NCBI GenBank assembly: GCA_017515595.1
Contig: JAFWFL010000025.1
Coordinates: forward strand, 1 to 62,545
Origin: Coriobacteriales bacterium
GTDB lineage: Bacteria > Actinomycetota > Coriobacteriia > Coriobacteriales > UMGS124
Length of the DNA stretch: 62,545 nt
Reading direction: 5' to 3'
Shown: one piece after another, positions 1-62,545 of the stretch
Numbering within the stretch: position 1 is the stretch's first letter
Layout: the number at the start of each line of letters is the position of its first letter
Translations under genes and position numbers: made by a program
The notes under the pieces: model-generated
What the model was told of the DNA's origin: nothing
Seen by the model: the letters and a program-made list of their open reading frames with translations, nothing else
Databases searched by the model: none

Positions 1-191
1 AAATAACGGGAGTCGGTATGAAACCAAAGGTTGTCTTTGGTAATAAGCGCGGTATGTGCTGTCTCGTTATCAAAGACGCGCACGGCGCCCGTAAGCCAGC
101 GCAGGCTTGCGACGTCGCGAAGCAAGCAGGCATCGTAGTTACGCTCATCCATAAGCCCACGTAAACGGTTAATACGGTTAATAACGCTCAT
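1..191 (-). CDS. Xaa-Pro peptidase, N-terminal fragment (creatinase-type N domain)
   Basis: Only the first 63 codons are present; the gene runs off the left edge. The frame opens with MSVINRINRLRGLMDERNYD and continues through ASLRWLTG and ends in FHTDSRY. This is the typical N-terminal domain of aminopeptidase P / Xaa-Pro dipeptidases, which cleave peptides next to proline with two metal ions; the catalytic domain lies outside. An AAGGTGG Shine-Dalgarno sits 7 bases before the ATG. It follows aroK, as in many actinobacteria where pepQ (and then efp) follows aro genes. Because the catalytic half is missing, pepQ and pepP cannot be told apart. Confidence 0.8.
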   Translation of the reverse strand, partial: MSVINRINRLRGLMDERNYDACLLRDVASLRWLTGAVRVFDNETAHTALITKDNLWFHTDSRY

Positions 192-244
192 GCTCAACCA
201 CCTTGTTTTATCTCAAATTCTTATAACTTGTAAAGAAACAACCC

Positions 245-817
245 TTATAACAAACCCGCCTCATACAGCATGCCGCCAACCGTATAGGCAACTTCGCTAA
301 ACGACAACCCTCTGATATCAACGGTAAAATCAGCGGCATCCCGGTAAAGCGGCAGACGGTGATCATACAGAAGCTTTGCATGCTCATAATCGCCGAGATC
401 AGGACGAATCTCAGGGTGACAGATATGCGACAAAGCCTCATCAAGCCCAATGTCCAAGAACACTACTTTACCAAGCGTTTTCATATACTCGGTATTACTG
501 TGAGATTCAATGATGCCGCCGCCACATGACACCAGGCAGCTCTTCTCGAGCGAAAGCTGTTCCAAAGCCCTGCGCTCACATTCTCTGAATTTTTCTTCGC
601 CTATGGTAGAGAATAACTCAGCCACGCTTGCATGTTCGCGATACACCACCATGCGGTCAGTATCAAGATGCCTGCGATTAAACAAACGACCAAGATTACG
701 GGCAACCGTAGATTTACCCGCACCCAAAAATCCTATAAAAAAGATATGGTCGCACCCCATATGACGTGTATAACCGTCACCGGGGACAGCGTCGTTTACT
801 ACCGTAATGCCACTCAC
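245..817 (-). CDS. aroK: Shikimate kinase
   Basis: Phosphorylates shikimate at the 3-hydroxyl with ATP in the chorismate pathway. The P-loop GFLGAGKST is at residues 29-37, the substrate-site DTD at 52-54 and the shikimate-binding GGG at 99-101. The GTG start gives 190 residues. An internal ATG at codon 20 (position 760) would give 171, closer to the usual 165-180, and places the P-loop at the normal distance from the N-terminus. Neither start has a clear ribosome site, so the start is uncertain. It lies between a prepilin peptidase and a Xaa-Pro peptidase; aroB, aroC and aroE, often neighbours in actinobacteria, are absent here. Confidence 0.9.
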   Translation of the reverse strand: MSGITVVNDAVPGDGYTRHMGCDHIFFIGFLGAGKSTVARNLGRLFNRRHLDTDRMVVYREHASVAELFSTIGEEKFRECERRALEQLSLEKSCLVSCGGGIIESHSNTEYMKTLGKVVFLDIGLDEALSHICHPEIRPDLGDYEHAKLLYDHRLPLYRDAADFTVDIRGLSFSEVAYTVGGMLYEAGLL

Positions 818-849
818 TCTACCAACCCGCGAACGTTAACTCTCTATTG

Positions 850-866
850 CGTGGTATTCTACCACG
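850..866. promoter_or_regulatory. 17-bp palindrome before aroK
   Basis: CGTGGTATTCTACCACG is a perfect 7+3+7 inverted repeat. It overlaps the stop codon of the prepilin peptidase gene and lies 32 bases before the aroK GTG. Its outer pattern, YGTGGTA-N3-TACCACR, recurs at 15832-15848 at a similar distance from another start, so a dimeric repressor site is possible. No regulator is encoded nearby. Function is inferred only. Confidence 0.3.
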
Positions 867-1359
867 TTACGGCTATCTGAATCATTGGCAAAACAAGAGC
901 TACACAAGCTCCCGCAACCAAATGTGGTCCAAACGCAAACGTGCGTACATGCTTTGCGAATGCATAAAACAAAGCAAACAGCGCTGCAATCAGTACCATG
1001 ATCAAGCTCATGGAACCAAGCCAAAGCGAGAAAGCGCCCATGAGCTTTATATCGCCAAATCCGAGTCCATGAGCCCCTTTATGGAGCGCCCGCCAAAGCA
1101 TTTCAAAAGACAAAAGAAACAAGGTAAACCCTGCTGCCCACGTAAGGCGCAAAAGCGGAGGCTCCAAGATAAAAGCCGGAGCCAGCACTCCACTCAGTGT
1201 TGCAAAGATTTCTGCAAAAGCACAGATTGCAATGATAGCCACAGAGGTATTGGGAAGCGTGCGCGTTTTTGCATCTGTAACGGCAGCTCGTATACCACAT
1301 ACAAGCGCAGCCAAAACCAGCGCAATACGTACGGCCGTAGAGACAGCAACTCCAGCCAT
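859..1359 (-). CDS. Short type IV prepilin peptidase (A24 family)
   Basis: A polytopic membrane aspartic protease of 166 residues. The two catalytic aspartates are visible: D29 in AAVTDAKTRTLPN and D103 in the GFGDIKLMG motif (GxGD). It lacks the N-terminal zinc/methyltransferase domain of full-length PilD, so it is of the minimal, cleavage-only type. The longest frame starts at a TTG at 1386, but an ATG at 1359 follows the yqeG stop by one base with a GAGAG 7 bases upstream and is preferred. Prepilin or Tad/competence substrates are not in this window. The stop codon sits inside a palindrome. Confidence 0.8.
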   Translation of the reverse strand: MAGVAVSTAVRIALVLAALVCGIRAAVTDAKTRTLPNTSVAIIAICAFAEIFATLSGVLAPAFILEPPLLRLTWAAGFTLFLLSFEMLWRALHKGAHGLGFGDIKLMGAFSLWLGSMSLIMVLIAALFALFYAFAKHVRTFAFGPHLVAGACVALVLPMIQIAVTW

Positions 1360-1360
1360 A

Positions 1361-1864
1361 TTATTGCTCTCTGTGTTTTGCGGCAACTTTTTCTATAAGG
1401 GCACGCTCATACTTCCTGAGAAAAGCAGTATACGCGAGATCAACCGTAGTTTGCGGTTGTACAAGAATAGGCGTTATACCTGCGAGCTTAGCTCCGAGAA
1501 TATCAGTAAATACCTGATCTCCAATAAGCACGGCTTCTTCTCTTTTAATGCCAAGCTTATTCAGTGCATGCCAAAGAGAAAATGGGAGCGGTTTAGCTGC
1601 CCGGGAAACCAGGCTGCAGCCGAGCTTCTCGGCATCTTTAAGAACGTTCTTTTTCCAGTTGTTAGAGACAAGACAGATTTTGAAACCTTTTTCCTCAGCT
1701 GCTTTGATCCAATCTATCGCACTTTGCGGTATCTCTTTGGTATCACGAGGCACAACGGTATTATCTCTGTCTATCAAAAGACCACGCTTACCGGCATCCC
1801 ATAAAACATCAAGATCGATGCAAGAAACATCCTCTACCGGTTCATACCATGCATATGTCTTCAT
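1361..1864 (-). CDS. yqeG: YqeG-family HAD-IIIA phosphatase
   Basis: A cytosolic HAD-superfamily hydrolase of 167 residues. It has the catalytic DRDNT (DxDNT) motif, the SNN of motif II and the GDQVFTD motif IV. The YqeG family is widespread in Gram-positives, and its substrate is not firmly known. It begins 2 bases after the mltG stop and ends 1 base before the prepilin peptidase ATG, so it is translated within the same run of genes. In many actinobacterial genomes aroE is found around here instead. The family call is firm; the physiological substrate is unknown. Confidence 0.85.
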   Translation of the reverse strand: MKTYAWYEPVEDVSCIDLDVLWDAGKRGLLIDRDNTVVPRDTKEIPQSAIDWIKAAEEKGFKICLVSNNWKKNVLKDAEKLGCSLVSRAAKPLPFSLWHALNKLGIKREEAVLIGDQVFTDILGAKLAGITPILVQPQTTVDLAYTAFLRKYERALIEKVAAKHREQ

Positions 1865-1866
1865 AT

Positions 1867-3138
1867 TTACGCGATACCAGCAGCCGCGTTATAAGCAGCC
1901 TTTGCATTTGCAAACTCTTCTTCTGTTTCACAGAACACGTGAGTACGCGACTCGAGATCCTCTGAACGTACATAGAAGATATAATCAGTATCTGCAGGAT
2001 AAACAGCGGCCATAATACTTTCTATTGAGGGAGAGCAAATGGGACCGGGGCACAGGCCTTCATACATATAGGTGTTATAAGGCGAGTCAACCCGCAGATC
2101 CTCAAGCGTAATAAGGCCGGTTTTATGAAGAGCATATGCAACGGTAGCGTCTATCTGGAGCAGCATTTGCGGATTATAATTCATACGGTTATACATCACC
2201 GAGGCCACCAGGGGGCGCTCATCTGCAATTGAAGTCTCGCGTTCAATGAGCGATGCCATGACAACGGCTTCATATGGTGTCAAAGAAACATCGAGCTGTG
2301 TGGCTTGCGTCCAGTCAATAGAAGCGGTTTCGAGAGCAAACTGATCAAGCAGTACACGAATAACGTCATCTGCGGTTGCATTCTTTGCAAGCGTATATGT
2401 TTTGGGGAACAAGAAACCTTCAAGCGAATCATTGTAAGCGCCCAAAAGGAAGGGATACAATCCCGCATAGTTAGATGCTTTTGCTTTGTCCATAAAGCTC
2501 TCGTAGGTAATACCCTCAAAAGCGTTTGCAATACGCTCGGCCGTCTGTTCAACGGTCAGACCTTCAGGGAGAGTAAAAGTGGTACCCGGGTCTACCTTAC
2601 CGTTTGCAAGATCGCGTACAATCTTGGTAACATCTTCTCCTCGTTTAAAGGTATAGGTTCCCGCTTTCATAATACCTTCTGCACCTTCAGAGCGTACCGC
2701 TTTAAAGAATGCACTCTTGTCAGCAATAATATTTGCTTCATAGAGAATATCTGCAATATTCTCGGTTCCGTAGCCTGAAGGGATGGTAATTGTTGCTTCG
2801 CCCTCAAACACACGCTCTTGCGACGCAAGGTTATTGAAATAATTAAAGCCTAAAATACCGCCCACAACCACGAGCAAAACGGCGGCAACAATCGCAATAA
2901 TTGCGAGAGGACTCATCTTCTTTTTGTTGGAATCATCAATATGAGCGGCATAGGTATTCATGCCATGAACACCTTTGGGTGCAACCGTGGCAGCTTTTTT
3001 GCCGCTAGCCTGCGCTCCGTAGCGGTTCATATTCAGCGCGTTATTCTCGAGCTGCGCCGAACCTTCAAGATCGTAATCATCCTCATAATAAGAATCGAGG
3101 TTTGTAAGATCTTTGGAATTAATGGGATTAAGGCTCAT
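1867..3138 (-). CDS. mltG: Endolytic murein transglycosylase MltG
   Basis: Cuts nascent glycan strands in the membrane and is thought to set their length. The 423 residues comprise a charged cytoplasmic region of about 76 residues, one membrane segment at about 77-98, a LysM-like region and the YceG catalytic domain. The catalytic glutamate is most likely E299 in ASLIERETS, matching the ASxxExET motif of the family. The cytoplasmic arm is longer than in E. coli MltG and rich in Asn/Asp and Lys, a feature seen in Gram-positive relatives. The ATG has GAGGAA upstream and overlaps the end of ruvX by 11 bases, suggesting translational coupling. Confidence 0.93.
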   Translation of the reverse strand: MSLNPINSKDLTNLDSYYEDDYDLEGSAQLENNALNMNRYGAQASGKKAATVAPKGVHGMNTYAAHIDDSNKKKMSPLAIIAIVAAVLLVVVGGILGFNYFNNLASQERVFEGEATITIPSGYGTENIADILYEANIIADKSAFFKAVRSEGAEGIMKAGTYTFKRGEDVTKIVRDLANGKVDPGTTFTLPEGLTVEQTAERIANAFEGITYESFMDKAKASNYAGLYPFLLGAYNDSLEGFLFPKTYTLAKNATADDVIRVLLDQFALETASIDWTQATQLDVSLTPYEAVVMASLIERETSIADERPLVASVMYNRMNYNPQMLLQIDATVAYALHKTGLITLEDLRVDSPYNTYMYEGLCPGPICSPSIESIMAAVYPADTDYIFYVRSEDLESRTHVFCETEEEFANAKAAYNAAAGIA

Positions 3139-3565
3139 ATAGTTCCTCGGTTCCGGTTACCAGTGAATCAAACCATGCCTGCAAAAACAACGATGCGGCA
3201 ACACAATCTAGTTTACCTCGCATCTGCTTTTCTGAAAACCCCTGATCCCGCATAAATCGCTTTGCTTGGGCAGAAGAGAGGCGTTCATCTACAAAATAAA
3301 CAGGAATCCTAAGCTTTTGTCGGAGATTCTGTACGACCTTACGAATTCGTTGTGCCTGCATTCCCTCAGTCCCGTCGAGAGACTTGGGAAGCCCCACCAC
3401 AAACGCCTCGGGTTCATGATCTTCTACAAGCCGCTTGAATGTACCTGAATATGACTCAACCAATTGCGCATCTACCACTTGGAGAGGAAGCGCAACAAGC
3501 GTGCAGGTATCGCCGCATGCAACACCCACACGCTTTTCTCCGATATCTAATGCAAGCACTCTCAC
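3128..3565 (-). CDS. ruvX: RuvX/YqgF Holliday-junction resolvase-like nuclease
   Basis: An RNase H-fold nuclease of the YqgF family, implicated in pre-16S rRNA 5'-end processing and proposed as a Holliday-junction resolvase. Family motifs are present: VLALDIGEKRVGVA with the first acidic residue (D7), VVGLPKSLDG, VDERLSSAQA and the C-terminal DCVAA. The open frame extends 17 codons upstream into alaS, but a GTG at 3565, 4 bases after the alaS stop, gives the usual 145-residue protein and is chosen. The order alaS-ruvX-mltG is conserved across Gram-positive bacteria. Confidence 0.92.
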   Translation of the reverse strand: MRVLALDIGEKRVGVACGDTCTLVALPLQVVDAQLVESYSGTFKRLVEDHEPEAFVVGLPKSLDGTEGMQAQRIRKVVQNLRQKLRIPVYFVDERLSSAQAKRFMRDQGFSEKQMRGKLDCVAASLFLQAWFDSLVTGTEELYEP

Positions 3566-3569
3566 GTTT

Positions 3570-6203
3570 TTAAGCGCCAATGCGCGAAAGTACGTCGCGG
3601 GCAGCAGCCAGGGCATTTTCTATACCCTGAGCGTCCTTACCGCCGGCCTGGGCCATGATGGGCTTACCGCCACCGCCGCCTTTTACGAGAGGAGCAACCT
3701 CTTTAATAAGAGCGCCGGCATTAAAGCCTGCATCTACCGCGCTCTGCGTACCGGCAGCAAGTATAAGTGCCTGGCCGTTTGGAGCGGCGCTTGCAAGAAC
3801 ACAGGCACAAGTTTCTCCCAAATGCCCGCGAATAATATCCCACTGAGAGCGGAGACCTTCAACGTCAACACCATCAAAACGAGCCACAACAGCGTTTACG
3901 CTGCCATAGGTCTGTGCAGAGTCAAGGGCGTCTTTTGCAAGCTGGGCAGCGGCCTGGGCCTTAGATTTCTTTTGCTCGTCCTCATAGCTCTTAAGCGTAG
4001 AAAGCACATCATTAAGACGAGCCTCAACGTCTTTTTGCGAAGACTTGAGAGCCTCGGCCATATTCTGTACCTGATGCTGATACGCATTCATATAAGCAAG
4101 CGCATCATATGAAGTAACGGCTTCGATCCTTCTTGCGTTCGCAGAAACCGAGCCCTCCGAGACAATCTTTACAAAACCGATGCAGCCGGTAGAAGTTACA
4201 TGGGTACCTCCGCAAAGCTCGCGCGAGAAGCCCTCAACGTCTACTACGCGTACCACATCGCCGTACTTTTCGCCAAACAGCGCCATGGCGCCGGTTGCCC
4301 GGGCGTCATCAATACTCATAACGCGGGTTGTAACCGGGAGGTTTGCCATAATACGGTCATTGGCAATACGCTCAACTTCTTCTATCTCTTCGCGGGTCAT
4401 TGCCTGGAAGTGAGTAAAGTCAAAGCGCAGACGGTTGGGTTCAACCAAAGAACCTGCCTGGTTTACATGGGTACCCAAAACCTGACGCAAGGCGGCATGG
4501 AGAATGTGCGTTGCGGTATGGTTACGTGCAATACGCTCCCTGCGCATACCGTCAACCAAAGCCGAGCATGAGCTGCCTACCTTAACCTCACCCTGAAGCA
4601 CCATGCAGTGATGCACGGTCAGGGTCTTCTCGGCACAGGTGGTATTCAGAACCTGAAGCTTAAAGCCGTCTCCCTCAATAAAACCGGCATCTCCGGTTTG
4701 TCCGCCCTTCTCGGCATAAAACGGTGTCTTGTCAAGAAGAACATCAACCTTTGAACCGGCGCTTGCGCTTTCAACGCTTGCTTCATCAGCAACAAGAGCG
4801 GTAATAAGAGAATCACTCTCGAGCGTGTCATAGCCAACAAAGGTCTCGTGCTTAAGCGAATCTGCAAGAGCCACCCAGACGGTATCAAACTTGGTCCAAG
4901 CCACATCTTTAACCTGGGACCTTGCACGGTTGCGCTGCTCTTCCATTGCAGCCTTAAACCCGGCTTCATCCACTGCGTGGCCTGACTGCTTGGCAATCTC
5001 TACGGTAAGGTCATAGGGGAAACCAAAGGTATCATGGAGCTTGAAGGCGATGTCGCCGGGAAGAGTTGCGCCCTCTTGGAGTGCCAAAAGCTCGGCCTCA
5101 AGATAAGAAGACCCCGTCTTAAGCGTTGCCGAGAAGCGCTCTTCCTCTGACTTAACAATTCTGTGAATGAGCTCGGAATTCTCAACGATCTCGGGATAGG
5201 CATCGCCCATAAGGCGAATGACCTCGTCAAGATAGGTGCCCATAAACGCACCCTCAACACCCAACAGACGTGCATGATAAATTGCACGGCGCAAAAGGCG
5301 GCGCAATACGTAGCCGCGGCCCTCGTTAGAAGGCAGAATGCCGTCACCAATCATAAAGGTTACAGCCCTTGCATGGTCAGCAAGAATCCTCAGTGATACG
5401 TCTTTGCGGGTGTCAGTTTGATAGGTAACACCGGTGAGATTCTCACCTACTGTGATGAGGCTGCGCATAAGGTCGCCGTCATAGTTGGCAGACTTGCCCT
5501 GCATAATGGCTGTAATACGCTCAAGGCCCATACCGGTGTCAATGTTGCGGTGCGGAAGCTCCGGCAGCGAGCCGTCTTCCTGGCGGTCATACTGGGTAAA
5601 TACGAGGTTCCAGAACTCAAGATAGCGGTCGCAATCGCAACCGGGAGCGCAATCAGGACGTCCGCAACCAATTTCGGGACCCTGGTCATAATAAATCTCA
5701 GAACAAGGACCGCAAGGGCCGGTGGGGCCGGCTGCCCAGAAGTTGTCGTCTGCGCCAAGACGCGAAATGTGGTCTTCTGCCACACCAATCTCACGCCAAA
5801 TGTCATGGGCGTCGTCGTCATCGGTAAAAATGGTAAAGTAGAGCTTCTCGAGCGGGAGATTCAGATACTTCTTGCTTGTTATAAACTCAAAAGCCCACTC
5901 GCATGCCTGCTTTTTGGTATAACCGCCAAAGCCAAAGTTACCAAGCATTTCAAAGAACGAGAGGTGCCTGCCGTCGAGACCAATATCATCAATATCGCCG
6001 GTGCGTACGCACTTTTGGCATGAACAGGCGCCAATCTCACGCATGGTCTTTTTGCCCAGATAGTATTGCTTAAACTGGTTCATGCCTGCGTTTGACAAAA
6101 GCAGTGAAGGGTCATCGGGAATAAGTGATGACGAGGCTGCTCTGCGGCAACCCTTTTCTTCAAAAAAGCGCAAAAACATTTCGCGAATCTCAGCAGATTT
6201 CAC
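3570..6203 (-). CDS. alaS: Alanyl-tRNA synthetase
   Basis: Charges tRNA-Ala. The protein is 877 residues from the chosen GTG start (KSAEIREMFLRFFEEKGCRR follows). That GTG has a strong GAGGAG 7 bases upstream; an in-frame ATG 21 codons earlier would add a non-conserved tail. The class II catalytic core, the zinc-binding editing site (RNHTATHILH and CGGTHV) and a glycine-rich C-terminal domain with a VKGGGGGKP tail are all visible, so the enzyme is complete. Its cognate tRNA-Ala(GGC) is elsewhere in this window. No T-box is evident in the short leader. Confidence 0.97.
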   Translation of the reverse strand: MKSAEIREMFLRFFEEKGCRRAASSSLIPDDPSLLLSNAGMNQFKQYYLGKKTMREIGACSCQKCVRTGDIDDIGLDGRHLSFFEMLGNFGFGGYTKKQACEWAFEFITSKKYLNLPLEKLYFTIFTDDDDAHDIWREIGVAEDHISRLGADDNFWAAGPTGPCGPCSEIYYDQGPEIGCGRPDCAPGCDCDRYLEFWNLVFTQYDRQEDGSLPELPHRNIDTGMGLERITAIMQGKSANYDGDLMRSLITVGENLTGVTYQTDTRKDVSLRILADHARAVTFMIGDGILPSNEGRGYVLRRLLRRAIYHARLLGVEGAFMGTYLDEVIRLMGDAYPEIVENSELIHRIVKSEEERFSATLKTGSSYLEAELLALQEGATLPGDIAFKLHDTFGFPYDLTVEIAKQSGHAVDEAGFKAAMEEQRNRARSQVKDVAWTKFDTVWVALADSLKHETFVGYDTLESDSLITALVADEASVESASAGSKVDVLLDKTPFYAEKGGQTGDAGFIEGDGFKLQVLNTTCAEKTLTVHHCMVLQGEVKVGSSCSALVDGMRRERIARNHTATHILHAALRQVLGTHVNQAGSLVEPNRLRFDFTHFQAMTREEIEEVERIANDRIMANLPVTTRVMSIDDARATGAMALFGEKYGDVVRVVDVEGFSRELCGGTHVTSTGCIGFVKIVSEGSVSANARRIEAVTSYDALAYMNAYQHQVQNMAEALKSSQKDVEARLNDVLSTLKSYEDEQKKSKAQAAAQLAKDALDSAQTYGSVNAVVARFDGVDVEGLRSQWDIIRGHLGETCACVLASAAPNGQALILAAGTQSAVDAGFNAGALIKEVAPLVKGGGGGKPIMAQAGGKDAQGIENALAAARDVLSRIGA

Positions 6204-6265
6204 CGTGAAACTCCTCAACTTCGAGTAAAACCGAATAAATTCCAAAGGGATATAATACCGCTTCA

Positions 6266-6310
6266 TAAAAAAACATGGCTTGATTTGTTGTAATCAGGCC
6301 ATGCTTTTTA
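6266..6310 (-). terminator. Intrinsic terminator after sigB
   Basis: An inverted repeat of about 13 bp (ACATGGCYTGATT type, one G-U pair) with a short TGTTGT loop. A run of seven A on the plus strand gives a U-tract for minus-strand transcripts leaving the sigma gene. The other side is also T-rich, so it may work both ways. It separates sigB from alaS. Confidence 0.75.
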
Positions 6311-6360
6311 TAAGTGTCCACATATTCTCAACGGAGAACACACGGTTTCTATAAATCGAG

Positions 6361-7152
6361 CTATAGATCGATTTTGCCGGTAGCAGGTGCAATCTTTTCT
6401 TGCATACGCTTGAGCGTACGTTTGAGCAACCGAGAAACCTGAACCTGGCTAATCCCAATGCGCTCGGCAATTTCTCCCTGAGTCAGACCGTCAACAAAGC
6501 GCAGACGCACAACTTCCTGCTCTTTGGGGGTAAACTCGGCAAGCGCTTCTTCAACCAAAAGACGGTCGTCTGTTGCGGCAAGGTCAGTATCTACCAAACC
6601 ATACCTGTCAATAATACTTACTGAATCCTCGTCATCGCTGCTGCCGGCTTCGAGCGGCACACTCGAGTACGCTTCTCCCGATTCCATAGCTTCGAGCACT
6701 TCATCAACGCTCACGCCAAGATCCTGGGCAATCTCATCAACCGTAGGCGAACGCTTAAGTGTTTGCGTAAGCTTGTCAGTTGTCTGGTTGACTTTTGCAC
6801 TAAGTTCCTGCAAACGTCTTGGTACGCGCACTGACCAGCCTTTGTCGCGAAAATACCGCTTGATTTCGCCAAGAATGGTAGGCGTCGCATACGTGGTAAA
6901 TTCAAGCCCACGCTCAGGTTCAAACCGGTCAATGGCCTTAATAAGACCAATAGTACCTACCTGAATAAGGTCTTCAAGCGATTCTCCGCGGTTCACAAAC
7001 TTGTTTGCAAGAAAGCGCACAAGGTTCATATGGCTTATGATCAGCTGTTCGCGGGCATCAGCATCGCCTTGCGTCTGATACCGTTTAAACAGGTCTTTCG
7101 TACGTGTTTTATCCCAAGCAAGCTTAGGTTCACGGCGGTTATCCAAGGGCAT
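6361..7152 (-). CDS. sigB: SigB/SigF-family alternative sigma factor
   Basis: A 263-residue sigma-70 group 3 factor. Region 2 is clear (HMNLVRFLANKF, LEDLIQVGTIGLIKAIDRFEP, FTTYATPTILGEIKRYFRD), with SVRVPRRLQEL in region 3. The region 4 helix-turn-helix includes LTQGEIAERIGISQVQVSRL. It resembles Bacillus SigB/SigF and actinobacterial SigF. The ATG lies 14 bases inside the preceding RsbW-like gene with GGAGC 6 bases upstream, so the two are translationally coupled, as in many sigma/anti-sigma pairs. It probably directs a stress regulon; target promoters were not identified. Confidence 0.92.
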   Translation of the reverse strand: MPLDNRREPKLAWDKTRTKDLFKRYQTQGDADAREQLIISHMNLVRFLANKFVNRGESLEDLIQVGTIGLIKAIDRFEPERGLEFTTYATPTILGEIKRYFRDKGWSVRVPRRLQELSAKVNQTTDKLTQTLKRSPTVDEIAQDLGVSVDEVLEAMESGEAYSSVPLEAGSSDDEDSVSIIDRYGLVDTDLAATDDRLLVEEALAEFTPKEQEVVRLRFVDGLTQGEIAERIGISQVQVSRLLKRTLKRMQEKIAPATGKIDL

Positions 7153-7534
7153 GTGGCTGCTCCAGTCGCTTAAACAGACGTAAAGTCTGGCCTTTTGTAC
7201 CGAGAATACATTCGTCGCACATAGACTTCATAATGAGCTCAGAGTAAAACCAAGGTGCGTCCTCTCCTGCATCCTGGGCATCCTGCATACCGAGATCAAT
7301 TTCAAACCACATGCCCTCGCCGGTCAGCTTGAGCTGTACCGTGTGCATGATTTCATTGTTAATCTCGGTCGCACTCGCATAAATAAAGGCTTCTTCTGCT
7401 GCCATACGAATATCATCGACATCTTCTACCGAGAAACCCGCGATAGAAGCCACGTTAGCCGCTGCCATTCTTACCACCCTGGCATAAGCCGGCTTAAGCG
7501 GTACACGTAAAACCACACACTCCTCTTGGTACAT
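7139..7534 (-). CDS. RsbW-like anti-sigma factor, degenerate ATPase site
   Basis: 131 residues with the fold signature of SpoIIAB/RsbW (VRMAAANVASIAGFSVEDVDDIRMAAEEAF, read here in parts, and a C-terminal GQTLRLFKRL). It should bind the adjacent SigB-type factor. The N-box, normally E-x3-N, reads E48-AFI-Y52, so the Mg-binding Asn is Tyr; no DxGxG or GxGL box can be found. It may therefore bind sigma without kinase activity. No RsbV/SpoIIAA partner is next to it. The start at 7534 is chosen for an AAGGAG 9 bases upstream; the frame stays open 20 codons further. Confidence 0.75.
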   Translation of the reverse strand: MYQEECVVLRVPLKPAYARVVRMAAANVASIAGFSVEDVDDIRMAAEEAFIYASATEINNEIMHTVQLKLTGEGMWFEIDLGMQDAQDAGEDAPWFYSELIMKSMCDECILGTKGQTLRLFKRLEQPHALG

Positions 7535-7612
7535 AAGATTGCGCTCCTTGTTTGTAGCCTCAACAACAACAAACCGGTTATACCCGTTTATCATACATTT
7601 TAGAATACTTTT

Positions 7613-8215
7613 TTATGCCTTTTGAGAAGTTGTGTCCTCGGTATGCATCTCAAGAGGCGGCTCCGCAGGATAAGTAAAATAACCGGCGTCCTGTTCTACC
7701 ACCTCGGGAACAACCTGGCCTTGTACAGGCTCATCATTGGTAGTAATAACAACAAATCCCTTGTTGTTTCCTTTATACGTTGATTGTGGTGTGGTATTCC
7801 CTGCGGCAGGCATAGCTTTTGGCTTTGAGCCAGATTTGCCGCGGCTCAGGAAAGATTTTGCTTTAGAAGCGATCCCGCCCGCAGCCTCAGACACCGCTAC
7901 CGTAGCAACTCCGGCTTTACCCGAGATCATCGATATATCTGAGAGAATCGAATCCAGCTGCTGCAAACCATCATCAAGAGACCCAATTGCGCCAGTAGTC
8001 TCTTCAAGGAGCGGTGTTGCTTGTTGAATGGTAGACTGGAGTTCTGTTACGGTTTGATCGACGTTTGCGATGACCGGATCAAGATTTTTCACCGTAGTCT
8101 GTATTTGGTCAATAGCCGGCCTTAACTTACGCACAGTAAGAACGAGCTCAATCAGAAGCCAAATACCTGCTGCGCCCAATACTATGAGAACAATAGTAAG
8201 AATATCAATATCCAT
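7613..8215 (-). CDS. DUF948-like membrane-anchored protein
   Basis: 200 residues: one N-terminal membrane helix (about residues 5-25), a heptad-rich region (about 30-100) like DUF948 / YtxG general-stress proteins, then a low-complexity polar C-terminal tail. The helical part is rich in Gln, Thr and Leu with a coiled-coil pattern. In Bacillus ytxG belongs to the general-stress regulons, which fits its place directly upstream of the RsbW-like and sigma genes. No catalytic motif is seen. A GGAG stands 6 bases before the ATG. The family is probable; the cellular function is unknown. Confidence 0.65.
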   Translation of the reverse strand: MDIDILTIVLIVLGAAGIWLLIELVLTVRKLRPAIDQIQTTVKNLDPVIANVDQTVTELQSTIQQATPLLEETTGAIGSLDDGLQQLDSILSDISMISGKAGVATVAVSEAAGGIASKAKSFLSRGKSGSKPKAMPAAGNTTPQSTYKGNNKGFVVITTNDEPVQGQVVPEVVEQDAGYFTYPAEPPLEMHTEDTTSQKA

Positions 8216-8263
8216 AACGTGCTCCCTCCATTACGAGCCCGGTAATCTCACGCTTTGTCTTTT

Positions 8264-8269
8264 ATTATA
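8264..8269 (-). promoter_or_regulatory. Possible -10 box for the DUF948-rsbW-sigB operon
   Basis: On the minus strand a perfect TATAAT, preceded directly by TTG, lies about 50 bases before the DUF948-like start in a 110-base AT-rich gap. No good -35 at 16-18 bases is visible, so this rests on the -10 alone. The far end of the gap holds an inverted repeat (CGCAAAAA/TTTTTGCG, 8313-8342) that spans the rarA stop codon and may act as a weak terminator. Confidence 0.35.
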
Positions 8270-8326
8270 CAATTAGCGTTCATACTATACGTTAATCTAT
8301 TGTTATGCGTCTCGCAAAAAGCAACA

Positions 8327-9679
8327 TCACTCATTTTTTGCGTTTTTTGAGGCATCGGCTGCGTTGCCAAATCGCAGTATGCCGTTTTCTGTGCGTTTGG
8401 CATATTCGCTCCGGTACATTTCCCAGCCGCGGTCGCTCGGTGTATAGAAGCATCCGGGCTCCAGACCTTCAGGCAAGTAGCGCTGTTCAACCCAGGCTCC
8501 GGGGTAATCATGCGGGTAGAGATAAGCTCCATAGGTATTGCTACCGGGCCTATGCCTGTCTCGCAAATATGAAGGCACTTCTCGGTTATGCTGTGTTTTT
8601 ATATCCTCCTGCGCTTTGTTGAGGGCCATGTAACTTGCGTTGCTCTTAGGAGCAAGAGCCATATATATGCACGCTTGGGCAAGATTAATACGGCACTCAG
8701 GCAAACCTATAACTTCTGTGGCTTTAAAAGCAGCCTCGGCTACAAGCAATGCCTGAGGATCTGCGTTTCCTATATCTTCGCTTGCCAAAATAAAGATTCG
8801 GCGTGCTATAAACTTTGGGTCTTCTCCTCCGTCAAGCATGCGTGCAAGCCAATAAACCGCGGCATCAGGGTCGCTTCCCCGCATTGATTTAATAAATGCC
8901 GAGACAATATCGTAGTGGTTGTCGCCCTGTTTATCATAGTGCTGGATGCGCGAAGGGACTGCATCCTGAACATCTTGTTTGGTGATAATACCCGAGCCGG
9001 ACTCCTGGGCAAGTGAGGATGCGAGTTCAAGCGTTGTCAATGCTGCCCGGGCATCTCCGCCTGCTAAAAGGCAAATAAGGTCCCGGGCTTCATCCTCAAG
9101 TTGATAGTTATTGTTTAGACCGTCGCGCGATACCAATGCTCTGTCGAGTATTTTGCTTATATCACTGTCATCAAGAGCGGTAAGCTCTATGACTCTTGAC
9201 CTCGAGATGAGCGCCTGGTTCACTTCGAAATAGGGATTCTCGGTGGTAGCGCCAATCATAATGACGATTCTGTCTTCTACCGCATGAAGCAACGCATCTT
9301 GCTGGCCGCGGTTAAAACGGTGTATCTCGTCAATAAAGAGAATTGTTTTCCGGTCATGGATGAGGAGCCGTTGCTCAGCAGCCTCAATCTCACGGCGCAG
9401 GTCTTTGACCGTCCCGGTTACGGCAGATACTTCTACAAACTCGGCTCTTGTTGCATGGGCAATAATGCGGGCAAGCGTTGTTTTACCGGTTCCGGCCGGA
9501 CCGTACAGTATAAGCGAACTCAGCGTATCACGCTCAATAGCGCTACGCAGCCAGCTGCCCGGACCAACCGCTTGTTCCTGACCCACATATTCATCAAGAG
9601 TTACCGGACGCATGCGGACGGCCAGCGGCGCATTACTTTGCTTTTTTGCATCGTCAAGCATGGTAAAAAGTGTCTGCAT
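8327..9679 (-). CDS. rarA: Replication-associated recombination AAA ATPase RarA/MgsA
   Basis: A clamp-loader-like AAA+ ATPase acting at stalled replication forks. The 450 residues are complete. Walker A is GPAGTGKTT, Walker B is ILFIDEIHRFNRGQQD, sensor 1 is IGATTENPYFEVN and the C-terminal MgsA domain contains GSDPDAAVYWLARMLDGGEDP. The ATG has an AAGGAT Shine-Dalgarno and starts 9 bases after the upstream hydrolase gene, so they are co-transcribed. No adjacent cysteine-metabolism regulator, a common partner elsewhere, is seen. Confidence 0.95.
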   Translation of the reverse strand: MQTLFTMLDDAKKQSNAPLAVRMRPVTLDEYVGQEQAVGPGSWLRSAIERDTLSSLILYGPAGTGKTTLARIIAHATRAEFVEVSAVTGTVKDLRREIEAAEQRLLIHDRKTILFIDEIHRFNRGQQDALLHAVEDRIVIMIGATTENPYFEVNQALISRSRVIELTALDDSDISKILDRALVSRDGLNNNYQLEDEARDLICLLAGGDARAALTTLELASSLAQESGSGIITKQDVQDAVPSRIQHYDKQGDNHYDIVSAFIKSMRGSDPDAAVYWLARMLDGGEDPKFIARRIFILASEDIGNADPQALLVAEAAFKATEVIGLPECRINLAQACIYMALAPKSNASYMALNKAQEDIKTQHNREVPSYLRDRHRPGSNTYGAYLYPHDYPGAWVEQRYLPEGLEPGCFYTPSDRGWEMYRSEYAKRTENGILRFGNAADASKNAKNE

Positions 9680-9688
9680 AGAATATCC

Positions 9689-10915
9689 TTAACCCTCAGC
9701 TGTAGCTTCATAGTAATCCCGCCAGGGGATCTTGCTGAGCTTTTTGGGAAACTCATGCTCATACAGAGCAATAAAGCAGTCGTCGGTAAGACTCGAAATA
9801 AAATCTGCCGTAGTCTGATGCAAATCCTCCTGCCAGGTATAAACACGGTCATAATAACCCGTTTGCCTGCTGAGCGGCTCTATGTGCTGCTTAAAGATAG
9901 GACTTGATTCATTGCCGGTAACAAGATCATCATACATCCGGTCATAGAGTTCCTCAAAAAGCGGGAATACGGATTCATCGCATATTCCTTCTACCTGTGG
10001 ATTCCGGTATATGAGCTCATAGTTCTCTCGCTTTGCACGGGCAAGCTCATCAAAAGCCTGCTCGCTCATCTCTATATGATCTTTACCGTAGCTATGCTCA
10101 ACAATATCGACCGTGAGCGTTTGAAGTACCCAGGAATTATAACCTCCTACAGCTCCGGTTTTAAACGGAGCATCATGAGGCAAGAGTCCTGCCGCAACGG
10201 CATCCTGACGGTCTTTGCCCACATAAGCAATAATATCGCTGATGCGCACCACGCAGCCTTCAAGCGTCATGGGCACAAGCGTATCTATAGCCGCATCGCC
10301 TTGCACGCGGCACTTCTCGATAAGCGCGTCAAATTCTTCAAATGATGCAAGATTTGAAGTTCTGAAAACCCGTTGCTCATATTCACCGTTGTGACAAAGC
10401 ACACCGTCCAAAACCTGGAGCGCGTTGTTGCGGCAATACATGCGGTCAAGAACCTGGACACTTTGAATATTATGCCTAAAATACCTGCCCGTTTGCTTAT
10501 GGTATACCGCATCCAAAGCACGCTCTCCCGTATGGCCAAACGGTGTGTGGCCAATATCGTGGCCCAGAGCTATTGCTTCTATGAGATCAAGATTGAGCCC
10601 CAGCGCCGCTCCAATATCACGCGCAACTCTTGCAACCAGCTGCACATGCAGGCCTCTGCGCGAAATATCGTCATTGCGCGTAAACGAGAAAACCTGCGTT
10701 TTGCCGGTATAGCGGTTATATGCCGGAGTGTTGATGATCTTCTGGGTATCTCTGACAAATGCCGGTCTCCAAAGCGTTGCTCTGTCATGAGGGGCATCGA
10801 ACCTTCTGATGATGTGTTCGTCTTCACAGCGGTACGGATTGGTAATGTGATGTTCGCGGTCAAATATGATGCGGGCTTGGAGTTCCTGCGATAAATCTGT
10901 AGGAGCATTATACAT
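9689..10915 (-). CDS. Deoxyguanosinetriphosphate triphosphohydrolase-like HD protein
   Basis: An HD-domain nucleotide hydrolase that removes triphosphate from dNTPs. The metal motif GHDIGHTPFGHTGE is clear, preceded by GKTQVF and RRGLHVQLVARVARDI, both typical of this family. From the chosen ATG (AGGAGG 7 bases upstream) the protein has 409 residues. A longer frame reaches 37 codons back into the preceding gene and is unlikely. It sits directly upstream of rarA; dNTP pool control and fork rescue may be linked. Substrate preference (dGTP or others) cannot be read from sequence. Confidence 0.9.
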   Translation of the reverse strand: MYNAPTDLSQELQARIIFDREHHITNPYRCEDEHIIRRFDAPHDRATLWRPAFVRDTQKIINTPAYNRYTGKTQVFSFTRNDDISRRGLHVQLVARVARDIGAALGLNLDLIEAIALGHDIGHTPFGHTGERALDAVYHKQTGRYFRHNIQSVQVLDRMYCRNNALQVLDGVLCHNGEYEQRVFRTSNLASFEEFDALIEKCRVQGDAAIDTLVPMTLEGCVVRISDIIAYVGKDRQDAVAAGLLPHDAPFKTGAVGGYNSWVLQTLTVDIVEHSYGKDHIEMSEQAFDELARAKRENYELIYRNPQVEGICDESVFPLFEELYDRMYDDLVTGNESSPIFKQHIEPLSRQTGYYDRVYTWQEDLHQTTADFISSLTDDCFIALYEHEFPKKLSKIPWRDYYEATAEG

Positions 10916-10925
10916 AACAGTCCTC

Positions 10926-11567
10926 CTATGCCCGTTCCAGCTTAATTTCGCATGCGGCGTCTCCCCATGCAAAGCGCGAGGTAGTGCTTGCTTTGCAACC
11001 GCATGCCGCAGCAAAGCTGCCTTCAAGTTTGCATAGATACTTTAATAAGTAATAGCGTTTGTTCGCAACGCACATATCTAAAAGACCGCAGTGCGACACC
11101 GCGCAAAGCAGGGCGTCAGACTGAGTAGAGCTGTCTCCCAATGCACTGAGCTCGCCCTCCCATGACCCTGATGAGCGGCTTTTATCATGGCTGAGATACT
11201 CGGCAAACTCATGGGTGTGCTGCTCTTCAAAGGGAGAATGTGCATCAAAATACATCCCTACAATGGGAGTCTTAAGCGCAACGTCTATAAAACTGTCAAA
11301 GTCTTCCTCGGTTACCGTTATCTCCTTGGGAGCCGCAACATGAAACGCAATCAAAAGAGCGGCAACATCAAATATTACCCGTGCATACGCACCGCATGGT
11401 TTTTCTTTGGAACGGTCAAGCGAAGCATCAAGAATCTTACGATATTCACGTTTGGCATCGCGTTGCCAGAGCGAAGCAGAAGCTTCAGGAAACCGTATTT
11501 TTATAAAGTTTGTAAGAGCCGGCACAATACCCAGCTGCAACATTCGGTCAGGATTAGGAAATTTCAT
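10926..11567 (-). CDS. Unknown protein, possibly of the ATC hydrolase/4VR type
   Basis: 213 residues, soluble, without signal peptide. I do not recognise it firmly. The C-terminal end SRFAWGDAACEIKLE resembles the closing strand (R...GD..C.F) seen in L-2-amino-thiazoline-4-carboxylate hydrolase and 4-vinyl-reductase-like domains. Cysteines are concentrated in the last 60 residues. The start is set at the ATG with AAGGAAGG about 10 bases upstream; an ATG 18 codons earlier is possible. Its stop lies 10 bases before the dNTP hydrolase ATG, so the two share an operon. Confidence 0.6.
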   Translation of the reverse strand: MKFPNPDRMLQLGIVPALTNFIKIRFPEASASLWQRDAKREYRKILDASLDRSKEKPCGAYARVIFDVAALLIAFHVAAPKEITVTEEDFDSFIDVALKTPIVGMYFDAHSPFEEQHTHEFAEYLSHDKSRSSGSWEGELSALGDSSTQSDALLCAVSHCGLLDMCVANKRYYLLKYLCKLEGSFAAACGCKASTTSRFAWGDAACEIKLERA

Positions 11568-11707
11568 CTCTGTCAAACCTTCCTTACAGATCAGAATGGA
11601 ATCATTATTCATAAAGAGCACGGATTTTTAGTAGGTATTTATGCCCCATAGCCCATGCTTTACCTTAAACGTATCATGTATGGTCTATTATATACAAGAA
11701 CCAGTGC

Positions 11708-11760
11708 CGGGGTCAAAAAAGACTAGGGAGACAGTTTAACCTAGGAACCTTCATACCCCG
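11708..11760 (+). promoter_or_regulatory. Nested hairpins in the trpS leader
   Basis: An outer stem CGGGGT (11708-11713) pairs with ACCCCG (11755-11760). Inside it CTAGG (11723-11727) pairs with CCTAG (11740-11744). The structure ends 46 bases before the trpS ATG. A possible -10, TATTAT at 11686-11691, would place the start site just before it. No T-box specifier or terminator run is seen, so this may be a folded leader of unknown function. Confidence 0.35.
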
Positions 11761-11806
11761 TCATCACATAACAGACTTATCTTATCTTGTGGAACGGAGA
11801 TTAATT

Positions 11807-12856
11807 ATGCCCAATGTTGGCAGTTACGAAGCAAGTCTTGAGCGCAGCGAAGCCCTGAAGGAGCAGCTCGCCAAAAATCCCCAGCAGTTTAGAATGCTCA
11901 CGGGAGACCGTCCAACGGGCAGGCTCCATATGGGTCATTACTTTGGAACCATTCGCGAACGTGTGAACCTCCAAAACCTTGGAGTTCCTACAATGATTCT
12001 CATTGCTGACTATCAGGTTATCACAGACCGCGATACTACCGAGCATATTCAGGACAACGTCTATAACATGGTTATGGACTACCTTGCATGCGGAATCGAT
12101 CCGGCTAAGACCTCAATTTATACGCATTCGAGCGTACCCGCCTGCAACCAGCTTATGCTCCCCTTCCTTTCGCTCATGAGCGAATCTGAACTCCAGCGTA
12201 ACCCCACGGTTAAAGCCGAGATGGAGGCATCAGGCCATGCTCTTACCGGCCTTTTGCTCACCTATCCCGTACACCAGGCTTGCGACATTCTCTTTTGCAA
12301 AGGCAACATAGTGCCGGTTGGCAGAGACCAGCTTCCCCATATAGAAGCCACTCGTCTTATTGCGCGTCGCTTTAACGAGCGCTACGCTCCGGTCTTCCCC
12401 GAACCTGAAGCGCTTCTTAATGACGCCCCGGCTATTCCCGGCCTCGACGGACGCAAGATGTCCAAATCATACGGCAACGCCATCAGTCTCTCGTTTACGG
12501 CAGAAGAAACCGCTAAACGCATTAAAAAGTCGCCCACAGACTCCGAGCGTGTTATCACCTTTGATCCCGAAAACAGACCGGGTGTCTCGGCGCTTCTTAC
12601 CACTGCCGCTCTTTGCACCGGTAGAACAGAAGAAGAAATTGCTGCCGAGATTGGAGCAGCAGGTTCAGGCGCACTGAAGACTTATGTTACGACGAGCGTG
12701 AACGAGTTCTTTGCTCCCATTCGCGAGCGCAGGCATGCATACGAGAATGATCTCAACTATGTAAAAGATGTCCTTCACGAGGGCATTCGCAAAGCCACCG
12801 AGATTGCGGAAGCAACTCTTAACGAGGTTCGCGAAGCAATGGGCATGGTTTATTAA
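11807..12856 (+). CDS. trpS: Tryptophanyl-tRNA synthetase
   Basis: A class I synthetase of 349 residues that charges tRNA-Trp. The HIGH motif is HMGH at residues 41-44 after GDRPTGRL, and the KMSKS loop is GRKMSKSYGN. The sequence DILFCKGNIVPVGRDQLPH matches the Trp-site region. The start is the ATG with CGGAGA 6 bases upstream; a GTG 6 codons earlier is less likely. It faces away from the minus-strand operon on its left and is followed after one base by a HAD phosphatase gene. Confidence 0.96.
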   Translation: MPNVGSYEASLERSEALKEQLAKNPQQFRMLTGDRPTGRLHMGHYFGTIRERVNLQNLGVPTMILIADYQVITDRDTTEHIQDNVYNMVMDYLACGIDPAKTSIYTHSSVPACNQLMLPFLSLMSESELQRNPTVKAEMEASGHALTGLLLTYPVHQACDILFCKGNIVPVGRDQLPHIEATRLIARRFNERYAPVFPEPEALLNDAPAIPGLDGRKMSKSYGNAISLSFTAEETAKRIKKSPTDSERVITFDPENRPGVSALLTTAALCTGRTEEEIAAEIGAAGSGALKTYVTTSVNEFFAPIRERRHAYENDLNYVKDVLHEGIRKATEIAEATLNEVREAMGMVY

Positions 12857-12857
12857 G

Positions 12858-13712
12858 ATGCCTTCTCCTACGTTTGAGTGGCAAGGCAAAACATACTCAA
12901 GAGATATCCGCATTGTATTCTCTGATATAGACGGAACACTTTTGCGGCCTGATCACGAGCTAAGCGCTTATACCTGTGATATGTTGCGGCAACTGCCCGA
13001 GCATGGTATTGAGTTTGCGCTTGCCACCGGACGTATGCCTTTAGGCGTCTATCACCTCATAGACAAAATTGGTATTCCAACTCATTTGATTTGCCTGGGC
13101 GGTAGTCTGGTACGCACAAAAGACTCAAAAACCCTTGTCTCCGAGACGCTCTCTTATGAAGCAGCAAAAGCCGTCATTGATACAGCTCATGAATTATGGC
13201 CAGAAATTGTGCCGAGCTTTTTTGCGGGAGATGACTGGTTCACCTCAAAACTTGATGCACCGTGCGTCAAACGTGAAATTGATGTGGTAAAAGCCCGTTC
13301 GGCTGAGCACGACTTATATGATTTGCTCGAACGGGGTATCTTGCCCCATAAGCTCTATTTTAACTGCACGCAGGACAGGGAGCGCTGCATTGTTTTTGCG
13401 GATGCCTTGAGCCAGGCAAGCAACGAGATTGAGGTTATCAGGTCTTTGACCGGTACGCATGTTGAGGTTATGCCTCTGCATGTCTCCAAAGCCAAAGGAG
13501 CGCAAGTCTTACTTGAGCATCTTCATATGACATGGGATGACGCGTGTTCTTTTGGAGATGATAACAACGACCTCCCTATGCTTCAAAAGGCAAAGCTTGG
13601 CGTGGCTTTAGGTAACGCCGCTCAGCCGGTGAAAGAGAAAGCCTGCGCACAGACATTGTCTACTAAGGAAGACGGGCTTGCACTGTTTCTAGACGCTCTG
13701 CTTCATTCATAA
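12858..13712 (+). CDS. Cof-type HAD-IIB sugar/nucleotide phosphatase
   Basis: 284 residues. The nucleophile motif is FSDIDGTLL; ALATGR is motif II, a conserved lysine stands in the SKAKGAQVL region and FGDDNNDLPML is motif IV. A C2-type cap lies between, which defines the Cof subfamily. These enzymes dephosphorylate sugar phosphates, FMN or pyridoxal phosphate, and the substrate cannot be assigned from sequence. The ATG begins one base after the trpS stop, indicating translation coupled to trpS. The frame remains open upstream inside trpS, which is not used here. Confidence 0.88.
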   Translation: MPSPTFEWQGKTYSRDIRIVFSDIDGTLLRPDHELSAYTCDMLRQLPEHGIEFALATGRMPLGVYHLIDKIGIPTHLICLGGSLVRTKDSKTLVSETLSYEAAKAVIDTAHELWPEIVPSFFAGDDWFTSKLDAPCVKREIDVVKARSAEHDLYDLLERGILPHKLYFNCTQDRERCIVFADALSQASNEIEVIRSLTGTHVEVMPLHVSKAKGAQVLLEHLHMTWDDACSFGDDNNDLPMLQKAKLGVALGNAAQPVKEKACAQTLSTKEDGLALFLDALLHS

Positions 13713-13724
13713 AAGAGGTGAACC

Positions 13725-14591
13725 ATGGAAAAACCGAATCCCAACAAACCAAACACACACGATACCAAACCCTCAGAACAATTGGTTACACGCAGACGCG
13801 CTATTGGCCTTTTAGGATGCAGTCTGGCTGCATCAGCCCTTGCCTGTGTTGCCGGTTCAGGATGTACCTTCAAACCCTATGAATCGCATACAGAACCGGT
13901 TGAGGTGTGGAAGAGCAAATATAATTGGAAAGCGCTCTTAGAAAACCCTGAAGGCAGACGCTTTTACTATCCAAACAACACCTTAAGCTCGCGCTTTGGC
14001 ATAGATGTCAGCGACTTTGAGGGCGAAATTGACTGGAAAACCGTTGCCCAGGAAGATATTGAGTTTGTTTTTGTACGCATTGGATACCGCGGTTATACCA
14101 AAGGCGGAATCTTTGACGATGCCCAGGCTCAGGCGAATCTCAAAGGTGCACGTGCCAACGAAATTCCTCTGGGAGCATATTTCTTCTCGAGCGCTATTAA
14201 CGCCGATGAGGCAAAAGAGGAAGCTCAATATGTGCTCGATAAGCTCAATGGCATGGTGCTTGATTACCCCATTGTTTATGACCAGGAACAGGTGCCAGAC
14301 TCCCAGGGACGTGCAAATAATTTAACGAGCGAACAATACACCGCCAACGCAAAAGTCTTTTGTGAAACGGTTGTTGAAGCCGGTTACCAGGCAATGATTT
14401 ATGGCAACCAAAAACATTTGGCGCTTCTCAAACTAAGTGAACTTTCAGATTATCCCATTTGGTACGCAGAATACGGCGTCAAAGAACCTACCGGCCATTT
14501 TGATTTCACCATTTGGCAGTATTCTTCAGGCGGAGTCATTAACGGAATCAACGCTACTACAGATTTTAACATTCACTTCCTCAACGCCTAA
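13725..14591 (+). CDS. GH25 muramidase, Tat-exported lipoprotein
   Basis: 288 residues. The N-terminus carries a twin-arginine signal (TRRRAIGLLG, residues 22-31), a hydrophobic stretch and a lipobox AGSGC with C47 as the likely lipidated residue. The mature part is a glycosyl hydrolase family 25 domain: GIDVSDFEG with D94, the catalytic D-x-E as D186-Q-E188 in YPIVYDQEQ, and a terminal IWQYSS. GH25 enzymes cut the MurNAc-GlcNAc bond of peptidoglycan. It should sit folded on the outer membrane face and remodel the wall. AGAGGTG precedes the ATG. It ends at a strong bidirectional terminator. Confidence 0.88.
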   Translation: MEKPNPNKPNTHDTKPSEQLVTRRRAIGLLGCSLAASALACVAGSGCTFKPYESHTEPVEVWKSKYNWKALLENPEGRRFYYPNNTLSSRFGIDVSDFEGEIDWKTVAQEDIEFVFVRIGYRGYTKGGIFDDAQAQANLKGARANEIPLGAYFFSSAINADEAKEEAQYVLDKLNGMVLDYPIVYDQEQVPDSQGRANNLTSEQYTANAKVFCETVVEAGYQAMIYGNQKHLALLKLSELSDYPIWYAEYGVKEPTGHFDFTIWQYSSGGVINGINATTDFNIHFLNA

Positions 14592-14609
14592 ACACTTATG
14601 ACAAATCAA

Positions 14610-14659
14610 AAAACTGCCCCTCTGCTCCAATAAAATCTATCGAGCAGAGGGGCAGTTTT
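14610..14659. terminator. Bidirectional terminator, perfect 18-bp stem
   Basis: AAAACTGCCCCTCTGCTC pairs perfectly with the inverted copy 14 bases later, ending in TTTT in both directions. It lies between the convergent lysozyme gene and the minus-strand gene that ends at 14695, and serves both. Confidence 0.92.
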
Positions 14660-14694
14660 ATTGCTTACATTTAAAATGCCAGAGGCAGCTGGTA

Positions 14695-15795
14695 TTATTC
14701 CTCGGCTTCAGGCTGAGCTTCTGCTGCAGCGCTCTTTGTATTGGCGTCAATAATGCGCATGGGGTGCTGATCGTCTGTTACACCGGTTGGAAGCAAATCA
14801 ATCTCAACTTCCACATCATGTTCTGTAAGATCTATGACCTCGTTGTATGCCTTGCGGCTTGGAGCTGTTACCTTAAGTGTGTACTTACCCTTGGTAACAC
14901 CAATCTCGGCTGTGCCCTCAGCACCGGTACTTGCAAATTGCGATTTACTTGAGTCATCTACGAGCTTAAGCTCAACACGAGCGCTGCGTTGAGGTTTTTT
15001 GGTCTTGTCGTCAATAACGGTGATCTTGAAATTGCGCTCGGGACGAACACGCGCTACAAACGAGAACTTATGCTTTGCTTCTTCATGCGGCCTTTCGAGA
15101 CCCTCGGCAACAAAGCGGGCCTCCCATCTGTGCAGTTTCGCCTCGCTTGGAGCCACGGCATGCAACTCATCCCACCAAAGCGTCTTGCGGGGTTCTACCG
15201 GCTCATGAAGCGTACCCGAGCACATCAAAACGTTGTCCTCGGTATAAATCTCAACCTTTTGGCCCGCAAGTCTGCAACCGCTTGAGCAGCTTGCACCCAC
15301 GCAAATCTGAATGGGCTCATTGGTATAAACGGGTGTTGTTACGCCCCAGGTAGAAATAGCAATATGATGCGGCTCAACAGTAAACTCAATCAAAAGATCA
15401 GTGGGCTCATGAGGGTTCTTAAATGCGGGACCGCCGTCATCAGGCTTAGGAAGTTCACGCGGTTCATAATGAATAATATATTGGATTTTACCGGGTTCCT
15501 GAGGCATTGCGATATTCATAGCGCCGCTAACCGCAAGCTCGCCTTCCTGTGTTTTAAAGGTTGTCTGGGCAATGATATTGTCAAAGAAGTCGAGAACCGT
15601 GATTGCGTCTCCCACCAACTCGCATCCGCTTTGGCAGGCTCCAAACAAAACGAGCGAAGCAGTATCGCCCACATAGAGTTTCTCGGGAATACCGTCGATA
15701 TCAAACGATACATCATGACCTTCACCGGTCAGTTTTGCAGGGATATGCTGCTCTTTAAGACCCTTAACGTCAATTCCTACTTGGGCATCTGCCAT
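14695..15795 (-). CDS. Unknown multi-domain beta-rich protein with paired Cys motifs
   Basis: 366 residues, no signal peptide and no membrane segment, so probably cytosolic. I do not recognise the family. Two halves align without gaps at an offset of 116 residues: Y41...ACQSGCEL and Y157...SCSSGCRL, each with C-x-S-G-C-x-L (C54/C58, C170/C174), indicating a duplicated Ig-like domain. Residues 250-325 resemble a carboxypeptidase-regulatory/Cna-B-like fold (GTAEIGVTKGKYTLKVTA). The tail is Ala/Glu-rich. AAGGAAGG precedes the ATG and a perfect palindrome lies 36 bases upstream. The four cysteines could bind metal, but no function can be claimed. Confidence 0.7.
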   Translation of the reverse strand: MADAQVGIDVKGLKEQHIPAKLTGEGHDVSFDIDGIPEKLYVGDTASLVLFGACQSGCELVGDAITVLDFFDNIIAQTTFKTQEGELAVSGAMNIAMPQEPGKIQYIIHYEPRELPKPDDGGPAFKNPHEPTDLLIEFTVEPHHIAISTWGVTTPVYTNEPIQICVGASCSSGCRLAGQKVEIYTEDNVLMCSGTLHEPVEPRKTLWWDELHAVAPSEAKLHRWEARFVAEGLERPHEEAKHKFSFVARVRPERNFKITVIDDKTKKPQRSARVELKLVDDSSKSQFASTGAEGTAEIGVTKGKYTLKVTAPSRKAYNEVIDLTEHDVEVEIDLLPTGVTDDQHPMRIIDANTKSAAAEAQPEAEE

Positions 15796-15831
15796 AAGTG
15801 TTACCTTCCTTGCTCACAGCCTTTTTTTGTT

Positions 15832-15848
15832 TGTGGTACGGTACCACA
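15832..15848. promoter_or_regulatory. 17-bp operator-like palindrome
   Basis: TGTGGTACGGTACCACA is a perfect 8+1+8 inverted repeat, 36 bases upstream of the ATG of the unknown Cys-motif protein. It shares YGTGGTA-N3-TACCACR with the palindrome at 850-866. Position and symmetry suggest a repressor site. Confidence 0.45.
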
Positions 15849-15900
15849 TATTTACACAGGTATTTAGCAAAACTTTATGTTACCCAAAAGATTCGTCTAC

Positions 15901-16011
15901 AATCAGTTCTCTACCATACCGTTCTCAAGAATCTTTGTAATACCTGACAAAAGGTGCGTCCTTTTGTCAGGCTCAATCAGTTCTCTACCATACCGGTCTC
16001 GAGAATCTTCG
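15901..16011. repeat. Duplicated 3' end of ligA flanking a perfect hairpin
   Basis: The 37 bases at 15975-16011, covering the last ligA codons and the stop, recur at 15901-15937 with 34 matches. Between them lies a perfect 12-bp stem, CCTGACAAAAGG (15943-15954) with its complement (15960-15971), and a 5-base loop. Neither strand has a U-tract after the stem. The hairpin may still stop ligA transcription; the copied stop region looks like a partial duplication. Confidence 0.8.
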
Positions 16012-18157
16012 CAAGATCATCTTCGCTCAAAACGGGAACGCCAAGTTCACGAGCTTTTGTGAGTTTAGAACCCGCAGCCTCACCCGCTACAACAAAGCTC
16101 GTCTTTTTACTCACCGAGCCGCTTACTTTTGCACCAAATGACTTGAGGGCTTCTCCGGCTTCTTCACGGGTCCATCTCTCTAAAGCCCCCGTTAAGACAA
16201 ACGTATACCCGGCAAGCGTCTGCGGGTTTGTCTCGGCAGAGGTATCTTCCATAGAGAGGCCAACCTTACGCAGACGTTCTACAACATCGCGGTTCTGAGG
16301 AACCGCAAAAAAGTCGACAATACTCTGGGCAATCTCTGGACCTACTCCGTCAATAGAAGAAATTGCCTCGGCATTTGCGGTTATGAGAGCTTCCATGGAA
16401 CCAAAAGTTTTAACGAGCGCCTCGGCCACGGTTTTGCCCACATGACGGATTCCGAGTCCAAAAAGAACCCGGGCAAACGGTTTTTTGATTGATTCCGAGA
16501 TATTTAATATTACCTTTTGAGCTACGGTTTTGCCCACAAGGATGGGGTCGCCCTCATTATGGACTTTGTCAGTGGTTTGATAGTATCTGCCGGTAGGAAG
16601 GTTCGCGATATCCTCAAGCGTAAGATGATAGAAGTCTGCGACATCATGAACCAGACCGGCGTCGAGAAGGGCTTCTATCATTTTTTCGCCGCAGGACTCA
16701 ATATCCATAACAGGCCTGCTCACCCAGTGAATAAGACGCTCCTGAGCCTGAGCGGGGCATTCAATGCTCATACAGCGATATGCAACTTCGCTCCCCTCGC
16801 GAACAACCGGACTCCCGCAACTGGGGCAGACTTCAGGCATCTTAAAAATCTGACTGTCATCCGGACGCATTGAAAGTACAGGTCCCACAACTTCCGGAAT
16901 AACATCACCGGCTTTGTGAACAATAATGGTATCGCCCACACGAACATCCCTGCGGCGTATCTCGTCAATATTGTGTAATGTTGCGCGCGCTATGGTAGAG
17001 CCGGAGACAAAAACGGGGTCAAACTCTGCAACCGGTGTTAAAACACCGGTACGTCCTACCTGTATGGCAATATTGCGCAAAACAGTTTGCTTTTCTTCAG
17101 GCGGGAATTTATAGGCTACAAAAAAGCGCGGAGCACGCGCGGTAAAGCCAAGCGTGTGTTGCCAGGCAAATGAGTCTACCTTAACCACAACGCCGTCAAT
17201 ATCATAGGGCAGCTCTGATCTTCTCGAGAGAGCCTTCTCGCAAAACTCATGAACGCTCTTTGCACTGTCGCAACGAGACACATTGGGATTCACACTAAAG
17301 CCGGCTTCTGTGAGCCAGGTTAAAAAAGACATCTGATCAGAAACATCAATTGAATCCATATTTGCGAGCGCATACATAAAGGTTGCAAGATCGCGCGTTT
17401 GAGTAATGCGGGGGTCTTTTTGACGCAAAGAACCCGCAGCGGCATTACGTGGGTTTGCAAACGGGCTTTTACCGGCAGCGTCATTTGCTTCATTGAGTCG
17501 TAAAAACGACTCTTTTGGCATATATACTTCTCCGCGTACTTCTATTAGACCGTCAGAAGATGTTACATGCTTTAAGGCCTCAGGTTCAAGCGTATGGGGC
17601 ACGTCTTTTATGGTGCGCACATTAAGCGTCACATCTTCGCCCATAACACCGTCTCCACGTGTTGCGGCACGTACCAAAACACCGTTGCGATAAGTAAGCG
17701 CTATGCCAAGACCGTCTATCTTGAGCTCACATAAATAGCTGGGAGAGGTATCGAGCTCGCGCTCAACGCGGTCAAGCCAGGCGTCAAGCTCATCAAGGTT
17801 CATAACATCATCAATAGAATACATGCGTGCGGCATGTGCGACAGATTCAAATTGGTTTGAGAGCCCTCCGCCTACATGCTGTGTATATGATTCCGGTGTA
17901 ACGAGTTCGGGATACTGAGCCTCAAGAGCCTCAAGCTCATGAAAGAGTTCGTCAAACTGTGCGTCAGAAATCTCCGGGTCATCAAGTACATAGTAGCGGT
18001 ATGCATGATAATGAAGCCTGTCGTTGAGATATGCAGCCCGCTCTTTTGCCTTATCAGAAGCCTTGGCAGAAGTACGCTTCTTTGGTTCTTCTTCACTTGG
18101 CAAACCGTACTCGGTTACATCAAAAAGACTTGGCGTATACATTTCCTGAGTCGACAT
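15977..18157 (-). CDS. ligA: NAD-dependent DNA ligase
   Basis: Seals nicks using NAD in replication and repair. The 726 residues include the adenylation domain with the nucleophile lysine in CELKIDG, and an OB fold. A zinc finger (CPSCG...CMSIECP), helix-hairpin-helix motifs (IDGVGPEIAQSI) and a C-terminal BRCT domain (AGYTFVLTGALERWTREE) follow. The start is the ATG with GGGAGGAA 6 bases upstream; an earlier in-frame ATG lies inside copA. An N-terminal extension of about 40 residues rich in Lys/Glu precedes the ligase domain. It starts 19 bases after the copA stop, so both may be on one transcript. Confidence 0.96.
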   Translation of the reverse strand: MSTQEMYTPSLFDVTEYGLPSEEEPKKRTSAKASDKAKERAAYLNDRLHYHAYRYYVLDDPEISDAQFDELFHELEALEAQYPELVTPESYTQHVGGGLSNQFESVAHAARMYSIDDVMNLDELDAWLDRVERELDTSPSYLCELKIDGLGIALTYRNGVLVRAATRGDGVMGEDVTLNVRTIKDVPHTLEPEALKHVTSSDGLIEVRGEVYMPKESFLRLNEANDAAGKSPFANPRNAAAGSLRQKDPRITQTRDLATFMYALANMDSIDVSDQMSFLTWLTEAGFSVNPNVSRCDSAKSVHEFCEKALSRRSELPYDIDGVVVKVDSFAWQHTLGFTARAPRFFVAYKFPPEEKQTVLRNIAIQVGRTGVLTPVAEFDPVFVSGSTIARATLHNIDEIRRRDVRVGDTIIVHKAGDVIPEVVGPVLSMRPDDSQIFKMPEVCPSCGSPVVREGSEVAYRCMSIECPAQAQERLIHWVSRPVMDIESCGEKMIEALLDAGLVHDVADFYHLTLEDIANLPTGRYYQTTDKVHNEGDPILVGKTVAQKVILNISESIKKPFARVLFGLGIRHVGKTVAEALVKTFGSMEALITANAEAISSIDGVGPEIAQSIVDFFAVPQNRDVVERLRKVGLSMEDTSAETNPQTLAGYTFVLTGALERWTREEAGEALKSFGAKVSGSVSKKTSFVVAGEAAGSKLTKARELGVPVLSEDDLAKILETGMVEN

Positions 18158-18176
18158 TGGCTTCCTCCCACATGCC

Positions 18177-20507
18177 TTAAGAATCGTTTTTGCCAAAACG
18201 GCGAAGTAAAAGCGAATTTGTTACAACCGAAACACTAGATAATGCCATACAGGCGCTCGAAAGCTCCGGAGCCAATATACCGCAAAAAGCAAGCGGTATC
18301 ATAATGCAGTTGTAGCCCAAAGCCCACCCAAAATTTTGATGAATCTTGCGCATGGTAGCACGTGACAAGTCAATCGCACGAGAAACAAGCCTCACATCGC
18401 CGTTCATAAGGACAATCGATCCGGCTTCGAGCGCAGCTCCGGTACCGTTTCCCATGGCAATTCCCACATCTGCCGTTACAAGAGCCGGAGCATCATTTAT
18501 GCCGTCTCCAACCATAGCGACCGCATGACCGTTCTCTTTAAGTTTTTTTATCTCATCTGACTTCTGAGCAGGCAAAACCTGAGCTATCACATGATCGTAC
18601 TCAATATGCGCTTGTTCTGCCAAAGCCGCAGCCGCAGTCAATGTGTCGCCCGTAAGCATAAAGGGCTCAATCTGTTTTTCTTTGAGAAGATCTATACCCT
18701 GAGGTGAGGTTTCTTTAAGAACATCAGCAACATAAAAGACCGCAAGTATACCGCGCTTTTGAGAACCAATCGCCAAAGTGGTTGCATATACATGGTTGTT
18801 TCGCTCGTCTCCGTCAAAGAAGCTGTCTGGATCTGGTACGCCAGTCTTTTGCATGAGCTTTTTGTTGCCCACAAAAAACTGCTCATCTTCTATCACGCCG
18901 CTTATGCCGTAGCCCGCTTCTTCAATACTTTCTTTTACCTGAGGGAGCTCGATTCTTTTCTCACCGGATTCAAGACGCTGTGCATCAATATCTGCAACTT
19001 TGGCCATAATGGCCTGAGCCAAAGGATGACTGCTCTGTTGCTCGAGCGCAGCTGCATATATCAGAGCTTCAGATGCAGTAATACCTTCTCTGACCTTCAT
19101 ATCTATTATTTGAGGACGTCCTATGGTAAGCGTTCCGGTTTTATCGAATACTGTCACATCAATTTTACCTGCAGTTTCGAGAACTGAAGGATCTTTTATG
19201 AGAATACCGAGTTCAGCGCCTTTACCGGTACCTACCATTATAGCCGTAGGCGTGGCAAGTCCCAATGCACACGGACACGCCACAACCACAACCGAGATAG
19301 CTACCAAAAGCGCTTTCTCAAAAACAGAATGGCCTTCATAAGGAGCAGTTATGCCTAATGCCGGTAAAACAAAATACCAGACAAGAAATGCCAATAAAGC
19401 TATGCTTAAAACAACCGGAACAAAAATGCTTGCGATACGGTCTGCCAAAAGCTGAACCGGCGGTTTTGTGCCCTGAGCTTCTTCAACCAAACGGATAATC
19501 TGTGCGAGCATGGTGTCAGAACCAACTTTTTGCGCACGAACCTTAAGAACACCTGATGAATTAAGAGTACCTCCCGTAACCTCGTCTCCGGCGTTTTTAA
19601 GCACAGGCATTGGTTCTCCGGTAATCATTGATTCATCAATGCTTGATGATCCTTCGAGTATGACACCGTCAACAGGTACCCGCTCGCCTGCTTTTATAAT
19701 AACTACGTCTCCCGCAATCACATCTTCGAGGTCAATCTCAAGTGTCACTCCTCCACGAACCACGTTTGCCTTTTGCGGAGCCAAATCCATAAGCTCTTCG
19801 AGTGCGTCTCCTGCTTTACCCTTTGCATGGGCTTCGAGCGTCTTGCCCAAAAGAACAAACGTAATAAGCATGGCAGAGGTCTCATACGGAGCCATCATGC
19901 CTCTCATGGTTGGCGAAAACGTTACATAGAGTGCATATAAAAATGCACAGCCCGTGCCTACGGCAACAAGTGTATCCATGCTTCCGGCCTTATTTTTAAG
20001 CGCACCAAGTGCGCCTTTAAAAAAACGGGCTCCGCACCAGAACTCAACTGGGATACATAAAACCAGTAAAATACAGTTCATTACAAACATTGTATCTTCA
20101 TGGGAAGGCGACCCTTGGCCAAAGCCCAGTAAGCGAGCGATCTCATGAGAAATACTATGCCCCGCGCCGGTCATCCCAATTATCATCATGAGAGCAGTCA
20201 AACAAACCGCAACAACAAGCTGGATGAGATTATGCTTTTTAGTCTTTTCTTCCTTCAATCGCCTTTCGGCATCAAAAACTGACCGCTTTTCCTGAGGTAT
20301 AACCGAACCGCTAAAACCCAGCTCTGATATTTTCGTAAGAATTGCGTCTATAGTTACGGTATTGGGATCAAATACAACCGTTCCGTTTTCTGCCGCAAGA
20401 TTAACGTTGCACTGCTGTACACCGTTCATGCGCGAAACCATGCGCTCAATCAAGGCAGAGCAGCTTGCGCAATGCATCCCGTCAATTGCAAGTCGAATCT
20501 GAGTCAT
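18177..20507 (-). CDS. copA: Copper-translocating P1B-type ATPase
   Basis: 776 residues. One N-terminal HMA domain (GMHCASC, residues 10-16) is followed by the membrane domain with the ion-site CPC (VACPCALGLATPT), the phosphorylation site DKTGTLT, a HP motif (SSHPLAQ) and the hinge MVGDGINDAPAL. CPC plus HMA is the pattern of Cu(I) exporters. The ATG with GGGAG 6 bases upstream is preferred to a GTG two codons earlier. No copper chaperone or CopY/CsoR regulator is adjacent. Upstream is a terminator and tRNA-Ala. Confidence 0.93.
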   Translation of the reverse strand: MTQIRLAIDGMHCASCSALIERMVSRMNGVQQCNVNLAAENGTVVFDPNTVTIDAILTKISELGFSGSVIPQEKRSVFDAERRLKEEKTKKHNLIQLVVAVCLTALMMIIGMTGAGHSISHEIARLLGFGQGSPSHEDTMFVMNCILLVLCIPVEFWCGARFFKGALGALKNKAGSMDTLVAVGTGCAFLYALYVTFSPTMRGMMAPYETSAMLITFVLLGKTLEAHAKGKAGDALEELMDLAPQKANVVRGGVTLEIDLEDVIAGDVVIIKAGERVPVDGVILEGSSSIDESMITGEPMPVLKNAGDEVTGGTLNSSGVLKVRAQKVGSDTMLAQIIRLVEEAQGTKPPVQLLADRIASIFVPVVLSIALLAFLVWYFVLPALGITAPYEGHSVFEKALLVAISVVVVACPCALGLATPTAIMVGTGKGAELGILIKDPSVLETAGKIDVTVFDKTGTLTIGRPQIIDMKVREGITASEALIYAAALEQQSSHPLAQAIMAKVADIDAQRLESGEKRIELPQVKESIEEAGYGISGVIEDEQFFVGNKKLMQKTGVPDPDSFFDGDERNNHVYATTLAIGSQKRGILAVFYVADVLKETSPQGIDLLKEKQIEPFMLTGDTLTAAAALAEQAHIEYDHVIAQVLPAQKSDEIKKLKENGHAVAMVGDGINDAPALVTADVGIAMGNGTGAALEAGSIVLMNGDVRLVSRAIDLSRATMRKIHQNFGWALGYNCIMIPLAFCGILAPELSSACMALSSVSVVTNSLLLRRFGKNDS

Positions 20508-20524
20508 AAACACTCCCTATATAC

Positions 20525-20555
20525 AAAAAGGCCGGAAGCATAGCCTCCGGCCTTT
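20525..20555 (-). terminator. Terminator after tRNA-Ala
   Basis: A perfect 10-bp stem (AAAGGCCGGA with its complement) and a 9-base loop, followed on the minus strand by a T-run. It lies between the tRNA and copA and would end the tRNA transcript. Confidence 0.88.
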
Positions 20556-20565
20556 GTAATAATCA

Positions 20566-20641
20566 TGGTGGAGATAAGGGGGCTCGAACCCCTGACCTCT
20601 TGACTGCCAGTCAAGCGCTCTCCCAGCTGAGCTATACCCCC
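20566..20641 (-). tRNA. tRNA-Ala, anticodon GGC
   Basis: A 76-base cloverleaf with encoded CCA. The acceptor arm GGGGGTA pairs with TATCTCC (two G-U pairs). The D-arm contains AGCTCAGCTGGGAGAGC, the anticodon stem-loop is CTTGA-CTGGCAG-TCAAG with anticodon GGC, and the T-arm has GGTTCGAGCC. The GGC anticodon reads GCC/GCU Ala codons. A possible -10 (TATGAT on the minus strand, 20663-20668) lies 22 bases upstream. Confidence 0.97.
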
Positions 20642-20716
20642 AAAGAAGAACAAGCGAACTCTATCATAACATCCCGGGTTTCTGAGGAACTTTCTCAAAG
20701 ACTCTCATTCCTCCAC

Positions 20717-20735
20717 GAATTGTACGTAACAATTC
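20717..20735. repeat. 19-bp inverted repeat
   Basis: GAATTGT-ACGTA-ACAATTC, perfect 7-bp arms, about 76 bases upstream of the tRNA-Ala 5' end and far from degV. It could be a regulator site; nothing more can be said. Confidence 0.35.
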
Positions 20736-20862
20736 TTGGTACCTTCTATCAGGAGCACGGGCACCATGAACATTGGGTATCGAATTCATTGTGTCCACAA
20801 ATTTTGAATGTGTGGCCATCTCAACCTTTGCGCAAAAAATGAACCCCAGTTTGAGATTCGTG

Positions 20863-20875
20863 TTGCAAATTGCAA
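20863..20875. promoter_or_regulatory. Palindrome TTGCAAATTGCAA upstream of degV
   Basis: A perfect 6+1+6 inverted repeat, about 160 bases before the degV start. The same 13 bases occur inside a 15-bp palindrome just after the likely rpmB promoter (50660-50674). A shared regulator is possible. Confidence 0.35.
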
Positions 20876-21037
20876 AGGATAAATACAGAAGTAGTAAGGG
20901 AGGGGGCGTAGTATCTGTTTAGTTAAAAGCCGATGAACTTACTGCGTTTCTATACAAAAGTATCTTTTGTGTGCAATATCATGGTATTGATTAGGGTACA
21001 ATTCAATTGTTCGTTTGATGAAAGGAGTTTTAGCGTT

Positions 21038-21919
21038 ATGAGTTTTGCCATTTTGACCGATACAAGCTGCAATCTCCCCCAGCATCTTGTTGATGAATTT
21101 GAAATCGCAATGCTTCCGTTGCATTATTATATAGATGGTATTGAGCATGCAAGTTATACTGACGGTAAACAGGCTGACTTTGCCAAATTTTATGAGCAAA
21201 TGCGTGCCGGTAAGGTAGTTACCACCTCATGCGCAAGCCAGGCAGATGCCGAGGAAGCAGCAACAAAGCTTGCAGAAGCCGGCAAAGATGTTCTGTGCAT
21301 CAGTTTTTCTTCCGGTATCTCGGCTACGTATTCTGCTTGCTTTAATGCAATAACCGAGGTTGCCAAAAGATTCCCCGAGCGCAAGATTTATTGCGTGGAC
21401 TCTCTTGCCGCAAGCGCAGGCCAGGGTCTTTTGATTGCCTATGTAGCGAAGCTGCGCGGCGAGGGCAAGACCATCGATGAATGCCGTGACTGGGTTCTTG
21501 AACACAGGCTCAACATTGCCCACTGGTTCACGGTAGATGACCTTATGTTCTTAAAGCGTGGCGGCCGCGTTTCTGCAGTTTCGGCTATTTTTGGCACTGC
21601 TTTACGTATTAAGCCCGTTTTGCATGTTGCGCCTGACGGAACACTTAAAGTTGTCGACAAGCTCCGTGGCCGCGGAAAGTCTATAGAAGCATTGGCAGCA
21701 CATTTTGGCAATTCTCTGAGCACCATGCCTCCGCAAGATCAAATGGTTTATATTTCGCATGCAGATTGTTATGAAGAAGCCAAAACACTTGCAGACATGC
21801 TCGTGCAAAAATACGGAATCTCTGAGCCCCTTATTACCTATATTGACCCGGTTGTAGGCGCTCATGCAGGTCCCGGTACCATTGCATTGTTCTATTACGA
21901 CAGTATTGAGCATCGTTAA
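21038..21919 (+). CDS. DegV-family fatty-acid-binding protein (FakB-like)
   Basis: 293 residues. The DegV signature is clear: AILTDTSCNLP at the N-terminus, TTSCASQ, SFSSGISATY and GGRVS. DegV/FakB proteins hold a fatty acid while the FakA kinase phosphorylates its carboxyl, and the acyl-phosphate enters phospholipid synthesis through PlsX/PlsY. A FakA-like gene, plsX and acpP are all in this window, which supports a FakB role, though DegV paralogues are common. The ATG has AAAGGAG upstream; the open frame extends 35 codons further without a ribosome site. A strong terminator follows. Confidence 0.9.
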   Translation: MSFAILTDTSCNLPQHLVDEFEIAMLPLHYYIDGIEHASYTDGKQADFAKFYEQMRAGKVVTTSCASQADAEEAATKLAEAGKDVLCISFSSGISATYSACFNAITEVAKRFPERKIYCVDSLAASAGQGLLIAYVAKLRGEGKTIDECRDWVLEHRLNIAHWFTVDDLMFLKRGGRVSAVSAIFGTALRIKPVLHVAPDGTLKVVDKLRGRGKSIEALAAHFGNSLSTMPPQDQMVYISHADCYEEAKTLADMLVQKYGISEPLITYIDPVVGAHAGPGTIALFYYDSIEHR

Positions 21920-21943
21920 AGACATTTAAAACAACGTTATCAT

Positions 21944-21984
21944 AAAAAGCGATCTCTTAAATTTTCTTTAAGAGATCGCTTTTT
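21944..21984. terminator. Bidirectional terminator after degV
   Basis: A perfect 18-bp stem, AAAAAGCGATCTCTTAAA and its complement, with a 5-base TTTTC loop and flanking A/T runs. It serves both degV and the convergent glycosyltransferase gene. Confidence 0.92.
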
Positions 21985-22013
21985 TAAAGAAAAAGGTTTG
22001 TTCGAGTTTTTAT

Positions 22014-23342
22014 CTACTTTGCATCGATATCGTCGAGTGACGCCGAGATAGTATGCTTTGTGGGAACCCAGTCTACACGCTTGACAGCCGCAACAAGCGC
22101 AATTGGTATATAGCTCAGCATAAAAATGGGAAAGGTAAACAGGTTGGTAAACTTGTGCCAGGCGGTTGCGTGTATATTGCGGCGCTCGGTTATAGTCACA
22201 AGAAGAGCAAGCAGGAAAAACGTAAAGTAGAACCCGCCGAATATCATCGCAAACGAGCTCAGGCACATATAGACTTCAGACATGCTCACAAGGTTTGGTA
22301 CAAACAATCCGGCTAAAAGATAAATGCCGTTTACGGTAATCGAAAGCAAGGTAAGTATCATAGCCGGAGCTATAGTCATAAACATGTCATAGGCCGCAAA
22401 GTTCTTAATAAACAATCTTCTTGGCTGATGATATTCATTTGGAAGCTCGCTGTTTTCTTTGTTATTGTTCATACCGTTTACCAGAGATGATGCATATTTA
22501 ACAAATACCTGGTAAAACCCTTTTGTCCAACGCATGCGCTGGTTCCATGATGCCGAGAAGGTCACGGGTTGCTCGTCATAGAACATTGCTTTACGGGCAA
22601 AGCCTATACGGTAACCTTTGTGCGCACAAAACGTAGAAAACTGGATATCCTCCGTTAATAGATGGAAATCCCAGCCTCCCATTTTTTTAATAATGTCTGC
22701 CGAGATAAGATATCCTGTCCCTGAAATTGCGCAAGAAGTCTTGAGAATCATACGCGCATTGTTGAGATAGGTTGCCTCACGCAAAAACCAGGTTCCGTAA
22801 CCACGGCTTACCCAGCTTGAATCAAAATTCTTTGAATTACGGTAGCTCGTGATAGCTGCGAAATTACCGGTATCAAAAACCTCGTTCATATAGGTGACAT
22901 AGGTAGGTTCAAGAATATTGTCAGCATCGAATACAATAAATGCTTCATGTTTATTGGGATAATCGCGCATGACGCATCGTAAACCATAATCCATGACCCA
23001 GCTTTTTCCTACCTGACCGCCACCGGGCCTCTCATACACAATCGCTCCGGCTTCACGCGCAAGCTGAGCAGTGTCATCAGTACAATTGTCGCAAAAAACA
23101 AAGACATCCAGAAGCTCTTCAGGATAATCTTGGTTCTTCATTGATTTGATAAGCTCGGTAATTACAATGCCCTCATTATGAGCACACACCACAAAACCGT
23201 ACCGATGCTGCTTTTGTGCCGGAAACTCAGGCGCATGTTTAAATATAAAAACAATAACAACATATATAAGCTGGTAAAAGAATGCAATAGCAAAGAACAC
23301 CGCTATAACTGCATTAAATATGAGTATAGGTGACCACTCCAT
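22014..23342 (-). CDS. Membrane-bound family 2 glycosyltransferase
   Basis: 442 residues. An N-terminal membrane helix is followed by a GT-A domain with CAHNEG, the metal-binding FDADN (DxD-like), a TED motif in LLTEDIQFS and QRMRW, the processive-synthase signature (QxxRW). Three or four membrane helices close the protein. These features are shared with cellulose/hyaluronan/PNAG synthases, so it probably makes a polysaccharide or transfers sugars to a lipid carrier. No other polysaccharide genes are adjacent, so the product is unknown. AAAGGA is found 10 bases before the ATG. Confidence 0.85.
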   Translation of the reverse strand: MEWSPILIFNAVIAVFFAIAFFYQLIYVVIVFIFKHAPEFPAQKQHRYGFVVCAHNEGIVITELIKSMKNQDYPEELLDVFVFCDNCTDDTAQLAREAGAIVYERPGGGQVGKSWVMDYGLRCVMRDYPNKHEAFIVFDADNILEPTYVTYMNEVFDTGNFAAITSYRNSKNFDSSWVSRGYGTWFLREATYLNNARMILKTSCAISGTGYLISADIIKKMGGWDFHLLTEDIQFSTFCAHKGYRIGFARKAMFYDEQPVTFSASWNQRMRWTKGFYQVFVKYASSLVNGMNNNKENSELPNEYHQPRRLFIKNFAAYDMFMTIAPAMILTLLSITVNGIYLLAGLFVPNLVSMSEVYMCLSSFAMIFGGFYFTFFLLALLVTITERRNIHATAWHKFTNLFTFPIFMLSYIPIALVAAVKRVDWVPTKHTISASLDDIDAK

Positions 23343-23428
23343 GAAGCGAGTCCTTTACGCCATACGGGTTTATATGCACAAATATTTATGATACTTCAAT
23401 CGCAATTAAAATAAAATAGTAAAACCCG

Positions 23429-24466
23429 TTACCAGCCTGATTCGCGCATTAACCGGGCGCTGCCCAGCTCTTTAAACACTTCTTCTCCACGTTTTGTGCA
23501 GCCGGTTGACTTATCCTCAATTAAAAAGAGCGCCTCCTGGAGTTCCCAGGTAAGTTCATCTATAAAAGTAAACGGCTGTTTTGTTACCGGATGTTCAAAA
23601 GTCAAACGCCATGAGTGCAAAAATTGCCTGTCCAGGTGAAGGTTTACATCATCATCGCCCCTGCCATACATGGGGTCTCCAACTACATGATGGCCAATAG
23701 AAGCCATATGAACGCGTATTTGGTGGGTACGGCCGGTAAACAGTTTACATTCAAGCAGGGTGTACCCATCATCACGCTTGCCGGCTTCAAAACGCTCAAG
23801 CGTATTAAACGTTGTAACCGAGGCACGTGCGTTATCTCCGCTGCTTACCATCATTTTTAAGCGATCTCTCGTAGAGCGCGAAATAGGTGCGTCAATAAGA
23901 CCGGTATCGGGAGCAATAACACCATGAACCAAAGTCACATAGCGCCTGTCAACTTTTCGCACCCTGATAGCTTCCTGCAAAGCTGCCTGTGTGGTATCGT
24001 CCTTTGCGGCAAGCATCAGCCCGGTAGTATCCATATCCAATCGATGAACAATTCCGGGACGGTCATCTCCCTGCATTCTTCCCAGATGATCGGGCCCGCA
24101 ATGTGCCACTAAAGCATGGGCAAGCGTATGATACTCATGACCTGCAGACGGGTGGCACACGAGTCCCCGTTGCTTAGATATTACGAGGAGATACTCATCT
24201 TCATAACGAATATCAAGCGGTATTGCCTCAGGCTCAAGTGTGGGCGGAGTCTCTATGACAGGAGGAAGCTCAACCTCAATCTTATTCCCCGTATGAACTA
24301 CTGTGGATTTAGACAGTGTCGCAACACCGTTTATTAAAACAGAACCCGCTTCTACGAGCTTAGCTGCGGCACTACGGCTTGGTATTCCCGAGAGGCCCGC
24401 GAGAAATGCATCAATGCGTACACCGTCAGAGCTTTGCGCAACAGATGTTATAACGCTCGATGTCAT
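23429..24466 (-). CDS. rluD: RluD/YlyB-type 23S rRNA pseudouridine synthase
   Basis: 345 residues. An S4 RNA-binding domain (AAKLVEAGSVLINGV) is followed by the RluA-family catalytic domain with the aspartate in HRLDMDTTGLML and the GRTHQIRVH motif. It converts specific uridines of rRNA to pseudouridine; the exact target cannot be told. Its ATG overlaps the lspA stop as ATGA, a common lspA-rluD coupling also seen in Bacillus (lspA-ylyB). Confidence 0.93.
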   Translation of the reverse strand: MTSSVITSVAQSSDGVRIDAFLAGLSGIPSRSAAAKLVEAGSVLINGVATLSKSTVVHTGNKIEVELPPVIETPPTLEPEAIPLDIRYEDEYLLVISKQRGLVCHPSAGHEYHTLAHALVAHCGPDHLGRMQGDDRPGIVHRLDMDTTGLMLAAKDDTTQAALQEAIRVRKVDRRYVTLVHGVIAPDTGLIDAPISRSTRDRLKMMVSSGDNARASVTTFNTLERFEAGKRDDGYTLLECKLFTGRTHQIRVHMASIGHHVVGDPMYGRGDDDVNLHLDRQFLHSWRLTFEHPVTKQPFTFIDELTWELQEALFLIEDKSTGCTKRGEEVFKELGSARLMRESGW

Positions 24467-24999
24467 ATCCTCACTTCCTCATTATCGCGAACCGTCTGCT
24501 CCAGAGAAGACTCGGGGTCAGAGTTATCGCGGCTTCCGGTACCGGCAAACATTCCAATTATAAAGATTATAGTACCACACACTACGCAAATATCGGCAAA
24601 ATTAAAAACCGGAAACGTAATAAACGTGGTTTTGAGATAATCGGTAACCGCGCCAAAGACAACACGGTCATAAAGATTTCCCAATGCACCGCCTGCAATA
24701 AGTCCTAAAACAAGCGAAGTGGCAATGCCGGTCTTTTGCTTGTAGATATAAACAAAACCGGCTATAACCATACCCGCAGCAAAAACAGCAAACAGCCACT
24801 GCATTCCTTGTCCCATGCCAAAAGCTGCCCCTTTATTAAAAACCAGGGTCAGATCCAAAACACCGGGAATTAAAGTCTGCTGGCTGTTTTCTGCCAAATA
24901 TGATCTCATAAATGCCTTAAGGGCAAGGTCTGCTATGGCCATGCATAACGCCAAAGCACCATAGCAGACCAAACCCGTATATTTAGAACGTGGTTTCAC
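24463..24999 (-). CDS. lspA: Lipoprotein signal peptidase (signal peptidase II)
   Basis: 178 residues with four membrane helices. It removes signal peptides from prolipoproteins after lipidation. The conserved blocks are VFNKGAAFGM, GGALGNLYDRV and GAVTDYL, with the catalytic aspartates in the last two. It starts at a GTG with GAGGG 6 bases upstream and begins 3 bases after the ileS stop. The C-terminal tail beyond the last helix is longer and more charged than usual. The lipobox lysozyme in this window is a likely client. Confidence 0.95.
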   Translation of the reverse strand: MKPRSKYTGLVCYGALALCMAIADLALKAFMRSYLAENSQQTLIPGVLDLTLVFNKGAAFGMGQGMQWLFAVFAAGMVIAGFVYIYKQKTGIATSLVLGLIAGGALGNLYDRVVFGAVTDYLKTTFITFPVFNFADICVVCGTIIFIIGMFAGTGSRDNSDPESSLEQTVRDNEEVRI

Positions 25000-25002
25000 G
25001 CC

Positions 25003-27762
25003 TTACCCTCGGCGAACCAGTTTCACGGCCTCACTGCAGCGGCAGCAAAGACCGTCAGACTGCAACGTCCTGATGTTACGGCAGCGGGGGCACTTTTCGC
25101 CCGTTGCCGGATAAACACTGCACTCAAAATCTTGAGCTTCATGATAGGTCAGCGAAGATACAATGCAAAGCTCTGCGGTATCCACGCCGGATTCCTTAAG
25201 AATGCTCAGTATCTCTTGCGGAGCGCCTAGGTCTACAGAGGCTTCCATGCTCGATGAAATCTCGCCGTCTTCGAGCGTTTTCTTAACAGCATCGCGCATC
25301 TCAAGAATTGTCTCATATGTCTTAAGATAACCCTGGGCCTCTTTAAGATCCATGGGCGCCTTGTACCAATCAAGCAAAGCTGCAAACTCAACACCGCACT
25401 TAAGGCTCTCAGGCATGTACTCGAGAACTTCATCACAGGTATAAGCAAGAATCGGTTGAAGGTCGCGTACAAGCATGCTAAGAATCTCGGCAGCCACTGT
25501 CTGAGAACTTCTCCGCAAATGAGAATCGCTTGCGTCACAGTACATGCGGTCTTTGATGCAATCGAGATAGATGTTTGAGAGTTCTTTGGTGAACTCAAAT
25601 ATTGAGCGGTATACGCTATTAAATCTGTACTGAGCGTAAGCTTCTTCTACCTTAGCGTGAACGTCGCATGCACGGGCCAAAACCAGCTTATCAATAGCAT
25701 CGAGTTCTTCTACCGGTATAGCGTTCTTTTGGGCATCATAATCATTCAAAACCGAAAGCAAGAAACGCATGGTATTGCGCAGGTGACGGTAAGCCTCGCC
25801 TACACGCTTGAGAATCTCGTCATCAATTGAGACGTCGGCGGAAGTGTCTGTTGAGCTGACCCACAAACGAATAACGTCTGCACCAAGGGTATCACACACC
25901 TTGTTTGGATCAATTACGTTGCCGAGAGACTTGCTCATCTTGCGGCCCTGGCCGTCAAGGGTAAAGCCCTGGCTTACGACGCTCTTAAACGGCGGAACAT
26001 CGTATGCACCAATGCTTGTTAAGAGCGAACTTTGGAACCAGCCGCGATGCTGGTCTGAACCCTCAAGATACATATCTGCAGGGAACCGCAGGTAATCTCT
26101 TGTGCCAAGGACAGCGGTGTGAGATACGCCTGAATCCCACCATACATCAAGGATGTCGCGGTCTGCTACCAGATCATGGCCATGGCATGCCGGGCACTCA
26201 CAGGCATCACCCAGATACTCCTTGGGATCGCAGGTAAACCAGGCGTCAGAGCCCTTCTCTTTAAACAGGGCGATAACAGCGCTGAGGGTATCGTCATTCA
26301 TAACCTTTTCGCCACAGGTTGCGCAGGTAAAGCTTGGAATCGGAACTCCCCATGCCCTCTGTCTCGAGATGCACCAGTCAGGACGGTTCTCGACCATGGA
26401 ACCAATACGTTTTGCTGCATGGGCCGGATACCAGGTAACTTCTTCGTTGATCGCATGAAGAGCTTCTTCACGCAAACCGGTATTGTCCATTGAGACAAAC
26501 CATTGATCTGTTGCTCTGAAGATGACCGGATTCTTGCAGCGCCAGCAGTGCGGATAACTGTGTGTGAGCGGTTTCTTGAGAATCAGGCTTTTGCGCTGCT
26601 CAAGGAACTCGATGATTGGCTTATTGGCTTCATCAGTATCAAGACCCGAGAAGGGACCGCCCTTCCCAAGACCTTCACCAACATAGAAGCGGCCATTATC
26701 ATCAACAGGCATAACAATGGGGATACCAAAACGCATGCCCACATTGTAGTCATCAACACCGTGCCCGGGCGCACAGTGAACTGCGCCGGTACCGTCATCA
26801 AGGGTAACGTAATCGCCGTAGATGATCTTGCAGATCTCTCCGTCAAAAATGGGGTGCTTATAGGTACAGCCGCAAAGATCTTTGCCGCAAACAGTCCAAC
26901 CCTCAACAAGCTCATAATCCCAGTCAAATGACTCGCAAAGTTTTTGAGCAAGTACTTTTGCGACAATTTCTGCACGTCCCTCGTGTGCAATAGCTACATA
27001 TTCTGCATCAGGATTCAAAATAACGGCTTGGTTTGCAGGGAGTGTCCAAGGGGTTGTTGTCCAAATGATTACATCTGCAGGAAGCGTGAGGCCTTGCGGA
27101 GCACAGGTGAGTTCAAAGCGGACAAAAATCGAAGGTGATTCCTCGTCACCATATTCAATTTCTGCTTCTGCAAGTGCTGTATGACAGTTTTTGCACCAGT
27201 GCACGGGTTTGCGTCCGCGGTAAATAGCGCCTTTATCAAAAATCTTCTTAAAGATCTCAATATCTGCGGCATCATACTCATGGACAAACGTAAGATACGG
27301 GTCATTCCACATACCCATAACGCCCAGACGCTTAAAACCTTTACGCTGGACATCAATATTTGCAACAGCGTATTCCTGGCAAAGCTTACGAATCTCTGCC
27401 GTAGGGGTTTCGCGGAACTTCTTGGTGCCGAGAGCGGTTTCTACCTTGTGCTCAATCGGCTGGCCATGGCAGTCCCAACCCGGAACATACGGCGTTTGAA
27501 AACCTTGCATGGTCCAGTAGCGGTTGATAATATCTTTTGAAATTTTATTCATTGCATGCCCAATATGAATAGGGCCGTTTGCATACGGAGGACCGTCATG
27601 TAAAATAAATTGCTCGTGACCCTCGTTTTTCTTGAGCATGAGATTATATACATCTGATTCTTCCCAATGCGCCAAACGCTGCGGCTCTCTCGCCGCCAAA
27701 TTTGCACGCATGGGGAAATCTGTTTGAGGCAAGTTTAATGAATCACGAAAATCATTTGCCAT
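25003..27762 (-). CDS. ileS: Isoleucyl-tRNA synthetase
   Basis: A class I synthetase of 919 residues. HIGH is seen in PYANGPIHIGHAMNK, the CP1 editing domain in IWTTTPWTLPANQA, KMSKS in GRKMSKSLGNVIDP, and a C-terminal zinc ribbon is CPRCRNI...CCRCSEA. It is the bacterial type, predicted to be mupirocin-sensitive. GAGGGG lies upstream of the ATG. Only about 80 bases separate it from the next gene, so a T-box leader is not present. Confidence 0.97.
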   Translation of the reverse strand: MANDFRDSLNLPQTDFPMRANLAAREPQRLAHWEESDVYNLMLKKNEGHEQFILHDGPPYANGPIHIGHAMNKISKDIINRYWTMQGFQTPYVPGWDCHGQPIEHKVETALGTKKFRETPTAEIRKLCQEYAVANIDVQRKGFKRLGVMGMWNDPYLTFVHEYDAADIEIFKKIFDKGAIYRGRKPVHWCKNCHTALAEAEIEYGDEESPSIFVRFELTCAPQGLTLPADVIIWTTTPWTLPANQAVILNPDAEYVAIAHEGRAEIVAKVLAQKLCESFDWDYELVEGWTVCGKDLCGCTYKHPIFDGEICKIIYGDYVTLDDGTGAVHCAPGHGVDDYNVGMRFGIPIVMPVDDNGRFYVGEGLGKGGPFSGLDTDEANKPIIEFLEQRKSLILKKPLTHSYPHCWRCKNPVIFRATDQWFVSMDNTGLREEALHAINEEVTWYPAHAAKRIGSMVENRPDWCISRQRAWGVPIPSFTCATCGEKVMNDDTLSAVIALFKEKGSDAWFTCDPKEYLGDACECPACHGHDLVADRDILDVWWDSGVSHTAVLGTRDYLRFPADMYLEGSDQHRGWFQSSLLTSIGAYDVPPFKSVVSQGFTLDGQGRKMSKSLGNVIDPNKVCDTLGADVIRLWVSSTDTSADVSIDDEILKRVGEAYRHLRNTMRFLLSVLNDYDAQKNAIPVEELDAIDKLVLARACDVHAKVEEAYAQYRFNSVYRSIFEFTKELSNIYLDCIKDRMYCDASDSHLRRSSQTVAAEILSMLVRDLQPILAYTCDEVLEYMPESLKCGVEFAALLDWYKAPMDLKEAQGYLKTYETILEMRDAVKKTLEDGEISSSMEASVDLGAPQEILSILKESGVDTAELCIVSSLTYHEAQDFECSVYPATGEKCPRCRNIRTLQSDGLCCRCSEAVKLVRRG

Positions 27763-27843
27763 ACGGACACCCCTCTTCTCTGTTTATTTACCCGCTAAGG
27801 TTTCAATTTTATAAGCATATCATTATGTGACGTACACTATGCT

Positions 27844-29292
27844 TTAGTAATGGGTAATTACCACATCGCCTACATATACCATGCTATAAAGACTTTGTGC
27901 AGCATCAAACGGGAGGTTCACGCAACCATGGCTGCCATAACCAATTTGGTTACGGCCGTAACCAAAGGCCGGCTGCCAAGTTGCGTCATGCAAACCAACC
28001 ATATTGCCAATAAACGGCATCCAATACTCAACATAACTCTCATACTCGGGCAAACCCGTTGAAGGAACAATCTGCCCGCGTAACGTTACGGCACGGTCTT
28101 TCATATTGACCATATAAACACCGGTAGGCGTCTCATGGCCGCCTATTGCGCCGGAAACACAAGGACTTTCCCAAATAACGTAACCCGAGCTGTCATAGAA
28201 GCGCACATATTGCTCGGACAAATCGACATCAATATAGCGGGCGCCCCAATCCTGACCACCGGGGTTAATAACAACAGCATTCTGGTAGGTGGGAATCTCA
28301 ACGCTGCCCACGCGCGCGTTTACAATCGCATCGCTTACCACAGCAGCGAACTCAACGCTATCTACTCCCCAACCGTATGTTCCGCCACTTACGGTAATGT
28401 TCTTTCCATCAGGACGGGTATAGTTTCGTGTTGTACCTACGGAGTTTATTCTGTTTGCAATTTCTTTTGACCACTCGTCTACCTGATTCATATCCAAAAT
28501 AACATTACCGGCTGCAGTAAAAGAAACCCAGTCCTTAATAACCTGAGAATCCAGAACGGCAAAGGTTTCTCCTGCTATGGTGAAGGAGGTATTACAGCCA
28601 ATATACGTGTTGGCCTGTTCTTGTTTTCTTAAAAGCTGCGGGGAATCTGCTGCTACAGATTGCTGTACCAGATCATCGCTTGTGAGCTTTGCTATGGGAA
28701 TGTCTTTACCAAAAGCTCTTATAACGGCTTCTATTACCTTTGTGACATCGAGTTTTGTTCCAACGGTACCGGGGTCTATCATATACGTACCTGATGCTTC
28801 GTCATAATATACATAGGCATCTTTTGGATCAATTCCGCCCTCATTAAATGATTCAACCTCTTTTGTTACGGCAGAAGTTAGTTTTTCTGTATCAAAAGAA
28901 GACTTTAAAGCCTCGCCGGTATCATGATTGGCAAATATCTCAACAGGCCACATCCATATCTTATTCTTAGAGAGCGCTCGGTCTACCGCTCCGTCAATAT
29001 TGGAATACCGGCCCGCCTGTTCAGAGCTAATGGTAAATTTGACACCCTGTCCCGATACCAAAACAGCTGAGTCATCAACTGCTCCGGCCAGTTTCATTTT
29101 TGCTTCTGCCGCAGTTAAAAAAGAAACATCCTGGGTACCTATAGCGGTATTTGGCCAAAATCTGTTATAAAAATACAAACATCCTGCACCATATATCAGT
29201 GCCAAAGAACCCAAGACAGAAAGAATGACAATGAGCACTTTGCGCACATTGCCACTCTTCTTTTTTTGCATCATATGTTGGGGGGCAGCCAC
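27844..29292 (-). CDS. L,D-transpeptidase with PG-binding_4 region
   Basis: 482 residues. A cytosolic tail and one membrane helix (about 20-40) are followed by an extracellular region with a PG-binding_4-like segment and a C-terminal YkuD domain. The catalytic signature is GYGSHGCVNLP, with the nucleophile cysteine and its histidine. Such enzymes make 3-3 peptidoglycan cross-links or attach proteins. It starts at a GTG with GAGGA 8 bases upstream; an ATG 6 codons later is an alternative. It follows ftsH at a 136-base gap and precedes ileS. Confidence 0.92.
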   Translation of the reverse strand: MAAPQHMMQKKKSGNVRKVLIVILSVLGSLALIYGAGCLYFYNRFWPNTAIGTQDVSFLTAAEAKMKLAGAVDDSAVLVSGQGVKFTISSEQAGRYSNIDGAVDRALSKNKIWMWPVEIFANHDTGEALKSSFDTEKLTSAVTKEVESFNEGGIDPKDAYVYYDEASGTYMIDPGTVGTKLDVTKVIEAVIRAFGKDIPIAKLTSDDLVQQSVAADSPQLLRKQEQANTYIGCNTSFTIAGETFAVLDSQVIKDWVSFTAAGNVILDMNQVDEWSKEIANRINSVGTTRNYTRPDGKNITVSGGTYGWGVDSVEFAAVVSDAIVNARVGSVEIPTYQNAVVINPGGQDWGARYIDVDLSEQYVRFYDSSGYVIWESPCVSGAIGGHETPTGVYMVNMKDRAVTLRGQIVPSTGLPEYESYVEYWMPFIGNMVGLHDATWQPAFGYGRNQIGYGSHGCVNLPFDAAQSLYSMVYVGDVVITHY

Positions 29293-29405
29293 GTTCTGCT
29301 TCCTCTCCGTGAATCGAACAAAACGGCTTCTTTTGCCGAAAAATATTTAATAAACACTATAGCGGCATCACTCAAATGTTTGTGAACTATATGTGGTTAC
29401 AGCCT

Positions 29406-29432
29406 ATAAAACATCTTGTGTGCATGTTTTAT
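29406..29432 (-). terminator. Weak hairpin at the ftsH stop
   Basis: A perfect 9-bp inverted repeat (ATAAAACAT and its complement, 9-base loop) that includes the ftsH stop codon. The stem is A/T-rich and lacks a following U-tract, so its terminator role is doubtful. The remaining gap to 29292 shows nothing else clear. Confidence 0.3.
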
Positions 29433-31324
29433 TCTGACAGTTCCTGAGAAACGTCTCCCTGTTGCTGAGTATCGTTGAGCATGGCCATGAATTCATCGCC
29501 GGTAATGCTCTCTTTACGCATGAGATAGCCTGCAAGTTCATGGAGCTTAAAGCGGTTTTCTTTGAGGATTTGGCTTGCGCGTTCATATGCTTCGCCCACA
29601 AGTTTAACCACTTCTTCGTCAACCTTTTGGGCGGTTCCTTCGCTACAGGTAAGAGATGTATCGCTGTTGAGGTACGGGTTGTTTACCGTACCAAGCGCAA
29701 CCATACCAAACTGTTTGCTCATGCCAAAACGAGTAATCATATTACGTGCGAGCTTTGTAGCCTGTTCAATATCGTTTGCAGCGCCGGTGGTTGCAGAATT
29801 AAAGATAAGATCCTCTGCCGCGCGTCCTCCGCAAAGGGTCGAGAGTTTCTCGAGTGCTTCCTGCTCGCTCGTAAGGAAGTGTTCGTCTTCATCTACCTGC
29901 ATGGTATAGCCAAGCGCTCCTGAGGTCCTCGGTACAATGGTAATCTTGGTAACCGGGGCCGAATGCGATTGCTTGGCAGCGACAAGCGCGTGGCCAATCT
30001 CATGGTAGGCAACAATTTTCTTTTCTTTGTCGGAGAGCACGGCGTTTTTGCGCTGCTGGCCGGCAATGACTACTTCTACCGATTCATGGAGGTCTTCTTC
30101 TGTCACGCCTTTGCGGCCCATGCGTACGGCACGCAGAGCTGCTTCGTTTACAATGTTTGCAAGATCTGCGCCGCTTGCGCCTGATGTTGCGCGTGCCACC
30201 GAACCAAAGTCAACAGCTCCCGAGAACTTAACGTTTTTGGCATGCAGTTTTAAGATTGCCGTACGACCAGCCAAATCAGGGAGCTCAACATGCACACGGC
30301 GGTCAAAGCGTCCGGGACGCAACAATGCCGGGTCAAGTGTCTCAGGACGGTTGGTCGCACCCAAAACTACAATTCCTTTGTGGTTGTCAAAACCATCCAT
30401 CTCGGTGAGAAGCTGGTTTAAGGTTTGTTCGCGCTCATCATTGGAGGTAAACCCTGCGGTATCGCGACGCTTACCAATGGTATCAATCTCGTCAATAAAA
30501 ACAATGCAGGGAGCTTTGTCTTTTGCCTGCTTAAACAGGTCGCGCACCTTTGCGGCGCCACGGCCTACAAACATCTCGACAAACTCTGAACCCGATATCG
30601 AGAAGAACGGAACCTTTGCCTCGCCTGCCACAGCCTTTGCGAGCAGTGTTTTGCCGGTACCGGGAGGTCCTACCAAAAGAGCGCCGCGCGGAAGCTTTGC
30701 GCCAATCTCTTCATAGCGCTCGGGCTTGTCGAGAAAATCAACAATCTCGGTAAGAGCCTCTTTTGCCTCGTCCTGACCTGCAACATCGGCAAATGTCACA
30801 CCGGTTTCTTTTTGGGCAACAATCTTTGCACCTGAAGCACCAAGACCCTGGCCAAAGCCGCCAAAGCTCATAGAAGGTCCGTCTTCGCCGAGTTCCTTTT
30901 TAAGACGCTTGTTTATGCGCCAGCCAAACCAAACAAAAATGAGAATGGGCAGGAAGAACGTGAGCAAATAGATGAGCATGGTGTTCATGCCCGTATTCTC
31001 TATGTGTGTTGTCGCGGTTGCTCCGCAGGCCTCAAGCCTCGGCAAAAGCGAAGTGTCATCAGGCCAATAGGTAGTTGAGTAATAGAGCGTATTACCGGCT
31101 TCGTCTTTACTGGTAAAGGTAATATCACCGCTTGACAGATTATACTCTACCTGGTCAACCTGATTGGCATCCGCCATTTGCAAAAGCTGGGTATAGGGCA
31201 CCTTTGTTATGGGACTGCGTCCGAGTTGCGGAGCCAATAAGGTATTTAAAAGAACAAGCACTACCACGCCTATAAGAATATAGGCGATCATAGTGCGTCG
31301 TTTTTTGCTTTCGTTTACATCCAT
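29429..31324 (-). CDS. ftsH: ATP-dependent membrane zinc metalloprotease FtsH
   Basis: 631 residues. Two membrane helices (about 10-30 and 115-135) flank a small external domain. The AAA module has Walker A GPPGTGKT, Walker B CIVFIDEID and SRH RPETLDPALLRPGRFDRR (in parts). The protease domain has the zinc motif HEIGHA. It degrades damaged or short-lived membrane and cytosolic proteins. AAGGA lies 5 bases before the ATG. It stands alone here, without the tilS-hpt genes often found upstream in Gram-positives. Confidence 0.97.
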   Translation of the reverse strand: MDVNESKKRRTMIAYILIGVVVLVLLNTLLAPQLGRSPITKVPYTQLLQMADANQVDQVEYNLSSGDITFTSKDEAGNTLYYSTTYWPDDTSLLPRLEACGATATTHIENTGMNTMLIYLLTFFLPILIFVWFGWRINKRLKKELGEDGPSMSFGGFGQGLGASGAKIVAQKETGVTFADVAGQDEAKEALTEIVDFLDKPERYEEIGAKLPRGALLVGPPGTGKTLLAKAVAGEAKVPFFSISGSEFVEMFVGRGAAKVRDLFKQAKDKAPCIVFIDEIDTIGKRRDTAGFTSNDEREQTLNQLLTEMDGFDNHKGIVVLGATNRPETLDPALLRPGRFDRRVHVELPDLAGRTAILKLHAKNVKFSGAVDFGSVARATSGASGADLANIVNEAALRAVRMGRKGVTEEDLHESVEVVIAGQQRKNAVLSDKEKKIVAYHEIGHALVAAKQSHSAPVTKITIVPRTSGALGYTMQVDEDEHFLTSEQEALEKLSTLCGGRAAEDLIFNSATTGAANDIEQATKLARNMITRFGMSKQFGMVALGTVNNPYLNSDTSLTCSEGTAQKVDEEVVKLVGEAYERASQILKENRFKLHELAGYLMRKESITGDEFMAMLNDTQQQGDVSQELSE

Positions 31325-31381
31325 CTGATTCCTTCTTCTGCCTGCTCACGTAAGATAATCACTTGTTACCGTAGAGCAAGT

Positions 31382-31387
31382 ATTATA
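31382..31387 (-). promoter_or_regulatory. Possible ftsH -10 box
   Basis: A perfect minus-strand TATAAT about 58 bases before the ftsH start in the 87-base gap after ffh. No clear -35 is found at normal spacing. Confidence 0.4.
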
Positions 31388-31411
31388 TCCATCAATGAGT
31401 AAACCTATGCA

Positions 31412-32836
31412 CTACTTCATCATCTCGCGCATCATCTGCTGCAAATCACCCATATCCTGAAGACCGCCCATACCGCCCATCATGCTGCGCATGGCGGCAC
31501 GCTGGCTTTTGCGGCCTTTCTTTTTGCCGTTGCCGTCAGACATGGCAGAGCGCATTTTGCCCATCATCTTATTCATCTGATCAAACTGCTTCATAAGGTT
31601 GTTAACTTCAAAAACATCAACGCCGGCGCCGCGGGCAATGCGTGCTCTGCGGCTGCCATTGATAACCTTGGGCTTTTGACGTTCTTCCTTTGTCATTGAC
31701 ATAATAATGGCCTCGGTCTTGGTCATAATGGAGTCATCCAACTGACCTCCGGCCTGCTTCATGATTTTATCGCCACCGGGCAGAGCGCTCAAAAGACCTG
31801 CTACGCCACCAAGCTTTTTAATTGATTTCATCTGGGCGAGAAAGTCGTCAAATGTCATTCCCTGGTTGAGCATGCGCTCTGCAGCCAAAGCCTGTTCCTC
31901 GTCAACCTCGGCTTGAGCTTTTTCGATAATCGACACCATGTCGCCCATGCCAAGGATACGCCGGGCCATGCGGTCGGGATGGAAGACTTCAAACGCTGCG
32001 GGCTTCTCGCCTGTCGAAATAAACTTAATGGGTTTGCCGGTAACGCTGCGCACGGACAGAGCGCCGCCGCCGCGCGAGTCGCCGTCAAGCTTGGTCATAA
32101 TGACGCCGTCAAAGTCAACACGTTCGGCAAATGTCTGAACTACATTGACAATGTCCTGACCGGTCATGGAGTCTACCACCATGAGAATTTGGTCAGGTTT
32201 CACGGCATTCTTAATATCAACCGCTTCCTGCATCATGACTTCATCTATTTGCAGGCGGCCGGCAGTGTCGATGATGACCACGTCACGCAAGTTATCAATT
32301 GCTTCACGTACCGCTTCTTTTGCAATTTCTACGGGTTTCTTGCCGTCTCCGCGGTAAACCTTAACTCCTATTTCTCCGCCGAGAGTCTCAAGCTGATCTG
32401 CTGCAGCGGGACGGTACACGTCGCAAGCTGCCAAAAGCGGCGTGCGGCCTTGTGTTTTTAAGAGATATGCAAGCTTGGCTGCAGCCGTTGTTTTACCCGA
32501 ACCCTGAAGACCCACAAGCATAATGATATTGGGAATTCGGTTTGAGAGCACAAGACGCGACTCTGATGAACCCAAAAGCGTGGTGAGCTCGTCGAGAACA
32601 ACGCGTACAACGTTTTGTGCAGGCGTAAGCGATTCGAGTACCTCGGCCGACATGCAGCGTTCTTTACATGCGGCAACAAATGTTTTTACAACTTTAAAGT
32701 TAACGTCAGCCTCAAGCAATGCCATACGGACTTCACGCATTGCCACATTAATATCTTCTTCTGAGAGTCTGCCTTTACCGCGGAGGTTATCAAAGGTGTC
32801 TTGTAATCGCGATGAAAGACTTTCGAATACCGGCAT
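31412..32836 (-). CDS. ffh: Signal recognition particle protein Ffh
   Basis: 474 residues. The NG GTPase domain contains GLQGSGKTT, the DTAGRL motif and TKLDGDSRGG. The C-terminal M domain is methionine-rich (KMMGKMRSAM, RSMMGGMGG), the pattern that binds signal peptides and SRP RNA. It recruits translating ribosomes to FtsY and SecYEG. The ATG starts 2 bases after the ftsY stop with GAGGAG upstream. The SRP RNA gene is not in this window. Confidence 0.97.
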   Translation of the reverse strand: MPVFESLSSRLQDTFDNLRGKGRLSEEDINVAMREVRMALLEADVNFKVVKTFVAACKERCMSAEVLESLTPAQNVVRVVLDELTTLLGSSESRLVLSNRIPNIIMLVGLQGSGKTTAAAKLAYLLKTQGRTPLLAACDVYRPAAADQLETLGGEIGVKVYRGDGKKPVEIAKEAVREAIDNLRDVVIIDTAGRLQIDEVMMQEAVDIKNAVKPDQILMVVDSMTGQDIVNVVQTFAERVDFDGVIMTKLDGDSRGGGALSVRSVTGKPIKFISTGEKPAAFEVFHPDRMARRILGMGDMVSIIEKAQAEVDEEQALAAERMLNQGMTFDDFLAQMKSIKKLGGVAGLLSALPGGDKIMKQAGGQLDDSIMTKTEAIIMSMTKEERQKPKVINGSRRARIARGAGVDVFEVNNLMKQFDQMNKMMGKMRSAMSDGNGKKKGRKSQRAAMRSMMGGMGGLQDMGDLQQMMREMMK

Positions 32837-32838
32837 GT

Positions 32839-33753
32839 TTACTCCTCTTCACCTTTGATTAATGCCCGGGAAAACTCATGGGCTTCAAACTTTTTAAGAT
32901 CATCAATGGTCTCCCCCACTCCCACGCGGAATATGGGAAGATTCAGGTCATGGCTGACCGCAAGCGCGATGCCGCCTTTGGCAGTCCCGTCAAGCTTAGT
33001 AATAATAACACCGTCGACACCGAGAGCATCTTTGAACTCACGTGCCTGGTTCAAACCGTTTTGGCCGGTAGTTGCATCAAGCACCAAGACCACGTGAACC
33101 GGCATCTGTGCCCTCTTGCGCGTTACGGCAACAACTTTGCCAAGCTCACGCATGAGGTCGGTTGAGGTGTGGAGTCTTCCGGCTGTGTCAATCAGAACAA
33201 GGTCAGAGCCGAGTTTCTCGGCAGCGTCAAGCGTGTCGTAGCAAACGCTTGCCGGGTCGCTGCCGCGCTCGCGTTTAATAACTTCTACGTTTGCACGCTC
33301 GCCCCAAACCTCAAGCTGTTCTATTGCAGCTGCTCTGAAGGTATCGGCGCTTCCAATGATGGGCTTGCGTCCCAAAGACTTTGCCTCTGAAGCGAGTTTG
33401 CCCACGGTTGTTGTTTTGCCGGCGCCGTTCACGCCCACAAAAAGTACGCATGACGGATTTTTCTCAAAAGGATCGTTATCATTGGGAGCAAAGGCGTCTG
33501 CCATTAAGTCGACGAGCGCGTCTTCTACTTCTTTCACGCCGGTAAGCTCTTCGCGCTGCGACCGCTCACGGAGTCTTGTTACAATCTGATCTGTCGCACC
33601 TGCTCCGATATCAGCCATAATGAGGGTTGATTCGAGATCTTCCCAAAACTCGTCGCCTACTTTGGGTCCGATTTCGAACAATACGTTGAGTTCTCCCGTA
33701 ATCTTTTTACGGGTATTCTTAAGACCCTCGGAGAGTCTTTGAAACCAACCCAT
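32839..33753 (-). CDS. ftsY: SRP receptor FtsY
   Basis: 304 residues containing the NG GTPase only: N-terminal helices, Walker GVNGAGKTTT, DTAGRL and TKLDGTAKGG. It lacks the long acidic A domain of E. coli FtsY, as in many Gram-positives, where membrane contact relies on the N-terminal helix. A GGAG is 9 bases upstream of the ATG. It follows smc by 13 bases. Partners are Ffh (next gene) and SecYEG. Confidence 0.96.
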   Translation of the reverse strand: MGWFQRLSEGLKNTRKKITGELNVLFEIGPKVGDEFWEDLESTLIMADIGAGATDQIVTRLRERSQREELTGVKEVEDALVDLMADAFAPNDNDPFEKNPSCVLFVGVNGAGKTTTVGKLASEAKSLGRKPIIGSADTFRAAAIEQLEVWGERANVEVIKRERGSDPASVCYDTLDAAEKLGSDLVLIDTAGRLHTSTDLMRELGKVVAVTRKRAQMPVHVVLVLDATTGQNGLNQAREFKDALGVDGVIITKLDGTAKGGIALAVSHDLNLPIFRVGVGETIDDLKKFEAHEFSRALIKGEEE

Positions 33754-33766
33754 AACCCATCACTCC

Positions 33767-36700
33767 TTATATATCAACCACATTGCCGTGTCTGTCAAGA
33801 CGTTGTGAAACAACTCTGCTTACGCCGTCTGCCTGCATTGATACTCCGTAGAGTACATCTGCACGCTCCATTGTTCTGCGCTGGTGGCTAATAACAATAA
33901 GCTGCGTTTTTTCTCGCAGAATGTCAATTGCCGCAAGCAAACGGTCAAGGTTTGAGTCATCAAGCGCGGCTTCAACCTCATCGAGCACATAAAAAGGCAC
34001 GGTACGCGTGCGGTAAACCGCAAACAGCAAACCGAGCGCCGTCAAAGAACGTTCACCGCCTGAAAGCAAACTCATTTTTGTAACACGTTTGCCCTGAGGC
34101 TGCGCTATAACTTCTATACCACAGGTATCGGGGTCTTCGCCGTCAATAAGCTCAAGATGTCCGTTACCCCCGGGAAAGAGCATAGAAAATACATCAATGA
34201 AGTTCTTGTTCACCTGGTCAAATGTTTCGTAAAAACTTGCGCGCATACGCTTATCTATAGCGGCAATAATCTTATTGAGATCAGTGCGCGCATGTTTGAG
34301 ATCTGCTACCTGCTCATCAATATAGGCCGAGCGCTCTTTAAGCTCGGTATACTCTTCCATAGCTACCTGGTTCACAGGACCTATGGTCTCAAGCTGTTCC
34401 TCAAGTTCAGAAAGCTCAGCCTCATCCTGTGCACGATCCTCAAGCTCGGGCAGCATAAGGGCTTCTTCGAGAATAACTCCTCGCTGAGAAGTAATTTGCC
34501 GCACTGTCTCCTGAATGCGCTCGTCAAGCCTGCCCTTTTTGACTTTTATATCTGTGTTGAGAGTTAATGCTTCTGTATATGCCTGCGATGCTTGGTTTGC
34601 CGAGAGCTTTGCGGCTTCAATAGCCTGCTTAAGAGCGGCAGAGTCTGCCTCTGCAAGACGCGTTTTATCTTTTAGCTGTGCCAAGTACTCTTTAGCCAAA
34701 TCCTCAAGCTCATTGAGGCGCTGTTCAAGAGGGGCAATTCGGCAGCATTTGGCAGTGAGTTCATCAAAAGCTTTTTTATTCTTTGTGTCTTCTTCTACAC
34801 AGGAAGCTTCGTCTTTTTGGAGCCGCTCAAAACGGTTTCGCAACGACTTTGTGCGCTCCTGTACGCGGGCAAGGGCTACCTGGCACTCATTATGGCGGCC
34901 ATGCGCGATACCGTCTTCGCGGCGGGCATTCTCAAATGCTTCCTGAGCTTCTGCAGCGGCATCGTTTGATGCGTCAAGACGCTCCTTTGCGGCATCCAGC
35001 TCGGTTTGTGCTTGCTCGGCTTTGGCTGCGTAATCCTCGGTATGCTGTAACAAAGCATCATACTGCGCCTGAATTTGATCGTGTTCACGCTCAAGACGCG
35101 TCACGAGGGCACAATTACGCTCATATTCTGCGACAGCAGCTTTAAACTCACCTTGCACAAGGGCATTTTGTTTTGACGCATCCTCATAAGCTTCTCTTGC
35201 GGCTTCAAGTTCTGCCTGAACCTTGTCAAGCTCCTGCTTAAGGTCTTCTTCGCTTTTTGCTTCTTTCTCTAATTCTGAGTTTAATTCTTTTATAGTACGT
35301 TCGCGCTCCAAAACGCCCGTATGGACACCTTGCGCAATTCCCACGTCGGCAGTGGCGCCTTCCATAACCACAAGCCCGTCACGAGTAATAAAACGAGTAC
35401 CGGAATTGTTTTGAGCTTGAGAAAGTGCACTTTCCCAAGAGTCTGCAACAACCACATTGCCCAAAATCCCCTCAAAGACTTCTTCATATCCTTCTTCTAT
35501 GTGGAGCAGGTCAATTAGTCTGTCTTGCTGACCTTTGTTATCACGGGAAAGAGCATTGTCGCTATAGCCTGAAATACATACTTTGCCGGAGCCTGTTTTA
35601 TAGGTTGAGACAATCTGTTGCAATACCTGTTCAAAGGTTTGACCCTGCTCAACCGCAAACCCGTTGAGCGCCTCGCCCAGCAATACTTCTGTAACGGCTT
35701 CGAGCTCGGGAGGCGCACTTATTACCTGTGAAAGACGTTTATAAGGGATTTGTTCGTTGTTGAGATATTTCTCAGTCTTTTGAACAGCAGATGCCGTACC
35801 GGTTTCTGCGCCTCGCATACTTATAAGACCGTCAAGCCGGGCTTTGGTCTTAAGACAAAGCGTGCGGGCATCATCATAAGCGCGTTGTTTTTCCTCATAA
35901 AGAGAACGCGCCTGAGAAACACCGGTTGAAGCTTCTGCAAGGGTTTTCTCGGCAGCTTCTTTGGCATGCGTACTGTCGTTTTGCTTTGTAAGAGCTTTTT
36001 CACGGTCAAGCTTGGCTTGTGCCAGCGAATCGCGGGCGTTTTCTATGCGTGTTTTATAAAGCTCACGCTGAACCCGGGCATTATCTGCCTCCGCACGGGC
36101 TTTTGTGAGAGCAACCGTATTTGCATTAAATATCCGCTGCGCTTCTTTTGCATTGGCATTTGCCTCGCGCAGAGCATCCTCGGCAGACTTTCTCTTGGTG
36201 CGTGCTTCCTGAAGCTGCTGCGAAGCTTCCTGCATTTGAGAAGTCAATGCGAGAATCTCGCCTTCGCCTTCATCGAGCTTTGCCTGTGAATCTATGCGCT
36301 CTTCGCGAATATCTTTAAGCCTGCGCTGAGACGAATCTATAGATGTTTGGAGCGTAGTGCGTCTTGCGTTCATGCTCCGCTGTTTTTCTTCGAGCACACG
36401 CTTGGCTGCATCAAAGCGCTCTGCAAGGCTCTGGGCACGGCGCCTTTGTTCGAGAAGATCTCCCACATAGATACCGCGCTCCTCAAGCATAACCTGGAGA
36501 TTATCGAGCTCTTTGGAGCGTTCTTTGCTTTGATACTCGGCGAGCTCAAGCTGGGCGCGGGCTTCTTTTTCTTGTGCTTCAGCGGCATTCCATTGTACCT
36601 GCAGCTGACGTAAATCATCTACCGCAAGCGCAACCCTGAGCTCGGTTATCCTTTGCGATATGTTGTTATAACGCTGCGTTCTGTCTACCTGACGCTCGAG

Positions 36701-37312
36701 AGGCCTGAGCCGGCGCGTAAGTTCACGGTGCAAATCCAGAGCGCGGTTGAGATTCTCATCCATAGATGCAAGGCGTTTAACTGCTTTTTCGCGCCTGCGC
36801 TTATGTTTTGATATGCCGGCGGCTTCTTCTATGAGCGACCTGCGTTCCTGAGGCCTGCTCATGAGAATCTGATCAAGCTTGCCCTGGCTAATGATTGAAT
36901 GGGTGTCTTTGCCAAGACCGGTATCATGAAGAATGTCGGTGATGTCAAGCAGACGCGCGGGTGCGCCGTTAATAAGATACTCGCTCTCGCCTGAACGGTA
37001 CATTCTTCTTGTAATGGCAACTTCTTCAAAATCAACGGGAAGCACATGGTCAGAGTTGTCGAGAACCAAATCGACTTCTGCGACGTTCACCGGATTTCGC
37101 GATGAAGAGCCGGCAAATACAACATCTTCCATGGCAGCTCCGCGAAGCTGCTTTGCGCTTTGTTCACCCAAAACCCAGAGGATTGCATCGCTTACATTTG
37201 ACTTACCCGAGCCGTTTGGCCCCACAATAACCGTAAGGCCACGCTCGAGCTCAAGCTGAACTCTGTCGGCAAACGACTTAAATCCTTTGAGTTTGAGCGA
37301 TTTTAGGTACAC
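33767..37312 (-). CDS. smc: Chromosome segregation protein SMC
   Basis: 1181 residues. The N-terminal head has Walker A GPNGSGKSN, two long coiled coils flank a hinge (about 500-650), and the C-terminal head has the signature LSGGERSLTAL and Walker B FYVLDEVEAALDD. It compacts and separates chromosomes with ScpA/ScpB, which are not in this window. It starts at a GTG with AAAGGA upstream, one base after the rnc stop. Length and domains are normal. Confidence 0.97.
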   Translation of the reverse strand: MYLKSLKLKGFKSFADRVQLELERGLTVIVGPNGSGKSNVSDAILWVLGEQSAKQLRGAAMEDVVFAGSSSRNPVNVAEVDLVLDNSDHVLPVDFEEVAITRRMYRSGESEYLINGAPARLLDITDILHDTGLGKDTHSIISQGKLDQILMSRPQERRSLIEEAAGISKHKRRREKAVKRLASMDENLNRALDLHRELTRRLRPLERQVDRTQRYNNISQRITELRVALAVDDLRQLQVQWNAAEAQEKEARAQLELAEYQSKERSKELDNLQVMLEERGIYVGDLLEQRRRAQSLAERFDAAKRVLEEKQRSMNARRTTLQTSIDSSQRRLKDIREERIDSQAKLDEGEGEILALTSQMQEASQQLQEARTKRKSAEDALREANANAKEAQRIFNANTVALTKARAEADNARVQRELYKTRIENARDSLAQAKLDREKALTKQNDSTHAKEAAEKTLAEASTGVSQARSLYEEKQRAYDDARTLCLKTKARLDGLISMRGAETGTASAVQKTEKYLNNEQIPYKRLSQVISAPPELEAVTEVLLGEALNGFAVEQGQTFEQVLQQIVSTYKTGSGKVCISGYSDNALSRDNKGQQDRLIDLLHIEEGYEEVFEGILGNVVVADSWESALSQAQNNSGTRFITRDGLVVMEGATADVGIAQGVHTGVLERERTIKELNSELEKEAKSEEDLKQELDKVQAELEAAREAYEDASKQNALVQGEFKAAVAEYERNCALVTRLEREHDQIQAQYDALLQHTEDYAAKAEQAQTELDAAKERLDASNDAAAEAQEAFENARREDGIAHGRHNECQVALARVQERTKSLRNRFERLQKDEASCVEEDTKNKKAFDELTAKCCRIAPLEQRLNELEDLAKEYLAQLKDKTRLAEADSAALKQAIEAAKLSANQASQAYTEALTLNTDIKVKKGRLDERIQETVRQITSQRGVILEEALMLPELEDRAQDEAELSELEEQLETIGPVNQVAMEEYTELKERSAYIDEQVADLKHARTDLNKIIAAIDKRMRASFYETFDQVNKNFIDVFSMLFPGGNGHLELIDGEDPDTCGIEVIAQPQGKRVTKMSLLSGGERSLTALGLLFAVYRTRTVPFYVLDEVEAALDDSNLDRLLAAIDILREKTQLIVISHQRRTMERADVLYGVSMQADGVSRVVSQRLDRHGNVVDI

Positions 37313-37313
37313 G

Positions 37314-38102
37314 TTAGTCCTTTCGGGCTGCAGTCGCAGAAGGTTCTGCCGTTAATGCTGCTTCAGAGTCTGCTTCTTGCTTATTATCTGAGTCAAACTG
37401 TTCCTGAGTCAAATAGCCCATATTTACCAATGCATTGGCAGCAGCTGCTGCCTCCGCATGTTTTTTAGAAGAGCCCCTGCCTGTGCCCGCAACCTTACCG
37501 CCAACCAAACATTCGCTTTCGAACATGGGAGCATGAGCGGGACCACGCTTTGCGGTTATACGGTAAGCAGGGGCATTATAACCGTCTGCCTGAACTTTTT
37601 CCTGAAGAATCGATTTTGGATTTGTGGGAGAAACAAGCTCGATTCCGGCCTGCGCCGGTTTAAGGCTTGAGACAACCCACTTGCGGGCCGCGTCAAGTCC
37701 TCCATCCAGATAAAGCGCGCCTGTTATGGACTCATATACGTTTTCAAGAGCCGAGTGGATTCCTCGCGCACCAACGCCACGTTCGCTCCTGCCAAAGTTA
37801 ATGCAGTCTTTAATCCCGTATTCAAGCGCCACACGCGACAAAGAATCGCCCGAAATGAGAGCAACCTTCATCTGAGTTAATTGTCCCTCGTCAAGATCAG
37901 GATATGCCTGATACAGCTCCTCGGTAACAATGAGACCCACAACCGCATCGCCCAAAAATTCGAGACGCTCATATCCCTCGCTTACCGGTTTACCCTCGGT
38001 AAGCGATGGGTGTGTGAGCGCGTTTTTAGCAAGCTCGGGGTTATGAAAACGATATCCCAGAATCTCCTGCAAATGCTCTATTTTCCAAAGAATGGTTGCC
38101 AC
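37314..38102 (-). CDS. rnc: Ribonuclease III
   Basis: 262 residues. The catalytic domain has the signature ERLEFLGDAVVGL and the second acidic site around ENVYESITGALYLDGG, then a double-stranded RNA-binding domain (PKSILQEKVQADGYNAPAYRI in parts, GSSKKHAEAAAA). It processes rRNA precursors and cuts long RNA duplexes. It starts at a GTG 5 bases after the acpP stop. A 30-residue Glu/Ala-rich tail follows the RNA-binding domain. It could act on the long hairpin found between larE and rsmB. Confidence 0.96.
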   Translation of the reverse strand: MATILWKIEHLQEILGYRFHNPELAKNALTHPSLTEGKPVSEGYERLEFLGDAVVGLIVTEELYQAYPDLDEGQLTQMKVALISGDSLSRVALEYGIKDCINFGRSERGVGARGIHSALENVYESITGALYLDGGLDAARKWVVSSLKPAQAGIELVSPTNPKSILQEKVQADGYNAPAYRITAKRGPAHAPMFESECLVGGKVAGTGRGSSKKHAEAAAAANALVNMGYLTQEQFDSDNKQEADSEAALTAEPSATAARKD

Positions 38103-38107
38103 AATGC

Positions 38108-38344
38108 TTACACCGTTTCCTGAATAATATCAAGGGCATCAGACACGGTATAAATCTTTGCAAGCTTTTCGTCGGGTATAGTTGCATCAAACTCTTCTTC
38201 CAAACCCACAACAAGCTGAAGCATGTCAAGAGAATCAAAATCCAGATCTGTAAATTTTACTTCCTCTGAAATCCTGCTTTCATCTATGCCGGTATTCTCG
38301 TTCATAACTTTTGCCAGTCTTTTTAATGCTTCTGCGCGTTCCAT
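38108..38344 (-). CDS. acpP: Acyl carrier protein
   Basis: 78 acidic residues with the phosphopantetheine site DLDFDSLDMLQLV; the serine is the attachment point. It carries acyl chains for fatty acid and phospholipid synthesis and partners PlsX, encoded directly upstream. GGAAGGA stands 6 bases before the ATG. The order plsX-acpP-rnc-smc follows the Bacillus order with fabD and fabG missing. Confidence 0.96.
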   Translation of the reverse strand: MERAEALKRLAKVMNENTGIDESRISEEVKFTDLDFDSLDMLQLVVGLEEEFDATIPDEKLAKIYTVSDALDIIQETV

Positions 38345-38360
38345 GATTATCCTTCCGTTT

Positions 38361-39368
38361 TTAGACGTTCGCCTTAAGGCGTGCTTCTATTAGTGCTACC
38401 AAATTACCGCGTATAGCGCCCGCCACTGCGAGTGTTCCGTTTTTGACAGCCTCGGGAGAAGTTGCACCGTGACCTATAACAACCGCGCCCTTCAGTCCCA
38501 AAAGAATTGCGCCGCCATAAGCATCTCCGCTCAGCTGGTCTCTGATATCGGAGAAAGCAGGCTTTAAAATTCCTGCTGCAATCTTTTTAACAATCGAGTC
38601 CTCGATTGCTCCTTTAATGCTCCCGAGCATAAACTTTGCTGTTGCTTCTACGGCTTTAACCGCAACGTTACCGGTAAAACCGTCTGATACCAATACATCA
38701 AAAGAGTCCGAGAAGAGATCTGTGCTTTCGCCGTTACCAACAAAATTGGGAACATTCTGCTCGAGAAGCGCGCAGGCTTCTTGTGCAAAAGACGAGCCTT
38801 TTGCACGCTCGGTTCCTATGTTGAGCAATCCTACTTTTGGCTCCTTAACGCCAAGCATAACGTTTGCATAAGCGCTTCCCATATGAGCAAACTGCGCAAG
38901 ATACTCGGGCTTGCAGTCTGCATTTGCGCCAAGGTCAAGTACAACGGTTGGGGTCTTACCGGGGAACACTACCGTCAAAGCGGGCCTCTCGACACCGGAG
39001 ATTCTTCCTATACCCAAAGTAGCTGCCGCAAGGATTGCTCCTGTTGACCCGGCCGAGAAAAACCCGCCGGCTTCACCTGATTTTACAAGTTTGCATCCCT
39101 GCACAATGCTCGAATCACGTTTTGACCTGACCGCTTCTGCCGGATGCTCCCCCATCTCAATAACCTGCGAGCATGCATGTGCGCTTACACGTCCCTCGTG
39201 CTTTTGTGCAAACGGTTCTACAATCTCGGGAAGACCCGTTACAACAACATTAAGGTCGTTGTCTTCTGCAAGTGCAGCTTCTATTCCTTCAAGAACAACA
39301 GACGCAGGTTTGTCGCCTCCGCAGGCATCAACGCAAACCGACACCTTTTTGTCTTCAGTTTCACTCAT
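38361..39368 (-). CDS. plsX: Phosphate acyltransferase PlsX
   Basis: Forms acyl-phosphate from acyl-ACP and phosphate for the PlsX-PlsY route to lysophosphatidate. 335 residues from the chosen ATG; the family blocks CVDACGGDKP, GSTGAILAAA, NIGTERAKGS and SDGFTGNVAVK are present. An ATG two codons upstream is also possible, but its spacing to GCGGG is too short. The gene has its own probable extended -10 promoter. It lies between rpmF and acpP. Confidence 0.95.
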   Translation of the reverse strand: MSETEDKKVSVCVDACGGDKPASVVLEGIEAALAEDNDLNVVVTGLPEIVEPFAQKHEGRVSAHACSQVIEMGEHPAEAVRSKRDSSIVQGCKLVKSGEAGGFFSAGSTGAILAAATLGIGRISGVERPALTVVFPGKTPTVVLDLGANADCKPEYLAQFAHMGSAYANVMLGVKEPKVGLLNIGTERAKGSSFAQEACALLEQNVPNFVGNGESTDLFSDSFDVLVSDGFTGNVAVKAVEATAKFMLGSIKGAIEDSIVKKIAAGILKPAFSDIRDQLSGDAYGGAILLGLKGAVVIGHGATSPEAVKNGTLAVAGAIRGNLVALIEARLKANV

Positions 39369-39402
39369 ATACATCCCGCTTTCGCCGTGATCTTGTGGTC
39401 AC

Positions 39403-39408
39403 ATTATA
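39403..39408 (-). promoter_or_regulatory. Extended -10 promoter for plsX
   Basis: On the minus strand TGGTATAAT is a full extended -10 (TG-N-TATAAT). A TGTTGG at 17 bases upstream is a weak -35. Start would be near 39396, about 28 bases before plsX. Confidence 0.55.
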
Positions 39409-39413
39409 CCAAT

Positions 39414-39444
39414 AAAGCCGACACCCCAACAGGTTGCCGGCTTT
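39414..39444 (-). terminator. Hairpin between rpmF and plsX
   Basis: AAAGCCG and CGGCTTT pair around a 17-base loop, with extra CA/TG pairs inside. There is no strong U-tract. It overlaps the spacer of the plsX promoter, so it may act as an attenuator of read-through from rpmF. Confidence 0.4.
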
Positions 39445-39469
39445 AACAGTCTTGCTATTGCCCAAAAAA

Positions 39470-39649
39470 CTAGTCGACAATAATAACCTGACGACCCTTA
39501 TAGTAACCGCAATTTGGGCATACATGGTGATCAAGACGAGGAGCACCACACTGAGGGCATGGTGTTGTCTGTACAGGCTTAATCCTGTTATTAGCCGCAC
39601 GACGGTTGTGAGTCCTAATACGGCCCATTTTTCGCTTAGGTACTGCCAT
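39470..39649 (-). CDS. rpmF: Ribosomal protein L32 (zinc form)
   Basis: 59 residues, MAVPKRKMGRIRTHNRRA at the N-terminus and a four-cysteine zinc ribbon CPQCG...CPNCG. A component of the 50S subunit. The start is the ATG after AAAGG; the open frame runs 19 codons further without support. It keeps all four cysteines. Its place after a DUF177 gene is common across bacteria. Confidence 0.97.
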   Translation of the reverse strand: MAVPKRKMGRIRTHNRRAANNRIKPVQTTPCPQCGAPRLDHHVCPNCGYYKGRQVIIVD

Positions 39650-39720
39650 GGTAAACCTTTCAAATTCTCGATACGCCTGTCTTGCACAGGGATACTCTAC
39701 ATGCAATATTTAATTGTACT

Positions 39721-39796
39721 CAAAAGAATCCTCTTTTGCATGTACAAAATACATTCACAGTGCTGCTTCACAGGTTATGCATTAAATTGTGAAGCA
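39721..39796 (-). other. Two hairpins between yceD and rpmF
   Basis: On leaving yceD the transcript meets a 9-bp stem (TGCTTCACA, 39764-39772, with 39788-39796; 15-base loop). A second 7-bp stem follows (CAAAAGA, 39721-39727, with 39732-39738; 4-base loop). Neither has a clean U-tract. They could slow read-through or mark RNA processing ahead of rpmF. The 157-base gap holds no gene. Confidence 0.4.
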
Positions 39797-39806
39797 ACAC
39801 CATAAT

Positions 39807-40370
39807 TTATAGTTTGAGCGAGTTCAAAACCGCAAACGGACTCGCTTCTTTTTTAGCTTCCTCAGCCTTTTGTGAACAAGAACACGTTTCTTCATTGAGA
39901 TTACAGCCGCATACCGGGCAAAGGCCTTTGCAGTCTTCATCACAAAGAACAATGTACGGGAGCTCCATATATACGGCGCCAACAACCGCTTCTGAGAGAT
40001 CGATTCTGCCGTTGACTTCATCTATGAGACCAAAGTCCTGGTCATCATCCATCTCGTCTTCGCTTGGGAGCTCGTGCACATAGTAACAGGTGACTTCTGC
40101 AGCAAGATCAAACTGAGCATCGCCCAAACACCTGTCGCATGTGGTATTAACGTGACCCCTCACAGTGCCGGCTGCCAAAATACCTTCGCCTGCATGAGTC
40201 AGCGCAATATCATAATGGAGTCCGTCTTCAAAGAGAAACTCCCGGCCACCCAAAACGAGCCCATCTATATTGAGCGTCCCCTGCGTATCAAAGGTATCGC
40301 CGGGACTTACAAGATGGGTTGCAAGCGCAACATAAATTGGAGGTACATCCGCAGCATTACATACGGTCAT
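39807..40370 (-). CDS. DUF177/YceD-family protein
   Basis: 187 residues from the chosen ATG; a TTG or ATG up to 15 codons earlier is possible and no start has a strong ribosome site. The family signature TCDRCLG and a C-terminal C-x2-C ... C-x-C cluster (LCPVCGCNLNEETCSC) are seen, which may bind zinc. YceD proteins are linked to 23S rRNA maturation and are usually encoded just before rpmF, as here. It overlaps the end of the DivIVA-like gene by 14 bases. Confidence 0.85.
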   Translation of the reverse strand: MTVCNAADVPPIYVALATHLVSPGDTFDTQGTLNIDGLVLGGREFLFEDGLHYDIALTHAGEGILAAGTVRGHVNTTCDRCLGDAQFDLAAEVTCYYVHELPSEDEMDDDQDFGLIDEVNGRIDLSEAVVGAVYMELPYIVLCDEDCKGLCPVCGCNLNEETCSCSQKAEEAKKEASPFAVLNSLKL

Positions 40371-40893
40371 AACCACGCTCGTCTTGGTTATCCGGCATGG
40401 CTCCGTCATTCTCAAAAGAGCCGCTCAGAAGACTACGACAATAATTGACCTGCTCAAGCATGCTGTTGATGCGGTCAATCATTTGCTGCATCTCGGTAGC
40501 CAGTTTGCCAAAGGTGTCCTCTGCCGAATTCTCTGCCCAGTAACGAATATCGCGGGCGTCCTTCTCGGCCTCACGGCGTACTTCTTCTGCCTCGTTATGA
40601 GCCATACGTACAACTTCCTGCTCGCTCGCAAGCATAAGAGCATGGCTCTTGGCATCCTGAACAATATGCTGAGCTTCAGTCTCAGCCGAGTTCAGAATCT
40701 CATCGCGCTCATGGATAATACGACGAGCCTTTTGGAATTCATCAGGCAGAGAATTCTTGATGTCGTCGAGAATCTCATAAGCAGCTGTAGAATCAATGAT
40801 CTTTTTGGAGCCACCGCCGGAGATAGGGGACTTGGCTTCATTAATGAGGTCTTCAAGTTCCTCTATAAACGCTTCGATCTCGCTGCCGGGCAT
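40357..40893 (-). CDS. DivIVA-like coiled-coil protein
   Basis: 178 residues, highly charged and helical from about 50 to 165 (ETEAQHIVQDAKSHALML, EAEEVRREAEKDARDIRYWA), with no membrane helix. The composition resembles DivIVA / ATP synthase b-like coiled coils of actinobacteria, but the N-terminal DivIVA membrane-binding motif is not clear. It could organise the membrane or cell pole. The ATG has AAAGGA 6 bases upstream. It leads the yceD-rpmF-plsX gene run. The family is probable, the role unknown. Confidence 0.6.
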   Translation of the reverse strand: MPGSEIEAFIEELEDLINEAKSPISGGGSKKIIDSTAAYEILDDIKNSLPDEFQKARRIIHERDEILNSAETEAQHIVQDAKSHALMLASEQEVVRMAHNEAEEVRREAEKDARDIRYWAENSAEDTFGKLATEMQQMIDRINSMLEQVNYCRSLLSGSFENDGAMPDNQDERGYDRM

Positions 40894-40958
40894 AAACAAT
40901 CCTTTCTCATCTCGTCTTTTGATCTTTGACGATTCACTTGCATCTTGTTAAACAATGA

Positions 40959-40986
40959 ATGATACCAGAAAATGAGCACATATCAA
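40959..40986 (-). promoter_or_regulatory. Sigma-A-type promoter before the divIVA-yceD-rpmF run
   Basis: Minus-strand TTGATA (40981-40986), 16 bases, then TATCAT (40959-40964). The predicted start near 40952 leaves a 60-base leader before the DivIVA-like ATG. The gap to coaD (138 bases) holds nothing else clear. Confidence 0.5.
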
Positions 40987-41031
40987 CATTATTTGTGCAT
41001 ATTTTAGAATGAGCATAACATCACACGTTCA

Positions 41032-41556
41032 CTACTTCCGGGCGCCAAAGCGTTTGCGGAGGGCGGCTTCTACGTTGGGGGTTACCAAAAACGAGACGTC
41101 GCCGCCAAAGCTTGCGATTTCGCGAACGGCTGAGCTTGATACATAGCCGTACTCAACGGCGCTCATAACAAAAATTGCTTCAATCTCGGGAGCAAGCATG
41201 TAGTTGAGCTGGGCTTGCTGGAATTCGTATTCAAAGTCGGTAATGGCGCGGAGGCCTTTTACCACAGCGCTTATATCGCCGAGTTCGCGGGCAAAGTCAA
41301 CGAGAAGCCCTTCAAAAGGCATGACAACCACGTTCTCGAGCCCTTCAAGAGCGCAGCGGGCCATTTCCACACGCTGATCGAGCGTGAACGCAGGACCTCC
41401 GCGTTTCTCCTGAGAGGCGGCAACGGCAACAATAACTTCGTCGGCAAGATGGGTCGAGCGTTCTATGACATCTATATGCCCCCTCGTAATGGGGTCATAA
41501 GTACCCGGCACCAAAAGCCTTCTGTACTGTCCCTTTTTGCTTTTTTTGTCACTCAT
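41032..41556 (-). CDS. coaD: Phosphopantetheine adenylyltransferase
   Basis: 174 residues. Catalyses the penultimate CoA step, moving AMP onto 4'-phosphopantetheine. The nucleotidyltransferase motif is GTYDPITRGHIDV (T/HxGH) and the C-terminal substrate block VSSSAVREIASFGGDVS is present. The ATG overlaps the end of rsmD by 8 bases; the rsmD-coaD pair is conserved in Gram-positives. Confidence 0.96.
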   Translation of the reverse strand: MSDKKSKKGQYRRLLVPGTYDPITRGHIDVIERSTHLADEVIVAVAASQEKRGGPAFTLDQRVEMARCALEGLENVVVMPFEGLLVDFARELGDISAVVKGLRAITDFEYEFQQAQLNYMLAPEIEAIFVMSAVEYGYVSSSAVREIASFGGDVSFLVTPNVEAALRKRFGARK

Positions 41557-42199
41557 TGGTGATGTCCTCCTGTTGTGACTCGTCTTCTTGCTGAGGCTCC
41601 GGAACAGCCGTCCAGCGGAAGGTGTCTATAAGCGTTTTGCCGTATACATGCTGCGCTAAGTGGCGATAATGCTGGCTCTCAAGGCCTGATAAGGCTTTTT
41701 GCTGAACCTTTTTTCGCCGAATACCTTCATGTTCATATACAATTAAAGCGCCGTCCTCAAGAAGCTGCGAAGCTTCAAGATCGCACAAAAGACGGCACAC
41801 GTCTTCTTCGCTTGTGGCATACGGCGGGTCCAAAAGAACAACATCAAAAGGTGAACCGGCCACATTTGAACGCTTGGCAACGGTAAATGCATCTGCTTTG
41901 AGCACAACAATACGCTGCTGGCTTACGCCGAGTGTCCTTATGTTTTCTTTTATACAATTAATCGCAACCTGGTTATTATCGAGAAGCGTTGCATGTGCGG
42001 CATCTCTCGATAAGAGCTCAAAAGAAAGCGCGCCCGAGCCGGCAAATGCATCGAGAATACTCATGTCTTCATACGTGCCCCGGTCCGAGAAAATAATGGA
42101 AGATACAGCCTCGCGAACCCGGTCATAGGTTGGACGGGTTGCATCGCCTTCAGGTGTTTTGACAGTGCGGCCGCGCCAGGTGCCCGAGATTATTCTCAT
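41549..42199 (-). CDS. rsmD: 16S rRNA (guanine966-N2)-methyltransferase
   Basis: 216 residues from the ATG that overlaps the recG stop as ATGA; the frame is open 23 codons upstream inside recG but is not needed. RIISGTWRGRTVKTPEG and TRPTYDRVREAVSSII are the family N-terminus, LDAFAGSGALSFELLSR the SAM site and LLDPPY the catalytic motif. It methylates G966 of 16S rRNA in small-subunit assembly. Confidence 0.95.
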   Translation of the reverse strand: MRIISGTWRGRTVKTPEGDATRPTYDRVREAVSSIIFSDRGTYEDMSILDAFAGSGALSFELLSRDAAHATLLDNNQVAINCIKENIRTLGVSQQRIVVLKADAFTVAKRSNVAGSPFDVVLLDPPYATSEEDVCRLLCDLEASQLLEDGALIVYEHEGIRRKKVQQKALSGLESQHYRHLAQHVYGKTLIDTFRWTAVPEPQQEDESQQEDITNE

Positions 42200-44415
42200 C
42201 CGCCACCAACCTCTCTGAATACATCGCCGTACAGGGCGATAATACGATCTTTTATAGGAGCATAACACGCAGAATCAAGATGCGGGTCAATTTTGAGCAT
42301 TTCGCGCACATCTTCGCGTGCAGCAATAATAATAGCCTCGTCCTCAGACACATCAAGGAATTTGAGAGTTGTCTCGCCTGATTGGCGTAATCCCAGAATT
42401 GTTCCTTCCCGCCTGAGCTTTAAGTCTTCTTCTGCGAGTTTAAAACCGTCAGAAGTTTTTTCGAGCGCTTGAAGACGTTCCTTGGCCACCTCGTTAGAGG
42501 TGTTGGCCGCAATGTATACACTACCGCGTGCCGAGCCTCTGCCAACACGTCCACGCAGCTGGTGAAGCTGGGCCAAACCAAACCGTTCGCCGTCTTCTAT
42601 GAGCATAATGGTTGCGTTTGGCACATCAACACCAACTTCAACCACGGTTGTGGATACCAAAACATCAATTTCTCCGGCCTTGAAACTCGACATAATAGAC
42701 GTTTTTTCTTCTGCTTTCATGCGACCGGTTAAAAGCCCCACCCGCGCATCTCTGAACACGGTACGCGAGAGAATCTCGGCCTCCTGCTGAGCGGCTTTTG
42801 CATCAGAGGGGTCTTCGCCTGAAGCAAGTTTTTGCGAAGCAACATCGTTTTGTTCTTCTTGGGAATCGTCTGGTTTGGTTCCTACCAAAGGACAAATAAT
42901 GTAAGCCTGATGCCCGAGAGCAAGCTGTTCTTTTATAGCGTCATAGGCTTGTCCACGGTCATCCTTCTCGATGACATACGTATCTATACCTGCTCCTTGA
43001 ACCGGACGTTCACGCAGGTAGCTGAGATCAAGATCACCATAAAGGGCCAAAGCGAGCGTGCGCGGTATGGGTGTTGCAGTCATGACGAGAAGATCTGCCC
43101 CACGGCCTTTCTCGCGCAAAAGGTGGCGCTGGTTTACGCCAAACCGCTGCTGCTCGTCAATAACCACGAGTGTTAAGCGTTTAAACAAAACATTATCCGA
43201 GAGAAGCGCATGCGTTCCAAACAAAACAGTGATTTTGCCCTCGGCAAGTTTGGGAAGCAAAAGTTTGCGCTGCGAAGCAGGCGTTGCGCCTGTGAGCAAT
43301 GCCCATGAGATACCGCACGCATCAAGAATGGGTCCTATTTTTTGCGCGTATTGTGTTGCCAAAACCGAGGTAGGCGCCATAACGGCAGCTTGCGTTCCGG
43401 TATTTGCAACCGCTGCAAGCGCAAACGTAGCGACCGCAGTTTTACCGGTACCTACATCTCCCAAGACCAAACGGTTCATGGGAACAGGCTTTTTCATATC
43501 ATCAAAGATTTCTGCCACGGCCTGCGCCTGATCCCCCGTCAGTTTAAAAGGCATGGCGTCATAAAGAGCGTCAACATAATTGCCCTCTACCGCATGTGCC
43601 TGAGGGTTCAGTTTGGCAAGTTCTACGTCTTTGCGCACAAAAAGAGCCGTTTGCAAAAGAGCGGTTTCATCATATGCCAAACGTTTGCGCGCCTGCTCAA
43701 GCTCATCTAAGCTTTGCGGAAAATGCAGGTATCTGAACGCGCTCCGTAAGGGCATAAGCCTGCGTTTTGCTCGTAAGCGTGCCGGCCAGATATCGCAAAC
43801 GTCTGCATAATCCTCAATTGCACAAGAAGCAACACGGCGCGCCCACTGAGCCGAGAGACCCTCGGTGGTATGATGTACCGGTAAATACGGCAAACGAATC
43901 TCGGGAGTTGTTTTCTCGGCCAGATTGATCTGGTCTGCGTCATCAAGAACATCGTGAAAAGCGCCGTTCATGCGCTTATAACCATAAGAAAAACTGATTT
44001 TCCCCGAGAAGGCCACGCGCTGCCCCACGGTGAACTGCTTTGTGAGCCACGGCTGGCCAAAATATGATATGACAAGCGTCTCGGTTTGATCCCAAACATA
44101 TACTTCAACAATTGACATTTTGGGACGGGGACGCTTGAGGTTGACTTTACCTACATAAGCAATAACCGTGACTTCTTCGCCCACTTGGGCCTGTGCTATG
44201 CTCGTAACATTTGTAAGATCAATATAGCGGTACGGCATATTGAGCAACTCATCGATTACCTTGTTAACGCCAAGTCTCGCAAACTGGGTAACGCGCTCCC
44301 CTCTTACAAAGCGCAAACGAGAGGCATCTGCCATAAGAGATGCGCTCGACAACAGACGTTTAGCCTGTCTGTCAAACAAAACCTCATTATGGTCAGATGC
44401 CTGCATAGTTGTCAC
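42196..44415 (-). CDS. recG: ATP-dependent DNA helicase RecG
   Basis: 739 residues. A wedge/OB domain is followed by SF2 helicase motifs: GDVGTGKT, VIDEQQRFG (DEQQ, usual DEQH), TATPIPRT, VGVDVPNATIM and QLRGRVGRG. It reverses forks and branch-migrates Holliday junctions. It starts at a GTG, with an ATG three codons later as an alternative; neither has a good ribosome site. Upstream is the FakA-like gene (yloV), the Bacillus order apart from sdaA. Confidence 0.96.
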   Translation of the reverse strand: MTTMQASDHNEVLFDRQAKRLLSSASLMADASRLRFVRGERVTQFARLGVNKVIDELLNMPYRYIDLTNVTSIAQAQVGEEVTVIAYVGKVNLKRPRPKMSIVEVYVWDQTETLVISYFGQPWLTKQFTVGQRVAFSGKISFSYGYKRMNGAFHDVLDDADQINLAEKTTPEIRLPYLPVHHTTEGLSAQWARRVASCAIEDYADVCDIWPARLRAKRRLMPLRSAFRYLHFPQSLDELEQARKRLAYDETALLQTALFVRKDVELAKLNPQAHAVEGNYVDALYDAMPFKLTGDQAQAVAEIFDDMKKPVPMNRLVLGDVGTGKTAVATFALAAVANTGTQAAVMAPTSVLATQYAQKIGPILDACGISWALLTGATPASQRKLLLPKLAEGKITVLFGTHALLSDNVLFKRLTLVVIDEQQRFGVNQRHLLREKGRGADLLVMTATPIPRTLALALYGDLDLSYLRERPVQGAGIDTYVIEKDDRGQAYDAIKEQLALGHQAYIICPLVGTKPDDSQEEQNDVASQKLASGEDPSDAKAAQQEAEILSRTVFRDARVGLLTGRMKAEEKTSIMSSFKAGEIDVLVSTTVVEVGVDVPNATIMLIEDGERFGLAQLHQLRGRVGRGSARGSVYIAANTSNEVAKERLQALEKTSDGFKLAEEDLKLRREGTILGLRQSGETTLKFLDVSEDEAIIIAAREDVREMLKIDPHLDSACYAPIKDRIIALYGDVFREVGGG

Positions 44416-44422
44416 AATATCG

Positions 44423-46057
44423 CTATTCTATTGAGAAAATAACCGGGTAGAGGGGCTGTTCTCCGCGATGCGGATCAACTTCGATATCAATGTTGTCTTC
44501 TATTTGCTCAACAAGGTTCTCGAGCTCTTCATCGCTAAAATCGCATCCGGCAAGAAGCGTTAACGTATCGCCCTCAACCTCTTTTTGCATGCGCTTTGCA
44601 ACCTCAAGAGCAACCTGGCTTACATCAGAACCAACCACAATAATTGAGTCGTCAGCAATGCCAATAACATCGCCCGCATGAATAGGGGTTCCGTCAGCAG
44701 CTTGCGAATCGCGTACAGCCGTTGTTATTTCGCCGTCATGAACTGCGGTTATCGCACATGACATTGCCTCAATGTTCTGCTCAAGCGTTCCTTCCGGATC
44801 ATAGCTGAACATTGCCGAGAAACCCTGCAAAACACTGCGTGTAAGCACAACGCCAATGGGGAAGTTGGCTGCCGCCGCCGCCGATTGTGCTGCCATAACA
44901 ATGTTTCCGTTGTTGGGAAGCACAATGACCGACTCTGCATGAGCGGCTTGAGCTGCTTCGAGAATATCGGCCGTTGAGGGGTTCATGGTTTGACCGCCCT
45001 CAACTACAACATCCACGCCGAGAGAACGCAGTATCTCAGCGGTACCGCTGCCGGCTGCAACGGCTATGACGCCAAGCGGTTTGCGCGGCTCTTCCATCTT
45101 GTCCTGAGCGATCTTCTCGGTACGCTCTTTAGCTTCCATGTCCATGTTATGAATAAACACGTTATAGATTTGGCCGAGCTCCAGCATGTGTGCAAGCACG
45201 TTGTTGGGAGTATCTGTGTGAACATGAATCTTGTAATCAGGATGATTGCCTACCAAAAGTTCGCAGTCACCCTGCGTAGAAAGGAAGGCGCGTGTTCCGT
45301 CTTCATCAATGGGAGCGTCTGCCCTGAACAAAAACTCCGTGCAATAGCGGTACTCCGAACCCTCCCAGTCATCGTTCAGCTCAATGGCTACGCGGGCATT
45401 CGCGTTGGCACGTGCCATAGCGGCATCTGCGGCGCTAGCGGTAGAAGTACGTCCCTGAATTGCATCAAAGAACGCCTCAAGGAATACCGCAAAACCAAAA
45501 GCGCCGGAGTCAACAACACCGTTTTCTTTAAGCACCGGTAAAAGATCAGGAGTGCGAGCAACCGAGTTATATGCCTCGGCAACCAAAGAATCGAGCGTCT
45601 CAGGAACTTCGAGCTTGCGCTTCTCGGCAGCGTCGGCGCACTTGCTGACATCGCGCAAAACGGTAAGAATAGTACCTTCTACCGGCTTTCGCACCGCCTG
45701 GAAGGCAACCTTGACTGCGCGCCTGAATGCAGCGGCAATCTGAGGGGTTCCGAGGGGCAGGCCGGCTTCTGCGACGCCCTCGGAGAGGCCGCGCAAAATC
45801 TGGCTGGTAATAACACCTGAGTTACCGCGGGCACCCATGAGAGAGCCGTGGGTAATGGCTTTTGCGATAGCCTGGATATCAGCACTTCCGGGAAGCTGCT
45901 CAAGCTCTTTGACCACGGTTGCAAGAGTCAAAGCCATGTTTGTGCCCGTGTCGCCGTCAGGCACCGGGAAAACATTGAGTTTGTTGATTTCTTCGCTTCT
46001 TTGCTTAACCGCTTCTGCGGCAAGTGCAAAACTAGATCGGAGTCGTTTTTCGATCAT
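44423..46057 (-). CDS. FakA/YloV-like fatty acid kinase
   Basis: 544 residues. The N-terminal DAK2/DhaL domain contains FPVPDGDTGTNMALTL and GARGNSGVI, which bind ATP and Mg. The middle and C-terminal parts (LLVGNHPDYKIHVHTD, VEGGQTMNPSTADI) match YloV/FakA. FakA phosphorylates fatty acids bound to DegV/FakB proteins, and a DegV protein is at 21038. The ATG with GGAG 7 bases upstream is used; a TTG four codons earlier opens the frame. An Asp23 gene lies directly upstream, as in Bacillus yloU-yloV. Confidence 0.9.
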   Translation of the reverse strand: MIEKRLRSSFALAAEAVKQRSEEINKLNVFPVPDGDTGTNMALTLATVVKELEQLPGSADIQAIAKAITHGSLMGARGNSGVITSQILRGLSEGVAEAGLPLGTPQIAAAFRRAVKVAFQAVRKPVEGTILTVLRDVSKCADAAEKRKLEVPETLDSLVAEAYNSVARTPDLLPVLKENGVVDSGAFGFAVFLEAFFDAIQGRTSTASAADAAMARANANARVAIELNDDWEGSEYRYCTEFLFRADAPIDEDGTRAFLSTQGDCELLVGNHPDYKIHVHTDTPNNVLAHMLELGQIYNVFIHNMDMEAKERTEKIAQDKMEEPRKPLGVIAVAAGSGTAEILRSLGVDVVVEGGQTMNPSTADILEAAQAAHAESVIVLPNNGNIVMAAQSAAAAANFPIGVVLTRSVLQGFSAMFSYDPEGTLEQNIEAMSCAITAVHDGEITTAVRDSQAADGTPIHAGDVIGIADDSIIVVGSDVSQVALEVAKRMQKEVEGDTLTLLAGCDFSDEELENLVEQIEDNIDIEVDPHRGEQPLYPVIFSIE

Positions 46058-46084
46058 GAGATTCTCCAAAATGGTTCACGGACA

Positions 46085-46447
46085 CTACTTGGTTTCGCGA
46101 ACCTTCATTTGTTCGACATGGACGGTTACCTGGGCGCCTTCTATTTGCGCAATACCTTTAAGCACAAACTGAACGGCATCAACAAGATTGCGTGACACCG
46201 CATTGATGTTCACGCCATACTCTAAAACAACATGCAAGATAACCTCAAGAGACCCGGACTCCAAATGTCTGACTTCGACGCCTTTGCGTAAACGCTGTGC
46301 GGGGAGCAAACCTTGCAAACCCTCCTGAACCGTTGAGGATGTTGAAAGCATGCCCACAACACCATAACACTCTTTGGCAGCATAACCGGCCAAGTCTGCA
46401 ATAACATCGTCAGAGACAACAAGTATGCCTTCATAATTATTTGTCAT
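46085..46447 (-). CDS. Asp23/Gls24 (YloU) family protein
   Basis: 120 residues. The Asp23 pattern is visible: GILVVSDDVIADLAGYAAKECYGVVGM and a C-terminal VNITVxxV-like strand (GAQVTVHVEQMKV). Members are associated with the cell envelope, and Asp23 itself anchors near the membrane in staphylococci. The ATG has AAGGAG upstream; the frame extends 23 codons without support. It precedes the FakA-like gene in the order known from Bacillus. Confidence 0.9.
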   Translation of the reverse strand: MTNNYEGILVVSDDVIADLAGYAAKECYGVVGMLSTSSTVQEGLQGLLPAQRLRKGVEVRHLESGSLEVILHVVLEYGVNINAVSRNLVDAVQFVLKGIAQIEGAQVTVHVEQMKVRETK

Positions 46448-46493
46448 GTGCAGCTCCTTCCTTTTTTGAGGTACCTCATTACATAGTAACGTA

Positions 46494-48404
46494 CTAGTAT
46501 ACACCAAGCGCATCATCTATTGTTGAAAATTGTTTGCGATACAGTTGCGCATATAAACCATTCGCATGAACAAGTTCATCATGCGTACCAGATTCAACGA
46601 CATCACCGGCCTGCATAACAATGATCTTATTTGCGTTTCTAATTGTGGAGAGGCGGTGTGCAATCACAAAACTTGTACGTCCCTCCATAAGCGCATCCAT
46701 TGCAAACTGTATGCGCTTCTCGGTACGGGTATCTACGTTTGAGGTAGCCTCGTCCAAAATAAGAAGCGGTCTGTTCGCCAAAACGGCACGCGCTATGGTT
46801 AAAAGCTGGCGTTGTCCCTGTGAAATATTTGAACCGCCCTCGGCAAGCTCGGTGTCATAGCCCTGGGGCAATGCTTTAATAAAAGCGTCGGCCAAGGCTG
46901 CCTGAGCCGCAGCTTCTACTTCTTCATCTGTTGCCCCGAGATTGCCGTAGCGAATATTTTCACGCACCGTACCCGAGAAGAGCCAGGTTTCCTGCAAAAC
47001 CATGCCAAAACAGGTTCTCAGGTCATGTCGGTCATACTCGCGAATATCTACATGATCGAGCATAATATCGCCTTGCTGAGGGTCATAAAACCTCATAAGG
47101 AGCTTGACCAAGGTTGTTTTTCCCGCGCCGGTGGGTCCTACTACAGCTACCGTCTCGCCCGGTTCTACTTCGCAAGTAAAACCGTTAATCACGGGATTTG
47201 CGGCATCATAACCAAACACGACGTCATGGAAATCAACCGCTCCTTCAATTTTTTCCGGGAGCTCCTTTTGTCCGAGGTGCCCTTCAACAACAGTGGGTTC
47301 TTGAGGCGCATCCAAAAGCTCAAAGATACGCTCAGCTGCAGCGGCCATGCTCTGGAACATGTTACCCACCTGGGCAAGCTGGCCCAGCGGCTGGGTGAAG
47401 TTGCGCACATACTGTATGAAAGCCTGAATATCACCCACAGCTATCGAGCCGCCGGCAGCTAGCATAGCGCCGCCTACCGCAACAACCACATATCCAATAT
47501 TGCCGAGCAAACCCATGGCCGGCTGCATAAGACCTGAGATAAACTGGCTCTTCCAGGCAGATTCGTAGAGTTTGCCGTTAATATCGCGGAATTCCTCAAG
47601 CGCCTGCCCCTCGCGTCCGTACGCCCGCACAACGGTATGACCGGCGAATGTCTCCTCTATATGACCGTCTATATGGCCAAGTTCTTGTTGCTGCTGGATA
47701 AAGTACTTTTGAGAACGCGACATAATAAACGCCATGAGGACGCCGCTTATGGGCAAAAGCAACAAGACAACAAGCGTAAGCGGGACAGAAATAGTAAACA
47801 TCATGACAGCAATACCCACAACCGAAACAACCGAGGTAATTAGCTGTGTGGCTGATTGTGTTAGACCCTGACCGAGCGTATCCACATCATTGGTGATGCG
47901 CGAAAGCGTATCGCCAACCTGCGTACCCTCAAAATGTGAGAGCGGAAGGGTATGAATCTTGGCCTCAATGCGTTTGCGAAGGTTGTAACTCACGCGCTGC
48001 GTAATGGTAGCCATCACCCAGCCCTGGACCCACGTTAAAAGTGCGCTGCCAACATATATGATTCCGGCAATCACGAGAATTGTGGCGATTGCCTCAAAGT
48101 TAATACCACCCGTTCCGTCAACCGTTTGTACCAAACCGTTATAAAGCTCTGTTGTGGCAAGACCCAAAACTTTGGGTCCGGCAACAGCAGCAACGGTCGA
48201 TAAAAGCGCGCAAACAATTACAAGGATTAACCTGCTCTTGAATGAGGCGATTTCTGTAATAAGCCTCTTGATAGTACCTTTGAAATCACGTGCTTTTTCG
48301 CCGGGAGCAAAATTACCGTGACCGCGAGGTCTCGAGCGCATGCGTTCACGTTCCTGGCGGCTGCGTTCCAACTCCTGAAGTTCCTTCTCGTCTGCCTGAC
48401 TCAT
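46494..48404 (-). CDS. ABC exporter half, MsbA/LmrA type (canonical ATPase site)
   Basis: 636 residues: a basic cytosolic N-terminus, six membrane helices, then an ATPase domain with GPTGAGKTT, a non-consensus signature ISQGQRQ (LSGGQ normally) and Walker B LLILDEATSNVD with the catalytic glutamate. The neighbouring half has a consensus signature but lost that glutamate, so together they form a heterodimer with one active and one degenerate site, like TM287/288 or LmrCD. The substrate is unknown. The ATG overlaps the partner stop as ATGA. Confidence 0.9.
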   Translation of the reverse strand: MSQADEKELQELERSRQERERMRSRPRGHGNFAPGEKARDFKGTIKRLITEIASFKSRLILVIVCALLSTVAAVAGPKVLGLATTELYNGLVQTVDGTGGINFEAIATILVIAGIIYVGSALLTWVQGWVMATITQRVSYNLRKRIEAKIHTLPLSHFEGTQVGDTLSRITNDVDTLGQGLTQSATQLITSVVSVVGIAVMMFTISVPLTLVVLLLLPISGVLMAFIMSRSQKYFIQQQQELGHIDGHIEETFAGHTVVRAYGREGQALEEFRDINGKLYESAWKSQFISGLMQPAMGLLGNIGYVVVAVGGAMLAAGGSIAVGDIQAFIQYVRNFTQPLGQLAQVGNMFQSMAAAAERIFELLDAPQEPTVVEGHLGQKELPEKIEGAVDFHDVVFGYDAANPVINGFTCEVEPGETVAVVGPTGAGKTTLVKLLMRFYDPQQGDIMLDHVDIREYDRHDLRTCFGMVLQETWLFSGTVRENIRYGNLGATDEEVEAAAQAALADAFIKALPQGYDTELAEGGSNISQGQRQLLTIARAVLANRPLLILDEATSNVDTRTEKRIQFAMDALMEGRTSFVIAHRLSTIRNANKIIVMQAGDVVESGTHDELVHANGLYAQLYRKQFSTIDDALGVY

Positions 48405-50512
48405 GACGCATCACCTCCCCTCAGGGTTTGTTCAATGCTTTTGAGTTCCTCAGCGCTCAACTGGCTCTGAGCAATTTCACGGTACGTTTCGCAAGAATTC
48501 ATAAGCTCGCTGTGCGTACCGCAGCCCACCAGTTTTCCTTCATCCAAAACAAGTATCTGGTCTGCATCAAGAGCGCTCGCAATACGCTGAGTAACCATAA
48601 AGATAGTTGCCCCTTGCGTTTCCTTACGCAAAGCGCTTCTCACTGCGGCGTCTGTTGCTCCGTCCAAAGCGCTCATGGCATCATCAAGCAAGTAAATAAC
48701 CGGCTGGGATGCAACGGCTCGCGCGATTGCAAGCCGCTGGCGCTGCCCGCCTGAAACATTGAGACCGCCCTGTGATATCTCGGCATCAAAGCCATTGGGC
48801 TTTTGTTCAATGAACTCGAGCGCTTGTGCAACCTGAGCGGCATGCTTTACCTGTTCATCAGGCATATTTGGATCACTATACGCAATATTCGAGCGAATTG
48901 TGCCGCTAAAAAGAACCGATGTTTGCGGCACATACCCAATATGCTTATGCAAATCGCTCTGGGCATATTCTTTGATGGAATGACCGTCAATATAAACGGT
49001 ACCCTGCGTTGCATCATAAATGCGGCCAATCATGCGTAAAAGCGTTGATTTACCTGAACCGGTAGAACCCACAATCGCCGTGACCTGACCGGGATATGCG
49101 CTAAAACTGATATCATGAAGCACATCGCCCTCTGCAGCAGGGAACCTTAGGCTTACATCAGTGAATTGAACACTCCCCTGCCATCCCAGCTCAGGAGCTG
49201 TACGTGCATTTTCTGCATCTTGTATGTCGCTCTTTGTGGCGAGAACTTCTTCTATACGTTCTGATGAAACCTGTGCGCGCGGGAGCATAATCGCAATCAT
49301 GGTAAGCATCATAAACGACATACAAAACAGCATTGCATAGTTCATAAACGCCATTAAGTCGCCTACACGTACTATACCTGCGGTAATCTCAAATGCACCA
49401 AACCAAATAATGGCCATACCCGTGCCGTTCATAATAAGCATAATCGCCGGCGCCATAGAAGCCATAGCATGGTTAACAAAGAGCATGTTTGCGGTAAGAT
49501 CCTCATTGGCCTTGTCAAAACGGGCTTGTTCATGAGATTCCCGGCCAAATGCGCGAATCACATTGACTCCGGTCAGCTCTTCCCGGGCAACAAGATTAAC
49601 CCTGTCAATAAGCTGCTGCATCAGCTTAAAGCGTGGCATGGTTAAGCACAAAAGCGAAATAACCACCAAAAGAATCGCCGCTACCGCCACACCTACAATC
49701 CAAAACATATTGGGGGCAGTCATAGCAACCATAATCCCTGCACCTATTGCCATAATAGGCGCAAGAACCACCACACGCATGAGCATAACTATAACGCTCT
49801 GAATCTGAGTGATGTCATTCGTACACCGCGTAATGAGCGAAGCAGTACTGAATTCCTGGATGTTTCTGCGTGAGAATCCCAGAACGCTCTCGAACACCCG
49901 CTCGCGGACATCGCGCGCGATTTTTGCCGCAGTGCGCGAAGCTATAGCGGCAATTGCCACAGCCAGACCCAAGCTTAAAAGTGTAAGACCCAGCATAACG
50001 CCGCCGCGCTGGAGCAGATACGTAATCTGAATTTGAGAAACATCCATTCCGAGCTTCTCATATTCTTCGCGAATAAAACTTGCCACACGGGCATCGCGTA
50101 ATCCTGTATCTTCTGCAGAAGAAGCCTCAAGACCATATTTTTGTTCATAAAGCTGAGCTTCATAGGCAAGAATCATTTCCTTCACGCGCACCATGGTGTC
50201 TGATTGCTCAGCTTCAGGCAAAATCGCCGATCTGCTGTAATACGGTGTGCTTTCACCTTCACACAACTCATAAAATTCACCAAAGATTACCTGATCCTGG
50301 CTATCTTCGAACTTTTGATATATCGCTCGGTAGGTTTCCTCCGTCAGAACAGGAGAAACGCCGCTCTCAATGCCGTATTGCTGAATACCTACATTTACAA
50401 TATCGCTTGTACACCGCGGTATATTAAGATCAGCAACTACCTGTATACACATAAGGCATATAACAGCAATAACAGCTCCTAAATGCCCTTTAAAATACTT
50501 GAACACTCCCAT
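48401..50512 (-). CDS. ABC exporter half with degenerate Walker B
   Basis: 703 residues. Walker A is GSTGSGKST, the signature VSGGQRQR is good, but Walker B reads YLLDDAMSALD, with Asp in place of the catalytic Glu. About 130 residues lie between the first and second membrane helices (residues 30-165), an extracytoplasmic insert rich in Glu and Tyr not found in the partner. It pairs with the next gene. AAGGAGG is 14 bases before the ATG, longer than usual; no better start is in frame. Substrate unknown. Confidence 0.9.
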   Translation of the reverse strand: MGVFKYFKGHLGAVIAVICLMCIQVVADLNIPRCTSDIVNVGIQQYGIESGVSPVLTEETYRAIYQKFEDSQDQVIFGEFYELCEGESTPYYSRSAILPEAEQSDTMVRVKEMILAYEAQLYEQKYGLEASSAEDTGLRDARVASFIREEYEKLGMDVSQIQITYLLQRGGVMLGLTLLSLGLAVAIAAIASRTAAKIARDVRERVFESVLGFSRRNIQEFSTASLITRCTNDITQIQSVIVMLMRVVVLAPIMAIGAGIMVAMTAPNMFWIVGVAVAAILLVVISLLCLTMPRFKLMQQLIDRVNLVAREELTGVNVIRAFGRESHEQARFDKANEDLTANMLFVNHAMASMAPAIMLIMNGTGMAIIWFGAFEITAGIVRVGDLMAFMNYAMLFCMSFMMLTMIAIMLPRAQVSSERIEEVLATKSDIQDAENARTAPELGWQGSVQFTDVSLRFPAAEGDVLHDISFSAYPGQVTAIVGSTGSGKSTLLRMIGRIYDATQGTVYIDGHSIKEYAQSDLHKHIGYVPQTSVLFSGTIRSNIAYSDPNMPDEQVKHAAQVAQALEFIEQKPNGFDAEISQGGLNVSGGQRQRLAIARAVASQPVIYLLDDAMSALDGATDAAVRSALRKETQGATIFMVTQRIASALDADQILVLDEGKLVGCGTHSELMNSCETYREIAQSQLSAEELKSIEQTLRGGDAS

Positions 50513-50630
50513 GAATCTTTGAATAACCTCCTTACATAGATTCGTCGTGTTTATATAATCTTATTTTACGCCTAATTCCTGAATGTACTGAACGGTGATC
50601 TGTAGTGATTCCGTGGGTGTGTTATGGATT

Positions 50631-50674
50631 TTTAAATAAAAGCGCAAGCTGTGCTATAGTTTGCAAATTGCAAA
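50631..50674 (+). promoter_or_regulatory. rpmB promoter with palindrome at the start site
   Basis: TTTAAA (50631-50636), 18 bases, then TATAGT (50655-50660) preceded by TGC gives an extended -10. The perfect palindrome TTTGCAAATTGCAAA (50660-50674) begins at the last base of the -10 and covers the expected start, a classic operator position. The 13-bp core also lies upstream of degV. Confidence 0.5.
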
Positions 50675-50719
50675 TAGCGTTATGGTTTAAAACCTGTTCC
50701 ACTAGAAGGAGTTCTTCAC

Positions 50720-50908
50720 ATGTCCCGAGTATGCGAGATCTGCGGTAAGCATCCTGTAGCAAGCCGTACCGTTAGCCACTCACATCGCGTTGTAAACCGT
50801 CAGCATATCCCCAACATCCAAGACGTGTATGTTGTTGTTGATGGCGAGCGTCGCAAGATGAAGGTCTGCACCAAGTGCATGAAATCCGGCAGGGTTGTAC
50901 GCGGCTAA
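50720..50908 (+). CDS. rpmB: Ribosomal protein L28 (zinc form)
   Basis: 62 residues, MSRVCEICGKHPVASRTVSH start and CTKCMKSG near the end, so it has the C-x2-C ... C-x2-C zinc ribbon of the C+ form. A 50S component. AAGGAG lies 9 bases before the ATG. It is divergent from the ABC pair and ends at a strong terminator. A palindrome over its promoter suggests regulation. Confidence 0.97.
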   Translation: MSRVCEICGKHPVASRTVSHSHRVVNRQHIPNIQDVYVVVDGERRKMKVCTKCMKSGRVVRG

Positions 50909-50930
50909 TTGGTGTTTCTGAGCAAGGTTA

Positions 50931-50962
50931 AAAAGGGCTGCCCTCGGGCAGCCCTTTTTTGT
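50931..50962 (+). terminator. rpmB terminator
   Basis: AAAAGGGCTGCCC pairs perfectly with GGGCAGCCCTTTT through a 2-base loop, followed by T-run. Very stable. Confidence 0.95.
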
Positions 50963-50982
50963 TTGACTTGAACCAGATCATA

Positions 50983-51028
50983 AGCCAGAGAGTCAGGTGG
51001 ACAGTTCTTATTGACTCATCCCCTGGCT
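50983..51028. other. Nested inverted repeat after thiN
   Basis: AGCCAG (50983-50988) pairs with CTGGCT (51023-51028) and, inside, GAGTCA (50990-50995) pairs with TGACTC (51012-51017). It lies between the convergent rpmB and thiN, just after the thiN stop. There is no U-tract, so a terminator role is uncertain. Confidence 0.4.
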
Positions 51029-51033
51029 CATTA

Positions 51034-51771
51034 TCAATAATTCCTCAGCTTGTGCAGCTGCTTTTTTATGGCTTCTCTTAGAACAGTCACAAGAGCTATA
51101 CCGCTTGAGACTTCAACATATGCGCCGGATTGGTTCACTATGTTTGAAACTCCCAAATCGCTCAACAATTCAACATGCCGGTTTTGCAGATTCCACTCCA
51201 TACCGTTCTCGCTCACAACGGTATTCTCGGCAAGCGCGATTACACTGAGCGTACGTCCAATATCACGCGATGTTGCAACAAAACGGCTCCTTGCATCCTC
51301 ATGGAGTATATAAGCCGTCATGCTGTCTTCTTCTATACATGGCTCAAGCATATACTCATGCGCTATGCTCCCAAGCGCTGCCAGTTCATGATCAAGGCGT
51401 CCGCCGAGAATACCCGTGCATACCAAATAGGGCTTCTCTCCCCGGGCTTTTGCGACATCCTTAACATGGCGCAAGGCGAGTTCGAGGTCCGTCTCGTCTT
51501 TATGTTCATCATACTTTAAAATAAGAGCGCCGCAGGACTTTGCATACTCCAATGCTTCTGTGCTTACAGAATCAAGATCGCCCACAAGCGCATCTATTCT
51601 GACTTTAGATTCATAGCATGCTTTTGCACCGGCGTCTGCGGCAACAATATAATGTGATTGCATAGCAAGCGCCTGAACAAGCTCAACTGAGGGCTTCTTT
51701 GGCGAGCCGCCTACTATGAGCGCCCTCATCTGAGGAACGCCTGACTGTTGCGTATTATGTTGACCGAACAT
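51034..51771 (-). CDS. thiN: Thiamine pyrophosphokinase
   Basis: 245 residues. Converts thiamine to thiamine diphosphate with ATP. Family blocks: VAADAGAKAC, ALVGDLDS, DEHKDETDLELAL and GILGGRLDHELAALG. The start is the second of two close ATGs, with GGAG 7 bases upstream; the first is two codons earlier. It sits opposite rpmB, as in the Bacillus thiN-rpmB pair. No other thiamine genes are present, suggesting salvage rather than synthesis, though other loci are unseen. Confidence 0.93.
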   Translation of the reverse strand: MFGQHNTQQSGVPQMRALIVGGSPKKPSVELVQALAMQSHYIVAADAGAKACYESKVRIDALVGDLDSVSTEALEYAKSCGALILKYDEHKDETDLELALRHVKDVAKARGEKPYLVCTGILGGRLDHELAALGSIAHEYMLEPCIEEDSMTAYILHEDARSRFVATSRDIGRTLSVIALAENTVVSENGMEWNLQNRHVELLSDLGVSNIVNQSGAYVEVSSGIALVTVLREAIKKQLHKLRNY

Positions 51772-51888
51772 TTGCATTCTCCGACTCTCGTGTGAAGGCT
51801 GTGCATGTTATGAATTTTACCATAGATTCATATTTTACGGGTACTATGCAACATTGCAAAATTTCGACATCAACCCGAGAGAGTTTTT

Positions 51889-52263
51889 ATGCCCCGTTAT
51901 GACTATCGCTGTACCGAATGTAATCATGTGTTTGAGGTTACACACGGAATGAAAGAACACCCAGACATTCTTTGCCCCGAGTGCGGTGCCGCCGCAACGC
52001 GCGTATTTGATGTCAGCGGTATTATTCTTAAAGGCAGCGGCTTTTATAATACTGACCAGCGCGGCAAAAAGGGAGCTACCCCTGCCACCGCCGCACCTGA
52101 AGAAAAGAATTCTTCAAACGAGGATTCGATTAAAACTGATTCCGCTCAAAAGGACAGCTCATCTTCTCAGAAGAAGAATGAAGGCTCTAAACCCACTTCT
52201 CAAGATACCGGTTCATCTTCTAAAACTTCAGAAAAGACATCGACCACAAAAAAGGAAGCATAA
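51889..52263 (+). CDS. FmdB-family zinc-ribbon protein
   Basis: 124 residues. The first 50 form the FmdB/CxxC-CxxC-SSSS ribbon: MPRYDYRCTECNHVFEV then CPECG, and GSGFYNTD. The rest (about 65-124) is a Ser/Lys/Thr tail without structure, longer than in short family members. The family is described as a putative regulator and its true role is open. The stop TAA shares its last A with the larE ATG, so the two are translated together. Confidence 0.85.
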   Translation: MPRYDYRCTECNHVFEVTHGMKEHPDILCPECGAAATRVFDVSGIILKGSGFYNTDQRGKKGATPATAAPEEKNSSNEDSIKTDSAQKDSSSSQKKNEGSKPTSQDTGSSSKTSEKTSTTKKEA

Positions 52264-53108
52264 TGGACGCCGGGCCCGGTCAACCCCCTGTTGCATCTGA
52301 ATCTGTACAAAGCGACCTCGAACGCTTGCAAACAGAGATTTCTCAATACCCGAGTCTTCTGGTGGCTTTCTCCGGCGGAGTCGATTCTTCGCTCTTGCTT
52401 AAGGTCGCCCATGATGTACTGGGCGATCACGTTGTTGCCGCAACCGTAGAGGGCGTCACTCTCCCCTCGGGCGAGGCTGACCTTGCCCGGCTATTCTGCG
52501 AAGACTACAATATTCGCCATATAGAGCTCAGCATTGATGAACTCTCTTTTGAGGGCTTTGCTCAGAACCCGCCAAACCGGTGCTACCTTTGCAAGCGTGA
52601 GATATTTAGCGCGCTCAAAGAAGCTGCTTGTAAGCTTGGTATACAAACGGTAGCAGAAGGCTCGAATCTTGATGACATGGGCGATTACCGTCCCGGGATG
52701 AAAGCTGTCACCGAACTTGGCATTGTAAGCCCGCTCCGCAACGCCGGCCTTACCAAAAAACGTATTCGCGCATGCGCAAAGGCTCTTGGCCTCAAAGTAT
52801 GGAATAAACCATCTCTTGCTTGCTTAGCCTCTCGCTTTGCTTACGGAGAAACCCTTACCAAGCAAAAATTCGAACAAGTCGATGCTGCCGAGAAATGCTT
52901 ACGGGGACTTGGTCTCAGCCAAGTCCGAGTACGGGTTACCGGCTCAGATGCGCGTATAGAAGCTTTGCCTTCTGAGTTTGATCTTCTCATTCACAACGAT
53001 ATGCCTCATATCATAGGCCAAACACTTAAAGAGCTTGGGTTTACTCATGTATCGCTTGATTTGTTAGGGTATCGCACTGGGAGCATGAACGAGGGTCTCA
53101 CGCGGTAA
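52263..53108 (+). CDS. larE: LarE-type ATP-dependent sulfur transferase
   Basis: 281 residues. The PP-loop is FSGGVDSS (residues 36-43). LarE adds sulfur to the pyridinium dicarboxylate mononucleotide that becomes the nickel-pincer cofactor of lactate racemase. Three cysteines stand at conserved places: CYLC (107-110) and ACLAS (C187). This pattern resembles the [4Fe-4S] class rather than the sacrificial single-cysteine class. larB and larC are not in this window. Its ATG overlaps the fmdB stop. The last codon and stop lie inside the large inverted repeat. Confidence 0.85.
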   Translation: MDAGPGQPPVASESVQSDLERLQTEISQYPSLLVAFSGGVDSSLLLKVAHDVLGDHVVAATVEGVTLPSGEADLARLFCEDYNIRHIELSIDELSFEGFAQNPPNRCYLCKREIFSALKEAACKLGIQTVAEGSNLDDMGDYRPGMKAVTELGIVSPLRNAGLTKKRIRACAKALGLKVWNKPSLACLASRFAYGETLTKQKFEQVDAAEKCLRGLGLSQVRVRVTGSDARIEALPSEFDLLIHNDMPHIIGQTLKELGFTHVSLDLLGYRTGSMNEGLTR

Positions 53109-53325
53109 TTATGTTTTTAAGAATTGAAGAAAGACTTCTGAAAGAGGATACCTATCTTCTCCTCGCTAGCCTGCCGCGGGTTGCGTGTACGACGCGGTTC
53201 CCATACTACTAGTGAGTCTTTTCTACTCGTGCCGTGTCTATGCAACCGCGCGTACAGAGACGCTCGGATAAGATAGGTATCCTCTTTCAGAAGTCTTTCT
53301 TCAATTCTTAAAAACATAATTACCG
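53103..53325. repeat. 223-bp element with perfect 56-bp inverted arms
   Basis: The arms at 53103-53158 and 53270-53325 are exact reverse complements, about 30% GC. The 111-base core is about 59% GC and holds its own pairings: GTACG(A)CGCGGTT (53187-53199) or CGCGG(G)TTGC (53175-53184) can pair with 53242-53255. The left arm contains the larE stop; the right arm ends 8 bases before the rsmB stop. No transposase is present. It could be a MITE, an invertible segment, a long-hairpin RNA or an unusual bidirectional terminator. Confidence 0.9.
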
Positions 53326-53332
53326 GGACGTT

Positions 53333-54703
53333 TTACTGAGGCTGCTTTGTAAGAACAGCGCAGAAATGGCCGTCACAGGATGTTTTTGAGGGATAAGTGC
53401 GCATGTAGCCTTCAGGTGTTGAAACTGATTGGAGCTCTTGTCTAAGGGGTTCTGAAGAAGCTCGTTCGGATATGGGATCAATTACAAAACCTTTTCCCTC
53501 TTCAGAATTCAAAAACGCATCAATAACATCTTCATTTTCTTGACGGAGGATCGAGCAGGTAGAGTAAATAAGGCTTCCGCTGCTGTTCAAATGCTTGGCA
53601 ACACTTTTTAACATCTTTACTTGTAAAGCTGCACATGAGTCAACATCGTTTGGGGTAAGAGACCAAACTATTTCAGGGTGACGGCGCAGCGTACCGGTGC
53701 CTGTACAGGGAGCGTCAACAAGTATGCGATCGAATGCATCAGGGAGTTCTTGCCAAACTTCTTCTTGGCAGATATCACCGGTATACCATGAGACACCGGT
53801 CATGCCGTTTAATTCAAAGCGCTCTGAGGCAATGTTTGCTTTGTGATCGTGGATATCAACGGCGCAAATATGCGCTTCTGACGCAAATCTATTGGCATGA
53901 GACATCATGAGAAGGCTTTTTGTGCCTCTGCCGCTGCCTACTTCTAGCATTTGCTCGCTGTGTTTTGGCGCTGCTATATATGCTACTGTCTGAGCTGCAT
54001 AGTCGCTTACAACTGCGTAATTGTCTTTGAAAAGTTTGCAGGTACTAATACGCTCAGGATTTTGTATAAGAAATGCTCCGGGTATTTCACCGCAGGGGAC
54101 AGTATGTAAACCTTCAGCTTCAAACTGAGCTTGTGCTGAGACGGCAGGAATGCATGGTTCCAAGGCTGCTACATAAATGGGAGGTTCATTGAGAAGCGAT
54201 TCGCTTAAAGCTTTTGCTCGTTCTTCTGTGCAATCTTCGATAATCCTCTTAAAAATCCAACTGGGAAGGCCGTATTTTGCTTCCGGGTTTGATTCAAAAA
54301 AGGTTTCACGGTTTTGGGCTATTTTGCGCAGTACGGCATTTGCCAGACCGGCAGCGCTTTTTGTATGCAATCTCACAAGTTCAACGCCTTGACTTACGGC
54401 AACATGTGCAGGCTTCTCGAGATACAGCAGTTCATAGGCAGAAATGCGCAGGGCTTCTCGTACTGATGTATCTAGTTTTGATGGTTTGGCAACATAGTTG
54501 TCAATTATCTCATCAAGGGTTCCTTTGGCGGCTTCGCAACCGAGAGCTAGTTTGCGTGCGAAAGCAGCGTCTGACTCTTGTAAGCCTTGAAGCTGTTGCG
54601 TGCCAAAAGGAGAATTTAATACCTCACGCACATAGGCATTGCGCTCGTGGGCATGGCATAAAACATTGTATGCACTTTTACGGGCGCTCGAAAGTTGGGC
54701 CAT
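53333..54703 (-). CDS. rsmB: 16S rRNA (cytosine967-C5)-methyltransferase
   Basis: 456 residues. An N-terminal NusB-like domain (ARKSAYNVLCHAHERNAYV) is followed by the SAM methyltransferase with GRGTKSLLMM, the VDAPCTGTGTLRRHPE motif and the catalytic cysteine in SLIYSTCS. It modifies C967 of 16S rRNA. The ATG directly follows the fmt stop (TAAATG). The order def-fmt-rsmB is the Bacillus order. Confidence 0.95.
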   Translation of the reverse strand: MAQLSSARKSAYNVLCHAHERNAYVREVLNSPFGTQQLQGLQESDAAFARKLALGCEAAKGTLDEIIDNYVAKPSKLDTSVREALRISAYELLYLEKPAHVAVSQGVELVRLHTKSAAGLANAVLRKIAQNRETFFESNPEAKYGLPSWIFKRIIEDCTEERAKALSESLLNEPPIYVAALEPCIPAVSAQAQFEAEGLHTVPCGEIPGAFLIQNPERISTCKLFKDNYAVVSDYAAQTVAYIAAPKHSEQMLEVGSGRGTKSLLMMSHANRFASEAHICAVDIHDHKANIASERFELNGMTGVSWYTGDICQEEVWQELPDAFDRILVDAPCTGTGTLRRHPEIVWSLTPNDVDSCAALQVKMLKSVAKHLNSSGSLIYSTCSILRQENEDVIDAFLNSEEGKGFVIDPISERASSEPLRQELQSVSTPEGYMRTYPSKTSCDGHFCAVLTKQPQ

Positions 54704-55696
54704 TTAACAGGCCTTCCAAATTAATTCTTGCGATTTTAGACCCGGAATAAATTCCTTGCTATGCATTGAGCGTTTTCCGTCGGGTTTGAGTTCCAGGACT
54801 TCGAGGACACTCCCGCTTTCGCAACCTAGCAAGAGCTTCTTCTGTTCGATCGACACAGCGCCAGCTTTGGGCATCGCAAAGGGCATCTCGTTCTTTTCGG
54901 ATTCGCTTATTACATGAGCTTTCATCACACGGAGGCTCTTATCGCAAATTATGCATCTGGCCGGTGCGGCGTCGCTTGAGGCTTGGATACGACACATATT
55001 GTGGTTTGCGTCAAGACTTGGGTCCAAGAGGACATCGGACTTTGCTAGTTTTGGGGCAAACGTAGCTTGGGAATCATCCTGCGCTATCCACTCGGGAGTT
55101 TTGCCCTGAGCATATATGTTAAGTACCTCGAGCATGCCCTTGCTTGCTGCTTTAGAAACCTCTAAAGAGACCTCTTCATACGTGCGCTCTCCAACCTCAA
55201 CACTCCCCTGCAGACAGTATGGGCCTGAATCGAGGCCTTCTTCTATGCGCATAATTGAATAACCAAGCTTTGGCTCTCCGTGCAAAAGGGACTGTTGCAT
55301 GGGAGCTGCACCTCTGCCTTTGGGCAAAAGGCTGGCATGGAGGTTAATGATGTCATAACGCGGGAGTTCGATAACACGAACAGGAACAATGGCTCCGTAT
55401 GCGGCAACAACCATCACATCACAGGGAATCTCGCTCAAATATGAATAAATCTCATCTGATTTAAGCGACGCTGTTTCTAAAATGGGCAAACCATAAGATT
55501 GCGCAACCTGTTTAACCGGGCTCGGCAGCAACGTTTTGCCGCGGCCTGAGGCCGCGTCAGGGCGGGTTACCACAAGATTGACCTCAATACCGTCTGCCTC
55601 GGCAAGGGCTTTGAGAGGTTCACAGGCGAACTCAGGCGTTCCCATAAAAATAATGCGGAGAGGCCCGCTTTGAGCCAACGTGCTGCTTTGCGTCAT
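54704..55696 (-). CDS. fmt: Methionyl-tRNA formyltransferase
   Basis: 330 residues. Formylates initiator Met-tRNA from 10-formyl-THF. FMGTPEFACEPL opens the protein; INLHASLLPKGRGAAPMQQSLL holds the catalytic N/H and SLLP block, read here in parts; a C-terminal OB domain follows. GAGG is 8 bases upstream of the ATG, inside the end of def. It works with def, the preceding gene, in formyl-Met turnover. Confidence 0.96.
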   Translation of the reverse strand: MTQSSTLAQSGPLRIIFMGTPEFACEPLKALAEADGIEVNLVVTRPDAASGRGKTLLPSPVKQVAQSYGLPILETASLKSDEIYSYLSEIPCDVMVVAAYGAIVPVRVIELPRYDIINLHASLLPKGRGAAPMQQSLLHGEPKLGYSIMRIEEGLDSGPYCLQGSVEVGERTYEEVSLEVSKAASKGMLEVLNIYAQGKTPEWIAQDDSQATFAPKLAKSDVLLDPSLDANHNMCRIQASSDAAPARCIICDKSLRVMKAHVISESEKNEMPFAMPKAGAVSIEQKKLLLGCESGSVLEVLELKPDGKRSMHSKEFIPGLKSQELIWKAC

Positions 55697-55699
55697 AGT

Positions 55700-56236
55700 T
55701 TAAACCTCGGTATCTCCCGGCATTGCACCGTTATCAAGCGCCTCATGGTATGCCCTGACCGCTGACAAGCGATCCTGGGGCTTCAGCCGCTCAAACATGG
55801 TAATTCCGTGCAGATGATCTATCTCATGCTGGAGGCATCTGCAAAACAGACCGTCCTTCGCATCATATTGCATAAGTCTGCCTTCGAGATCGCGTGCATG
55901 CACAACTACGTGGCGCGACCTCTCGATCTCAAACGACACACCGGGAATGCTCAGGCAACCCTCGCACTCGGTAATAATATCATCGGATTTTTCTACAATC
56001 TCAGGGTTAATAAGGAATATGGGGTTCTTTTTGCCCGTGTCGCCCCAGTCGCAGTCTATGACAATGAGCTGCTTTAAAACGCCTACCTGAGGAGCCGCGA
56101 TGCCGCAGCCTTCATATTTATACATTGTCTTGGCCATTTGCTGAGCCAGTTTTTTTATGTCATCATCAATCTGATCAATGGGTTCGCACTCTTCGCGAAG
56201 TCTCTCATCCGGTGATAATACAATCTGTAACGCCAC
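55700..56236 (-). CDS. def: Peptide deformylase
   Basis: 178 residues. Removes the formyl group of new proteins. All three motifs are present: GCGIAAPQVG, EGCLSIPGV and QHEIDHLHG (HExxH metal site with the second-motif Cys). It starts at a GTG with AAGGAGG upstream. A short gap of 130 bases precedes it after priA. It precedes fmt. Confidence 0.97.
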   Translation of the reverse strand: MALQIVLSPDERLREECEPIDQIDDDIKKLAQQMAKTMYKYEGCGIAAPQVGVLKQLIVIDCDWGDTGKKNPIFLINPEIVEKSDDIITECEGCLSIPGVSFEIERSRHVVVHARDLEGRLMQYDAKDGLFCRCLQHEIDHLHGITMFERLKPQDRLSAVRAYHEALDNGAMPGDTEV

Positions 56237-56366
56237 AATTACCCTCCTTGGGATGTCAAAAATGAACGCGGTAAGTGTACCCTAAAAACACTAAAGACGA
56301 AATGTATATCAGCCTGCTCTCTCAAATACCACCTAAAGTTGTCCCTAGGGTTCCTAAAACGTATTT

Positions 56367-58661
56367 TTACATGAGATCTATAGCATCAATATCACAGGTT
56401 ACATTGATGCCTTGTTTGGATGGTACTTGGTTCAGAGCTTCTTGCAATAAAGCGCCCGGGCTTGATGTGGCATCAGTCTTGATCATAATATGCCAGCGAT
56501 ATTTGCCTTTTATGCGTGATACTACGCACTCGGTAGGTCCCAAAATCTCGTAATAACCATGATACAACTCGAATCTTGTTCTCAGGGCCTGTGCTGCTTC
56601 GCATGCTGTAGTTATGACGGTGTTCTCGGCATCACCCCATACAACAACATTTGATACACGTATGTATGGAGGATATTTTGCTTCCTGCCGTAAAAGCATC
56701 TCTGAATCAATAAACAAAGAGCGCTCATGAGAAGCTGCAGCTTGGATCGCCGGATGATCAGGGTCGTATGTTTGGATAATTACTCTGCCCGGGAGGTCAC
56801 CGCGCCCGGCACGGCCGCTCACTTGTTCGAGAAGATCGTAGGTTCTCTCGGCGCTTCTGAAATCGCAGAGCTTGAGAATGGTATCTGCATTTATGACGCC
56901 TACGAGGGTCACCTGGGGGAAGTCTAGCCCCTTGGCAATCATTTGGGTTCCCAAAAGAACGGCTGACTCTGCGGCATCAAAGCGCTCAAGGCAGCGCTCG
57001 TGACCGCCCTTCTCTCGTGTGGTATCCATGTCCATGCGCACAATTTCTGTCTCGGGCGGGAGCATTGCACGCAGCTGAGCTTCTACCTGCTGGGTTCCTA
57101 CGCCTTTCTTGCCTAAAAAATGAGAGCCGCATACGGGGCAAATACCTGGTACATAAAACTCGCGGCCGCAGGTATGGCACATCATGATGTTCCGGTCAAT
57201 ATGGTAGGTTAAAGACGTTGAACACTGGTTGCAGGTGGGCACATGCCCGCAGTCAGCGCACAAAATAAAGCGTGCAAAACCCCGCTGATTCAATAGCAGA
57301 ACTGCTTTTTGCTGCTTCTCAACAACCTCATGAAGAGCCTCTGTGAGTGGCCGGGAAAACATGGTTCGCACGCCTGCCGCAAATTCACGGCGCATGTCAA
57401 CAATCTCAACCTTGGGAAGCACACGTGTTCCGGGGCGCTGTGACATCTCGATACGGGTCCACGGCATCCCGCCATACTCACCTGTCTGAGCTCTTCTCAG
57501 CGACTCTAGAGATGGAGTTGCGCTGCCGAGAATGAGCAAGGCGCCATGAAGCTCGGCAAATTTTGCCGCTACCTCTCTAGCGTGATAGCGCGGTGCTTGC
57601 GCTTGTTTATAGCTTGATTCATGCTCTTCATCAATAATATAAATACCAGGATTCTTTAACGGTGCAAAAAGAGCAGAGCGCGCTCCAACAACTATATGGG
57701 CATCGCCGGAGCGTATACGTTCCCATTGGTCCGCACGTTCTGATATCGAGAGCTTAGAGTGCAGCACCGCAATGTCATCGCCAAAGCGCGAACGGAATCT
57801 GCCCACTGTTTGGGGAGTCAAAGCAATCTCAGGCACCAGGACACATGCATCCCTGTTCAGTGCGCGCGCTGCCTCTATAGCCTGTAAATAAACTTCTGTT
57901 TTACCCGAGCCCGTCACACCGTCGAGAACCAAAACCGAGCCCTCGCCTTTTTGAAGTGCGCGATGGGCAAAAGAAAGCGCCTTCTTTTGCCCATCTGTAA
58001 GCTCGTGTATTTCGCGCTTGGGTGCTGCGGCACTTGAAAGCGATGTTTCTTGGTTACCGCGATACTTACGCCTGTGCTCAAGAGAGATAATGCCTTTCTT
58101 TACAAGGCGGTTTACTATAGAAGTAACACTACCGAGTTCGAGCGCAATTTCTACCTGGCGTGCCGGGCCCTTCTCGAGGATTTCGAGAAGCCTTCGCTCG
58201 GTAGAGGCGTTCTTTCTCGGCGTATAACCACAAGCTTCTTCTGCAAGCTCAAGCCAGCGGTCATCTGCGGGGCGTATCTCGGAGGTTTTTAAAGACCATT
58301 CACCGGTTTGCTCATTGCGTACAGTTTTTGCGGCAAAACCGGGAGGGCAAAACAAACGTGCAACCGTACCGGGAGGCGCTGCGTATTCCTGAGAAATCCA
58401 TTGAATGGCACACGCTGCCTTCTCGTCAAAAAACGGATCTGAGATAACGCTTGTAATGTTTGATATACGTGATTCATCAAGGTCCTGAGGCTTTTGTGCC
58501 TGCGCGTCAAGAACATACCCAACGCAGGCTCTGTGCCCAAATGACACCAATACACAGCACCCTACGCTCACCTTTTGCTCGAGTTCCTGCGGAATCCCGT
58601 ACACAAAGGGAGCGGTTAGGGTACGTACCGTAATATCTATTGCGACCAATGCATAGCGCAT
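56367..58661 (-). CDS. priA: Primosomal helicase PriA
   Basis: 764 residues. Reloads the replisome at collapsed forks. Helicase motifs are GVTGSGKTEVY and IIDEEHESSYKQ. Two zinc sites lie at CADCGHVPTCNQC and CHTCGREF...CPVCGS. The protein keeps both the winged-helix and the C-terminal domain. It starts 3 bases after the metK stop. The priA-def-fmt order is conserved in Gram-positives. Confidence 0.96.
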   Translation of the reverse strand: MRYALVAIDITVRTLTAPFVYGIPQELEQKVSVGCCVLVSFGHRACVGYVLDAQAQKPQDLDESRISNITSVISDPFFDEKAACAIQWISQEYAAPPGTVARLFCPPGFAAKTVRNEQTGEWSLKTSEIRPADDRWLELAEEACGYTPRKNASTERRLLEILEKGPARQVEIALELGSVTSIVNRLVKKGIISLEHRRKYRGNQETSLSSAAAPKREIHELTDGQKKALSFAHRALQKGEGSVLVLDGVTGSGKTEVYLQAIEAARALNRDACVLVPEIALTPQTVGRFRSRFGDDIAVLHSKLSISERADQWERIRSGDAHIVVGARSALFAPLKNPGIYIIDEEHESSYKQAQAPRYHAREVAAKFAELHGALLILGSATPSLESLRRAQTGEYGGMPWTRIEMSQRPGTRVLPKVEIVDMRREFAAGVRTMFSRPLTEALHEVVEKQQKAVLLLNQRGFARFILCADCGHVPTCNQCSTSLTYHIDRNIMMCHTCGREFYVPGICPVCGSHFLGKKGVGTQQVEAQLRAMLPPETEIVRMDMDTTREKGGHERCLERFDAAESAVLLGTQMIAKGLDFPQVTLVGVINADTILKLCDFRSAERTYDLLEQVSGRAGRGDLPGRVIIQTYDPDHPAIQAAASHERSLFIDSEMLLRQEAKYPPYIRVSNVVVWGDAENTVITTACEAAQALRTRFELYHGYYEILGPTECVVSRIKGKYRWHIMIKTDATSSPGALLQEALNQVPSKQGINVTCDIDAIDLM

Positions 58662-58664
58662 AAA

Positions 58665-59939
58665 CTAATGTGAGCTTTCTGCAGCTCTGATGAGCTCTTG
58701 CGTGCGATTTGTTTCTTCCCAGGCAAAGCCCTCGCCCTCGCGGCCAAAATGACCGTAAGCGCTTGTTTTCCTAAACTGCGGTTTGCGCAGGTTAAGCTGG
58801 TCAATAATCGCTCCGGGCCTTAGGTCAAAAACCTCATTGATTGCAGCTTCAATAGCCTTTACCGGAACATGGTTGGTATTATAGGTATCGACCATAAGCG
58901 ACAACGGCTTTGCAACGCCAATGGCATAAGCAAGCTGAATCTCGCATTGGTCAGCCAGACCGGCAGCCACTACGTTCTTGGCAACCCAGCGTGCCGCATA
59001 TGCCGCCGAGCGGTCAACCTTTGTGCAGTCTTTACCGCTAAACGCTCCGCCTCCGTGCCTGCCCATGCCTCCGTAGGTATCCACAATGATCTTACGGCCG
59101 GTAAGCCCGGTATCGCCCATAGGGCCGCCCACAACAAAACGTCCGGTAGGATTAACATAAATCTCAGCATCATGCCAAGCAATGCCTTGCTCGTCAAGAA
59201 CCGGTGCAATGACTTCGCGGGTAATATCGTCACGAATAAGCTTCATTGAGCTAATTGCGTCATCATGCTGTGTCGAAACTACAATCTTATCTATCGCAAC
59301 AGGAAGCCCGTTCTCATAACGCACGGTTACCTGAGTCTTCCCGTCAGGGCGCAGGTAGTTAATAATGTTTTCTTTTCTAACCTTGGCAAGTCTTGAAGAA
59401 AGCCTGTGCGCCAAATAAATAGGCATAGGCATAAGCGTGGGTGTCTCGCGTACTGCATAGCCAAACATCATGCCCTGATCACCGGCGCCAATGAGCTCAT
59501 ATTCATCTGTTGCCTTGGCTTCTCCTTGCTGGACTTCATAGCTCTTGTCAACACCTGCAGCAATGTCTGCACTCTGATCATGAATAGCAGTAAGAACGTT
59601 GCATGTCTCTGAATCAAAGCCAAACTTTGCACGTGTGTATCCAATATCGCGCAGGACTCCGCGAACTATGCGCTCAACATCCACATATGCCTGGGTACGG
59701 ATTTCTCCCGATACCAGAACGAGGCCTGTTGTAGTAAAGCACTCGCAGGCACAGCGCACATTCTTAACGTTTGCCGCTTCTCCTGTGGGCGAAATATAGC
59801 CTTTAGCTTGAAGCTCCGTCTCCTGTGCGAGCAAAGCGTCGAGCACCGCATCGCTAATTTGGTCGCATATTTTGTCGGGATGACCCTCGGTAACACTCTC
59901 TGAAGTAAAGAGGAAACTTCTGCCTTGATGTAAACCCAT
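58665..59939 (-). CDS. metK: S-adenosylmethionine synthetase
   Basis: 424 residues. Makes SAM from methionine and [24 protein letters not shown] (in parts) is the ATP site; [30 protein letters not shown] and a metal/K+ site are all present. It is slightly longer than the usual 390-400, with inserts in the middle. AAGGAGTGATGT precedes the ATG. No SAM riboswitch is visible in the short leader. It heads the priA-def-fmt-rsmB run. Confidence 0.97.
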
Positions 59940-59991
59940 ACATCACTCCTTAAACAATTTGTCTTATGGTGTAAATACCATCTTATAACTC

Positions 59992-62545
59992 TTATAACTC
60001 AATCAATGGGTGCAATTGTGTCATGGTAACCGTGCGGCGGTGCCATGCAACGAGGCAGGTAATAATGAAGCAAACCACACCCACTGCCAAAAGAATTACT
60101 GCGGGTTCTATTGCCATGGAGAGATTCACTCCGCTAATAACCTGCTTGAGACCGCTTACTACATATGTCATTGGCATGTAGGGCGAAAGCGCTTGGAAGA
60201 ACTCGGGGCACGTCTCAATGGGGAATGTACCCGCCGCAGTGGTAAGCTGGAGCATGAGGAAGATAATGGCAATAAACTTGCCGGGGAATCCAAATGCTGC
60301 CATGCACAGTTGCAAAATACTTGCAAAGGTGAATGCTGTCAATATAGCAAACCCATAGAATGCAAGCGGGTGGTTAATCTCTATATGAAGCGCAAACTGT
60401 ACAACAAGGCAGAGCAAAACTGCCTGAATCAAACCAATAATAAGGGTTGGGATCAAACCGCTCAGTGCGGCTACCACAGGATGCGCACCGCTCGAAATAA
60501 GCCTGTTGTTGAGCGGTTTCACAAGGAAGGTGAGCATAAGAGCGCCAACCCAGAGACCGAGTGCGATAAAGTACGGTGCAAAACCGGTACCATAGTTCTT
60601 TACGTTGGTATAGTTGCTGTTTTCTATAACAACCGGCTCGCTCATCATAGCAGCATGAGCGTTAATTTGTTGTTGGTCCATATTGTTCATGGCCGCAACG
60701 CCGGTATTGAGACCTTCATAGAGATTCTGAGCGCCGTCTTTTGCAGAAGCAAGACCACCGGTAAGGCTTTGGCTTCCTTCATAAAGAAGCTTGTTGCCGT
60801 CAGCGAGTGTCTCGGTTCCTTCATGAAGCTTCTGCGCACCATCCTTAAGCTCAGCTGCACCGGTATAAATCTTGTCTGCACCGTCTTTTGCGGCTGTTGT
60901 ACCCTCAAGAAGCTGCGCGGCTCCTTCATCGAGAGCGGTTGCACCTTCGTCTGCGCTGACAATACCAAAGTAGAGATCTGTTGTTCCGTCAAAGAGGGAT
61001 TGTGCGCCTTCAACAAGCTGGCTCGAACCGTCCTTCGCAGAAGCAATACCCTCATCAAGCTCGGTTGCACCGTCTGCAAGCTGACGAGCGCCTTCGAGCA
61101 AGCCTGCATTGAGCTCAGTGCCGTTAATGCCCTCGGCTATTGCAGCTGCACCGTTTGCAACTTGGGCGGTTCCGTCCTTAGCTACAGCCAAACCTTCATC
61201 GAGCTGCTTGGCACCTTCATCTGCAGCAACAATTCCGTCATAGAGATCATTTGTACCGCTATAGAGCGTTTGAGCACCCTCACTCAGTTGAGTTGAACCC
61301 TCTTTAGCTGAGACAATTCCGTCATAGAGTGTCTGGGTTCCGGTTGCAAGTTGCTGAGCGCCTTCTACCAGACCCATTTGTTCCTGCGTACCGTTAATGC
61401 CGTTTGCAAGAGCCTGAGCCCCTTCGCTCAACGCAGCCGTGCCGGCTTTGACGGTTTCTAAGCCGGAGTTGATTTGAAGGGCACCGGTACTTGTGGAATT
61501 TATGCCACTGTTCAAAGCCGCTGTGCCTGCTACCAGGTCAGAAGCACCGGTTGCGAGCTCAGAAGAGCCTTCCTTAACGGATGCAATGCCTGCGTCAAGC
61601 TGAGTTGCGCCTTCGGTTGCAGATGTAATGCCGCTGTCGAGCGTTACGGTTCCGTCGTAAAGTGTCTGGGCACCGGTTGCAAGTTCTGCCGAGCCTTCCT
61701 TAACGGATGCAATGCCTGCGTCAAGCTGAGTTGCGCCTTCGGTTGCAGATGTAATGCCGCTGTCGAGCGTTACGGTGCCGTCGTAAAGTGTCTGGGCACC
61801 GGTGGCAAGTTCTGCCGAGCCTTCCTTAGCGGATGCAATGCCTGCGTCAAGCTGAGTTGCACCTTCGGTAGCAGAGGTAATGCCGCTATCGAGCGTTACG
61901 GTTCCGTCATAGAGCGTCTGGGCACCGGTTGCGAGCTCAGAAGAGCCTTCCTTCGCAGAAGCAATACCGGCATCAAGCTGAGTCGCGCCTTCGGTTGCTG
62001 AGGTGATACCGCTGTCGAGTGTTACCGCGCCATCGTAAAGTGTTTGGGCGCCGGTTGCGAGCTCAGAAGAACCTTCCTTCGCAGAAGCAATGCTAGCGTC
62101 AAGCTGAGTTGCACCTTCGGTAGCTGAGGTAATGCCGCTGTCGAGCGTTACGGTTCCGTCGTAAAGTGTCTGGGCACCGCTTGCAAGTTCTGCCGAGCCT
62201 TCCTTAACGGATGCAATGCCTGCGTCAAGCTGAGTTGCGCCTTCGGTTGCAGAGGTAATGCCGCTGTCGAGCGTTATGGTTCCGTCATAAAGTGTCTGGG
62301 CACCGGTTGCGAGCTCAGAAGAGCCTTCCTTCGCAGAAGCAATACCGGCATCAAGCTGAGTTGCGCCTTCGGTTGCTGAGGTAATGCCGCTGTCGAGCGT
62401 TATGGTTCCGTCATAAAGTGTCTGGGCACCGGTTGCGAGCTCAGAAGAGCCTTCCTTAACGGATGCAATGCCTGCGTCAAGCTGAGTTGCGCCTTCGGTT
62501 GCAGATGTAATGCCGCTGTCGAGCGTTACGGTTCCGTCGTAAAGT
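59992..62545 (-). CDS. YhgE/Pip-type membrane protein with long repeat region, partial
   Basis: The frame is open from the right window edge, so the gene lacks its N-terminus; the TTG at 61515 is an internal codon, not a start. The last 200 residues hold about six membrane helices with the ABC-2/YhgE arrangement (LGLWVGALMLTFLV, FASILQLCMAAFGFPG, TYVVSGLKQVI). Before them lie hundreds of residues of Gly/Ala/Ser/Leu coiled repeats, e.g. GATQLDAGIAS. Such repeats are typical of YhgE/Pip and EsaA-type proteins, which link to phage infection or type VII secretion. The function here is not known. Confidence 0.85.
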   Translation of the reverse strand, partial: LYDGTVTLDSGITSATEGATQLDAGIASVKEGSSELATGAQTLYDGTITLDSGITSATEGATQLDAGIASAKEGSSELATGAQTLYDGTITLDSGITSATEGATQLDAGIASVKEGSAELASGAQTLYDGTVTLDSGITSATEGATQLDASIASAKEGSSELATGAQTLYDGAVTLDSGITSATEGATQLDAGIASAKEGSSELATGAQTLYDGTVTLDSGITSATEGATQLDAGIASAKEGSAELATGAQTLYDGTVTLDSGITSATEGATQLDAGIASVKEGSAELATGAQTLYDGTVTLDSGITSATEGATQLDAGIASVKEGSSELATGASDLVAGTAALNSGINSTSTGALQINSGLETVKAGTAALSEGAQALANGINGTQEQMGLVEGAQQLATGTQTLYDGIVSAKEGSTQLSEGAQTLYSGTNDLYDGIVAADEGAKQLDEGLAVAKDGTAQVANGAAAIAEGINGTELNAGLLEGARQLADGATELDEGIASAKDGSSQLVEGAQSLFDGTTDLYFGIVSADEGATALDEGAAQLLEGTTAAKDGADKIYTGAAELKDGAQKLHEGTETLADGNKLLYEGSQSLTGGLASAKDGAQNLYEGLNTGVAAMNNMDQQQINAHAAMMSEPVVIENSNYTNVKNYGTGFAPYFIALGLWVGALMLTFLVKPLNNRLISSGAHPVVAALSGLIPTLIIGLIQAVLLCLVVQFALHIEINHPLAFYGFAILTAFTFASILQLCMAAFGFPGKFIAIIFLMLQLTTAAGTFPIETCPEFFQALSPYMPMTYVVSGLKQVISGVNLSMAIEPAVILLAVGVVCFIITCLVAWHRRTVTMTQLHPLIEL
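61555..62545 (-). repeat. 126-bp tandem repeats inside the YhgE/Pip gene
   Basis: About eight copies of a 42-codon unit run to the window edge, with anchors (GAGCCTTCC-type) at 61565, 61691, 61817, 61943, 62069, 62195, 62321 and 62447, each 126 apart. Two variant blocks alternate irregularly, as expected from unequal exchange. Each unit keeps the reading frame. Older, more divergent repeats continue to about 60720. Confidence 0.95.

What the first reader, a model, noticed from the sequence alone, without database searches (positions are those of the whole stretch)
53103..53325. 223-bp element with exact 56-bp inverted arms between larE and rsmB
The two arms match over 56 of 56 bases while the core does not, and the core is far richer in GC (about 59% against 30%). 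The element lies exactly between convergent genes and contains the larE stop codon. A transcript from either side would form a 56-bp duplex with a branched head, a likely RNase III substrate. It may be a MITE, an invertible cassette or a stable RNA. None of the known families I can name fits it well: terminators are shorter, retron RNAs need a nearby reverse transcriptase, and integron sites lack long perfect arms.
Basis: partly seen in the sequence, partly recalled or inferred. Interest (0 to 1): 0.8.

Follow-up and report, generated by a model that had tools for sequence, protein, structure and literature searches.

The report
Self-matching DNA hairpins repeated across genome
The 223-bp hairpin is real and is one of roughly a hundred or more giant hairpins scattered between the genes of this Coriobacteria-like bacterium, each built on a conserved centre with long arms that differ from copy to copy yet match perfectly within a copy, which suggests the cell keeps copying one arm onto the other.

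Summary
It is not unique. The core recurs twice more in the same genome (L002, L003), each time with different but perfectly complementary arms and each time followed 2-4 nt later by GTTTTACnGAGG. The core was found in no other genome, phage or plasmid searched. A survey of 862 kb found about 34 long-armed hairpins in several families; one family's core has 46 copies here and none in 396 related genomes. Perfect arm runs of 30 bp or more: 21 in 862 kb here, 0 in 400 kb of relatives. Between copies, arm differences are mirrored on both sides (47 two-sided, 0 one-sided; second family 122 and 2), while the core helix of the same elements changes one-sidedly about as often (7 and 6). G.T wobbles are nearly absent. 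I read this as dispersed palindromic elements with a conserved core whose arms are re-copied from each other at DNA level (template switching or hairpin repair). Dispersal mechanism and function are not shown. No known RNA family or intrinsic terminator matched; retron and invertible-cassette readings have no support.

The parts
53103..53158 (+). left arm, variable between copies; first 6 nt are the last codon and stop of larE
   Evidence: 56/56 complementary to the right arm; the LarE C-terminus aligns to its end with L. plantarum LarE
53159..53269 (+). conserved GC-rich core (most conserved 53160-53268, TCCTCGCTAGCCTGCCG...CGTACAGAGACGCTCGGA), imperfect hairpin with conserved internal loops
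   Evidence: three copies in genome, 91% and 75-78% identical; 5 base pairs changed on both sides between copies
53270..53325 (+). right arm, perfect reverse complement of the left arm
53330..53341 (+). GTTTTACTGAGG, right-hand tail motif shared as GTTTTACnGAGG by all three copies, 2-4 nt after the arm; supplies the rsmB stop codon here
   Evidence: sequence comparison of window, L002 (reverse) and L003
52263..53108 (+). larE (flanking gene, co-oriented with the core)
   Evidence: TIGR00268 310.7 bits
53333..54703 (-). rsmB (flanking convergent gene)
   Evidence: NF011494 best model, below its own cut-off; orthologues in relatives

Best explanation
This is one copy of a small dispersed palindromic DNA element. 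A conserved ~110-nt core forms the head of a hairpin. The long arms carry no fixed sequence but are kept exact reverse complements because, when a strand folds on itself during replication or repair, one arm is re-copied from the other (hairpin-primed template switching, or mismatch repair of the extruded hairpin). Each arm mutation is therefore either erased or mirrored, so arms drift quickly between copies while staying perfect within a copy; the core keeps its conserved internal loops, presumably because they are selected. Shown: repeated core, several families, perfect arms, two-sided changes, absence from relatives. Inferred: the copying mechanism. Not shown: how the element spreads and whether it does anything for the cell; a barrier between neighbouring transcripts is possible.
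For: Three copies of the core with different, perfect arms. Arm changes between the three copies: 47 two-sided, 0 one-sided; family A-II: 122 and 2; core helix of the same B elements: 6 and 7 (Fisher p = 4e-6; pair counts). Arms of families A, B and E: 1362 Watson-Crick pairs, 7 G.T, 13 A.C, so no wobble excess on either strand. 18 of 19 untruncated family-A copies found by core alone still have long near-perfect arms. Core-proximal arms are similar between copies (22/33, p < 5e-5; 17/33, p = 7e-4), so arms are inherited and drift. Own genome 21 runs of 30 bp or more in 862 kb, relatives 0 in 400 kb; shuffles of the first 400 kb gave none of 15 bp or more. Template switching is proposed to create and maintain perfect hairpins (PMC8794818), and inverted-repeat arms in Nematomorpha mitochondria are discussed in the same terms (PMC6649704).
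Against: No second strain or close relative was available, so ongoing correction was not watched directly. Two-sidedness partly follows from the arms being perfect, so it cannot alone separate ongoing correction from arms made at insertion. Compared cells are not independent. The GTTTTACnGAGG tail and the mobility are unexplained by the copying model.
Confidence: 0.6

Rival explanations
1. The arms are made at insertion: a snap-back step copies the flanking DNA in inverted orientation, so each arm is local sequence.
For: Distal arms are largely unalignable between copies and were not found elsewhere in the genome. The window arm ends in native larE coding sequence and the L003 arm overlaps the upstream ORF by about 12 nt.
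Against: Core-proximal arms are similar between copies, family A-II arms align over up to 86 bp, and outer ends of some family A and E copies share GTTTTTGTTT-like sequence. B cores differ by up to 25% while every arm is perfect, and no decayed B copy was found.
Confidence: 0.17
2. RNA-level selection: the element is a functional dsRNA or structured RNA whose pairing is kept by compensatory mutation.
For: Stable fold; core pairs covary; all three B copies lie at the 3' end of a co-oriented gene (L003 sequence).
Against: Almost no G.U pairs in over 1300 arm pairs and almost no one-sided changes; arm sequence unconstrained; no promoter-like site, no Rfam match.
Confidence: 0.12
3. Ordinary MITE: terminal inverted repeats moved by a transposase, recently spread.
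For: Dispersed, intergenic, non-coding; families C and D have fairly constant arms.
Against: For B and A the arms are not a constant end; no target-site duplication seen; three B copies with 9-25% diverged cores all have perfect arms.
Confidence: 0.08
4. Assembly or amplification artefact (inverted chimeras).
For: Draft of 134 contigs; some contigs end in these hairpins.
Against: Conserved cores repeated up to 46 times; the two halves of one family-E hairpin sit at the ends of two contigs and match each other; copies almost all lie between genes.
Confidence: 0.03

Closest known systems
Quasi-palindrome correction / template-switch maintenance of hairpins (PMC8794818; PMC7202029)
   Same: Perfect arms, multi-base two-sided changes, hairpin priming.
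   Different: Those cases are single sites or short RNA stems; here up to 105-bp arms in many dispersed copies built on conserved cores.
Coding palindromes of Nematomorpha mitochondria (PMC6649704)
   Same: Many long perfect inverted repeats in one genome, arms thought to convert each other.
   Different: Mitochondrial, inside genes, no repeated core reported in what I read.
Bacterial MITEs and ERIC-like palindromic elements (PMC10969869, and own knowledge)
   Same: Small, dispersed, intergenic, palindromic, non-coding.
   Different: There the ends are the constant part; here the centre is constant and the arms vary.
REP sequences moved by TnpA-REP (RAYT) transposases (PMC8266576, abstract only)
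   Same: Dispersed intergenic hairpins; six Y1 transposase genes exist in this genome.
   Different: REPs are 20-40 bp (PMC3733652, abstract); none of the six Y1 loci carries an A, B or E core within 1.5 kb.

Membership tests
MITE | constant terminal inverted repeats | tested here: not met
   B arms differ between copies, aligned fraction 0.23
MITE | target-site duplication | tested here: not met
   none seen by eye in the flanks of B copies
MITE | related autonomous transposon | not tested
   no full-length element with split core appeared in blastn of the genome; no dedicated search
REP/RAYT | short palindrome next to a Y1 transposase | tested here: not met
retron | reverse transcriptase beside msr-msd | tested here: inconclusive
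   no RT evident by eye among neighbouring ORFs; genome not searched for RTs
intrinsic terminator | short GC stem followed by T run | tested here: not met
   0 sites
known structured RNA (Rfam 15) | score above gathering threshold | tested here: not met
invertible cassette | both core orientations at a site | not testable with these tools
   one assembly only; the three cores share orientation relative to the upstream gene
template-switch-maintained hairpin | mirrored multi-base changes without one-sided intermediates | tested here: met
template-switch-maintained hairpin | mutation seen to be copied from one arm to the other | not testable with these tools
   no strain series held

The most novel reading that the evidence does not exclude
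The conserved core is a dedicated self-priming head of a mobile single-stranded (DNA or RNA) hairpin: each round of copying starts in the core and re-synthesises the second arm from the first, so the element carries only one informative arm and can take on any sequence as arm. That would be a new replication mode for a bacterial mobile element.
Probability: 0.13. Interest if true: 0.85.

Novelty: new variant of a known kind. Interest (0 to 1): 0.62.

Why it matters
If right, a bacterial genome holds a natural set of roughly a hundred or more long hairpins in which mirrored and one-sided mutations can be counted, a direct test of whether template switching maintains perfect stems, a question so far argued largely from short RNA stems. 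It also shows a dispersed element type defined by its centre, not its ends.

Tried and rejected
Core sought in relatives by blastn and covariance model, in genome and viral contigs with strict and relaxed patterns (76 loci scored, all chance), in phages and plasmids: nothing. Weak hits L005-L007 are chance. The tail motif alone marks no further element, though that scan revealed the other hairpins. Arms as copies of other genomic loci: rejected. Empty-site comparison at larE-rsmB: impossible, nearest relative only 47% identical in RsmB. Loss of SbcCD as sole cause: SbcD is not found here, but also not in many relatives, including G018 and G027 whose sampled stretches have no run of 30 bp or more. 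tRNA benchmark for one-sided changes: only 12 tRNAs and no same-anticodon pairs, so not usable. Enrichment between convergent genes: 7 of 29 against 61 of 467, not convincing.

Full report
The element at 53103-53325 is exactly as described: 56/56 complementary arms, 60 nt with one mismatch, 30% GC, around a 59% GC core that folds into an imperfect hairpin. It sits between larE, whose stop codon lies in the left arm, and rsmB, which ends 7 nt beyond the right arm. The host looks like a member of the Coriobacteria: an L31-Coriobacteria leader was found elsewhere in the genome, and the window lies in a 3.3-Mb draft of 134 contigs.

The core is not unique. BLAST of the genome gives two more copies, 91% and 75-78% identical. 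Both are hairpins with long perfect arms, 76/76 in L002 and 40 plus a short stretch after one mismatch in L003, but the arm sequences differ from those of the window. All three copies have GTTTTACnGAGG 2-4 nt after the right arm, and in all three the arm starts within about 12 nt of the stop codon of a co-oriented upstream gene. Core helices show compensatory changes at five pairs and conserved internal loops. A covariance model finds these three and nothing else convincing in 396 other genomes of the order. Pattern scans of genome and viral contigs and blastn of phages and plasmids were negative.

Looking at other stretches of the same genome showed that long-armed hairpins are common. In 862 kb I count 34 with a perfect run of at least 20 bp and spacer 18-260; runs of at least 30 bp number 21 here and 0 in 400 kb from seven related genomes, whose GC is mostly higher. 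Scaled up this is on the order of 130 in the genome, an extrapolation. They fall into families with distinct cores. Family A (CGCTTTCGCCTCATAAAAACGCT) has 46 core copies here and none in 396 other genomes. Family E (GAGGACTGTYTGAGC...GCGAGTTCCGCAGCA) also occurs in three genomes of two other families of the order, again at the head of long, partly imperfect hairpins, and has a copy with 105-bp perfect arms here. Almost all lie between genes although 88% of the sequence is coding by a simple gene caller of mine.

How are the arms kept perfect? Family B copies differ at many arm positions; pairwise, 47 differences are two-sided and none one-sided, while the core helix of the same elements has 6 two-sided and 7 one-sided. 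In subfamily A-II, 41 of 86 pairs changed on both sides and the pairwise count is 122 to 2. G.T pairs are no commoner than A.C pairs. Independent compensatory mutation through wobble intermediates would leave many one-sided states; direct copying leaves none. Since the core-proximal arms are recognisably similar between copies, the arms are probably inherited and drift together, and are not simply fresh copies of each new flank. Family-A copies found by core alone nearly all still have near-perfect arms (18 of 19), as expected for continued correction.

I therefore favour DNA-level copying between arms, by hairpin-primed template switching or repair of the extruded hairpin. The literature I could read describes this mechanism for RNA stems and discusses it for mitochondrial palindromes (PMC8794818, PMC6649704). 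The model also fits the window arm ending in native larE coding sequence: LarE aligns to its last residue with L. plantarum LarE, so the outermost bases of the right arm may be a copy of it. No SbcD match was found in this genome, the nuclease that in E. coli attacks long hairpins (own knowledge), but relatives without such hairpins lack it too.

What is not settled: how the element spreads, what the GTTTTACnGAGG tail is, and whether any RNA is made. Six Y1 transposase genes exist, none close to an A, B or E core. Limits: no strain comparisons, a draft genome, a home-made gene caller and hairpin scan, few and non-independent copies of family B, and a literature library that lacks most subscription journals.

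Noticed in passing
46 places in own genome, e.g. L171:6419-6551, L175:16161-16327, L201:2528-2740: Family A hairpins: conserved apical core CGCTTTCGCCTCATAAAAACGCT with variable near-perfect arms; absent from 396 related genomes.
   Followed up: yes
L168:3637-3884, L171:8423-8686, L190:6655-6904, L230:1362-1683; also L227, L228, L229, L231, L233 in other genera: Family E hairpins with core GAGGACTGTYTGAGC..GCGAGTTCCGCAGCA, arms up to 105 bp; shared with other families of the order.
   Followed up: partly
L018, L168:4822-4997, L171:4801-4984, L187:14186-14387, L189:15351-15558: Family C hairpins with fairly conserved arms containing sequences like GACAACTCAAATGCGTTTGAGTTGTC, MITE-like.
   Followed up: partly
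L014, L016, L021, L159:12240, L159:18113, L160:6796, L161:11885: Family D, about 120-bp elements with TGCAAGTTATGACGGG ends; L021 has a changed but still mirrored end.
   Followed up: no
L032:1310-1485, L033:1530-1773: Clusters of GTTTTCGAGAGG units forming nested hairpins.
   Followed up: no
L161:13776-14140, L165:15595-15946: Nested hairpins built of short repeated units (AAAGTAAAGGATCAGGAC; GGCAAAAAGGTGACGATT).
   Followed up: no
L247: Y1 (RAYT-like) transposase locus with CCTGACAAAAGG palindromes, a likely REP system.
   Followed up: no
G000 whole genome: No SbcD (TIGR00619) match at E <= 1e-3 in a 97.7% complete genome; several relatives lack it too.
   Followed up: partly
L234 (end of C26) and L236 (start of C112): Two halves of one family-E hairpin at two contig ends, so these contigs are probably adjacent.
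   Followed up: partly
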